39,506 nt of DNA from an uncultured Pelagibacteraceae bacterium (GTDB taxonomy: Bacteria; Pseudomonadota; Alphaproteobacteria; Pelagibacterales; Pelagibacteraceae). Below, piece by piece: positions 1 through 39,506 of this stretch. A model generated the notes under the pieces. That model was given only the letters and a program-made list of their open reading frames with translations. It had not been told where the DNA came from and ran no database searches. Each line of letters opens with the position of its first letter. Within the stretch, counting starts at the first letter, position 1. Where the stretch lies: the NCBI GenBank assembly GCA_902596045.1, contig CACJSJ010000010.1:1-39506 (forward strand), given 5' to 3'. Both the position numbers and the translations under genes were made by a program.

Positions 1-523
1 CAAATTTCTTATTAAAAAGTCTATGTCTTGGTTTAAATTTAAGTATCGGGTTTACCCTAAATCCAATGCTAGATGATATTTTTGTAATATTGCCAATTTC
101 ATTATTTAAAATTTTATTCGTTATTTCATTTGTTTGGGGATGGGATCTGTATGCAATGTTTTCTAAAAAAAAAACTTTTGATTTATTCAATTGATCAAAT
201 ACTTTTTTTGATTCATCTTTTGTTAATGTCATTGGTTTTTCACATAAAATTCCTTTATTTGCTTCAGAGATCTTAATTATCAAATCAGCATGTTTATTAT
301 TCAAAGTAGCTATATATAATGCATCTATTTCTTTACAATTAATCAACTCTTCATATGAGTTAAATTGACAATTCTTTGGAATATTAAATTTTTCTCCAAA
401 TTTAAAATTTTTATTTTTTGAAAGACTTGCAATAGATTTTAATTTTGCATTTTCAACTTCTTTAATAGCGTTAGCAAATGAATTTGCAGCTCTACCTAAG
501 CCTAAAACTCCCCATCTAACCAT
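1..523 (-). CDS. Gfo/Idh/MocA-family NAD(P)-dependent oxidoreductase (3' part outside window)
   Basis: Reading frame open from an ATG at 523 to the left edge, so about 174 N-terminal residues are visible and the C-terminal domain is missing. The protein begins MVRWGVLGLGRAAN, a Rossmann dinucleotide-binding start, and later has CEKPMT, the EKP motif of Gfo/Idh/MocA dehydrogenases, in which the lysine is catalytic. Family members oxidise or reduce sugars, inositols and related compounds with NAD(P); the substrate cannot be told from this half. It lies 27 bases downstream of mnmA on the same strand and may share its transcript. Family assignment is firm, function open. Confidence 0.85.
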   Translation of the reverse strand, partial: MVRWGVLGLGRAANSFANAIKEVENAKLKSIASLSKNKNFKFGEKFNIPKNCQFNSYEELINCKEIDALYIATLNNKHADLIIKISEANKGILCEKPMTLTKDESKKVFDQLNKSKVFFLENIAYRSHPQTNEITNKILNNEIGNITKISSSIGFRVNPILKFKPRHRLFNKKF

Positions 524-550
524 AATATTATTAATTAATTAAAAAAATAT

Positions 551-1669
551 TCATGAAATAATCCATCCTCCGCCTAACACTTTATGACCTTGTTTATCAA
601 GATCATAAAAAACACAAGCTTGGCCAGGTGAAATTCCATCTTCAAAATCTTTTAGATTTACTTCAGCAGAGTTATCAGCTTTAAAGTTAACAGATGCATC
701 TAATAATTTGCCTGTTGATCTAACTTTAACTAATATATTCTTCGATAATTGTTTTTTATCAACTAGCAAATTTAAATTGTTTATATTTATATTTTTTTTT
801 CCAAGTTTCTCTTTTGGGCCAACTACAATTTCATTTTTTTCTGAATTAATTTTTATTACATATAGCGGTTCACTATTTGAAACTTTGATTCCTTTTCTTT
901 GACCAATAGTAAAATTAATTATTCCATCATGAACTCCTATTACTTTTCCATCAAGATTCTTAATATTTCCTTTTTTTAAAGAGTCTGGTCTGAACTTTCT
1001 TATTACTGATGCATAATCACCGCCCGGTACGAAACATATATCTTGGCTATCTGGTTTATCTGCAACATTTAAATCTAATTCTTTAGCAATTGACCTTGTT
1101 TCATCTTTAAGCATTCCTCCTAATGGAAATCTTAAGTAATTTAATTGTTTCCTTGTAGTATTAAATAAGAAATAACTTTGATCTCTATTTTCATCTATTG
1201 CTCTGTACATATTTGTTTCATTGCCAAATGTAACACTTTTTACATAATGCCCTGTAATCAAAGCATCTGCTTTTAAATCTTTGGCGACTTCAAATAAGTC
1301 TTTAAACTTTACAGTTTGATTGCATTGGACACATGGTATTGGTGTTTCACCTTTTAAATAACTATCAACAAAATTATCTATTACACCTTGTTTAAATTTA
1401 TTTTGATAATATAAAATTTTGTGCTCAATACCTAGTTTGTCTGCAACTCTTTTCGCATCCATAATATCTTGGCCTGAACAACATTGTTTTGAGGAAACAA
1501 CTTCTTTTCCATTATCGTAAAGCTTAAGAGTGATTCCAATCACATTATATCCATCTCTTTTCATCATTCCTGCGACAGTGGATGAATCAACTCCACCTGA
1601 CATAGCAACGACTACCGTAGTTTCAGACGGTTTTTTTGGTAAACCTATGGAGTTTAATTGAGTGTTCAT
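551..1669 (-). CDS. mnmA: tRNA-specific 2-thiouridylase MnmA
   Basis: Cytoplasmic enzyme that puts the 2-thio group on U34 of tRNAs for Lys, Glu and Gln, using ATP and a relayed persulfide sulfur. The N-terminal PP-loop reads [11 protein letters not shown]; the two catalytic cysteines are visible in IPCVQCNQ and [11 protein letters not shown]; the C-terminal part carries GQRKGI and the GQACVFY segment near the end, all in family order. The frame stays open upstream to 1738, but that adds 23 poorly conserved residues and would run across the start of the divergent DUF3553 gene. I chose the ATG at 1669 (MNTQLNS), giving 372 residues, close to the usual family length. Family call is very secure; the start is inferred. 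Confidence 0.95.
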
Positions 1670-1709
1670 TAACTGGTATTTATACTTATTTCTAATATAA
1701 GTTAAATAA

Positions 1710-1886
1710 ATGATATTAGATTTTGAGCTAGGTGACAAAGTTTACAATCCATCAGCAAAAGAATGGGGAATTGGACAAGTCCAGTCCATAATTAAGGAAA
1801 AAATCACTGTTAACTTTCAGAATGTTGGCAAAAAAGTAATTAATGCAAATAATATTGAGCTTAAAAAAGTAAATGACAGAAATTAA
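1710..1886 (+). CDS. DUF3553-family small protein (58 aa)
   Basis: A 58-residue gene starting [20 protein letters not shown] and continuing with [17 protein letters not shown]. The pattern of a basic or hydrophobic strand, then EWGIGQVQS, then ITVNF-x-x-G-K-K-V-I matches my knowledge of DUF3553, a short alphaproteobacterial family resembling a small beta-barrel (CarD/Tudor-like), with unknown role. It starts 40 bases from the divergent mnmA start and overlaps cysQ by 14 bases, so it is probably the first cistron of a DUF3553-cysQ transcript. Function is unknown; coding status is well supported by the family match and tight spacing. Confidence 0.8.
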
Positions 1887-2646
1887 TATAAAAAAATTAG
1901 TAAAAGATTTGATTAAAACTTTTTTAAGTGCAGGTGATACATCAATTGATTTAAGAAAAAATGGTCTTATAAAGCATACAAAACCAGATAACACTCCAGT
2001 AAGTAATGGTGACTTAGAAGTAAATAAAATTATTACTGAAAAATTAAAAGAACTAACACCATTGATACCGATAGTGTCAGAGGAAACTTCTGATAATAAA
2101 TCAGATAAAAATCTTAAAGATTTCTGGCTAGTTGACCCCATTGATGGAACTTATGATTATATAAATAATTTAGATGAATTTACAATTAATGCAGGTTTAA
2201 TTTTAGACAGAAAACCTGTTGCAGGATTAGTCTATGCTCCTGCCAAAAAAAGAATGTTTTACTCATATGGTGAAAATCACGCATATGAACTTTTGAAAGG
2301 AAAAGAAGTTAAACTTAATGGAAATAGAAATTATGACAAAGATAAAATTAAATTTGTATCTTATTCAAATAAGATAAAACCTGAAATTCAAAAAATTTTT
2401 GATAAACTTAATGTAAAAGAATTTACGCGAATGAAAAGTTCCTTAAAATTTTGTGTAATTGCCACTGGTGAATATGACGGGTATGTAGCTGAGCCTAGAG
2501 CTTGTGAATGGGATGTTGCTGCAGGGCATGCAATATTGAAACATTCAGGTGGTTCGGTTACAGACTTTGAGAATAAAGAAATCTTATATGGAAAAAAAGA
2601 TTTTAGAAATCCAAGCTTAATCTTAAAAAGTAAAAATTTAGTTTAA
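1873..2646 (+). CDS. cysQ: 3'(2'),5'-bisphosphate nucleotidase CysQ / inositol monophosphatase family
   Basis: Magnesium-dependent phosphatase of the inositol monophosphatase superfamily, 257 residues. The metal-binding signature DPIDGTYDYI sits near residue 91, preceded by the acidic SEETSDN segment; the second signature is EWDVAAGHAILKHSGG near residue 215. Members named CysQ remove the 3'-phosphate from PAP made during sulfate or sulfonate metabolism; others act on inositol phosphates. CysQ is the best fit for length and the DPIDGT context, but SAR11 are thought to rely largely on reduced sulfur, so the physiological substrate is uncertain. Its ATG lies within the end of the DUF3553 gene and its stop overlaps the next ATG by one base, indicating coupled translation. 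Confidence 0.8.
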   Translation: MTEINIKKLVKDLIKTFLSAGDTSIDLRKNGLIKHTKPDNTPVSNGDLEVNKIITEKLKELTPLIPIVSEETSDNKSDKNLKDFWLVDPIDGTYDYINNLDEFTINAGLILDRKPVAGLVYAPAKKRMFYSYGENHAYELLKGKEVKLNGNRNYDKDKIKFVSYSNKIKPEIQKIFDKLNVKEFTRMKSSLKFCVIATGEYDGYVAEPRACEWDVAAGHAILKHSGGSVTDFENKEILYGKKDFRNPSLILKSKNLV

Positions 2647-2786
2647 TGGATGAGCAATTAAGAATTATATTGATTATTATTGTTTCTGTTTCTATTTTTG
2701 GTTTGATAGTATTTGTGTTTGTAAAAAATTATATAAAAAATAAGATTAATCATTTAGTTAAAGAGGAGAAAAAAAAATCAAAGTAA
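2646..2786 (+). CDS. Small single-pass membrane protein (46 aa)
   Basis: An ATG sharing one base with the cysQ stop (TAATG) opens 46 codons: MDEQLRIIL, a hydrophobic stretch over about residues 7-26, then a basic tail ending EEKKKSK. This layout (short N-terminus, one transmembrane helix, lysine-rich cytoplasmic end) is typical of small bacterial inner-membrane proteins. It overlaps the convergent recX by 9 bases. No family recognised. Coding status is inferred from the stop/start overlap and sensible composition; the family is unknown. Confidence 0.5.
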   Translation: MDEQLRIILIIIVSVSIFGLIVFVFVKNYIKNKINHLVKEEKKKSK

Positions 2787-3341
2787 ATTTATTATTTTTA
2801 GATAATCTTCTTTTTCAATATCCATTACCTTTTTAGAAGTTTCAAAATCAAAACCATTTCTCGCTAATAAAGAAATATCTTTTTTATAAAATAAAGGTCT
2901 ATTATCAACTGTTCTTGCTGGGCCTATCCTTTTCTTTTTGCATAATTTAATGGCTGAAAAAAAATCTTGATCTGAATTCTCATCACGAATTTTATCTATA
3001 GTTTCTTTAATAAATTCATTATTAATTCCTTTGACAAATAAGTAATTTCTAATTTTATTAATTGAGTTTCCTCTTTGGATCATACTTTTTGCTTTACTTT
3101 CAGAATAAAACTTATCATTTATGAATTTACTTTTTTCTAAATCAGATAAAACAACATCAATTAGGTTGGTTACATCTTGTTTTTTGACATTAGGAACTGA
3201 AGTTTTTAAATACTTTTTTAAAAGATAGGTTTTAAGCTGCTGTTTTGAGGGTGCATACTTTTCTATATAAGCAAATGCAAAATTACGCATCTCTTCAACA
3301 GTTACCTGTAATGATTTTTTTTTGTTTCTTATGGGAATCAT
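2778..3341 (-). CDS. recX: RecX-family regulatory protein
   Basis: A 187-residue protein made of alpha-helical three-helix repeats, as in RecX, which binds RecA filaments and limits RecA activity. Supporting segments are AFAYIEKYAPSKQQLKTYL near residue 28, the FINDKFYSES region, and GINNEFIKETI in the next repeat. RecX often lies beside recA; recA is not in this window, so this copy stands alone. The start at 3341 overlaps by 20 bases the longest frame of the divergent membrane gene but is clear of that gene's preferred start at 3370. An internal ATG after the basic N-terminus cannot be excluded. Confidence 0.8.
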   Translation of the reverse strand: MIPIRNKKKSLQVTVEEMRNFAFAYIEKYAPSKQQLKTYLLKKYLKTSVPNVKKQDVTNLIDVVLSDLEKSKFINDKFYSESKAKSMIQRGNSINKIRNYLFVKGINNEFIKETIDKIRDENSDQDFFSAIKLCKKKRIGPARTVDNRPLFYKKDISLLARNGFDFETSKKVMDIEKEDYLKIINLL

Positions 3342-3369
3342 AATAAGATCTAATATAATATATTTAAGA

Positions 3370-3843
3370 ATGATCGAACAAATTTATAATTATTTTACTA
3401 TTGAAATGCTTTACTTCTGGGTTAACCTTGGTGTGCTCCCTTTTTGGTTTTTAATAATATTTTTTCCGCAATCTCAATTATGTAAATATCTTGCAACATC
3501 GATATTTCCTATATTTCTGCTAAGTATAGCTTATGGTTTTGTTCTCTATAAATCATACCTTAATTCCTATGACTTTTTAGGAAACTTTAATTTGTATTTG
3601 GGGATAGAAAATGTGACTTACTTATTTGAAAATAATTTATTTTTGTTGTTATTTTGGGTACACTTTGTGTCTATTAACCTTTTTGTTGGTGGATGGGTTG
3701 TTAAAGATTCACAAAAATTCTTAATAAATAAATTTCTAATTGCTTTGCCATTAATTGTTATCTATTTAATCGGGCCAATAGGTTTATTTGTTTATTGGAT
3801 AATTAGAATTTTTTATGCGAAACGCCTAAGTCTATATGAGTAA
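3370..3843 (+). CDS. ABA4-like family membrane protein (DUF4281)
   Basis: About 157 residues starting MIEQIYNYF, with four likely transmembrane segments. The third region reads HFVSINLFVGGWVVKDS and the last ALPLIVIYLIGPIGLFVYW, matching the H-x-x-x-x-x-LFVG-x-W-x-x-x-D and GP-x-GL patterns I know from ABA4-like proteins. Plant ABA4 is needed for neoxanthin formation; bacterial members have no agreed function. The frame also opens at 3322, but those 16 residues overlap the recX start, so I used 3370. Its end overlaps the following gene by 8 bases. Family likely, role unknown; a link to carotenoid chemistry would be speculation. Confidence 0.7.
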   Translation: MIEQIYNYFTIEMLYFWVNLGVLPFWFLIIFFPQSQLCKYLATSIFPIFLLSIAYGFVLYKSYLNSYDFLGNFNLYLGIENVTYLFENNLFLLLFWVHFVSINLFVGGWVVKDSQKFLINKFLIALPLIVIYLIGPIGLFVYWIIRIFYAKRLSLYE

Positions 3844-4423
3844 ACATATAGATTTTTATTTTGATTTTATAAGTCCTTATTCATACTTGGCTCATAAAAA
3901 AATAATTAACTTAAATCAAAGAAATATTTTCAATTATAAAGCTATTTTGTTGGGTGGCTTGCATAATCTAAGTGAAGTTATTGCACCTGCATTTAATAAA
4001 AAAAAAATAAAAAATATGAAAAATGACTGTATCTTAATTTCAAAAAAAAATAAAATTCCTTTTAAATGGAATGAAAAATTTCCCATAAATTCTTTACATC
4101 TAATGAGAGGTTTTTTAGTAATTGATAATAATAAAAAAAATAAATTTATTGATTTGTGTTTTGATGCATACTGGAAAGATAACTTGGATATTTCTATTGA
4201 AAAAAATATAAAAAAAATTTTATCAGATTGTGAAATCGATCACGATTACTTTGAAAAAAGTATAAAAGAGCAAGTAATAAAAAATAAACTCAAAGAATTA
4301 ACAAATGAAGCGTTTAAATTAGATATCTTTGGGGCTCCTACGTTTTTAGTGAATAATAAACTTTTTTGGGGACAAGATCGCCTAGAATATGCAATAGATG
4401 AGTTAAAAAATCGAGTAGAATAA
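3836..4423 (+). CDS. 2-hydroxychromene-2-carboxylate isomerase / DsbA-fold (kappa GST-like) protein
   Basis: A 195-residue thioredoxin-fold protein. It opens with IDFYFDFISPYSYLAHKKI, where the serine in FISPYSY is the position that binds glutathione in HCCA isomerases and kappa-class glutathione transferases. It ends with FGAPTFLVNNKLFWGQDRLEYAI, the cis-proline GxPTF and WGQDR motif of the family. Named members isomerise a naphthalene-degradation intermediate, but most genomic copies have unknown substrates. It overlaps the ABA4-like gene by 8 bases and is 4 bases from the next gene, so the three are probably co-transcribed. Confidence 0.85.
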   Translation: MSKHIDFYFDFISPYSYLAHKKIINLNQRNIFNYKAILLGGLHNLSEVIAPAFNKKKIKNMKNDCILISKKNKIPFKWNEKFPINSLHLMRGFLVIDNNKKNKFIDLCFDAYWKDNLDISIEKNIKKILSDCEIDHDYFEKSIKEQVIKNKLKELTNEAFKLDIFGAPTFLVNNKLFWGQDRLEYAIDELKNRVE

Positions 4424-4427
4424 AAAG

Positions 4428-5405
4428 ATGAAAAAATTTTTTATAAAATTAGCAAAATTATTTGGCTATGAAATAATCGATCAAAATAAATTTGTTTCAC
4501 CTACTTTGGAAAAAAACTTAAACGAGGATCTTTCATTTATAAATAAAAAATCAATAGTTTTACCTTTAGGAGAGGTAAAAATTACAAAAAAAGTAAGCTC
4601 AGTATTAATTATATTCAGAACTAACACTGATATAGAAATCTGGGATCAAAATAAAAAAAGATTATTTGAAGAACCAAAAATCGAATATTCTGTTAGATCT
4701 TTAAATTCTCTAATTAATTCTGTTAATTTCTGTAAAACAAAATATCAAAATATTCAATTCAAGATAATTATTGTTGATGATAAATCAAAAGATGAAAATT
4801 TAAGTAAATTAAAAAAAATAATAGATAAAAATAACCTAGATATAAGTATTATCTCTCTAAATCATAAAAAATATGAAGATACGATCAAAAAACAAAAAAA
4901 TGATCAAACTTTTTCAAATTTAGCAAGTCTGCTTCAATCTTTTGAATTTGCAAAAGAAAATGGTGAAGATTTAGTTTTCTTTGTAGAGGACGATTATTTA
5001 CATTTTGAGCCTATGATGGAGGAAATGATTGCCTCCTATGAAAGAATAGCTTCACAAATTGATAAAGACATTTTTATGTGCCCTGCTGATTATCCTTATC
5101 TTTATATGAACAATGAAAAAACAAACATTTTAATTGGGAATAAGAGGCATTGGAGAACAATTAGCAAAACTTTATGCACATTTATGACTACAAAGGCATT
5201 ATTAGATAAATACTGGGATAATTTTTATAACACTTGTTTAGATAGAAATGATCCTTTTGAAAAATATCTTAACGAAATCTTCACAAAAGAATTTTGTATT
5301 TCTCCTTTAAAAAGTCTTTCTTTGCATTTAACCAATGTAAATTCTAGTTATGGATTATCGCCTTTTATAGATTACAAAAAACTTTGGGAAGAAAACAAAT
5401 ATTAA
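4428..5405 (+). CDS. GT-A-fold glycosyltransferase-like protein
   Basis: A 325-residue soluble protein. Residues about 60-150 show IIFRTNTDIEIW and KIIIVDDKSKDENL, like the nucleotide-sugar half of GT-A enzymes, and FFVEDDYLHFEPMM near residue 187 looks like the D-x-D metal site. The first 50 residues (KLFGYEIIDQNKF) are not a signal peptide. I infer transfer of a sugar to a surface polysaccharide or other acceptor; donor and acceptor are unknown, and I do not recognise a precise family. It is last in a plus-strand run and is followed directly by a terminator-like hairpin. Confidence 0.6.
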   Translation: MKKFFIKLAKLFGYEIIDQNKFVSPTLEKNLNEDLSFINKKSIVLPLGEVKITKKVSSVLIIFRTNTDIEIWDQNKKRLFEEPKIEYSVRSLNSLINSVNFCKTKYQNIQFKIIIVDDKSKDENLSKLKKIIDKNNLDISIISLNHKKYEDTIKKQKNDQTFSNLASLLQSFEFAKENGEDLVFFVEDDYLHFEPMMEEMIASYERIASQIDKDIFMCPADYPYLYMNNEKTNILIGNKRHWRTISKTLCTFMTTKALLDKYWDNFYNTCLDRNDPFEKYLNEIFTKEFCISPLKSLSLHLTNVNSSYGLSPFIDYKKLWEENKY

Positions 5406-5432
5406 AAGGCCCTTTTGCAAGGGCCATTTTTA
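5405..5432 (+). terminator. Rho-independent terminator after the glycosyltransferase-like gene
   Basis: Immediately after the stop codon comes a G+C-rich inverted repeat, GGCCC at 5409-5413 against GGGCC at 5420-5424, extended by A/T pairs, followed by ATTTTTAA. The short loop, strong stem and T-run fit an intrinsic terminator on the plus strand. Confidence 0.75.
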
Positions 5433-5455
5433 ACTAAACGTAAGAGAGAGTATTT

Positions 5456-5507
5456 AGAGATCCTTCGAATGTAATCGCGGAGATATACAAGAGGTCGAAG
5501 GATCTCT
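5456..5507. repeat. 13-bp perfect inverted repeat between convergent genes
   Basis: AGAGATCCTTCGA at 5456-5468 is the exact reverse complement of TCGAAGGATCTCT at 5495-5507, with a 26-base spacer. It lies in the gap between the glycosyltransferase terminator and the amt stop codon. The arm is followed by TTATTGTT on plus and by AAATA on minus, so it could be a second terminator or an mRNA 3'-end stabiliser for amt. The long spacer is unusual for a simple terminator. Confidence 0.6.
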
Positions 5508-5520
5508 TTATTGTTAACAA

Positions 5521-6822
5521 TTAGTCACGTATCGCATAAGCAATGACGCCTGTTTCGGTTACATCAGTGCCCTTGGTTTCCGCTTCTTTACTCAATCGGA
5601 TACCAATAGTTGCTTTCATCAAACTCCAAATAATGTAAGCCGCTACGAAAACAAATATGTTAATTGAAAGAACCCCAATTAACTGAGCGCTAAATGCTAC
5701 GTCTGTATTTGTAATTGGCACTGCTAAAGTTCCCCAAATACCTGCGAACAAGTGAGCTGGAATTGCTCCTACTACATCATCGATTTTTAATGAGAATAAG
5801 AGTTTAGTTCCATAAACCACTATCACACCACCAACTGCACCAATTAAGATTGCAGCTAAAGGTGAAGGCATTAAAGGTTCAGCAGTGATTGCTACTAATC
5901 CACCAATACATCCATTTAACATTTGGACAACATCTGTTTTTCCAAAATTTAATCTTGTAACTATTGCAGCGGCAATAACACCACCAGCTCCAGCTAAAAA
6001 TGTATTCATAAATATTGTAGAAACAGCTATTGCATCATCAGCAGTTCCCATAGCAAGTTGTGAACCACCATTAAATCCAAACCAACCTAGCCATAAAACA
6101 AATACCCCTAAAGTTACAAGTGGTATCGAAGATGCTGCAAATGGTTTTAAAGGTGCCGGAGCTCCAGATTTATTAAATCTTCCCAACCTAGGGCCCAAAA
6201 TTATAGCACCAGCTAATGCGGCTGCTCCACCTGTAGAGTGAACTAAAGTTGATCCAGCAAAGTCAGAAAAGCCAATAGAAGCTAACCAGCCTCCACCCCA
6301 CTGCCATCCCATTACTATTGGATATAAAATTCCAGATAGAATTGCTGCAAATAAGAAAAATGGCCATAACTTAATTCTTTCTGCTAAAGTTCCTGAAACA
6401 ATTGATACTGTAGTTGCACAGAAAACCATTTGGAAATACCAATCAGAACCATCTGAATAACCAGTATCTACTGCACTGGAGTCAGACCAAGGAATAAAAC
6501 TACCTATATATCCTCCTTCTGGTATACCGTAAGCAAGATTGTAACCAAACATCCAGAACATAATTCCAGATATTGATATTAAACCTATATTTTTCGCACA
6601 AATTACGGATACACTTTTTGATGTGACCATACCTGATTCTAACATTGCAAACCCACAAGCCATAAAAAATACTAGAAATCCGCAAATTAAAAATAGCAAG
6701 GTATTAAATATAAAACTTACTTCAGCAGAAACTGTGGTATCTGCCATACCTGCACTACTCATGTTTAATAAAAATATTAAACTTATGAGTGGTACACTAA
6801 TTTTTTTCATTAATTTAGTCAT
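5521..6822 (-). CDS. amt: Ammonium transporter Amt
   Basis: A 433-residue member of the Amt/MEP/Rh family that conducts ammonium across the inner membrane as a trimer. The first 27 residues form a cleavable-type signal sequence ending SSAGMA, followed by about eleven membrane helices. Visible signatures are GFAMLESGMV, the pore histidine regions FAGSTLVHSTGG and VVGAIPAHLFAGIWG, and GTLAERIKLWPF. The start at 6822 is fixed by a perfect Shine-Dalgarno GGAGGT at 6826-6831. No glnK/PII gene adjoins it. In nitrogen-poor ocean water this is expected to be a major nitrogen uptake route. Confidence 0.97.
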   Translation of the reverse strand: MTKLMKKISVPLISLIFLLNMSSAGMADTTVSAEVSFIFNTLLFLICGFLVFFMACGFAMLESGMVTSKSVSVICAKNIGLISISGIMFWMFGYNLAYGIPEGGYIGSFIPWSDSSAVDTGYSDGSDWYFQMVFCATTVSIVSGTLAERIKLWPFFLFAAILSGILYPIVMGWQWGGGWLASIGFSDFAGSTLVHSTGGAAALAGAIILGPRLGRFNKSGAPAPLKPFAASSIPLVTLGVFVLWLGWFGFNGGSQLAMGTADDAIAVSTIFMNTFLAGAGGVIAAAIVTRLNFGKTDVVQMLNGCIGGLVAITAEPLMPSPLAAILIGAVGGVIVVYGTKLLFSLKIDDVVGAIPAHLFAGIWGTLAVPITNTDVAFSAQLIGVLSINIFVFVAAYIIWSLMKATIGIRLSKEAETKGTDVTETGVIAYAIRD

Positions 6823-6915
6823 AAGACCTCCCTGTTAAACAAGGAGTTATATTTTTTTTAATTATTTTAAACTAACGCTGATTAGGAAAATTGGGTATGC
6901 AGTATTTGCATATAG

Positions 6916-6956
6916 AAACAGCCTTAATGCTTATTTTAAAAACATTAAGGCTGTTT
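6916..6956. terminator. Terminator hairpin between hup and amt
   Basis: A 14-bp perfect stem: AAACAGCCTTAATG (6916-6929) against CATTAAGGCTGTTT (6943-6956), loop 13 bases. It sits 8 bases past the hup stop on the minus strand and about 95 bases upstream of amt, so it should end hup transcripts and isolate amt, which must then have its own promoter in 6830-6915. Confidence 0.75.
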
Positions 6957-6964
6957 AAAAAGTG

Positions 6965-7240
6965 TTATTTATTAAATACTTCTTTTAAAGCTTTAGCTGG
7001 TAAAAATTTAACCTTTTGAGATGCAGCAATTTGAATTTGCTCACCAGTTCTAGGGTTTCTTCCAACTCTCGCTTTTCTTTTAGCTACTTTATAAGTTCCA
7101 AAACCAGCAATTTTTACTGAGTCATCACCTTTTAAAGCATCCAAAATAGTGTTGGTAATTGTATCGAATGTTCTTTCAGCATCTGCTTTACTTAGATTTA
7201 AAGCTCCTGAAAGTTTTACGATTAATTGTTTCTTGTTCAT
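6965..7240 (-). CDS. hup: DNA-binding protein HU
   Basis: A 91-residue nucleoid protein that bends DNA as a dimer. It has the N-terminal helical part MNKKQLIVKLSGALNLS, the strand FGTYKVAKRKARVGRNP and the signature GRNPRTGEQIQI on the DNA-embracing arm. The length is exactly that of HU/IHF proteins, and the sequence fits HU better than IHF alpha or beta. GGAGC lies just upstream of the ATG. It is monocistronic, with a promoter upstream and a terminator downstream, which fits an abundant protein. Confidence 0.95.
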   Translation of the reverse strand: MNKKQLIVKLSGALNLSKADAERTFDTITNTILDALKGDDSVKIAGFGTYKVAKRKARVGRNPRTGEQIQIAASQKVKFLPAKALKEVFNK

Positions 7241-7322
7241 TTTAGCTCCGGTTTTATTGGTTAATTTCTATCTTTCAAAAAAAGCCCTATAAATCAACCT
7301 TTTTTTTAGTAGTTCTTAAAAA

Positions 7323-7351
7323 TTTATACACAATATATTGTATAATGTTAA
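7323..7351 (-). promoter_or_regulatory. Predicted hup promoter with embedded palindrome
   Basis: On the minus strand TTAACA (7346-7351) and TATAAA (7323-7328) are separated by 17 bases, one mismatch each from sigma-70 consensus. The spacer holds the 12-bp perfect palindrome ACAATATATTGT (7330-7341), which could be an operator. The predicted start is near 7316, giving a leader of about 75 bases before hup. A+T-rich DNA raises the chance of coincidence. Confidence 0.45.
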
Positions 7352-7397
7352 ATTAGCATTGATTTAATTGATTTTTTTAAATTTTTTTAAATTACGT

Positions 7398-8510
7398 TTA
7401 TCTGAATAAACCTAGATCCTTTAGGTCATTAAAGGTTGTAAAAAACATCAAACTTATCAATAAAAACATACCGATTCGAAAAAAACCTTCCTGAGTTTTT
7501 TGTGATAGAGGGCGACCCAAAACTTTTTCAAAAGCATAAAACATTAAATGACCTCCATCTAGCATTGGAATGGGAAATAAATTAACTAATCCAAGACTTA
7601 TTGAAATATAAGCCATCATACTAATAAAAGCCAAAATCCCAAATTCAGCAACCTGTCCTGAAATTTTAGCAATTCTAATTGGGCCCCCTAATTGCGAAGT
7701 ATCTGCTTTTCCAGCAATCATTCCACCAATGTATTTGAGGCTTGAAGTGCTCACATAATAGACTTCATTTATTGCATGTAGTAATGACTGAGCTGGACCA
7801 AGTTTAACATGATTTATCTCATTATTATAAGCTCCAAGCTTAATTCCAACCATCCTTTTATTTAAAGAATTTCCTAAATTATCCTCGCTTAATACCATAT
7901 CAGGCTTAATCTTTAATAAGATTTCATCATAAGAACGTTTAACTTTAAAATCTATTAATTCATCAGTAGACATTGTGATAAATTTTGAAACATCCATGAT
8001 ACTTTGAACTTTATTTCCATCGATTTCTAAAATGATATCGTTTTGCTTTAATCCACCAACCATAGCTGGGCTATCTTTTTGGACTTCATTGATAACAGCT
8101 GGGGTAAAATCTTTTCCAATAAAGGTATAAATTGAAAAAAAAATCACCAAAGCTAATAAAAAATTCGCTAAAGGACCTCCAAAAACAATTAAAGACCTTT
8201 GATATAATGGTTTTAAAGTAAATAATTTTTGTTGCTCTTCTTCATTATATTTTTCTAATATCTCTTTATGATCAGCTTGAGAATATACATTACGATCTCC
8301 AAAAAATTTTACATAACCACCAAGTGGGATCCAGCAAATTTTCCACCTAGTGCCTGATTTATCATTCCAACCAAATATTTCTTTACCAAAACCTATAGAA
8401 AAATCAGTAACTCCTACTCCATATCGTTTTGCAAAATAATAATGTCCATATTCATGGATAAAGACCACAATTAATATCAAAACGATAAAAGGTAATATAT
8501 ATGAGAGCAT
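7398..8510 (-). CDS. rseP: Site-2 metalloprotease RseP/MmpA family
   Basis: A 370-residue intramembrane zinc protease. HEYGH at residues 19-23 lies inside the first membrane helix and gives two zinc ligands and the catalytic glutamate; PIPMLDGGH near residue 318 supplies the aspartate ligand. One PDZ-like domain spans about residues 125-205 (SPAMVGGLKQNDIILEIDG); E. coli RseP has two. Homologues cleave anti-sigma factors such as RseA, or signal-peptide remnants and polar regulators in Caulobacter. Here it is apart from the usual bamA/dxr/cdsA neighbours and stands between hup and a divergent helicase. No downstream partner is visible. Confidence 0.93.
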   Translation of the reverse strand: MLSYILPFIVLILIVVFIHEYGHYYFAKRYGVGVTDFSIGFGKEIFGWNDKSGTRWKICWIPLGGYVKFFGDRNVYSQADHKEILEKYNEEEQQKLFTLKPLYQRSLIVFGGPLANFLLALVIFFSIYTFIGKDFTPAVINEVQKDSPAMVGGLKQNDIILEIDGNKVQSIMDVSKFITMSTDELIDFKVKRSYDEILLKIKPDMVLSEDNLGNSLNKRMVGIKLGAYNNEINHVKLGPAQSLLHAINEVYYVSTSSLKYIGGMIAGKADTSQLGGPIRIAKISGQVAEFGILAFISMMAYISISLGLVNLFPIPMLDGGHLMFYAFEKVLGRPLSQKTQEGFFRIGMFLLISLMFFTTFNDLKDLGLFR

Positions 8511-8583
8511 AATTAACTATTTTAACTGAAAACTAAAACAATCTCAACATCGATTAAATTAAGTATTCTTGCTATTATTATAA

Positions 8584-8625
8584 AAAGATATAAGCATCCA
8601 TGTAAATACTTACATTTATATCTTT
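8584..8625 (+). promoter_or_regulatory. Branched hairpin in helicase 5' leader
   Basis: AAAGATATAA (8584-8593) pairs exactly with TTATATCTTT (8616-8625). Inside this, ATGTAA (8600-8605) pairs exactly with TTACAT (8610-8615) around a 4-base loop, leaving a one-sided 6-base bulge GCATCC. The element ends 9 bases before the helicase ATG, which has no Shine-Dalgarno, so folding would strongly affect ribosome access. An A+T-rich TATTATTATAAA directly upstream could hold the -10 region. Confidence 0.5.
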
Positions 8626-8634
8626 CTTTGCATA

Positions 8635-10080
8635 ATGAACTTCATAGATTTAGAAATTGAAAATAAGCTTAAAAAATCAATTGAGTTAGCCAATTTTAAA
8701 ACACCAACCCCTATCCAAAGTAAGTCTATTCCAATTAGTTTAACAGGAAGAGATATCTTGGGAACTGCACAAACTGGAACCGGTAAAACTTTAGCTTTTA
8801 CAATTCCAATGATTAATAAATTAATTAAAGACAAATTAGCAATGGCATTAATTGTTTGTCCTACGAGAGAACTTGCAACCCAAGTTATGCAGGCAGTTCT
8901 AAAATTAAATGTTAGAGAAATTGGTATTGGTAATGCACTTTTAATTGGTGGAGAGAGCATGCAGAAACAATTAAAAAAACTTAAAAAAAGGGCAAGGATA
9001 ATAGTTGGAACACCTGGAAGAATTAATGATCACTTAGAAAGAAAAAGTTTAAATTTATCAAAAGTAAGTTACTTAGTTTTAGATGAAACAGATCGAATGC
9101 TTGATATGGGTTTTACTCCACAAATAGAGCTTATTTTAAAATTTATTCCAAAAAATCATCAAACATTATTATTTTCAGCAACTTTGCCAGATAATATTTT
9201 AAGAATTTCCCAAAAGTATCTAAATAATCCTGAAAGAATTTCAGTTGGTTCATTATCGACTCCCATTGAAAAAATTAAACAAGAAAGTTTAGAAGTTGCT
9301 CAAGATAAAAAATATCATGAATTGATTAATCAACTTATTGAAAGAAATGGATCAATTTTAGTTTTTGTAAAAACAAAACATGGAGCTGATAAAATTGTTA
9401 AAAGATTAAAATATGATGGTCATAAAGCGGATGCTATTCATGGAAACTTAAGACAAAGTAAAAGAGACAGGGTTATTGCTGGATTTAGAAATGGAAATAG
9501 TAGAATCTTAATTGCAACTGATGTTGCGGCTAGAGGATTAGACATTCCTATTATTCAACACGTTATTAATTATGATTTGCCTCAAGTTCCTGAGGATTAT
9601 ATTCATAGAATTGGCAGAACTGGACGGGCGGGTAAAGAAGGATCTTCTTTAACTTTTCTCACACCAAATGATAGATCAATGTGGAACTCAATACGTAGAC
9701 TGATTGATCCTAATTTTAAAGCTTCAAAAAATATCCAAAAAAGAAACTTTAAGAAAAATAAAAAAGGTAAAACTCATTTTAATAAAAAAAGAAATAATTT
9801 TAAATATAGAAATAAATCTTTTAAAAAAAAAAATGATAGAGTTTCTGATTTAAAAGATAAAAAAAGATTCTTTAAAAAAAAAGATGGAAAAAAATCTAAT
9901 TCTAAAAATACAAAAAAACCTTTTGGATATACAAATAATCCAAAATATTTTGGCAAGAAACCAGGTGATGGTGACGTAGATTTTACTAAAAGAAAATCTT
10001 TTTTTAAAAGTAAGAAAAAATATAAGAATAGAAAAAGACCTAAAAACTTTTCATTTAAAAGATTTAGGAAAAATAAATAA
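8635..10080 (+). CDS. DEAD-box ATP-dependent RNA helicase (RhlE-like) with DETD motif
   Basis: A 481-residue RNA helicase. Motifs in order: Q-motif region FKTPTPIQSKSIP, motif I AQTGTGKT (45-52), PTRELA, TPGR, motif II DETD (150-153), SAT, then domain 2 with ATDVAARGLD and HRIGRTGR. From about residue 365 the tail is almost entirely Lys/Arg/Asn/Phe, suited to non-specific RNA binding, as in RhlE/CsdA-type proteins of ribosome assembly and cold adaptation. Motif II has Thr in place of the usual Ala (codon ACA at 9088-9090), a conservative change that keeps the metal-binding Asp and Glu. It converges on the amidotransferase gene with a 2-base gap and no terminator space. Confidence 0.93.
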   Translation: MNFIDLEIENKLKKSIELANFKTPTPIQSKSIPISLTGRDILGTAQTGTGKTLAFTIPMINKLIKDKLAMALIVCPTRELATQVMQAVLKLNVREIGIGNALLIGGESMQKQLKKLKKRARIIVGTPGRINDHLERKSLNLSKVSYLVLDETDRMLDMGFTPQIELILKFIPKNHQTLLFSATLPDNILRISQKYLNNPERISVGSLSTPIEKIKQESLEVAQDKKYHELINQLIERNGSILVFVKTKHGADKIVKRLKYDGHKADAIHGNLRQSKRDRVIAGFRNGNSRILIATDVAARGLDIPIIQHVINYDLPQVPEDYIHRIGRTGRAGKEGSSLTFLTPNDRSMWNSIRRLIDPNFKASKNIQKRNFKKNKKGKTHFNKKRNNFKYRNKSFKKKNDRVSDLKDKKRFFKKKDGKKSNSKNTKKPFGYTNNPKYFGKKPGDGDVDFTKRKSFFKSKKKYKNRKRPKNFSFKRFRKNK

Positions 10081-10082
10081 AA

Positions 10083-10880
10083 TTAAGCAGCCTTTAAATA
10101 ATTAAGCCAATTTTTTAATTCTAACATTCTAGATTCTCTTTGAGAAATCTTGATCTCTTTTTCGATAAAATTAATGTGTTCTTCGATTTCTTTTTCATCT
10201 TTAAAACATTTCCTTGAATTAATTAATTTATCTTTTCTAAACTTAATTAGTGTAATCATTTTATGGTATGTGATTTCAGGATGATATTGAAGACCCCAAA
10301 CATCACTCACTCCTGATTTAAAATGAAGACTTTGTATTTTATTAATCTTATTTGAAGCTAAATGGATTGCACCTTCTGGTAAAGTTTCGACCTCATCAAA
10401 ATTAAATGCAGGTGAATTAAATTTCTTGCTTTTTAATTTATATAGGGGGTGACTAATTCCATTTTCATTGATTTCTATATTATTAGCAATACCAATATGT
10501 GCTCCATTAATCGACTTTTTTACTGAGCCTCCTGCAGCCGTTACTGCTACTTGCATACCCCAACAAATTGCTAAAATCTTATTAATATTTTTAAAACATT
10601 CTTTCATGAAGTCAATCTGTCTACGAATTTCTATACAATCATTATAGATATTTAAGCTACTACCTCCCCATATTAATCCATGGTACTTTTTTATTTCTGG
10701 TAATATTTTATCAAAGTTTTTTTCTGAACATGGATTAAAAACATCTATATTTAAATTTTTCGTATAATAAGAAAGACTTTCTTTTAAACTTTCAGCATGA
10801 GTAGGAATTCCATTTTGTTTAAAATTTTCATTTTCCTTTTGTAAATTACCTTCAACTATCAATAAGTTTAAATTTTTCAT
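10083..10880 (-). CDS. Class I glutamine amidotransferase-like protein
   Basis: A 265-residue protein with the class I amidotransferase fold: oxyanion region GLIWGGSS near residue 68, nucleophile Cys106 in AICWGMQVA, and the His-Glu pair in GLQYHPEI near residue 205. It resembles free-standing GMP-synthase-like GATases, some of which hydrolyse or transfer gamma-glutamyl groups. About 40 C-terminal residues are charged and helical (EKEIKISQRESRMLEL), beyond the catalytic core. Its ATG shares one base with the alcohol dehydrogenase stop (TAATG), so the two are translationally coupled, suggesting a shared pathway with an amine or gamma-glutamyl intermediate; this is inference. Confidence 0.8.
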   Translation of the reverse strand: MKNLNLLIVEGNLQKENENFKQNGIPTHAESLKESLSYYTKNLNIDVFNPCSEKNFDKILPEIKKYHGLIWGGSSLNIYNDCIEIRRQIDFMKECFKNINKILAICWGMQVAVTAAGGSVKKSINGAHIGIANNIEINENGISHPLYKLKSKKFNSPAFNFDEVETLPEGAIHLASNKINKIQSLHFKSGVSDVWGLQYHPEITYHKMITLIKFRKDKLINSRKCFKDEKEIEEHINFIEKEIKISQRESRMLELKNWLNYLKAA

Positions 10881-12043
10881 TAAAATAAATCTCCCGACAT
10901 GCTATGTTCATATAAAATTTTCATATCGTCAATAGACATTTTCTTTGGATTTGTTGAAGTTGATGGGTCCTCTAAAGCCATTTTTGATAACCTTTCAATA
11001 TCAAAATCTTCCTCCTTAATTACTTCAGATAATTTATGTGGTATATCTAATTTTTTTCTTAAATCTAAAATCCATTTAATAAATTCGTCAAAAGAACTAT
11101 CTTTTAATTTTAAATAATCACAAATTTTAATTATCTTTTTCTCAATAACATCTTTATTAAAAGTCAAAACATAAGGCATAAATATTGCATTTGATAAACC
11201 ATGATGAACATTGTTCAAAGCATTTACAGGATGACTTAGAGAATGAATTGCGCCGAGACCTTTTTGAAATGCAGTTGAACCCATACTAGCTGCAGTTAAC
11301 ATATTCATTCTAGCTTCCAAATTAGATCCATCATTAACTGCTTCGAGTAACCATTTGTTGATTAATCTCATTCCCTCTAATGAAATCCCATCTGCCATTG
11401 GATGAAAACCTGGAGCACAATATGCTTCCAAGTTATGAGCCAGTGCATCCATACCAGTTGTTGCAGTAATATTTGCTGGGAGACTAAGAGTCAAAACTGG
11501 ATCTAAAATTACTATTGAAGGTAAAAATTTAGGATGAAAAATAATATTTTTAACTTCTGTTTCTTCATTTAAAATTACTGACGCTCTTCCAGTTTCAGAT
11601 CCTGTCCCTGCAGTAGTTGGAACTGCAATGATAGGTGCAATTTTGTCTGAATTAGCTTTTGTCCAATTGTCACCAACATCTTCAAATTCCCAAATTGGTA
11701 AAGTTTGACCTGACATAAAAGCTATTGCTTTTCCAACATCAAGTCCACTACCACCACCAATGGCTATTACACCGTTACATTTATTTTTTTTGTAAAATTT
11801 AACTCCTTCAATAACATTAGTTCCTGTAGGATTACCAACAACCTTTGAAAATATTTCAACTGAAAGATTATTATCTTTTAATAAATTTAATGAATTTAAA
11901 ATAATTTCAGATTTTGCAAGGCCGTTATCAGTAACTATCAAAGGCTTTGAAATGCTCAATGATTTACATGCAATTGCCAGGTCTTTAATTCTATTTTCTC
12001 CAACCCACATTGTTGTTGGATAATTCCAGTTATATTTTTGCAT
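10880..12043 (-). CDS. Iron-containing alcohol dehydrogenase (group III)
   Basis: A 387-residue NAD(P)-dependent dehydrogenase. The N-terminal domain carries the nucleotide site GVIAIGGGSGLDVGKAIAF near residue 95 and PTTAGTGSETGRASV. The metal ligands (one Asp, three His) can be read in GMDALAHNLEAY and HSLSHPVNALNNVHHG. The fold is common to butanol, 1,3-propanediol, lactaldehyde and methanol dehydrogenases; the substrate cannot be fixed by sequence alone. It overlaps the upstream glycosyltransferase-like gene by 14 bases and the downstream amidotransferase by one base, so all three form one operon. Confidence 0.93.
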   Translation of the reverse strand: MQKYNWNYPTTMWVGENRIKDLAIACKSLSISKPLIVTDNGLAKSEIILNSLNLLKDNNLSVEIFSKVVGNPTGTNVIEGVKFYKKNKCNGVIAIGGGSGLDVGKAIAFMSGQTLPIWEFEDVGDNWTKANSDKIAPIIAVPTTAGTGSETGRASVILNEETEVKNIIFHPKFLPSIVILDPVLTLSLPANITATTGMDALAHNLEAYCAPGFHPMADGISLEGMRLINKWLLEAVNDGSNLEARMNMLTAASMGSTAFQKGLGAIHSLSHPVNALNNVHHGLSNAIFMPYVLTFNKDVIEKKIIKICDYLKLKDSSFDEFIKWILDLRKKLDIPHKLSEVIKEEDFDIERLSKMALEDPSTSTNPKKMSIDDMKILYEHSMSGDLF

Positions 12044-13049
12044 TAGAAAAAATTTTTTTTAGAATAATGTCTCCGTGTTTTTTTGGCGAATAGTATTCTT
12101 CAAGTATTCTTCTTCCATTTAAGGCAATGTCTAATCTTGATCTTTCATTTTTTAAGTAAAATTTTATTTTTTCCAATAAATCTTCTTTGCTATCAAATGT
12201 TACGAAATGTTTGCCATCTTTTAATGGTATAGGTAATTCTAATTGATTAATAGAGTTTTCACATATCATAAAAGAACAATTTGCTAAAATTTCTAAATGT
12301 CTAAAAGTAAACTCTCCTTTTCCTTCAAGTGCTAAATTAATACGAGAGTTATAAATAGTTTCTAAATATTGGGAATGAGGAATTTTTTCGGTTTCAACTC
12401 CACCATAAAAATTTAATTTCTGACTTTTAATAAATCCAATTAATTCATTTCTATATTCTGAACTTTGCTGACCAGAAAAAAAGATATCATAATTGAATAA
12501 ATTATTTGTTATAGATTTGCCAATTTTGCTCCAATCTATATTTTCTTTATTTTTTGAAATTTTATAATTTATTAGTTTGCAAGGAAGCATTGTGGTTAAA
12601 TACTTTTCATCAGAGATAGATTTATTTTTTTCTCTCTTAATTACATAATCAAATATTTCAAGTATTTCTTTCTTGATGACATTTGAACTTTGATCTCTGC
12701 TATCAATAATAACTTTTTTAATTTTAAATTTTTTTGATAATTTAATTAATTTTGTTTCTATGTCATTTATGTCTTTTCTATAGTTCGTAAATTTCCAATT
12801 TATGAAAATACCATCAAATAAAGAATTTAAAATTTTTGAAAAAAATATACAATAGCTATAAGGGAGTTCAAAAGTAAATGTATTTGAATGAATTGCGGAG
12901 TCAATAAATCCAGATGTATTATTTGTAGCTTTTTTATTAAAAGAAAAATTTTTAAGAATAATCTTAATGTCATATAAAAAACATTTAAAATAATTTTTAA
13001 AATTTTTTTCTTTAATTTTTTTAGTTACTGGAATGTACAATATTTTCAT
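12030..13049 (-). CDS. Glycosyltransferase-like protein (GT-B, group 1 C-terminal domain)
   Basis: A 339-residue protein. The C-terminal half reads like group 1 glycosyltransferases with a PF13524-type domain: FFSGQQSSEYRNELI near residue 195, SRINLALEGKGEFTFRHLEILANCSF near residue 240 (the nucleotide-sugar Glu/His region), and GRRILEEYYSPKKHGDIIL at the end. The N-terminal half is lysine-rich and poorly conserved. The acceptor is unknown. Its 3' end runs 14 bases into the iron alcohol dehydrogenase gene, an odd operon partner for a glycosyltransferase. Confidence 0.6.
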   Translation of the reverse strand: MKILYIPVTKKIKEKNFKNYFKCFLYDIKIILKNFSFNKKATNNTSGFIDSAIHSNTFTFELPYSYCIFFSKILNSLFDGIFINWKFTNYRKDINDIETKLIKLSKKFKIKKVIIDSRDQSSNVIKKEILEIFDYVIKREKNKSISDEKYLTTMLPCKLINYKISKNKENIDWSKIGKSITNNLFNYDIFFSGQQSSEYRNELIGFIKSQKLNFYGGVETEKIPHSQYLETIYNSRINLALEGKGEFTFRHLEILANCSFMICENSINQLELPIPLKDGKHFVTFDSKEDLLEKIKFYLKNERSRLDIALNGRRILEEYYSPKKHGDIILKKIFSNAKI

Positions 13050-13124
13050 TAATTTTTAAGATATCACTAGATGACTTATTTAAAACAGTTTAAAGCCTCA
13101 ATATATATTTGTATATTAATGAAA

Positions 13125-14213
13125 TTAATTAATGATGTCTTTTAATGGAGAAATTTGACCAATCTTAAAAATCAAAACATCTTCTTTTTTAAAACCATAA
13201 TTTTCTGCGTTATTTTTAAATCTAATTGGTGGTTCCATAATTGGTTCTAATGATAAAACAAATGTTCCCCAATGCATTCCTATAACTTTTTTACTACCTA
13301 AATTCTGTGCAACGCCAAGTGCTTCTTCTGGATTTGTGTGATAAACAGATTTATCTTTATAAGGCATTATTGGATAAAAATTATAAGCGCCAATATTAAT
13401 AAAAGTTAAATCTATTGGGCCATATTTTTTTCCTAAGTCTTTATAAATATTACCGACACCAGTATCACATAAAAATAAAATTTTTTTTCCATCATATTCA
13501 ATTAGAAAATTACCCCACAATGTTTTATTAGTGTCAGTTAAACTTCTCTTTGACCAGTGAACAGCTGGAAGAAAAGTAATGTTTAATTTTTCGTTAATAG
13601 AAATTTTATCGTACCAATCCATCTCATTTACATCTCTATATCCGTTCCTTTTGAAATATTTTCCCAGCTTAAGTGGAAGTAAAACTTTTGCCTTTTTATT
13701 AGGGAACCTTCTGATGGTAGTCATATCTTGATGATCATAATGATTATGGGTAAGCAAAAATAAATCAATTTCTGGAATCTCATTTAACTTTAAAGCTGGT
13801 TCGGTAAATCTTTTTGGGCCAAATATGAGTGGTCCAGCATTTTTAGAAAAAACTGGATCAGTAATAATAGTAGTATTTCCTAACTTTATTATAAATGTAG
13901 CATGTCCTATCCAGGCTATGTAATCGTCATTTTTAAATTTTTCCAAATCTAATAAAACTTTTTGTTTGTCAACAACATGATCTCTTGGAACAGTCATATC
14001 AAGTTTCTTTTTTTCTTTATTAAAAATCTTGTATGACCATTTTACATTTTCGTCTCTTTTAGGAGAGCCTTCTGGATTTCTGAAAGAACCATCTGGCAGA
14101 TGATGAAAAGGTTTTTTTTTCATTTCTATTGATATACAATTAAAGTTAAAAATTAAAATAAAAAAGATTACAAAACTAAAGAATTTTATATTCAAAATTT
14201 TGGGTAGTTTCAT
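13125..14213 (-). CDS. Metallo-beta-lactamase-fold hydrolase, NAPE-PLD / UlaG-like
   Basis: About 362 residues from MKLPKIL; the frame extends to an ATG at 14237, which would overlap the upstream gene by a further 24 bases. A hydrophobic segment near residues 10-30 ends in FNFNCIS, which could be a lipobox or a membrane anchor. The core has DYIAWIGHATFIIKLG, the metal site THNHYDHQDM and later GMHWGTF. The FRNPEGSP segment and WIGHAT motif fit N-acylphosphatidylethanolamine phospholipase D-type proteins, hence a possible phospholipid substrate on the periplasmic face. That activity is by family resemblance only. Confidence 0.8.
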   Translation of the reverse strand: MKLPKILNIKFFSFVIFFILIFNFNCISIEMKKKPFHHLPDGSFRNPEGSPKRDENVKWSYKIFNKEKKKLDMTVPRDHVVDKQKVLLDLEKFKNDDYIAWIGHATFIIKLGNTTIITDPVFSKNAGPLIFGPKRFTEPALKLNEIPEIDLFLLTHNHYDHQDMTTIRRFPNKKAKVLLPLKLGKYFKRNGYRDVNEMDWYDKISINEKLNITFLPAVHWSKRSLTDTNKTLWGNFLIEYDGKKILFLCDTGVGNIYKDLGKKYGPIDLTFINIGAYNFYPIMPYKDKSVYHTNPEEALGVAQNLGSKKVIGMHWGTFVLSLEPIMEPPIRFKNNAENYGFKKEDVLIFKIGQISPLKDIIN

Positions 14214-14799
14214 TAATTTGTAAAAGTTTAGCACCATTCTTAGTATGAAATTTTGTTGCCATTTCTGTAAGTGGTGAAAGTGTCACTAGTCTATTTAAAT
14301 GATTAGATCTTTTAATTTTTTTAAAAACTTCTTTAACAATTAATTTTCCTCCACCTTTTTTTTTTGACCAAACTGTGTATGCGATTGCTATTTGTCCAAT
14401 ATTTTGATCTCTTTGGGCACTTTGCAAATATGCATCATGGCTAAATTTGCCCAACTCATCAACATTTTTTGGAATTTGATTAGTATATGCAAAGCACATA
14501 ACAGCATGAATTTCACCACCATATTTTACTCCATATATTTTTCTTCCATAACTTCTTCTAAAAACATTGTCTAATTCTGGTCTTACTGGATCTTCATCAA
14601 TATTACATTTTTTTAATTCAACTAATTCAGCTCCCTTAACCCAATCAAATAAATTATTAATATTTTTGTTTAAAATTTGTTTGTTTTTTCTAATCCTGGC
14701 TTTGATTCTAGTTTTAAATTTTTTTGAACTTTTAGAAACATTATCTTCTAAATATTTATTAACCAATTTATCTTTTACGTTTTTAAGTATTTCTCTCAT
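14176..14799 (-). CDS. GNAT-like acyltransferase (uncertain)
   Basis: A 207-residue protein with a strongly basic first 50 residues. The second half shows a GNAT-like course: YGVKYGGEIHAVMCFAYTN (strand pair), AIAYTVWSKKKGGGKLIVKEVFKKI (acyl-CoA loop then helix) and SPLTEMATKFHTKNGAKLL, which resembles the FYxKNGF end of GNATs and the comparable segment of malonyl-CoA decarboxylase. I do not recognise an exact family and cannot name a substrate. Its end overlaps the metallohydrolase start, so they are likely co-transcribed. Confidence 0.45.
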   Translation of the reverse strand: MREILKNVKDKLVNKYLEDNVSKSSKKFKTRIKARIRKNKQILNKNINNLFDWVKGAELVELKKCNIDEDPVRPELDNVFRRSYGRKIYGVKYGGEIHAVMCFAYTNQIPKNVDELGKFSHDAYLQSAQRDQNIGQIAIAYTVWSKKKGGGKLIVKEVFKKIKRSNHLNRLVTLSPLTEMATKFHTKNGAKLLQINETTQNFEYKIL

Positions 14800-14913
14800 A
14801 AATTATTTACTAGCATTATTTATCATTTTTAATTTGTCGCAGGTATTCATTTTTGTCATATAAGTTAATACTTTTGGTAATATTCGTTATTTAATTTTAA
14901 TAATTAATGCTTA

Positions 14914-14925
14914 AAGTAATTACTT
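14914..14925. repeat. 12-bp palindrome upstream of psiE
   Basis: AAGTAATTACTT is a perfect palindrome 44 bases before the psiE-like TTG start and could be an operator. It does not resemble a canonical Pho box. In this A+T-rich 170-base gap (14800-14969) nothing else stands out apart from a marginal 18-codon frame. Confidence 0.3.
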
Positions 14926-14969
14926 AAAATAAAAAGAGATTTAAACATTATTAAATAGAAAGACTAACT

Positions 14970-15353
14970 TTGAAACAAATAATAAAAAATTTACAACTCG
15001 GTTTATTAATAATAATCTTAGTTAGCACTATTATTGCGGTAATCATTGAAATTATCAATATGTATGAACTCAAATCAGTTACTTTAGCTGATCTATTATT
15101 AATGTTTCTTTATCTAGAAGTAATGGCAATGGTCAGGGTTTTCTGGGAAGAGCAGTCAATAAGAATTACTCTGCCTCTATTAATTGCTATTACAGCATTA
15201 TCTAGGTTTATTATTCTCCAGGGTAAAGAAATGGATCCATCAGCATTGGTATATGAATCTGTTGCAATTTTATTAATAGCCATTGCAATAGTAGTTATGA
15301 GACTAAGGCATAGTAAAAAACTTGGTATTGAGTCAAAAAATAGAAAAAATTAA
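14970..15353 (+). CDS. psiE: PsiE-family (phosphate-starvation-inducible) membrane protein
   Basis: A 127-residue inner-membrane protein with four predicted helices. The central region LADLLLMFLYLEVMAMV followed by RVFWEEQSIRITLPLLIAITALSRFIIL matches PsiE, including the charged stretch before the third helix. E. coli psiE is controlled by PhoB and Crp; its biochemical role is unknown. The only sensible start is a TTG at 14970; the first internal Met would remove a membrane helix. It is monocistronic. Confidence 0.75.
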   Translation: MKQIIKNLQLGLLIIILVSTIIAVIIEIINMYELKSVTLADLLLMFLYLEVMAMVRVFWEEQSIRITLPLLIAITALSRFIILQGKEMDPSALVYESVAILLIAIAIVVMRLRHSKKLGIESKNRKN

Positions 15354-15367
15354 CCATTAATTAAAGA

Positions 15368-15532
15368 CTAATTTTTAATTAATAAGTAAATAGCTAAAAT
15401 CATAAATAATGCACCACTAAATAATAGATAATTAATCTTAATATTAAATTTTTTATAAATTATTTCACTGATTTTCTCCCAATATAAAATGATTAAAAAA
15501 ATAATTATAGCTGGGACAATAAATTTAATCAT
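15368..15532 (-). CDS. Small two-helix membrane protein (54 aa)
   Basis: An ATG 11 bases after the stop of the RamB-like regulator opens 54 codons: MIKFIVPAIIIFLIILYWEK, a short basic loop (YKKFNIKINY), then LLFSGALFMILAIYLLIKN. Two hydrophobic segments separated by a positive loop suggest a helical-hairpin membrane protein with its loop in the cytoplasm. No family recognised. It is probably the second cistron behind the regulator. Coding status rests on position and composition. Confidence 0.5.
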   Translation of the reverse strand: MIKFIVPAIIIFLIILYWEKISEIIYKKFNIKINYLLFSGALFMILAIYLLIKN

Positions 15533-15543
15533 TGCAAAATAAA

Positions 15544-16977
15544 TTAAGAGTTTTTATCACCAACATAAACTGAAACTCCTCTGGAATTAATATCAACATC
15601 AAATTTTTTATGTAAGGGTGGAAAGGCCCTTTGAGAACAATCTAATCTATCACAAGTCCTACATGATACACCTATTGGAATCTCTGTTGATTTATCGTTA
15701 ATGTTAATATTTTCTGTATAAACAAAATCTTTTGCGTACTTTGCTTCACATCCTAAACCAATTGATAAAATACTTTTCGATTGACCAAATCTTCCTATAC
15801 CTTTTTCAACAGTTCTGGCTATACAAACATATTTTTCACCATTAGTCATTTTACTTACAGCTGCTTGGATTACGCCAGGTCTTGTTAGAGCAGAATAAAC
15901 ATTCCATCTTGGGCATGCTCCTCCATATCTTGGTATTTCAATTCCTGATAACGAAAATCTTTTTGAAATATTGCCAGCCATATCAACTCTTAGAAAATGA
16001 AAAGGAATACCTGGTAACTTTGGATCTTGTAAACAAGTTACTCTATGCGCAACTTGTTCAAATGATGTTGCAAAAGTATTCTGCAGCAATTCTAAATCAT
16101 ACTTGAGTTTTTTACACTCTGTATGGAAAAGTTTATATGGCATCAAAATAGCAGCACCACAATAATTTAACAATGCTACTTTAGTTAATTTTTTTGACTC
16201 ATCAGATGGAAATGTAAATTTAGATAAATAATTCTCTATTTCTTCATTAGCACCCTCATGTGCTATTTGTGCTGCAGCGTGAAGTTTTTTTGTTTCAAGA
16301 GAGCTATAATCACTTAAAAGCAACTCTTTTTTATTTTTACGATATATTTTTGAAAAAGGTTTTTTTTCCTCTGGAATTATATCAATAACTGTTATCCCAT
16401 ATTCTGATTTTAAATATTCACATAAAGCAATGTATCTAGTTCTATTATTTTTTTGGATCTTTTCAAAAACTTTATTTGCAAAATCTTCTAATTTAGGAAA
16501 ATAATTTTTATTTTCTTGTAAAAAATCTGAAATGACTTCGCCTGGAAATGAACTTTTTCTTCCATCAACAATTTTACCAGATATGCTCTCAATTTTATTA
16601 ATCATCTCATGATCTTTCTTTTTTAAAATATCACCGAGTCTAACTATGGCTTTTCCTATTTTTGGATTTGTTCCTACAAGATCTTTTACTTCTGGACTCA
16701 AAATATCTAAGTCTTCAAATAATTTATCGTCCAAAATTTCTGATAATGTGTTCTCTAAATTTATATCAGTTTTTGAGGTTAGTTGAGAAAGCTCAATATT
16801 TAGTTTTTCACAAATTTTTAATAGCAAATCTCCATCAATTTTTCTTTTTCCTCCCTCAATTAGGTTCAAATAACTGGGAGAAATACTTAGGTCTTCTGCA
16901 AGCTTATTTGCTTGAAGACCCATCTGTCTACGAAAAGCCTTGATTTTTGGCCCAATTTTTAAATCTAATTGACTCAT
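15544..16977 (-). CDS. RamB/ScfR-type XRE transcriptional regulator (HTH + IrrE-like + DUF2083)
   Basis: A 477-residue regulator with an XRE helix-turn-helix at residues 8-62 (NKLAEDLSISPSYLNLIEGG), a central IrrE/ImmA-like domain around residues 180-290 that lacks the HExxH protease motif (AAQIAHEGANEEI), and a C-terminal DUF2083 domain ending with the cysteine motif VSCRTCDRLDCSQRAFPP. The architecture is that of RamB of Corynebacterium and the alphaproteobacterial ScfR group, which control acetate, glyoxylate-cycle and short-chain acyl-CoA genes. Here it is divergent from the aceA side with repeated candidate sites between, so control of isocitrate lyase and of itself is the likely role. 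The family is secure; the target is inferred. Confidence 0.9.
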   Translation of the reverse strand: MSQLDLKIGPKIKAFRRQMGLQANKLAEDLSISPSYLNLIEGGKRKIDGDLLLKICEKLNIELSQLTSKTDINLENTLSEILDDKLFEDLDILSPEVKDLVGTNPKIGKAIVRLGDILKKKDHEMINKIESISGKIVDGRKSSFPGEVISDFLQENKNYFPKLEDFANKVFEKIQKNNRTRYIALCEYLKSEYGITVIDIIPEEKKPFSKIYRKNKKELLLSDYSSLETKKLHAAAQIAHEGANEEIENYLSKFTFPSDESKKLTKVALLNYCGAAILMPYKLFHTECKKLKYDLELLQNTFATSFEQVAHRVTCLQDPKLPGIPFHFLRVDMAGNISKRFSLSGIEIPRYGGACPRWNVYSALTRPGVIQAAVSKMTNGEKYVCIARTVEKGIGRFGQSKSILSIGLGCEAKYAKDFVYTENININDKSTEIPIGVSCRTCDRLDCSQRAFPPLHKKFDVDINSRGVSVYVGDKNS

Positions 16978-16985
16978 ATTATCTA

Positions 16986-17089
16986 TTTGTAAATTTTGTA
17001 AATTAATATTTACAATTTTTTTCTACAATTTACAAGCTTTTATAACTTTTTTATGGATTTTGTAAATCTTGTAAATTATACAATTTACA
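16986..17089. promoter_or_regulatory. Seven TTGTAAAT half-sites, probable operator for the RamB-like regulator
   Basis: Within 104 bases are TTTGTAAATT at 16986-16995 and 16995-17004, ATTTACAA at 17008-17015, AATTTACAA at 17027-17035, TTTTGTAAAT at 17058-17067, TTGTAAATT at 17069-17077 and AATTTACA at 17082-17089. The first two are direct repeats 9 bases apart, followed by inverted copies; the second group repeats that order. RamB of Corynebacterium binds a short A-rich site with a TTTGCAAA-like core, so these are good candidates for autoregulation and control of the aceA side. Confidence 0.65.
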
Positions 17090-17250
17090 TGAATGATAAA
17101 TTAAAAAATAACGAAAATGAGGCTCAAATCATAAGACATGAAGACCTTGCTAGACATAATAGCAGAGGAATCTACATGAGAGATGATCATTGTGATTGGG
17201 GTTCAAGTGGAATGAAAGATCTAGTTGAGACCCTTGACGACTCAAACTAA
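17089..17250 (+). CDS. Small hypothetical protein upstream of aceA (53 aa)
   Basis: An acidic, Asp/His/Asn-rich 53-residue frame: MNDKLKNNENEAQIIRHEDL, then ARHNSRGIYMRDDHCDWG and SSGMKDLVETLDDSN. It has no membrane segment or signal peptide and one Cys in a DDHCDW context. The frame is open back to an ATG at 17053, but that start lies inside the half-site array, so I prefer 17089. Neither start has a Shine-Dalgarno. It is 63 bases before aceA and probably shares its transcript. No family recognised; the ordered composition is unlike random A+T-rich frames here. Confidence 0.5.
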   Translation: MNDKLKNNENEAQIIRHEDLARHNSRGIYMRDDHCDWGSSGMKDLVETLDDSN

Positions 17251-17313
17251 TTTAATTTATTCAACTTAATTCATTTCTCGACAAGCAACACTTAACAGTA
17301 CAGGATAGTAATA

Positions 17314-18588
17314 ATGAGCGCAGAAAATATCTCATACGATTTAAAAAGATTTGCAGGAATTAAAAGAGATTATACTCAAGAAGAAGTAGAAAGATTGAGA
17401 GGCTCAATAAAAATTGAGTATTCAATGTGCAAACATCAATCAACAAAATTATGGAATTTATTAAATTCTGAACCATATGTAAATACTCTGGGTTCTCTCT
17501 CAGGGAACCATGCAGTTCAACACGCTAAAGCAGGACTAAAAGCTATTTATTTAAGTGGATGGCAAGTTGCGGCTGATGCTAACAGTGCTGGTGAGATGTA
17601 TCCAGATCAATCTTTATATCCTTATGATAGTGCACCTAAACTAGTTGAGTCAATGAACAATGCATTAATTAGAGCGGATCAAATTCAACATATGGAAATT
17701 AAAGATGGAGACATGAAAGAAGACAAAAAAGTTGATTATATGTTACCAATTATTGCAGATGGTGAAGCAGGTTTTGGTGGGCCGTTAAATGTATTTGAAC
17801 TTGCAAAAAAATTTATAAAAGCTGGTGCTGCTGGTGTTCACTTTGAAGATCAATTAGCAAGTGAAAAAAAATGTGGTCATATGGGTGGTAAAGTTCTAGT
17901 GCCAACTGGTACGATGATAAAAAATTTAAAAGCTGCAAGATTAGCAGCAGACATAGCAAACGTGCCACTGATTATATTAGCCAGAACAGATGCAAATGCA
18001 GCGAAACTAATTACTAACGATCATGATGATAATGATAAACCTTTCCTAACTGGTGAAAGATCCCCAGAAGGTTTTTATTATGTTAAGGCAGGTATAGATC
18101 AAGCAATATCTAGAGGATTAGCTTACGCACCTTATTCAGATTTAATTTGGTGTGAAACAGCAACACCAAACTTGGAAGAAGCTAAAAAGTTTGCTGATGC
18201 TATTCATAAAAAATTTCCAGGTAAACTTCTAGCTTATAATTGTTCTCCTTCATTTAACTGGAAAAAACATTTATCTGATGAAGAGATTGCATCATTTCAA
18301 CAAGAAATCAGCAAGATGGGCTATAAGTTTCAATTCATAACACTTGCTGGTTTTCATACTCAAAATATTGCTATTTTTGAATTAGCAGAAAAATATAAAA
18401 AAGAAGGCATGTCAGCTTATTCAAGAATTCAAGAACAAGAATTCGCTCGTGAAAAAGATGGTTACACTAGTGTTAAACATCAAAGAGAAGTTGGTACTTC
18501 TTATTTCGATGCTGTTTCTAATACTATAAGTAGTGGAAAAAGCTCAACTACAGCAATGGATGGCTCAACAGAGTCTGAACAGTTCTAA
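17314..18588 (+). CDS. aceA: Isocitrate lyase
   Basis: A 424-residue enzyme of the glyoxylate shunt that splits isocitrate into glyoxylate and succinate. The catalytic signature [13 protein letters not shown] has its cysteine at residue 187; [10 protein letters not shown] (metal-binding), LARTDANAA and the [11 protein letters not shown] loop are all present. The length is that of short bacterial forms. AGGA precedes the ATG by 11 bases. Malate synthase is not in the window. In SAR11, glyoxylate also feeds glycine metabolism, so the enzyme serves both C2 assimilation and glycine supply. Regulation by the adjacent RamB-like protein is likely. Confidence 0.97.
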
Positions 18589-18623
18589 TAAAATAATTCT
18601 TTTTTAATGTTAGATTTGTAAAT

Positions 18624-18653
18624 AACTAACCCAGAAATGGGTTAGTTGTTTAA
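18624..18653 (+). terminator. Terminator hairpin after aceA
   Basis: AACTAACCCA (18624-18633) pairs exactly with TGGGTTAGTT (18638-18647) around a GAAA tetraloop, followed by GTTTAAA. It lies about 35 bases after the aceA stop. The T-run is weak, so some readthrough into dmdA is possible. A TTTGTAAAT motif, like those upstream of aceA, occurs just before it at 18614-18622. Confidence 0.6.
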
Positions 18654-18690
18654 ACGTTTGTAATCTTTATGGTCTATGCTATGAGCCCTT

Positions 18691-19830
18691 ATGGTAAATA
18701 AAAATTTTGGTTTTGGAACTCAGATTAGAAAATCGCCTTATTTTGACTCGACAGTCAAATGGGGAGCTAAAGGTTTTTCAGTTTACAATCATATGTACAT
18801 TCCAAGGGATTTTGGAAATCCCGAACAAAATTTTTGGAATTTAATTGAAAAAGCAATTCTTTGTGATGTAGCAGTTGAAAGACAAGTAGAAATTACTGGT
18901 CCAGATGCTTACAAATTTACTCAATTACTCACTCCTAGAGACCTCTCAAAATTATCAGTTGGTCAATGTAAATATGTACTAATTGTAAATAATAAGGGTG
19001 GAATAATTAATGATCCTGTTCTTTTAAGACTAGCCGAAAATCATTTTTGGTTATCTCTTGCAGACAGCGATGTTTTATTATGGGCTCAAGGAGTAGCTGT
19101 GAATTCTGGATTAAATGTAAATATTACAGAACCTGACGTATCTCCACTTCAATTACAAGGACCTAATTCAGCTGAAATAATGATTAAATTATTTGGTGAA
19201 GATATTAAAGATCTTAAATATTACTGGTTTAGAGAATATAAATTAGACGGAATACCATTAGTTGTTTCAAGAACTGGTTGGTCTAGTGAGTTTGGATATG
19301 AATTTTTCCTCAGAGATGGTTCTAAAGGTAATGAACTTTATGAAAAAATAATGGAAGCAGGCAAAGAGCATGGTCTTCAACCAGGTCATACATCGTCTAT
19401 AAGAAGAATTGAAGGTGGAATGCTTTCTTATCATGCAGATGCAGACATCAATACAAATCCATTTGAATTAGGTTTAGATAGATTGGTTAACTTAGAAAAT
19501 AAGGTTAACTTTATAGGCAAAGAAGCTTTAAAAAAGATAAAACAGAATGGAATTAAAAGAAAACAAGTTGGGTTAGAGTTAGATTGTGAACCTTTAAAAG
19601 GACCAAACACTTCATTCTGGTCAATATATAAAGATGGTAAAAAAATCGGTAAAGTTACTTCTGCTGTATATTCTCCTAGATTAAAAAAAAATATAGCACT
19701 AGCAATAGTAGATATTAATTATTCAGAGATTGGAAATAATTTTAAGGTTATTATAAATGGTGATGAAATTGGTTCTAAAGTAATTGAAAAACCTTTTTAT
19801 GATCCAAAGAAAAAAATTGCTTCTTCTTAA
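18691..19830 (+). CDS. dmdA: Dimethylsulfoniopropionate demethylase DmdA (GcvT family)
   Basis: A 379-residue folate-binding GcvT-fold protein. Features shared with DmdA proteins as I know them are RKSPYFDSTV, GFSVYNHMYIPRDF, VERQVEITGPDA, the LTPRDLSKL and GQCKYV segment, and EPDVSPLQLQGP. DmdA transfers a methyl group from DMSP to tetrahydrofolate, giving 5-methyl-THF and methylmercaptopropionate. The closest alternative is another GcvT paralogue of unknown substrate; a glycine-cleavage T-protein is less likely since no gcvH or gcvP is near. The start lacks a Shine-Dalgarno. It follows aceA by about 100 bases across a hairpin, and its stop overlaps the convergent ABC permease by 4 bases. 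Confidence 0.75.
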   Translation: MVNKNFGFGTQIRKSPYFDSTVKWGAKGFSVYNHMYIPRDFGNPEQNFWNLIEKAILCDVAVERQVEITGPDAYKFTQLLTPRDLSKLSVGQCKYVLIVNNKGGIINDPVLLRLAENHFWLSLADSDVLLWAQGVAVNSGLNVNITEPDVSPLQLQGPNSAEIMIKLFGEDIKDLKYYWFREYKLDGIPLVVSRTGWSSEFGYEFFLRDGSKGNELYEKIMEAGKEHGLQPGHTSSIRRIEGGMLSYHADADINTNPFELGLDRLVNLENKVNFIGKEALKKIKQNGIKRKQVGLELDCEPLKGPNTSFWSIYKDGKKIGKVTSAVYSPRLKKNIALAIVDINYSEIGNNFKVIINGDEIGSKVIEKPFYDPKKKIASS

Positions 19831-20594
19831 GATTTAATATTATAACCTTTTTTCAATAATATTGAGACAGCAATCACACATATTACTAAAAAAGACACCA
19901 TTGAACCTACACTTATCCAAATATTAAAATCTGATATTCCATAAAATGAAAATCTTAAGCCGTCAATTAGATAAACTACTGGATTAAAATAAGACACCGT
20001 TTGCCAGAATGGTGGCAACATATCCAAACTATATAAACTCCCTCCTAAAAAAACCATTGGTGTAATAACTAAAGATGGAATGATAGACATTTGTTCGAAG
20101 TTTTTACTAACAACACCAATTAAAAAACCAAATAATGCAAAAGTAAAAGAGACCAAAACTAACAAAAATATCATTAACATTGGATATTGAACAGTCACTT
20201 CAGCAAAAAATGAAGCGGTAGCATAGATCACAGCACCGACAATTAAAGTTTTGGTAGCTCCTGCCCCAACAAAAGCTAAAACTGTTTCAAGAGTTGAAAT
20301 GGGTGCTGCTAAAATCTCATTGATAGTCCCATTAAATTTTGGAAAAAATATTCCAAAAGAAGTGTTACTTATTGATTGAGTGAGCAATGTAAGCATTAAT
20401 AAACCTGGAACGATATATGAACCATAGCTTACACCATCAATTTTTTGAATGTAACCACCAATCACTGAACCAAAAACAACAAAATATAATGATGTAGAAA
20501 TTACTGGTGAGAGAAGAGACTGACCTACTGTTCTATAGAATCTATTCATCTCATGAAAATATATGGCTTTAAATCCGTAATAATTAAATTTCAT
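19827..20594 (-). CDS. ABC-2 type transporter permease
   Basis: A 255-residue integral membrane protein with six predicted helices. It has the ABC-2 course: GSVIGGYIQKIDGVSYGSYIVPGLL, then PISTLETVLAFVGAGATK (coupling-helix region), then FLGGSLYSLDMLPPFWQ and FNPVVYLIDGLRFSFYG near the end. It resembles YadH-type export permeases. It is coupled by an 11-base overlap to the ATPase gene upstream. The substrate is unknown; relatives are assigned to drug, lipid or polysaccharide export. Confidence 0.9.
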   Translation of the reverse strand: MKFNYYGFKAIYFHEMNRFYRTVGQSLLSPVISTSLYFVVFGSVIGGYIQKIDGVSYGSYIVPGLLMLTLLTQSISNTSFGIFFPKFNGTINEILAAPISTLETVLAFVGAGATKTLIVGAVIYATASFFAEVTVQYPMLMIFLLVLVSFTFALFGFLIGVVSKNFEQMSIIPSLVITPMVFLGGSLYSLDMLPPFWQTVSYFNPVVYLIDGLRFSFYGISDFNIWISVGSMVSFLVICVIAVSILLKKGYNIKS

Positions 20595-21519
20595 TATTCT
20601 CCTTAACTAAATTAACAAATATTTTCTCCAGATTGCTTTGTTCTGTTTTTAAATCTCTTAATTTTAAACCGGTATCTTTTAAATCTTGCAACAAATTAGT
20701 AATGCCTGTTTTTTCGGTTCCAACATTATAAGTATAAATTAAAGACATATGTTCATCATCTATTTCAAGATTATATTTGGCTAAATCTTTAGGGATTTCA
20801 GTAATCTTTTCCTGTAATTCAATATTTAATTTTTTATGACCCATTTTCTTAATTAGTTCTTTTTTATCTTCGACAACTATGATTTCACCTTGATTAATAA
20901 CAGCAACACGGTCAGCAATAGCTTCAGCTTCCTCAATATAATGAGTAGTTAAAATAATAGTGACCCCAGTTTTTCTAAGATCATCAACAACCATCCACAT
21001 GTCTCTCCTAAGCTCAACATCTACTCCGGCTGTTGGTTCATCTAAAAATAATATTTTTGGCTCATGAGATAAAGCTTTTGCAATTAAAACTCTTCTTTTC
21101 ATTCCACCTGACAATTGTTTTAATCTTTGATCTTTTTTGTCCCATAGACTCAAATCTTTTAAAATTTTTTCTATGTGTTCTGGTTTTGGAGATTTTCCAT
21201 ACAAACCCCTTGAATATGATACGGTATCAAAAACTGTTTCAAAAGATTCTAAATTTAACTCTTGAGGAACCATTCCTATTCTAGATCTAGTCTCTCGGTA
21301 ATTTTTTATTATATCAAAGCCGTCTACAGTAACAGAACCAGATGAGGGGGTAACAATCCCACAAATTATACTAATTAAAGTTGTCTTTCCTGCACCATTT
21401 GGTCCAAGCATTGCAAGAATTTCACCCTGTTTAACTTTAAGACTAATTTTTTTAAGTGCATCAAAACCATTATCATAAACTTTTGTAAGTTCATTGATAA
21501 TTATCTGATTGTCTGTCAT
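20584..21519 (-). CDS. ABC-2 exporter ATP-binding protein
   Basis: A 311-residue ATPase: Walker A GPNGAGKT near residue 40, signature LSGGMKRR, Walker B ILFLDEPTAGVD and the switch histidine in ILTTHYIEEAEA. The last 80 residues form the charged C-terminal domain common in CcmA/YadG-type subunits. It forms an export complex with the overlapping permease gene. Substrate not identifiable. Confidence 0.93.
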   Translation of the reverse strand: MTDNQIIINELTKVYDNGFDALKKISLKVKQGEILAMLGPNGAGKTTLISIICGIVTPSSGSVTVDGFDIIKNYRETRSRIGMVPQELNLESFETVFDTVSYSRGLYGKSPKPEHIEKILKDLSLWDKKDQRLKQLSGGMKRRVLIAKALSHEPKILFLDEPTAGVDVELRRDMWMVVDDLRKTGVTIILTTHYIEEAEAIADRVAVINQGEIIVVEDKKELIKKMGHKKLNIELQEKITEIPKDLAKYNLEIDDEHMSLIYTYNVGTEKTGITNLLQDLKDTGLKLRDLKTEQSNLEKIFVNLVKENNEI

Positions 21520-21566
21520 TGAGACAGATTTATAACTATAAATTCCGTTAATACAATCGAGTAATA

Positions 21567-23009
21567 TTAAAACTTTTTTGCTTTTAAAACTACAATTGGT
21601 AAAAAAGTTGCAATTGCAAAAGACAAAAATAATAATGATTGTGCTACAAATGGTCCAAACAGTTCTTTCGACATCAAGACTCCAACTAGTAAACTTTTTG
21701 AAAAATCTGGAGATGGAAACATTAATAAACCACCAATTAACCCAATTATAATTGAGACATAGGCAGTTTTTTCATTGATATTCTTATTATAAAAACTGTA
21801 GAAGACAGTCAATACAAAAGCACAACAAAATAAGTCTGCTAATAAAAATAAATATAAAATATCAAATCCTCTAGAGGCAATAATAAAAGAAATAATAGAT
21901 AAAAATATAATTATATATTTAGAAAATTTAAGATAATCTATTTTTTTTTTAAAATTAAACACAGCTTTACCATCTACTACAATTAAACTTGATATTGCAT
22001 TGACTAAAGTATCAACAGTAGAAATTGTTAATGCTAAACCTAGTACAATTATAAATAAAGACAATAACTTAGTTTGTTCTTTAAGTAATAATGTAAAAAA
22101 TCCTAGATCAGGTCTTGAAGTTGGATCTATTGAAAAAGCAACCATTCCCGTAAAACCCATATAAAAAACTACTGGTACAATAATAAAGAAAGATATAATT
22201 AAGCTTTTTCTTAAAATTTCAAAATTTTTTGCAGCATACACTCTTTGCCAATTACCTTGGTGAAATAAATTTGTAGCAGCAACAGCAATAAAAAAAGTCA
22301 AACCGGCAGTATAACTAGGCATGTAAGATGAGCTTAAAAGTTGAGGATTCTTTCTTTTTATGAACTCAAAAGAAAATTCAGATCCATTAAAGGAGTTGAT
22401 ATAAGCTAAAGAAATCAATAATAAAACTCCAATCACAACCATTTGAATATTATCTGTAAATATTGAGGCTCTTAACCCTCCATATAAAGTGTAAGCTAGG
22501 GTAGATAATAAAACAATTAGAGCTGTAATCCATAGATCAGTGCCTGAAATATAATTAATTAAAACAGCTACTGCTGTAACTTCTGCACATAAAAAAATAA
22601 ACATATAGAAAACAGTCATAAGCAAAATAAGCTTGAATAAACTTTTTCCAAACTTTTTTCTCATAAATTCAATTAATGATGATCCTTTAGGAAATTCATT
22701 TCTGATTTTTTTACCTAAGTAAATCAAAAAGAACATTGGAAATGCTGTTCCCAATGAATAACCTATAATTGCTCCCATTCCTCCCCATGTTGCAGCTGAG
22801 GCTGGGCCAAATAAGATCCATGCTCCTAAAGCTGAAGCAGTTAAACTTGTTGTTAAAGAAAATAATCCAATATTCCTATTTGCTGTTAAATAATTATTTA
22901 GTCCTTGATATTTTTTTGAATAATAGAAACCTAAAAATGCAAAGATTAAACTTATGAAAATTACTAATGTTAGTGATGTTGATTGATTTATATAGTATGT
23001 TTTATCCAT
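21567..23009 (-). CDS. thiV: Sodium:solute symporter, probable thiamin-precursor (HMP) transporter ThiV
   Basis: A 480-residue sodium:solute symporter family protein with about 13 membrane helices, including TLYGGLRASIFTDNIQMVV, the SSS signature region, and the N-terminal SALGAWILFGPA core. The leader is a TPP riboswitch, so thiamin status controls it. In SAR11, an SSS gene behind a TPP riboswitch has been named thiV and proposed to import the pyrimidine precursor HMP, which these cells cannot make. Family and riboswitch are read from the sequence; the substrate follows that published proposal. Confidence 0.85.
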   Translation of the reverse strand: MDKTYYINQSTSLTLVIFISLIFAFLGFYYSKKYQGLNNYLTANRNIGLFSLTTSLTASALGAWILFGPASAATWGGMGAIIGYSLGTAFPMFFLIYLGKKIRNEFPKGSSLIEFMRKKFGKSLFKLILLMTVFYMFIFLCAEVTAVAVLINYISGTDLWITALIVLLSTLAYTLYGGLRASIFTDNIQMVVIGVLLLISLAYINSFNGSEFSFEFIKRKNPQLLSSSYMPSYTAGLTFFIAVAATNLFHQGNWQRVYAAKNFEILRKSLIISFFIIVPVVFYMGFTGMVAFSIDPTSRPDLGFFTLLLKEQTKLLSLFIIVLGLALTISTVDTLVNAISSLIVVDGKAVFNFKKKIDYLKFSKYIIIFLSIISFIIASRGFDILYLFLLADLFCCAFVLTVFYSFYNKNINEKTAYVSIIIGLIGGLLMFPSPDFSKSLLVGVLMSKELFGPFVAQSLLFLSFAIATFLPIVVLKAKKF

Positions 23010-23013
23010 TATT

Positions 23014-23081
23014 CTCCCTTTCTGAATTACCGGACAGGTTCTTAGGGTTTAATCTCAGTCTGTAAAGACACCCCTTTGGAA
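23014..23081 (-). promoter_or_regulatory. TPP (THI-box) riboswitch upstream of thiV
   Basis: Read on the minus strand the conserved pieces come in order: GGGGTGT (23068-23074), CTGAGA (23053-23058), ACCC (23045-23048), GAACCTG (23035-23041), TCCGGTAATTCAG (23022-23034) and AGGGAG (23014-23019). The terminal helix pairs TTCC (23078-23081) with GGGA (23015-23018). GGGAG is also the ribosome binding site, 4 bases before the ATG, so ligand binding should hide it directly. No separate expression platform fits in the space, which makes this a minimal translational switch. Confidence 0.92.
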
Positions 23082-23085
23082 CATT

Positions 23086-23091
23086 CTTATA
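23086..23091 (-). promoter_or_regulatory. Candidate -10 element for the thiV transcript
   Basis: TATAAG on the minus strand would place the transcription start close to 23079-23080, precisely at the 5' edge of the TPP aptamer. No clear -35 is visible at 17 bases. It overlaps the stop codon of the upstream 95-residue gene. Confidence 0.4.
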
Positions 23092-23374
23092 CTTTATTAT
23101 CAATAATTTCAATCATACATGTAGTTGCATACTCGCGCCATTCTGAAGAACTTTTACCTTTAAGACTATTTAGGTGATTTCTATTATTCTGAATGTCGTC
23201 TTTATGTTTAATTTTATCATTTTCATCTAAATTTTTTTCCATATTGTTTAAATTTAGTTCCATTGCATCAATCCATTGATTTCCAAGTTGAACACATTTT
23301 TCATCATCTTTTTCATCACAAATTTGTTTAAAAAAGTTGAAAATTACATCATCAGTCTTTACTGATTTATTCAC
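23087..23374 (-). CDS. Hypothetical protein (95 aa), helical and charged
   Basis: Unrecognised soluble protein rich in Asp, Glu, Lys and Asn, probably all alpha-helical. It contains ICDEKDDEKCVQLGNQWID near residue 18 with two cysteines nine residues apart, and a third cysteine in TTCMIEIID near the end. No signal peptide or membrane segment. It is 11 bases downstream of a small membrane-protein frame and 5 bases before the TPP riboswitch of thiV. The length and regular composition support a real gene. Confidence 0.6.
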   Translation of the reverse strand: MNKSVKTDDVIFNFFKQICDEKDDEKCVQLGNQWIDAMELNLNNMEKNLDENDKIKHKDDIQNNRNHLNSLKGKSSSEWREYATTCMIEIIDNKV

Positions 23375-23385
23375 TAGAAGAAAGA

Positions 23386-23565
23386 TTATTTGTTAAAACA
23401 ATTATTAACTAATATTGCCATTAAAATCCACATTACAAATACTTCACCGTTTGAAAATGAATAATCTGCACCTGAAAAGCCTGCAACGATATTAATTGCA
23501 TAAATAATAATTGTTGAAACTATTAAGCTAGTAATTAAATTTATAAAACCATTTATATATTTCAT
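23386..23565 (-). CDS. Small two-helix membrane protein (59 aa)
   Basis: An ATG at 23565 opens 59 codons: MKYINGFINLITSLIVSTII continuing into a first hydrophobic helix, a loop FSGADYSFSNGE, then a second helix VFVMWILMAILVNNCF. It fills most of the otherwise empty 226-base gap between doxX and the 95-residue gene and ends 11 bases before the latter. No family known to me; composition and fit between neighbours suggest a real gene. Confidence 0.5.
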   Translation of the reverse strand: MKYINGFINLITSLIVSTIIIYAINIVAGFSGADYSFSNGEVFVMWILMAILVNNCFNK

Positions 23566-23600
23566 AGTCTAAGAATATATAAATTCACATTTAACGCAAT

Positions 23601-24011
23601 TTATATTTTATTACCCTTAATTAGAAAATAAAAACCACCGATCAAAAGAAAAATTTGTACACTTGTGAAAAGTTGTTTTGTTATGAACCAATCTCTATGA
23701 GCTACAGCAAAAATACAAATCATTAAAATGACAATATTTAAACCTGCTAATCTGGTTAATGTGTGGCCAATAGGATTTTTAATAAAATTAGCGATGATAA
23801 GGATAATACCTGTGGATACTTCTGATATTGCAACTAAACTTGCAAGAAATGGGGATAAATCAAAATACTCTATAAGGCCTTCAGGTGGTAAAGGAAACTT
23901 CCCAAAACCATAAATGATAAAAGCTGTGCCTACTGCAAGTCTTAATAAAAGAGATCCTATAGCTTCAAAATTTAAGAAAAAATTATTAAATTTTGTTATT
24001 AAGTGATTCAT
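23601..24011 (-). CDS. DoxX-family membrane protein
   Basis: A 136-residue inner-membrane protein with four helices. It starts with LLLRLAVGTAFIIYGFGKFP, the RLxxGxxFxxxGxxKF motif of DoxX/YphA proteins, and continues with LVAISEVSTGIILIIANF and TRLAGLNIVILMICIF. DoxX relatives are linked to terminal oxidases, thiosulfate:quinone reductase or redox homeostasis, but many have no known role. It follows the methyltransferase gene by 10 bases on the same strand. Confidence 0.85.
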   Translation of the reverse strand: MNHLITKFNNFFLNFEAIGSLLLRLAVGTAFIIYGFGKFPLPPEGLIEYFDLSPFLASLVAISEVSTGIILIIANFIKNPIGHTLTRLAGLNIVILMICIFAVAHRDWFITKQLFTSVQIFLLIGGFYFLIKGNKI

Positions 24012-24021
24012 ATAATTAGAT

Positions 24022-24741
24022 TTAGTTATTTTTGATAATTATACAAACTAATTTATCATTAAAATTTAAATCTTTTTTGTATTTAAGATTAATTTCATTA
24101 ATACCAGTGACAATTTGCTCTTTATTTAAATTAAGAAGCGTAGAAATAAATTTTTTTGAAATCATACTAATATATTTTTTTTTACTAATTTTTACTTTAT
24201 ATGAAAAATATTTTATAATTCTTTTTGGATAAAGTTTTGAAATAAATTTTAAAATTTTTTCATCTCTTTTTAGAGATTTTAATAATCTTATTTTCATTAA
24301 TGTAAAATTGGGTATTTCGTTCTTATGTGGTTCTAACGTAAATATTAAAATTTTACCATTAGGTTTTAAACTTTTTTTCATCATAATTAACAAGGTTTTT
24401 ATTTCACTCATTTTAAGTAAATGAATAGTTTGCTTTAATAAAATTAAGTCAAATTTTTTTTTATTAGTTAAAAAAAAAGATGTGGCATCAATCTTTTTAA
24501 AATCAACTCTTTTATCTTTGTCTTTATGACTAACTAGGTCAATCCCGATCGGTCTATCTCTAAGCTTTAATTTAGAGCTTAAAGAACCTATAATTTTAGC
24601 TCGACCACATCCAATATCTAAAATTTGTGAACTTGTGTCCAATTTTATAACTTTTGTTAAGAAAAGATTAAAATCTGATATATAGCTTTTAGATGAAAGC
24701 CAATTATCTTTGTCCCAATTTTTAATGACAGTTGATACCAA
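24022..24741 (-). CDS. Class I SAM-dependent methyltransferase
   Basis: A 239-residue Rossmann methyltransferase. Motif I is QILDIGCGRAKIIGSL near residue 38, the acidic end of strand 2 is IGIDLVSHKDKD, then FKKIDATSF, and motif IV is FDLILLKQTIHLL. The C-terminal 100 residues are very lysine-rich. The substrate cannot be inferred. It overlaps the upstream DUF4396 gene by 20 bases, so they are in one operon with the cupredoxin and DoxX. Confidence 0.75.
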   Translation of the reverse strand: MVSTVIKNWDKDNWLSSKSYISDFNLFLTKVIKLDTSSQILDIGCGRAKIIGSLSSKLKLRDRPIGIDLVSHKDKDKRVDFKKIDATSFFLTNKKKFDLILLKQTIHLLKMSEIKTLLIMMKKSLKPNGKILIFTLEPHKNEIPNFTLMKIRLLKSLKRDEKILKFISKLYPKRIIKYFSYKVKISKKKYISMISKKFISTLLNLNKEQIVTGINEINLKYKKDLNFNDKLVCIIIKNN

Positions 24742-25171
24742 ACTTTTTTAATCTCCAATAATTATATGGCCATGGTGTCACAAAACCTACTGCAAGCATA
24801 ATAGGAATGACCCACCAATTTAGAATTGCACCCCCAGTTAAAAAATAATCAGTGATATTCATTGCAACTTCCATACTAATCATAGAAATAAAACTCATTC
24901 CCATTGCTGTTTTAAAAGCTTTAGAAAAATCAAAATTTTGTCTCATCAAAATAATTGTTTCTAAAATGATACTTGTAATTAAACCATTAATAATAGCTAA
25001 AATCATAATTCCTAAAACAGGAAAAGGAATTTTTGAAAGCTGAAAAAATAAAATTGTACCGAAATCTCCAATTGCACAACCCAACAAACACCAACCTGTG
25101 TTTTTAGCACTTCTCTTCCAAGTATGTTTACATAACCAATGAAAATTAGCTTTAGCTGCAGTGTCCATCAA
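24722..25171 (-). CDS. DUF4396-family membrane protein
   Basis: A 149-residue protein with four predicted helices. It starts with HWLCKHTWKRSAKNTGWCLLGCAIGDFGTI and continues to FISMISMEVAMNITDYF and VGFVTPWPYNYWRLKKFG, matching DUF4396, in which HxxxH/Cys residues precede helix 1 and a P-x-N-x-W-x-x-x-x-G motif ends the protein. Many DUF4396 genes neighbour copper or multicopper genes; here the adjoining gene, one base upstream, encodes a cupredoxin. A metal-related membrane role is plausible but unproven. Confidence 0.7.
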   Translation of the reverse strand: MMDTAAKANFHWLCKHTWKRSAKNTGWCLLGCAIGDFGTILFFQLSKIPFPVLGIMILAIINGLITSIILETIILMRQNFDFSKAFKTAMGMSFISMISMEVAMNITDYFLTGGAILNWWVIPIMLAVGFVTPWPYNYWRLKKFGINCH

Positions 25172-25172
25172 G

Positions 25173-25676
25173 TTAATTTATATCAACTTTAGCAATCATT
25201 CCAACTTGATAATGACCGGGTACATTGCAAGCTACTTCAATGTTGACAGCATTATCAAATTTCCAGATGATTTCTCCCTTTTGTTTTGGCTCAAGTAAAA
25301 CACTATTACTATGTGAGTGACCCATGGCTTTATCCATTTTTGCCATTTTTTTCATTTTTTTTTTGTCAATTGAGTCGGCTAAAAGAATTTCATTTTCAAC
25401 CATTTTCAACATTTCTGGTTGATGTTTCTTATGCATCATTTTATTTGCGATATTAAATTCATGAACAAGCATACCAGCATTTTCTACTTCAAATTTTATT
25501 GTCTCACCGGCTTTAATTTGAAAAGAACTTGGCTCATAATAATTGTCATACATAACAACTTTAATTACACGTGAGACTTCACTCTCATTACCTTTAGAGC
25601 CAATTTTCATATTCTTGTCTGCATACACAGATGAATGTAAAAATAGAAATAAAATTATAAATTTTATCAGCTTCAT
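25173..25676 (-). CDS. Exported cupredoxin (plastocyanin/azurin-like) copper protein
   Basis: A 167-residue exported protein: signal peptide 1-19 (ends SSVYA), then a cupredoxin barrel. The type 1 copper ligands are visible: His in LVHEFNIAN, and Cys, His, Met in VACNVPGHYQVGM. Between them is a Met/His/Lys-rich insert (MHKKHQPEMLKM, MKKMAKMDKAMGHSHSN) that may bind further copper, as in CopC/CusF-type proteins. It may carry electrons or buffer periplasmic copper. It is the first gene of the cupredoxin-DUF4396-methyltransferase-DoxX run. Confidence 0.88.
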   Translation of the reverse strand: MKLIKFIILFLFLHSSVYADKNMKIGSKGNESEVSRVIKVVMYDNYYEPSSFQIKAGETIKFEVENAGMLVHEFNIANKMMHKKHQPEMLKMVENEILLADSIDKKKMKKMAKMDKAMGHSHSNSVLLEPKQKGEIIWKFDNAVNIEVACNVPGHYQVGMIAKVDIN

Positions 25677-25747
25677 ACTTTAAAAAAATAATATTAAACT
25701 TTATTTTAACAATGGGTCAATTTGTACTTTTATGGTATTATATTAAG

Positions 25748-26428
25748 ATGATTTTTAAACAATTATTCGACACAAAATCTTCAACATATACATACTTAAT
25801 TTCATCAGGGAAAGGTCGAGAGGCATTAATTATTGATCCTGTTAAAGAGAATGTTGGTGATTATATTAAACTGCTTAATGAGTTAGATTTAAAATTAGTT
25901 AAAGTGATTGACACTCACATTCATGCTGATCATGTAACAGGCGCATCTAAACTAAAAGATATTACCAAATGTTCAACTATTATGGGTGCCCATTCTCCCG
26001 CAGATGCTGTTGAAATAAAAGTAAAAGATGATGAATGTATTAATTTAGATAATCTCAAAATTAGAGCAATGTATACTCCAGGACATACTTCGGACAGCTA
26101 TAGTTTTTTAATGGATAACTATTTATTTTCTGGAGATACACTATTAATTAATGGTACAGGTAGAACAGATTTCCAAAATGGAAGTTCAAAAGATGCATAT
26201 AATTCAATATTCAACAGGCTTTTAAAATTACCAGAAGAAACCCTTTTATATCCTGCTCATGACTATAAAGGTCAAAAAGTAAGTACAATTGGAAAAGAAA
26301 AAAAAAATAATCCTAGATTGCAAGTTAGCAGTGTTGATGAGTATATTGTTATTATGAATAATCTCAATTTAAAAAAACCTGCAGAGATAGAAACTAATGT
26401 ATCTAGGAATATTAATTTAGGTGCTTAA
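25748..26428 (+). CDS. Persulfide dioxygenase-like (ETHE1/Blh family) metallohydrolase
   Basis: A 226-residue MBL-fold protein from the ATG at 25748; the frame stays open to 25712 but the added MGQFVLLWYYIK is unlike family N-termini. The metal site is THIHADHVTG at residues 56-65, with GHTSDSYSF, GDTLLINGTGRTDF and PAHDYKG following. GTGRTDFQ-G is typical of ETHE1-type persulfide dioxygenases, which oxidise glutathione persulfide to sulfite with mononuclear iron. A rhodanese is encoded 4 kb away. The function is likely but a glyoxalase-II-like role is possible. Confidence 0.8.
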   Translation: MIFKQLFDTKSSTYTYLISSGKGREALIIDPVKENVGDYIKLLNELDLKLVKVIDTHIHADHVTGASKLKDITKCSTIMGAHSPADAVEIKVKDDECINLDNLKIRAMYTPGHTSDSYSFLMDNYLFSGDTLLINGTGRTDFQNGSSKDAYNSIFNRLLKLPEETLLYPAHDYKGQKVSTIGKEKKNNPRLQVSSVDEYIVIMNNLNLKKPAEIETNVSRNINLGA

Positions 26429-26430
26429 AC

Positions 26431-26793
26431 CTAAATTGAAGATTTAATAGCTTTATAAATTGCTTCTCTACTTGTTTCACCAATGCTTCTATAAACTTCT
26501 TTATTGTCTTTAAAAATTAAAAGAGTTGTTTGATATTGAATGTTAAATAAATCAGCTATTTCTTTATTTCTTACATCGAATTTGAAATATTCAATATTAT
26601 TAAAATCGTTTTTAGCTTTATCTAAAACTTTCATTTGACTTGCACAAGACGTGCAATATTTTACCCAAGAACTAACTATTACAACTTTGCCATCTAATTG
26701 GGCTTTATCAAATAACTCTTTATTAAAAGTTGTTTCTTTTGCATTTGTACTAAATGCGAATATACAAAAAATTAATGTAAGTATTTTTTTCAT
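26431..26793 (-). CDS. Exported thioredoxin-fold protein
   Basis: A 120-residue protein: signal peptide 1-18 (ends FSTNA), then a thioredoxin fold with the redox pair YCTSC (Cys47, Cys50), DVRNKEIADLFNIQYQTTLLIF around the cis-loop, and a C-terminal helix. The spacing resembles the periplasmic C-terminal domain of DsbD. It lies 8 bases after proW on the same strand and converges with the persulfide dioxygenase. Likely a periplasmic disulfide reductase; partner unknown. Confidence 0.8.
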   Translation of the reverse strand: MKKILTLIFCIFAFSTNAKETTFNKELFDKAQLDGKVVIVSSWVKYCTSCASQMKVLDKAKNDFNNIEYFKFDVRNKEIADLFNIQYQTTLLIFKDNKEVYRSIGETSREAIYKAIKSSI

Positions 26794-26801
26794 AGTTATT
26801 T

Positions 26802-28301
26802 CTAAACTCTTTTTTTCCCTTGAACAACCCTATCTAAAATTAATGCGACAAATAAGATAGCAACACCAGCAAGAATACCTTGTCCTACGTTAGCGTATTG
26901 TAAGGCTTCCAAAACATCTTGTCCTAAACCTTTTGCACCTATTAATGATGCCACAACTACCATTGCTAAACTTAACATTACAGTTTGGTTTACTCCTGCT
27001 AAAATTGAAGGTGTTGCTAAAGGTAAATCTACCTTTCTAAGCAAATACCATTTGCTTGCTCCATATGCTATTGCAGCCTCTCTAATAGTTTCAGGGACAC
27101 CTCTTAATCCAAGTACAGTTAATCTAACAACAGGAGTACCACCAAAAATCATTGTAATGATTACTGCTGCAACCTTTCCTGTTCCAAAGAAAGCAATAAC
27201 TGGTATCATAAATACAAAAGCAGGCATTGTTTGCATAAAATCCATTATTGGTCTGATCATCGAATAAAATCTTTGACGTCTAGCACAAAAAATCCCGAGA
27301 GGTATTCCAATTACAATACTTAAAATTGCTGCTGTTCCAAGTAAGGCCAAAGTAGTCATCGCTTTTACCCAAAAACCTAAAAAACCCATGTAACATAAAA
27401 AACCAGCTGAATAAATTGCAGCACGCGGTCCTGCAGATAAACCAGTTAAAATAACGATAGTGGTTATGATTACTATCCAAGGGGTTTTAACAAACAACAA
27501 TTCTAAAAAATCTAAAACAGAACGAATACCAATTGTAATTGCTGTAAATAGAGCATCACCTTTGATGACAGCATAGTTAAATACTTTTTCAACCCAACTA
27601 ATAGATGTTAATCTAATTTCTGGATGTGTTGGAAATTCATTCATAATTGTAATTAACCCAGGAAAACTATAGTGAACTACTGAAAAAAACATTATCACTG
27701 ATGTAAAAATAGTACTAAGAATATAATTCTTTGTATGCATACCAGGGCTAATAGTTTTATCGGATAACCACTCAGAATATCTTTTTTCCAATTTAGAATT
27801 TGCAATAATCCCTTGAATTATTTTTATTGAAATTAATAATATTATTCCAAAAATAGTAATCCATATTGCTGAGGCTTCAATTCTATCAACTTCATTAATA
27901 TAGCCTTGCATTGCATCCTCTAACGATTTGATATTACGCTTATAAACATCAACTTTATCTGGATTATTGGTTATAGCAGCCTCTAATTGTTTATTTCTAA
28001 ATGCTATAGTTGATTGAACTTGCTCAATTTTTTGAATTGCCTCAGCTGTAATATTACCAAATAAACCTCTTATAATTTGAACTACTGCAAAAGTTTCTAT
28101 TATTAAAAATGTTAATGCCCAGTTCCAAATATTTCTTATCCCAAACCATATAGGTCCAAAAATTGCAGCATAAAGATTAAATGAGTAAGAAAATGTTGGT
28201 TTGCTACCTATTTTTTGAAACTGCTCAATATAATAATTAGGGTTTGTTTTGACAAAATCTGTGATCAATTCTGACCTAGAAGGGTTATTTTTATTCTCCA
28301 T
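26802..28301 (-). CDS. proW: Glycine betaine/proline-type ABC permease ProW, with long N-terminal extension
   Basis: About 499 residues. The C-terminal 230 form the BPD permease domain (LGTAAILSIVIGIPLGI, then the EAA loop TIREAAIAYGASKWYLLRKVDLP). The N-terminal part is much longer than in E. coli ProW (354 aa): after YYIEQFQKIG it has a membrane segment, a charged, probably coiled-coil stretch (EKIEQVQSTIAFRNKQLEAA), and more helices. I prefer the ATG at 28301, preceded at 5 bases by GAGGG, over 28313. It overlaps proV by 11 bases. In SAR11 this system is reported to import several osmolytes, including glycine betaine and DMSP. Confidence 0.92.
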   Translation of the reverse strand: MENKNNPSRSELITDFVKTNPNYYIEQFQKIGSKPTFSYSFNLYAAIFGPIWFGIRNIWNWALTFLIIETFAVVQIIRGLFGNITAEAIQKIEQVQSTIAFRNKQLEAAITNNPDKVDVYKRNIKSLEDAMQGYINEVDRIEASAIWITIFGIILLISIKIIQGIIANSKLEKRYSEWLSDKTISPGMHTKNYILSTIFTSVIMFFSVVHYSFPGLITIMNEFPTHPEIRLTSISWVEKVFNYAVIKGDALFTAITIGIRSVLDFLELLFVKTPWIVIITTIVILTGLSAGPRAAIYSAGFLCYMGFLGFWVKAMTTLALLGTAAILSIVIGIPLGIFCARRQRFYSMIRPIMDFMQTMPAFVFMIPVIAFFGTGKVAAVIITMIFGGTPVVRLTVLGLRGVPETIREAAIAYGASKWYLLRKVDLPLATPSILAGVNQTVMLSLAMVVVASLIGAKGLGQDVLEALQYANVGQGILAGVAILFVALILDRVVQGKKRV

Positions 28302-29352
28302 CGCTACCCTCAATTACAGCTTTTAAAAGATCCGCCTGTGTGATTACACCAATAACATTCTCATCAGAATTTTTTACCACTAATGGTTTTTCTTTAGATT
28401 TAGATTTTTCAATTAATTGGCTCAATAGTTCGTTGTCATGAACACTTTCAGGGTCATCCCATAATTTACCATATTTTTTTTCATAAGCTTCTACCGACTG
28501 CATTATTGATTTGGCTTGCACAACTTTTAATCGTGAAATACCTTTTACAAAGTCTGCCACATATTCATCTGCAGGACTAACTACTATTTCTTCAGGTGTT
28601 CCTATTTGTATTACTTTACCATCTCTCATAATCGCAATTCTGTGTCCAACTCTTACTGCTTCATCTAAATCATGTGTAATAAAGACAGTTGTTTTTTTCA
28701 TCTGTTTTGAAAGCTTAATAAATTCAGATTGTAGTTGTCTTCTAATTAATGGGTCTAACGCACTAAATGGTTCATCCATTAAAAGAAATTCAGGATCAGC
28801 AGCTAACGCTCTTGCAAGACCAACTCTTTGTTGCATACCACCCGATAATTCATGTGCAAATTTATTTCCCCAACCTTGTAATTCAACAATGTCTAAAATT
28901 TTATTTGCTACATCTAATCTGTCATTTTTGCTAATCCCTCTAATTTCTAGAGGCATTGCTATATTATCCACTACAGATCTATGTGGCATTAAAGCAAAAT
29001 TTTGAAAAACCATGCCTATTTTCTTATTTCTTAATTCTTGTAGACTTTCCCTATCAAGTTTCATCACATCTTGATCATTAATTAAAATCTTTCCAGAAGT
29101 AGGTTCTAAAAGTCTATTGATATGTCTTACTAATGTTGATTTTCCACTACCCGATAGGCCCATGACACAAAATATTTCACCCTGTTTTACGTCAAAAGAA
29201 ACATCGGAGACACCTATTACTGAATTATATTTTTCTAAAGCTTCTGTTTTTGAAATTTTTTGATTTTGAATTGCATCTAAAGCTTCACTGGAATTATTGC
29301 CAAAAACTTTCCAAATATTTTCAATTTTAATAGCTGATCCAGACGAATTCAT
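28291..29352 (-). CDS. proV: Glycine betaine/proline-type ABC ATPase ProV
   Basis: A 353-residue ATPase: Walker A GLSGSGKS near residue 69, Q-loop FQNFALMPH, signature LSGGMQQR, Walker B FLLMDEPFSALDP, switch His in VFITHDLDEA. Residues 270-353 carry one CBS-like region (PLVVKNSDENVIGVITQADLL); OpuA/ProV ATPases use CBS domains to sense ionic strength or c-di-AMP. The family's N-terminal helix (ALDAIQNQKISKTEALEKY) precedes the Walker A domain. It is preceded by a hairpin separating it from proX. Confidence 0.95.
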   Translation of the reverse strand: MNSSGSAIKIENIWKVFGNNSSEALDAIQNQKISKTEALEKYNSVIGVSDVSFDVKQGEIFCVMGLSGSGKSTLVRHINRLLEPTSGKILINDQDVMKLDRESLQELRNKKIGMVFQNFALMPHRSVVDNIAMPLEIRGISKNDRLDVANKILDIVELQGWGNKFAHELSGGMQQRVGLARALAADPEFLLMDEPFSALDPLIRRQLQSEFIKLSKQMKKTTVFITHDLDEAVRVGHRIAIMRDGKVIQIGTPEEIVVSPADEYVADFVKGISRLKVVQAKSIMQSVEAYEKKYGKLWDDPESVHDNELLSQLIEKSKSKEKPLVVKNSDENVIGVITQADLLKAVIEGSDGE

Positions 29353-29377
29353 TAGTCTCTCTTATATTTTAGGAAAA

Positions 29378-29408
29378 TATACTCGGCAATATTTAATTGC
29401 CGAGTATA
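29378..29408 (-). terminator. Intercistronic hairpin between proX and proV
   Basis: TATACTCGGCAAT (29378-29390) pairs exactly with ATTGCCGAGTATA (29396-29408): 13-bp stem, 5-base loop, followed on the minus strand by TTTTCC. It sits 16 bases after the proX stop and 25 before proV. As in many ABC operons it probably attenuates or processes the transcript so that binding protein is made in excess over ProV and ProW. Confidence 0.7.
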
Positions 29409-29424
29409 AATAGTTTAATTTAGA

Positions 29425-30387
29425 TTATAGTCCTAACCAACCATCAACAGTTGATTTATTTGCTTTCATCCAAGCTCTAGCTACATCAGCTGGATCTTTT
29501 TTCTCAACTGAAATTGCATAAGCCATTGACGAAACATCATCTGCTGTTAATTGAAAATTCTTAAAGAATTCTACAATTGCTGGTGATTTTTTCTCTAAAG
29601 ACGTACCCCAACCTATTTGGATTTGTTTAAGTGCATCTTTTGAAGCTACGTATGATTTATTATACCAATCTGCATCTTCTTTTGGCTGAACCATTTTGTA
29701 TTTAGCTGGATCGAATTTTGGTTCTTCCAACATAACTACATCTGCCATTCCCCAAATTGCATGTGGTTTGTAACAATAGAATGCATATCCTTCACCTTTT
29801 TTAATTGAGTCAAGAACTCTAGCATTTTTTACTGCTTCAGCAGCTCTTATTGGTTCAATACCAGCATCATATAAACCATAGTCTCTTAATTTAACTTGGT
29901 TAACATTTGCTGATGCCCAACCATCTGCTCCAATCCAAAATTCACCTTTACCATTGCCATCACTATCCATAGCTTTAACAACTTCAGGTCTTCCTAAATC
30001 TTCAATTGCAGTAATATTCATCTTTTTTGCAAACTGTTGTGAAACACAATAACCTTGGTTTCCTTCATAAGGTTTGCTGCTTAATTTTAAAGTTCCTTTT
30101 GGAACTAAATCATTTGTATAAGCTTGTTGATTTGGCAACCATATATCAGGATGAACTTCTATTTCACCTTTGCTTCTATCAATTGCACCATAGATAGCTG
30201 TATTGTTTCCTGGAACAAGCTCTGCTTCTCCACCCATTTTATCTGTAACAACTGCTGCAAGTAAATTTGCTATTGCAGTAGCACCAGTCCAACCTGGATC
30301 TCCAATTTTTACTTTTTCAGCAAATGATGAAAAAGTTGCAAAAATTGAAATTAATCCAGCTACAAGTGTAGTTTTAATTATTTTCAT
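29425..30387 (-). CDS. proX: Glycine betaine/proline-type substrate-binding protein ProX
   Basis: A 320-residue periplasmic binding protein: signal peptide 1-23 (ends FSSFA), then an OpuAC-type two-lobed domain starting KVKIGDPGWTGATAIANLLA. Several tryptophans (DIWLPNQQAY, WIGADGWASAN, YKPHAIWGM) could form the aromatic cage for a quaternary ammonium or sulfonium headgroup. AAGGGG precedes the ATG. It is the promoter-proximal gene of proXVW, unlike E. coli, where proV comes first. Substrate class secure; exact spectrum not readable. Confidence 0.95.
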   Translation of the reverse strand: MKIIKTTLVAGLISIFATFSSFAEKVKIGDPGWTGATAIANLLAAVVTDKMGGEAELVPGNNTAIYGAIDRSKGEIEVHPDIWLPNQQAYTNDLVPKGTLKLSSKPYEGNQGYCVSQQFAKKMNITAIEDLGRPEVVKAMDSDGNGKGEFWIGADGWASANVNQVKLRDYGLYDAGIEPIRAAEAVKNARVLDSIKKGEGYAFYCYKPHAIWGMADVVMLEEPKFDPAKYKMVQPKEDADWYNKSYVASKDALKQIQIGWGTSLEKKSPAIVEFFKNFQLTADDVSSMAYAISVEKKDPADVARAWMKANKSTVDGWLGL

Positions 30388-30416
30388 TATTTCCCCTTTT
30401 GTTTATTAAAAAATTA

Positions 30417-30445
30417 ATTAAACTAAATTAAGAAAGACGAGTCAA
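30417..30445 (-). promoter_or_regulatory. Predicted proX promoter
   Basis: On the minus strand TTGACT (30440-30445) and TTTAAT (30417-30422) are 17 bases apart, one mismatch each from sigma-70 consensus. The start would be near 30410, leaving a leader of about 23 bases containing the AAGGGG ribosome binding site. Confidence 0.55.
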
Positions 30446-30512
30446 AGAAAATGCTTGTCCATTTTGGGTAGAGAAATTCAGTCTAGTATATCTAATTAAT
30501 AAATACTATTTT

Positions 30513-30899
30513 TTATTGAGAAATTTTAAACTTACTTTGTCTTAATGCGCTAAATCCACCTTCAATATGTGAAACTTTTTCAAAGCCCATTTCTTTAAGA
30601 GATTTAGTTGCTAGAGCCGATCTTAATCCTCCAGCACAAAATAAAACCATTTCCTTATTAGGATCTAATTTTCCTTTTTTAAAGTAAGCACTTTCAGGAT
30701 CTAACCAAAATTCTAACATGCCTCGAGGTATATGATGTGAATTTTCAACTCTTCCTTCATTTTCTAATTCTCGAACATCTCTTATATCAATTAAGTTACA
30801 TTTGTCATTTTGTGATAACTCATATGCTTCATCAGTATTAATTGTTTTAATTTCTTTTAAAGCTTCCTGAACCAGAGTTTGAGATGATTTTATTGGCAT
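30513..30899 (-). CDS. Rhodanese-like sulfurtransferase
   Basis: A 128-residue single-domain rhodanese. CNLIDIRDVRELENEG begins the fold and the active-site loop is LFCAGGLRSALA with the persulfide cysteine, followed by FEKVSHIEGGF. The loop C-AGG-LRS is of the type found in small cytoplasmic sulfurtransferases. It may hand sulfane sulfur between thiols, relevant to the persulfide dioxygenase nearby, but no direct operon link exists. It ends about 125 bases upstream of proX. Confidence 0.9.
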   Translation of the reverse strand: MPIKSSQTLVQEALKEIKTINTDEAYELSQNDKCNLIDIRDVRELENEGRVENSHHIPRGMLEFWLDPESAYFKKGKLDPNKEMVLFCAGGLRSALATKSLKEMGFEKVSHIEGGFSALRQSKFKISQ

Positions 30900-30956
30900 T
30901 TATAAAAACTATATATCTTAAAATATAAAAAACAATTTATTTAATTTCTAGATAAC

Positions 30957-31271
30957 TCAAAAAATAAAAATTATGGTCCAATATGAAAATAAACCAGAAA
31001 ATATTGTTGCTAAAACATTTTTACTAAAAACTCCAATAATCATAGCAATAATTGATGCTAAAATTTTAGGATTATCATCTAATTGAATAAATCCAGAATT
31101 ATTTAAAAATATAGCTGGAAAAATAATTGCGGGAAAAATTGCTGATGGTACATAAGATAAAACTTCCCTAATTCTATCGTTAAACATTTCTTTTTTTAGT
31201 AAAGCAATCATTGAAAACCTTGTTAAAAAGGTAATCAATCCACAATAAATTATTAATGCTAAATTACTCAT
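30957..31271 (-). CDS. azlD: AzlD-family branched-chain amino acid export subunit
   Basis: A 104-residue membrane protein with four helices, beginning ALIIYCGLITFLTRFSMIALL and containing REVLSYVPSAIFPAIIFPAIF, the pattern of AzlD. It pairs with AzlC, whose gene overlaps it by 4 bases (ATGA). The pair exports branched-chain amino acids in Bacillus and Corynebacterium (BrnFE). Confidence 0.9.
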   Translation of the reverse strand: MSNLALIIYCGLITFLTRFSMIALLKKEMFNDRIREVLSYVPSAIFPAIIFPAIFLNNSGFIQLDDNPKILASIIAMIIGVFSKNVLATIFSGLFSYWTIIFIF

Positions 31272-31966
31272 AATTTTTTTTTTACAAATTTTGTTAATAT
31301 AAACGCCACAAACAATCCTACAAAAGCTGCAACAATCACATATGCTTTATAAGGGATTATTTGATATCCTAATGTTGCAACGGAACCTGATACGATAATT
31401 ACAATTACATTAATAAACTTTCTAAAATCATTAACTAATAATGCTAAAAATGTTAGTGGAATTGCAAAAGTTAAACCTAGCTTTTCTGGAATTATTGAAC
31501 CAAGATAAATTCCAATTATTGTTGTAATTTGCCAAATCGTCCAACAATTCAAACCTCCACCTATTAAATGAAAATATTTATCTTTATCTTTTTTGTTTTT
31601 TTTAAAATGATTATTTGAAACTGCAAAAGCTTGATCAACTAAAAAATATGAAACAATTATTTTCCATGTTAGGTTTAAATCAGAGAGATGTTCAGATAAA
31701 ACAGTTCCATATAATAAATGTCTTGAATTTACAGCTCCAACTGAACTTAAAATCACAAAAGAAGAGGCCCCAGCTGAAAATAATTGAAGAAAAATTATTT
31801 GAGATGCGCCACCAAAAATAATAACTGACATTGCAATCGTTGTTAATGGCGTTAACCCTAAATCAATTGCTAACACTCCAAAAATAATCCCAAATGGTAC
31901 TACTGGTATCATTAATGGACTTGTATCTTTTATGCCTTTAAAAAAATTTTTTGATTTATTATTCAT
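31268..31966 (-). CDS. azlC: AzlC-family branched-chain amino acid exporter subunit
   Basis: A 232-residue membrane protein. It starts with FFKGIKDTSPLMIPVVPFGIIFGVLA and has VIIFGGASQIIFLQLFSAGAS and NSRHLLYGTVLSEHL, hallmarks of AzlC/YgaZ. It is the larger subunit of an export pair with the overlapping azlD. Export genes in a streamlined genome suggest overflow control for leucine, isoleucine or valine analogues. Confidence 0.93.
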   Translation of the reverse strand: MNNKSKNFFKGIKDTSPLMIPVVPFGIIFGVLAIDLGLTPLTTIAMSVIIFGGASQIIFLQLFSAGASSFVILSSVGAVNSRHLLYGTVLSEHLSDLNLTWKIIVSYFLVDQAFAVSNNHFKKNKKDKDKYFHLIGGGLNCWTIWQITTIIGIYLGSIIPEKLGLTFAIPLTFLALLVNDFRKFINVIVIIVSGSVATLGYQIIPYKAYVIVAAFVGLFVAFILTKFVKKKL

Positions 31967-31981
31967 CTCTGTGAGCTTTTA

Positions 31982-33043
31982 TTAAAAGCAAACTATATGA
32001 TCAATATGAATTGGTCTTTTAATTCCAAATTTTTCATCCACCTCGTGTTGATGAATATGATGTGAATGAACAAATACAGGAATTAGGGTATTACTAGGTG
32101 TTTTTAAAGTATATATAAAACTTGTTCCTCTAAATTTTCTATCAACAACTTCTAACTGTAAATTACTTTTATCATCATGTTGTAAATCTTCTGGCTGTAT
32201 TAAAAGTTTTACATTAGATCCTATTGGAAATGGTTTTACAAAATTGCCAGTTATTGTTCCTAGATCTTCATTATCTAGACTTTTTGGACTTGTAACTTTA
32301 GCAGGGATCAATATGCCTCTATTTAAAAAATTTACTACCTCAATAGAATTTGGGAAATGGTAAACTTTATAGGGATCATCAAATTGTTTTAGTTTTTGAT
32401 TTAAAATTATTCCACATTTTGAACCTAAATAAAAAGCTTCATATGAGTCATGAGTGACTATAATAGTCGTTATCTTAAGTTTTTTTAAAATTTTTTTTAA
32501 TCTTACTTGTATTTCCTCCTTAAAACTTTGATCAACATTAGATAATGGTTCATCTAGTAATAAAAGATCTGCTCCAGTTAATAAAGACCTTGCAAGCGAA
32601 GTCCTTTGAGCTTCCCCAGCGCTGATTTCATGAGGATACTGTTTTAATATATTGGATATATCTAATAAATTTATTATTTCTTTAAAACTAAGTTTTTTAT
32701 TTTTTTGTTTTTTATTTCTTTCTTCACCTAATAATATATTTTTTTCTACTGTGTAATGTGGAAACAAGCTATTTTCTTGAAATGCCAAGGAAATCTTTCT
32801 ATCTTCTGGTTCTACATTTATCTCTTTTGAAGATAATACTTTGCCATTGAGTTTAATTAAGCCTTTTTGAATCTTTTCTAATCCAGCTATTGTTCTTAGT
32901 ATTGTTGTTTTTCCAATACCTGATGGGCCTAAAAGGCAAATAGTGTCACCTTCATTTTCAATAGAAAAAGATACATTTTTAACCTTTGTTTTTCCACCAA
33001 TTATGAAATCAACATTTTTAACTTCTAAAAAATTATTACTCAT
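31982..33043 (-). CDS. fbpC: Ferric iron ABC transporter ATPase FbpC
   Basis: A 353-residue ATPase: Walker A GPSGIGKT near residue 37, signature ISAGEAQRTS, a variant of LSGGQ, Walker B LLLLDEPLSNVD and VTHDSYEAF. The last 110 residues form the TOBE-like regulatory part (NVKLLIQPEDLQ). It overlaps fbpB by 4 bases (ATGA) and completes a Fe(III)-type importer with FbpA and FbpB. Confidence 0.88.
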   Translation of the reverse strand: MSNNFLEVKNVDFIIGGKTKVKNVSFSIENEGDTICLLGPSGIGKTTILRTIAGLEKIQKGLIKLNGKVLSSKEINVEPEDRKISLAFQENSLFPHYTVEKNILLGEERNKKQKNKKLSFKEIINLLDISNILKQYPHEISAGEAQRTSLARSLLTGADLLLLDEPLSNVDQSFKEEIQVRLKKILKKLKITTIIVTHDSYEAFYLGSKCGIILNQKLKQFDDPYKVYHFPNSIEVVNFLNRGILIPAKVTSPKSLDNEDLGTITGNFVKPFPIGSNVKLLIQPEDLQHDDKSNLQLEVVDRKFRGTSFIYTLKTPSNTLIPVFVHSHHIHQHEVDEKFGIKRPIHIDHIVCF

Positions 33044-34659
33044 TTTTCTCTTAAAATATATTTAGATGTAATCATTATAAATATGGATGCAATTAAAATT
33101 AAAAATAATGAAGGAACAGCTGCAGCTTCTAATAAGTCTTCTGAAGCAGAAATATAAGCTGTGGTTGCAAAAGTTTCAAAATTAAATGGTCTTAGAATTA
33201 AAGTGATTGGTAATTCTCTTATAATTTCAAGAGAAATAAGTATACAAACAAATAAAAGTGAATTTCTTAAAAAAGGAACGTGAATTTTCAAAAAAGTTTT
33301 TTTCTTAGAATAACCAAGTAAATAAGAACTTTCATCGACTGACATATTTATTTTTTCATATCCAGATTTAATTCCATTAAAAGCTAACGAGTAAAATCTT
33401 ACAAAATAAACTATAATTAAACCGAGTATAGAGCCAATAAATAATTTTTTAATTGATAAGAAGCCAAATGCTTTGACAATATTTTCATCAAACCAAGCTA
33501 CAAAAGTTATAAAAGCAACAGCTAAAATCACACCTGGGATTGCATAACCTGAAATCGATAAAGTGGATAAGAAATTCAAAAATTTATTTTTTGATACTCT
33601 ATTACCATAATTAGAAATAAGAGAAAACAATATCAACACTAAACTAGATAATAAAACTAAATAAACTGTATTTAAGGTTAATACAATAATATCTAAGTCA
33701 AATAAATTTTCAGGAAATTTAATTGTCCAATATAACATTTGACTTAAAGGAAATAAAAAACTTAATGAAAAAATAGTAAAGCAGAATATAAATGCTAAAA
33801 AGGATTTACTTCCAGATAATTGTATTTTTTCTTTTTGTTTAAAACCACCTCTAACATTTAAATGATATCTTGCTTTTTTTCTTGATAGGTTCTCTAAGAT
33901 AAAGAGTGCAAATATAAACAAGAGTAAAAAAAAAGATAATCTATTTGAAAAAGCCAAATCATCAAAAGTTATCCAAGAATTATAAATTCCTGTTGTAAGA
34001 GTATTTATCGAAAAAAAGTCAACTGCACCAAATTCAGCTAATGTTTCCATCGCAACAAGAGACAATCCTGCTACAATAGCAGGTCGAGCAGACGGTAAAA
34101 TTAAAGAAAAAATGGATTTAAATTTTGAAAAACCAAGATTTCTTCCTAAATCAATTAGGTTTTGAGATTGATATAAAAAAGATGCTCTAGTGAGAATATA
34201 TACATATGCAAATAATGAAAAAGATAGCGAAAGTATTGCTCCCAAAATACCATCAAATTTTGGGATATTCTGATTATAATTTGCCTCGCCAAACAAATTT
34301 TTTAAAATAGTGAAAGCGGTTCCATAGTTTTCAAAAAAAGCAGTTAGTGAATAAGCATAAATATAAGGGGGTACTGCAAATGATAATATTAATGCCCATT
34401 TAAAAAAATCACATAATGGAAATTTATAGAATGAAACTAAATAAGCACATCCAATACCAAAAAAAAAAGTTAAAATTAAAACTGAAACTAACAAAATAAT
34501 TGAATTTAAAATATATTCAGCAAGAAAAGTTTCTTTCAGAATTTGATAATAATTTGATGTGTTTTCAAAAAAACTTATAGAAACTGTAAATATTGGAATT
34601 AAAACACTTATGGATATCAATATAGATGAAATTAACCAAATATTTAAGCTTTTAAACAT
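33040..34659 (-). CDS. fbpB: Ferric iron ABC transporter permease FbpB
   Basis: A 539-residue fused permease of about 12 helices with two BPD domains. Each has an EAA-type loop: DLGRNLGFSKFKSIFSLILP in the first half and ESSYLLGYSKKKTFLKIHVP in the second. This duplicated form is typical of FbpB/SfuB and ThiP; iron is favoured because fbpA next door has Fur-like sites and FbpA sequence. It is 334 bases from fbpA, an unusually wide gap for this genome. No Shine-Dalgarno is obvious. Confidence 0.9.
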   Translation of the reverse strand: MFKSLNIWLISSILISISVLIPIFTVSISFFENTSNYYQILKETFLAEYILNSIILLVSVLILTFFFGIGCAYLVSFYKFPLCDFFKWALILSFAVPPYIYAYSLTAFFENYGTAFTILKNLFGEANYNQNIPKFDGILGAILSLSFSLFAYVYILTRASFLYQSQNLIDLGRNLGFSKFKSIFSLILPSARPAIVAGLSLVAMETLAEFGAVDFFSINTLTTGIYNSWITFDDLAFSNRLSFFLLLFIFALFILENLSRKKARYHLNVRGGFKQKEKIQLSGSKSFLAFIFCFTIFSLSFLFPLSQMLYWTIKFPENLFDLDIIVLTLNTVYLVLLSSLVLILFSLISNYGNRVSKNKFLNFLSTLSISGYAIPGVILAVAFITFVAWFDENIVKAFGFLSIKKLFIGSILGLIIVYFVRFYSLAFNGIKSGYEKINMSVDESSYLLGYSKKKTFLKIHVPFLRNSLLFVCILISLEIIRELPITLILRPFNFETFATTAYISASEDLLEAAAVPSLFLILIASIFIMITSKYILREK

Positions 34660-34688
34660 AATTTTGGATTATAATATAGTTTAGTTTG

Positions 34689-34799
34689 TTGATATACCCT
34701 ATGAAAATCTTTTTGTGCCCAAAGCTAATTTAGGAAAGGGTAAGAATCCTAGCTGCGGAGACAGAGCTTTGAGCACATTAACAAAGAAAAATATATCAA
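34689..34799 (-). ncRNA. Structured intercistronic RNA element between fbpA and fbpB
   Basis: An outer helix pairs 34689-34696 (TTGATATA on plus) with 34792-34799. Inside, 34714-34726 pairs with 34765-34777 at 12 of 13 positions. The one plus-strand mismatch (C34719, A34772) becomes a G-U pair in minus-strand RNA, so the fold is perfect only in the fbp transcript. Two hairpins fill the centre: 34731-34735 with 34747-34751, and 34753-34755 with 34762-34764, making a three-way junction. It resembles a riboswitch or processing element; I know no matching class. Confidence 0.5.
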
Positions 34800-34987
34800 T
34801 TATTATTAAACGGAGTAAGAATATTTAAAATCTCTTCGTCTTTAATATCTGATAATTTCCTATTATTTATTCTACTTTTAATTTTGTTACACTCTGAAGA
34901 GCATGGTTCACAAGTTTCCTGACTACTATATGAACCGCTCACCTCAGAAGAATTATTTAAATCAAGAGTAAATAAATTCTTTTTCAC
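34796..34987 (-). CDS. Small cysteine-motif protein in fbp operon (63 aa, tentative)
   Basis: A GTG six bases after the fbpA stop opens 63 codons: MKKNLFTLDLNNSSEVSGSY, then SSQETCEPCSSECNKI, then a polar tail ending ILTPFNNN. The C-x2-C-x3-C cluster could hold a metal or iron-sulfur centre. No signal peptide and no recognised family. Its end overlaps the outer helix of the folded RNA element. The start codon and weak ribosome site (GGAAG) leave doubt; the position directly behind fbpA and the clustered cysteines favour a real gene. Confidence 0.4.
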   Translation of the reverse strand: MKKNLFTLDLNNSSEVSGSYSSQETCEPCSSECNKIKSRINNRKLSDIKDEEILNILTPFNNN

Positions 34988-34993
34988 TTATTA

Positions 34994-36022
34994 CTACTTC
35001 CAACCTGCGGCTGTCATTGCTTCTAATGCAGCAGCTTGATTTTTTCCATAAGAAGCTAACTTAGTATTCATATCTTGTTTGAAATCTAATCCTAAGTTAT
35101 TCACTACTAATGGACTTGGTGAAACACCATCAATCATTGGAAACTCAAAAGTATTGTTTGTAAAGTGCTCTTGAGATTGTGGAGTTAATAAAAACTCTAC
35201 AAGTTTAACGGCATTAGCTTTGTTAGGTGCACCTTTTACTAAAGCAGCACAGCTAACATTCATATGCGTTCCTCTATCGTTCTGATTAGGAAAAAAAGCT
35301 TTAACTTTTTTAGCAGCTTCTTGTTGTTCTGCACCTTTTTTACCAGATAACATTAAAGCTAAATAATAAGTGTTTGCCACAGCAATGTCAGCTTCTCCAG
35401 CAGCTACTGCCATAATTTGAGCTCTATCATTTCCTTTAGAATCTCTAGCCATATTTGCAACAACCCCTTTTGCCCATTCAGCTGTAGCTTTTTTTCCATT
35501 ATTTTCGATTAATGAAGCTACAAGAGATTTATTATATATGTTGCTAGATTTTCTTATCACTAATCTTCCTTTCCATTTAGGATCAGCTAGACCTTCATAA
35601 GTCATTCCAGATAGTTCAGCACCAGTTACTCTTTCAGGTGAATAATAAATTATTCTAGCTCTTTTTGCTATTCCAACCCATTTACTTGTTCTAAAACTTT
35701 TTGGAACAGCAGCTTTTATAGCTTTAGATGATAAACCACTTTGAAGATGACCTTTTGCATCCATAGCACCGCATCTTCCAGCGTCAGCAGTGATGTAAAG
35801 ATCTGCAGAAGAATCTGCACCCTCTTCAATTATTCTTTTTTCTAAAGCACCAGATTTTCCATTTATCAGGTTAACTTTAATTCCAGTCATACTTGTAAAC
35901 TTCGAATAAAGCTCAGAATCTGCTTTATAGTGTCTTGCATTAAAAATATTCACTTCATTTGCAACTGCGATAGCAGACACACATAAAGTCATTATTAATG
36001 CAAATATTGATATTTTTTTCAT
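34994..36022 (-). CDS. fbpA: Ferric iron-binding periplasmic protein FbpA
   Basis: About 342 residues from the ATG at 36022, which has AGGA upstream and starts a signal peptide MKKISIFALIMTLCVSAIAVA. The frame runs back to 36166 but those residues cover the operator and resemble no known start. The mature protein begins NEVNIFNARHYKADSELYSKF, like FbpA/FutA proteins with an early Tyr-rich iron site; NTYYLALML near residue 220 gives the paired tyrosines that bind Fe(III). It delivers iron to FbpBC. Fur-like control is expected from the sites upstream. Confidence 0.93.
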   Translation of the reverse strand: MKKISIFALIMTLCVSAIAVANEVNIFNARHYKADSELYSKFTSMTGIKVNLINGKSGALEKRIIEEGADSSADLYITADAGRCGAMDAKGHLQSGLSSKAIKAAVPKSFRTSKWVGIAKRARIIYYSPERVTGAELSGMTYEGLADPKWKGRLVIRKSSNIYNKSLVASLIENNGKKATAEWAKGVVANMARDSKGNDRAQIMAVAAGEADIAVANTYYLALMLSGKKGAEQQEAAKKVKAFFPNQNDRGTHMNVSCAALVKGAPNKANAVKLVEFLLTPQSQEHFTNNTFEFPMIDGVSPSPLVVNNLGLDFKQDMNTKLASYGKNQAAALEAMTAAGWK

Positions 36023-36053
36023 ATATTCCTTAATATTTAAGTTATTTTGCGAA

Positions 36054-36068
36054 TGAGAATTATTCTCA
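36054..36068 (-). promoter_or_regulatory. Fur-box-like palindrome upstream of fbpA (site 1)
   Basis: TGAGAATTATTCTCA is a perfect 7-1-7 palindrome matching the Fur consensus TGATAAT-n-ATTATCA at most positions. It lies 32 bases upstream of the fbpA start, suited to iron-dependent repression by Fur. Confidence 0.7.
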
Positions 36069-36075
36069 ATGCGAA

Positions 36076-36090
36076 TGATAATCAATCGCA
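36076..36090 (-). promoter_or_regulatory. Fur-box-like site upstream of fbpA (site 2)
   Basis: TGATAATCAATCGCA has one exact half-site TGATAAT and a degenerate second half. It is centred 22 bases from site 1, about two helical turns, and both are preceded by GCGAA, so two Fur dimers could bind on one face. Confidence 0.5.
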
Positions 36091-36152
36091 TATAGTGTCG
36101 CAGTTGTAAAGAGTTTTTTTTAAAATTTCTAAATTTATATCTATCTATTAGA

Positions 36153-37040
36153 CTATTTCCAGTCACCTATCTTGCTAAACAAGAAGTTTCTAAAAGCCTG
36201 AACTCTTGCGGTATTTTTTAGTGATTGAGGATAAACGAAATGAGCCTCTGTAATAGGTCCCTCTGATTTAGGGAGAACTTTTATAATATTGTTTGAATTT
36301 GTAACTAAATACTCTGGTAAAGCGGCTAATCCAACCCCTGACTCAACTGCTAAGAGTAAACCCATAACACTGTTAACTTTCATTATTGTTTTTCTTTTTT
36401 TTCCATCATGCATTCCAAGTTTTAACGCCCAATCAGGATTATAAACTGGTGAAGGAGCACCTTTTCCAAATGATATAAATTTATGTTTATTTAAATCACC
36501 AACAGTTTTAGGCATTCCGTGTTTTTCTAAATATTTATTTGAACCATATATATAATACTTAATATCAACTAGCTTTTTTTGAATATAATTAAGTTGCTTA
36601 GGTCTTCTCATGAAAATACCAATATCAGCTTGTCTAGTACTCAAATCTAACTCTTTATCATCAAAAACAAGCTCAATTTCTATTTCTGGATTTAAGCTCA
36701 TAAATTCTTGAATTCTTGGTGTTAACCAGTGAGTCCCAAAGCTTCTCACAGTAGTGATTGTTAGTTTGCCTGTTGGTTTATTTTTTTGATCTCCTAAAGA
36801 AGTTTCTACCTCTTTTAACTTACCGATAACTTCATGCGCTGTTTTAAATACATATTCGCCATTTTCAGTAAGTGTTAACCCTCTAGCATGTCTTTCAAAT
36901 AATTGAACTTTTAAATCTTGTTCCAAAGACTGAATTTGTCTACTAATTGCTGATTGACTAAGATTCAAATTAATTGTGGCATTAGTAAAACTGCCAGCCT
37001 CAGCGACAGCATGAAATATTTTTAACTTATCCCAATCCAT
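36153..37040 (-). CDS. LysR-family transcriptional regulator
   Basis: A 295-residue regulator: N-terminal winged helix 1-65 (WDKLKIFHAVAEAGSFTNAT, then NLSQSAISRQIQSLEQDL), effector domain from about residue 90 with VRSFGTHWLTPRIQEF and ESGVGLAALPEYLV. Its ATG shares one base with the acuI stop, so it is co-translated with the reductase and is not divergent as most LysR genes are. The effector is unknown; an acuI- or folE-linked metabolite is a guess. Confidence 0.95.
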   Translation of the reverse strand: MDWDKLKIFHAVAEAGSFTNATINLNLSQSAISRQIQSLEQDLKVQLFERHARGLTLTENGEYVFKTAHEVIGKLKEVETSLGDQKNKPTGKLTITTVRSFGTHWLTPRIQEFMSLNPEIEIELVFDDKELDLSTRQADIGIFMRRPKQLNYIQKKLVDIKYYIYGSNKYLEKHGMPKTVGDLNKHKFISFGKGAPSPVYNPDWALKLGMHDGKKRKTIMKVNSVMGLLLAVESGVGLAALPEYLVTNSNNIIKVLPKSEGPITEAHFVYPQSLKNTARVQAFRNFLFSKIGDWK

Positions 37041-38041
37041 TATTTATTTAAATCAACTAAAACTCTTCCTGAAATTTCACCTTTTAATATTTTTGGATAA
37101 GTTTCAATTAACTCTTCTAAGCTAACTGTTTGAATAGATTTTTCTAATAAACTAAAATCAATTAGATTTGCAGCTTCACTCCAAATAAATTCTCTTCTTT
37201 TAATACTGCAATTTGCAGAGTCCATTCCCCAAAGTTTTATTCCTCTAAGCATAAATGGAATTACACTTGTATTTAGTTCATTTGTATTTGCATTTCCACA
37301 CACTGCAATTATTCCATTTGAGTTAGTTTGAACTATTGCGTTTGCTAAAATTTTTCCACCTACTGTGTCCACTACACCGTCCCATAATCCTTTATCAATT
37401 AGTCTTGGGTCTTTGTCAAATTCAGCTCTATTTACAACAGTTTTAGCACCTATTGATTTTAAATAATCAACTTTTGAGTCTTTTCCTGTGACTGCGGTTA
37501 CATTATATCCCATTTTATTTAATGCAATAACAGCAACACTCCCAACACCACCTGTTGCTCCAGTGACTAAAACATTGTTCACTTTTTCACCAAGTAATAT
37601 TTCTTCTCTTGCTTTAATTGCAAATGCACTCATTAGTGAAGTAAAGCCAGCAGTTCCAAGTATCATTGCTTGTTTGTTCGTTAAATTTTTTGGTTTTTTA
37701 ACTAAAAAATCTCCATTAACTTTTGCAACTTGCGAGTACCCGCCATAAAAGATTTCTCCTACTCTAAAACCAGTTAAAATAACCTCATCACCTTCCTTAA
37801 AATTTGAATTTTCACTTTCAATAACAGTTCCTGAAAAATCAATACCTGGTATATGAGGAAACTCTTTAACTAGTCTTCCTCCATTTTTTAAGATCATTCC
37901 ATCTTTAAAGTTTAGATCAGAATAATCTACTTTAATTGTTACATCTCCGTGTTTTAAAAAACTTTTATCTACTGATTTGACTTCTCGAGTAAACTCTTCT
38001 CCTTTTTGATCAAGAATTAATGCTTTGAATTGATCTGACAC
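37040..38041 (-). CDS. acuI: AcuI/YhdH-type acryloyl-CoA reductase (MDR family)
   Basis: A 333-residue medium-chain dehydrogenase without the zinc site. It carries YSDLNFKDGMILKNGG, FPHIPGIDFSGTV, the NADPH motif VLVTGATGGVGSVAV near residue 157, and SVIPFMLRGIKLWGMDS, all typical of the YhdH/AcuI group. AcuI reduces acryloyl-CoA to propionyl-CoA and is linked to DMSP catabolism and acrylate detoxification in marine bacteria; YhdH is the same in E. coli. The start is a GTG at 38041, one base after the folE stop codon. Confidence 0.9.
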   Translation of the reverse strand: MSDQFKALILDQKGEEFTREVKSVDKSFLKHGDVTIKVDYSDLNFKDGMILKNGGRLVKEFPHIPGIDFSGTVIESENSNFKEGDEVILTGFRVGEIFYGGYSQVAKVNGDFLVKKPKNLTNKQAMILGTAGFTSLMSAFAIKAREEILLGEKVNNVLVTGATGGVGSVAVIALNKMGYNVTAVTGKDSKVDYLKSIGAKTVVNRAEFDKDPRLIDKGLWDGVVDTVGGKILANAIVQTNSNGIIAVCGNANTNELNTSVIPFMLRGIKLWGMDSANCSIKRREFIWSEAANLIDFSLLEKSIQTVSLEELIETYPKILKGEISGRVLVDLNK

Positions 38042-38042
38042 T

Positions 38043-38657
38043 TTAATCTTTTGAAATACTAATAAATCTTAAGTATCTATTTTGATAACTAAGATCATCT
38101 TTAAATTGACCTAAATAATAATTTGTTACTGTTGTTGCTTGTTCCTTTTTTATGCCTCGCATCGTCATACATTGATGAGTTGAGTCTATAGTTACCGCTA
38201 CACCTTTTGCATCTAAAGACTCCATTATTGTCTTGGCAATTTGCATAGTTAATCTTTCCTGTGTTTGTAATCTTTTTGAAAAAACTTCTACAACTCTTGC
38301 TAGTTTACTTAATCCTACAACCCTTTCTTTTGGAATATATGCTACATGTGCTTTTCCAATTATTGGAGCCATATGATGCTCACAATGACTTTGGATTGAA
38401 ATGTTTTTTTGGATGACCATGTCATCATAGCCCTCAACATCACCAAAGGTTTTTTCTAAGACTTTATTTGGATCTTCTTTATATCCTTTAAAATATTCCT
38501 TGAATGCTTTTACGACTCTTTTAGGAGTTTCTAATAAACCTTCTCTATTTGGGTCCTCACCCATCCAGGACAATATTGTTTTAAAAGCTTCTTCAGCTTC
38601 CTTATCAGAAACCTTATTTGAGATTTCGTTGTTATCTGTATCTTTAACTAATTTCAT
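38043..38657 (-). CDS. folE: GTP cyclohydrolase I FolE
   Basis: A 204-residue enzyme that opens the GTP imidazole ring and closes the pterin of dihydroneopterin triphosphate, first step to tetrahydrofolate. Zinc ligands are in QSHCEHHMAPIIGKAHVAYIP (Cys, His) and HQCMTMRGI (Cys). About 25 acidic N-terminal residues precede the core. It leads an operon folE-acuI-lysR and is divergent from hisI with 76 bases between. Tetrahydrofolate is the methyl acceptor of DmdA. Confidence 0.96.
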   Translation of the reverse strand: MKLVKDTDNNEISNKVSDKEAEEAFKTILSWMGEDPNREGLLETPKRVVKAFKEYFKGYKEDPNKVLEKTFGDVEGYDDMVIQKNISIQSHCEHHMAPIIGKAHVAYIPKERVVGLSKLARVVEVFSKRLQTQERLTMQIAKTIMESLDAKGVAVTIDSTHQCMTMRGIKKEQATTVTNYYLGQFKDDLSYQNRYLRFISISKD

Positions 38658-38733
38658 GTTGAGTTTTATACCTATAAATCTATATTTTTAAAATATTTAA
38701 AATATGCCTATATGTGCTACATAATCACTTATT

Positions 38734-39201
38734 ATGTTCAAAAAAAGAGAGAATGTGGTTGAAATTGAAGAAGGGAATCTTCTTTCTCCAAAATTTGATA
38801 ATGATGGGCTTATTCCAGTCATTACTATGTGCTCAAAAACTAAAGAAGTTTTAATGCATGGATATATGAATGTCGAAGCGTTAAAAAAAACGATTGAAAC
38901 TAAAGAAGCTTATTATTTTAGTAGATCAAGAGAAGCTATTTGGCATAAAGGTAAAACTAGTGGCTTTACTCAAAAAGTTACTGAAATCAGAATTGATGAT
39001 GACCAAGATTCTATTTGGTTAACTGTTGATATTGGAGATGGAGCTAGCTGTCATGTAGGATATCGATCATGTTTTTATAGATCAATTCCCTTAGGCCCAA
39101 TTAATAATGGTAGAGAAGTTAAAATGCAATTTACTGAAAAAGAAAAAAAATTTGACCCAGAAAAAGTCTATAAGGGACAGCCAAATCCAACCAAAATTTA
39201 A
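38734..39201 (+). CDS. hisI: Phosphoribosyl-AMP cyclohydrolase HisI
   Basis: A 155-residue zinc enzyme of histidine synthesis that opens the adenine ring of PR-AMP. Motifs are AYYFSRSREAIWHKGKTSG and DGASCHVGYRSCFYR, which hold the metal cysteines. It is the single-function form, with no HisE domain, and has about 28 residues before the core. No other his gene is nearby, typical of the scattered his genes in alphaproteobacteria. It abuts the next gene with no gap. Confidence 0.95.
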   Translation: MFKKRENVVEIEEGNLLSPKFDNDGLIPVITMCSKTKEVLMHGYMNVEALKKTIETKEAYYFSRSREAIWHKGKTSGFTQKVTEIRIDDDQDSIWLTVDIGDGASCHVGYRSCFYRSIPLGPINNGREVKMQFTEKEKKFDPEKVYKGQPNPTKI

Positions 39202-39506
39202 ATGTCAGATAAACAAAAAAATGTTCTTGGTGAAGATTTGGAGGAATGTTCTAACGATCCTGTAACAGGATGGTTTCGTGATGGTTGTTGTAACACAGAT
39301 GAAAATGATCATGGGCTTCATACAGTTTGTGCTAAGGTTACTACTGAATGCTTAGAGTGGATGAAAAAAGAAGGTAACGATTTAATAACCCCACATCCTG
39401 AATTTGGATTTCCAGGTTTAAAAGATGGAGACGGATGGTGTTTGTGCGCAAGTTGGTATGCAAGAGCAGTTCAAGCAGGTAAAGGATGTCCAATATTTTT
39501 GAAAAG
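39202..39506 (+). CDS. DUF2237-family protein (3' part outside window)
   Basis: Starts with the ATG immediately after the hisI TAA and is open to the right edge, showing 101 residues. The sequence NVLGEDLEECSNDPVTGWF, RDGCCNT, GLHTVCAKVT and FGFPGLKDGDGWCLCASWY is the cysteine-rich pattern of DUF2237, a short widespread bacterial and eukaryotic family without assigned function. The visible part is close to the whole domain, so only a few codons are missing. Confidence 0.85.
   Translation, partial: MSDKQKNVLGEDLEECSNDPVTGWFRDGCCNTDENDHGLHTVCAKVTTECLEWMKKEGNDLITPHPEFGFPGLKDGDGWCLCASWYARAVQAGKGCPIFLK

Follow-up and report, generated by a model that had tools for sequence, protein, structure and literature searches.

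The structured RNA that lies between the ferric-iron genes fbpA and fbpB of an uncultured Pelagibacteraceae bacterium is, with near certainty, the potC RNA already held in Rfam (RF01751), and we place it very confidently inside an iron operon. Comparison of the same position across the genus showed that most of the Pelagibacter examined have a hairpin slot there, of which potC represents one allele. New here are the iron-uptake context of potC, an unannotated small gene upstream of it, and its membership in a fast-changing hairpin at the same spot.

potC RNA lies in a ferric-iron operon

The window, which is the whole stretch of DNA analysed, is 39,506 nt long. A scan of its full length against Rfam at gathering scores returned a single match, to RF01751 (58.6 bits by cmscan against a gathering score of 44, E 6.2e-10), which was not cut off and spanned positions 1-70 of the 70 in the model. 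A sequence-only reading of this DNA had offered the structure as a possible new RNA; since the match exceeds the gathering score and the fold is significant, the structure is real and already catalogued. The features of the locus are:

34994-36166, minus strand: gene for a ferric-iron binding protein of the fbpA/sfuC type
34796-34987, minus strand: unannotated small ORF of 63 codons with a GTG start and a CxPCxxxC motif
34709-34782, minus strand: core of the potC RNA (RF01751)
33040-34659, minus strand: gene for a double-domain permease of the fbpB/sfuB type
31982-33043, minus strand: gene for an ABC ATPase of the fbpC/sfuA type, overlapping fbpB by 4 bases

The fbpA product matched the PDB entries 6g7n (E 3.5e-85) and 2pt1 (6.1e-85) as well as Pfam SBP, and its start codon is probably internal to the ORF at 34994-36166. 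The RNA thus lies, as had been claimed, between the gene of a ferric-iron binding protein and that of its permease. The intervening gap (34660-34993) had been called unusually wide, a description that survives only in part: it is mostly coding on the minus strand, and because the conserved ORF at 34796-34987 fills most of it the non-coding gap shrinks to 34660-34795. Downstream of fbpC come azlC and azlD (Pfam E 3.6e-35 and 1.7e-21). The best NCBIfam models for fbpB were molybdate, tungstate and 2-aminoethylphosphonate permeases, none of them near its own cut-off, with PotB far below; the name potC may have its origin in such permease-model matches of the downstream gene. In a study of strain HTCC1062 (PMC2864753), iron limitation raised transcripts of sfuC 16-fold, sfuB 10.4-fold, sfuA 5.0-fold and azlC 2.1-fold, these values being inductions in another strain and not abundances. 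The gene order of the window agrees with the sfuC-sfuB-sfuA-azlC order of that strain.

Across related loci the order of the operon is fbpA, the 63-codon ORF with its cysteine motif, the RNA, an optional peroxiredoxin gene, fbpB and fbpC. In 50 of 152 oriented loci the RNA and fbpB had a peroxiredoxin-like gene between them, and two such genes gave Pfam Redoxin matches at E 1.5e-24 and 2.5e-25. The distribution of the gene was uneven: with kinship ignored, it was found in 45/77 loci collected through potC (L001-L078) versus 5/75 loci anchored on fbpB (L087-L161), and two of these five, L088 and L092, also have the loop motif UUACCC. The potC family has reportedly been described upstream of either a transporter gene or a peroxiredoxin gene; since the peroxiredoxin gene is optional before fbpB, these two kinds of downstream gene amount to one operon. 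In line with that description, fbpB is the next gene in the window, and fbpB or a Redoxin-family gene follows the other copies. The columns of the table that lists potC are said to stand for RNA, cis-regulatory and riboswitch. In Weinberg et al. 2010 (PMC2864571), the potC row of this table reads y/y/?, with the remark 'Marine only'. The literature searched, from which most subscription journals were out of reach, yielded no functional study of potC RNA; one paper that gives the accession RF01751 proved to be a list of data sets.

The family turned up in 8 of the 101 near relatives and in 27 of 397 genomes from the order; in draws from the class (1/385) and phylum (1/398) it was confined to the window's own genome. 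All four counts were made with strict filters that lose weak matches. The counts of 8/101 and 27/397 still include a doubtful match in a genome of another family (G085, locus L008), which scored 33 bits and lies inside an open frame; since it is under the cut-off and in that frame, it was left out of the locus counts. An exact pattern of the core gave 47 matches in named genomes, every one titled Pelagibacteraceae or Pelagibacter, in agreement with a marine-only family. A search of viral contigs with one core pattern gave zero exact matches, diverged copies being beyond such a search, and a phage origin of the RNA was dropped on this result.

The structure covaries and is read on the minus strand

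The elements of the fold in the window are:

34786-34799, minus strand: 5' part of the outer helix in the window fold, overlapping the end of the small ORF
34765-34777, minus strand: 5' arm of the closing helix P1 (13 pairs), covarying in related copies
34753-34764, minus strand: mini-hairpin exposing UCUCC (34757-34761), seen in the window and L045 only among 63 aligned rows
34731-34751, minus strand: stem P2 (5 pairs), whose loop (34736-34746) holds UUACCC (34738-34743)
34714-34726, minus strand: 3' arm of P1, covarying in related copies
34691-34703, minus strand: 3' partner of the outer helix in the window fold, containing AGGGUA (34695-34700)

On the minus strand 34708-34783 folds at -24.5 kcal/mol (z -3.57, 2/200 shuffles as good), and on the plus strand at -21.6 kcal/mol (z -2.14, 4/200 shuffles as good); the longer stretch 34640-34850 (211 nt) gave z -2.23, with 4/200 shuffles as good. 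The closing helix of 13 positions reported by the sequence-only reading was recovered as the 13 pairs of P1, as was its sole irregular pair, 34772/34719, which is U-G on minus and A/C on plus. The three-way junction exists in the window, where P1 encloses the mini-hairpin and P2, but its third stem depends on five inserted nucleotides that, among the 63 aligned copies, the window shares with its sister L045 alone. The extra outer helix, too, is present in the window fold but is not general: at least five flank pairs formed in 11 of 25 representative potC folds and fewer in 14, the flanks being U- and A-runs that are prone to pair easily. P1 is followed on the minus strand of the window by an A-run, without a U-run, and ends 54 nt before the fbpB start, so that it cannot cover that start directly.

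We ran a covariance model built from 29 representatives on 63 sources and aligned the 63 matches. In the 55 distinct rows, 98.0% of 748 cells were paired, 7 of 14 pairs had changed on both sides, and there were 75 cells with both-side changes versus 23.3 in shuffles, whereas sliding the 3' side left 26-48% paired with 0-3 both-side-change pairs. Of the aligned copies, 31 of 63 had come from a pattern that contains UUACCC and part of P2. The 32 others, in 30 distinct rows, behaved alike: 97.0% of 398 cells paired, 8 of 14 pairs changed on both sides, and 49 both-side-change cells versus 14.4 in shuffles. Both alignments were fitted to the model, which biases these figures in its favour, and in neither test (55 and 30 rows) was the count of further pair types higher than in shuffles. 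A lack of covarying pairs had been named as the outcome that would speak against the structure; pairs do covary in related copies. Wobbles are common in P1, with a G-U at its base in 26 of 55 rows and a U-G at the model's fifth P1 pair in 8 of 55. Because these pairs would mismatch on the opposite strand, the RNA is the minus-strand transcript. The covarying pairs and the wobbles together bear out the earlier argument that the element works as RNA within the fbp transcript.

A conserved small ORF precedes the RNA

The unannotated ORF begins a few bases past the fbpA stop and ends at 34796, immediately upstream of P1. An equivalent CxPC ORF places its stop codon 41-56 nt before UACCC in 77/77 potC loci, and a profile recovered the ORF in 69 of 75 fbpB-chosen loci. 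Its median dN/dS was 0.32 (60 sequences compared over a 32-codon block, with 1416 usable pairs out of 1770), two members had no match in Pfam, and among 190 genomes drawn from the class it was present only in the window's own. The predicted structure, two short helices with a mean pLDDT of 67.7 and pTM of 0.41, was too weak a model, and a fold assignment was dropped. As the conserved ORF stops upstream of P1 we ruled out a coding origin of the RNA structure; the sequence-only reading had named a protein-coding signal across the same bases as contrary evidence, and such a signal exists next door only. In L148 the small ORF was not found, and the region resembles a frameshifted remnant of it with the hairpin still there.

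Most Pelagibacter examined carry a hairpin at the same place

The fbpB permease was present in 87 of 121 genomes of the genus, and its upstream stretch was taken for 75, ten genomes already being in our set and two containing only the end of the gene. The 152 oriented loci gave 124 distinct slot sequences and, at 90%, 65 representatives (25 potC, 40 fbpB-anchored). Because the loci share kinship and a genome is sometimes represented more than once, the Fisher p-values and the cell counts given here overstate independence. For 63 of these representatives the fold was better than that of 95 in 100 shuffles (median z -4.2), the folds of L104 and L148 alone failing to beat shuffles. A model built from potC alone had sense-direction matches to the slot in 42 of 66 fbpB-anchored loci (E <= 0.01), and stems and loops vary strongly in sequence among the slots listed. 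From the upstream stop to the hairpin the median distance is 15 nt (range 0-77), and from the end of the hairpin to the next start it is 35 nt (range 3-165), figures (n=65) that include at least two mis-picked hairpins, L101 and L148. The short spacing to the upstream stop holds whether the upstream gene is the small ORF or fbpA. In a later set of loci, L169 has a 12-nt gap without a hairpin and L167 has no clear hairpin.

A tree built from 64 FbpA tails does not group the loop types but scatters them, which suggests that recombination may have taken place near the slot; fbpA and slot could have been recombined, so independent origins are not countable. The FbpA of the window (L007) groups with that of L100, whose slot hairpin differs in type. 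Two further observations concern individual slots: L101 and L184 seemingly hold two tandem hairpins, the second with a UGUCUCCUUA-type loop, and a near-invariant UUAUAAGGCGGAUUAUAA stands ahead of the fbpB start in many non-potC alleles, for example L139, L102 and L135. This last sequence is an inverted repeat that would expose GGCGGA in its loop.

Another family of Pelagibacterales (f2) has a different hairpin behind fbpA:

L188, positions 58-154: f2 RNA element, also in L177, L180-L182 and L187-L206

Its core, ATTAGTATC, was found where expected in 24 of 26 loci, L178 and L179 being without the motif. In an alignment of 16 of the 24 loci, from which L195 and seven near-copies were left out, the 14-pair stem was 98.5% paired over 196 cells in 14 distinct rows, with 3 pairs changed on both sides (9/500 shuffles as high) and 8 such cells versus 2.8 in shuffles. 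Three members gave fold z values of -5.9, -3.9 and -4.8. The loop is pyrimidine-rich and strongly conserved, and ends in AUUAGUAUC. Six loci (L177-L182) scanned against Rfam up to E 0.1 had no match. The next gene after the hairpin is a Redoxin gene in some loci (L177, Pfam E 8.6e-24) and fbpB in others. In L195 the 3' half of the stem is lost, and what is left runs into an apparent peroxiredoxin gene remnant.

Loop motifs and their partners

UUACCC was present in all 63 aligned potC rows, and UCUCC in 47 of them. As the pattern that found 31 of these copies contains UUACCC, its invariance rests on the other 32, where it was kept in 32/32, and UCUCC in 19/32. In the fbpB-anchored set UUACCC occurred in 15 of 65 distinct fbpB-adjacent slots, and here it had a counterpart: GGGUAA lay near the fbpB start in 10 of 15 slots with UUACCC versus 0 of 50 without (Fisher p 1.7e-8, with kinship ignored and near-copies counted). 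UUACCC follows a U or an A, and the complement of that base stands directly behind GGGUAA in 10 of 11 distinct slots, which include one from the potC set (L031); in the eleventh, L096, a second overlapping copy fits by inspection. Inspection also gave two further xUUACCC/GGGUAAy cases, L170 and L173, one with a U-G pair, and L170 in addition matches potC at 36.4 bits, under the cut-off.

A partner of this type was not enriched in potC proper, where it was found in 3 of 19 fbpB slots versus 3.8 expected in a shuffle test and in none of six peroxiredoxin slots. A k-mer scan of 25 representatives together with the shuffle test gave no consistent cis partner for UUACCC in potC proper, and this candidate was set aside. 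In the window AGGGUA (34695-34700) is complementary to UACCCU of the loop, and this best complement of 6 nt between loop and start region is within chance (p 0.20), short of what a pseudoknot repressor would be expected to show. Over the 65 slots the longest complement between loop and downstream sequence reached p < 0.05 in five (L018, L056, L122, L130 and L152), about as many as by chance, and the loop/start duplex energy beat shuffles in 2 of 9 UUACCC slots and 0 of 14 UCUCC slots. UCUCC itself was enriched, in 31 of 65 hairpins versus 5.8 expected from shuffles and, outside the potC set, in 15 of 40 fbpB-anchored hairpins versus 1.4 expected. Pairing of the UCUCC loop with the fbpB start region was rejected (0/14 at p < 0.05).

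Possible functions of the slot

Our preferred reading, which may quite possibly hold but is offered tentatively, is that the RNA is an intercistronic element setting the output of the permease relative to that of the binding protein. potC would then be a cis-acting hairpin in the Pelagibacter ferric-iron operon that sets the membrane part of the transporter apart from the abundant binding-protein cistron and keeps the former lower. It could do so by having the 3' end of the fbpA/small-ORF message shielded or processed and, in alleles close to the next gene, by having the start covered by the 3' strand of P1, a few bases before the AUG; in a variant of this second route the loop would pair with the fbpB start region. 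Several observations point this way: spacing is tighter to the upstream stop than to the next start and a hairpin is general at this place; UUACCC is associated with GGGUAA (10/15 vs 0/50); and induction falls along the operon in HTCC1062, sfuC > sfuB > sfuA (PMC2864753). Against the intercistronic reading, P1 of the window is too far from the fbpB start, the partner is not enriched in potC proper, and some relatives are without a hairpin. Moreover, since UUACCC is kept in all aligned copies without a partner, the loop must have a role that this reading leaves unexplained.

A hairpin that is purely a 3'-end stabiliser or an RNase processing site, without translation control, would account for the close spacing to the upstream stop codon, for a stem that is kept with free sequence in many relatives, and for the U- and A-rich single strands that flank the element, but it is unlikely because the invariant UUACCC of potC, the enrichment of UCUCC and the UUACCC/GGGUAA association would go unexplained. 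The hairpin could instead be a docking site for a trans factor, either a small RNA or an RNA-binding protein of the cold-shock type, that reads UCUCC and UUACCC. UCUCC is enriched over shuffles, the k-mer scan and shuffle test left potC proper without a cis partner, and the f2 hairpin, in the corresponding position, has a loop that is rich in pyrimidines and strongly conserved; CspE and CspL are reported to follow iron availability and have been proposed to act on SfuC synthesis (Smith et al. 2010, PMC2864753). The factor itself is hypothetical, however, and we regard such docking as distinctly improbable.

Conserved loops also argue for a riboswitch in which iron or another small molecule would control fbpB or the peroxiredoxin gene. 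In the non-pattern potC copies UUACCC (32/32) and UCUCC (19/32) persist while the stems covary, a peroxiredoxin gene follows 45/77 potC loci versus 5/75 fbpB-anchored loci (the loci being related), the genes of the operon serve iron uptake or peroxide defence, and one of the three entries for potC in the table of Weinberg et al. (PMC2864571), reportedly the riboswitch one, is a '?'. Yet the potC core has not been kept in most relatives that carry this operon, UUACCC being found in 15/65 slots, and the position of the element is tied to the upstream gene, not to the start that would be regulated. As other switches could have replaced the core, its lack of conservation only lowers this reading, to which we give little credence. 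A partial transcription terminator, also raised by the sequence-only reading, scarcely deserves belief: a hairpin does lie shortly past a stop codon, and among the slots listed a U-rich stretch follows some non-potC alleles, but in potC it is mostly an A-rich stretch that follows P1, as the A-run does in the window, and 34600-36300 has zero terminator-like sites on the minus strand.

A broader version of the intercistronic reading, about which we are doubtful, is that a dedicated RNA slot lies behind the binding-protein cistron in which potC, UCUCC, UUACCC/GGGUAA and f2 hairpins would be interchangeable, stems and loops being exchanged repeatedly while the task stays the same. Under iron stress they would adjust how much binding protein is made relative to permease (and peroxiredoxin), some by loop/start pairing and some through a factor like CspL or CspE. 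If this were true, 'potC' would be a single snapshot of an expression valve that evolves fast, and not a riboswitch. Our data also suggest that an Rfam family may cover just a narrow part of a regulatory position that is broader and evolves fast. potC has been a catalogued orphan with a misleading name, and its context in a ferric-iron operon gives it a testable role, for which the natural alleles of the slot are ready-made constructs. Its hosts belong to SAR11, among the most abundant heterotrophs of the ocean (PMC2864753).

Comparison with known systems

Known systems resemble the slot in different respects. The REP element between malE and malF has the equivalent position in an ABC operon, following the gene for the binding protein, and would likewise lower the downstream genes; the potC slot differs in having conserved loop motifs and, in some alleles, complementarity between loop and start. 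That complementarity is what the xUUACCC/GGGUAAy alleles share with translational repressors of the rpsO/preQ1 pseudoknot type, a likeness that is within chance in potC proper and in the window. A candidate structured region upstream of sfu in HTCC1062 belongs to the same operon, but it lies (Meyer et al. 2009, PMC2704228; Smith et al. 2010, PMC2864753) in the gap between SAR11_1239 and sfuC, whereas the RNA described here lies in the gap between sfuC and sfuB. Closest is potC RNA (RF01751) as catalogued, with which the window has in common the whole model, P1, P2, the UUACCC loop and a marine bacterial host. The window and L045 differ from it by the 5-nt insertion, which makes a third stem out of the junction, and the permease downstream belongs here to a ferric-iron operon, not to a polyamine one.
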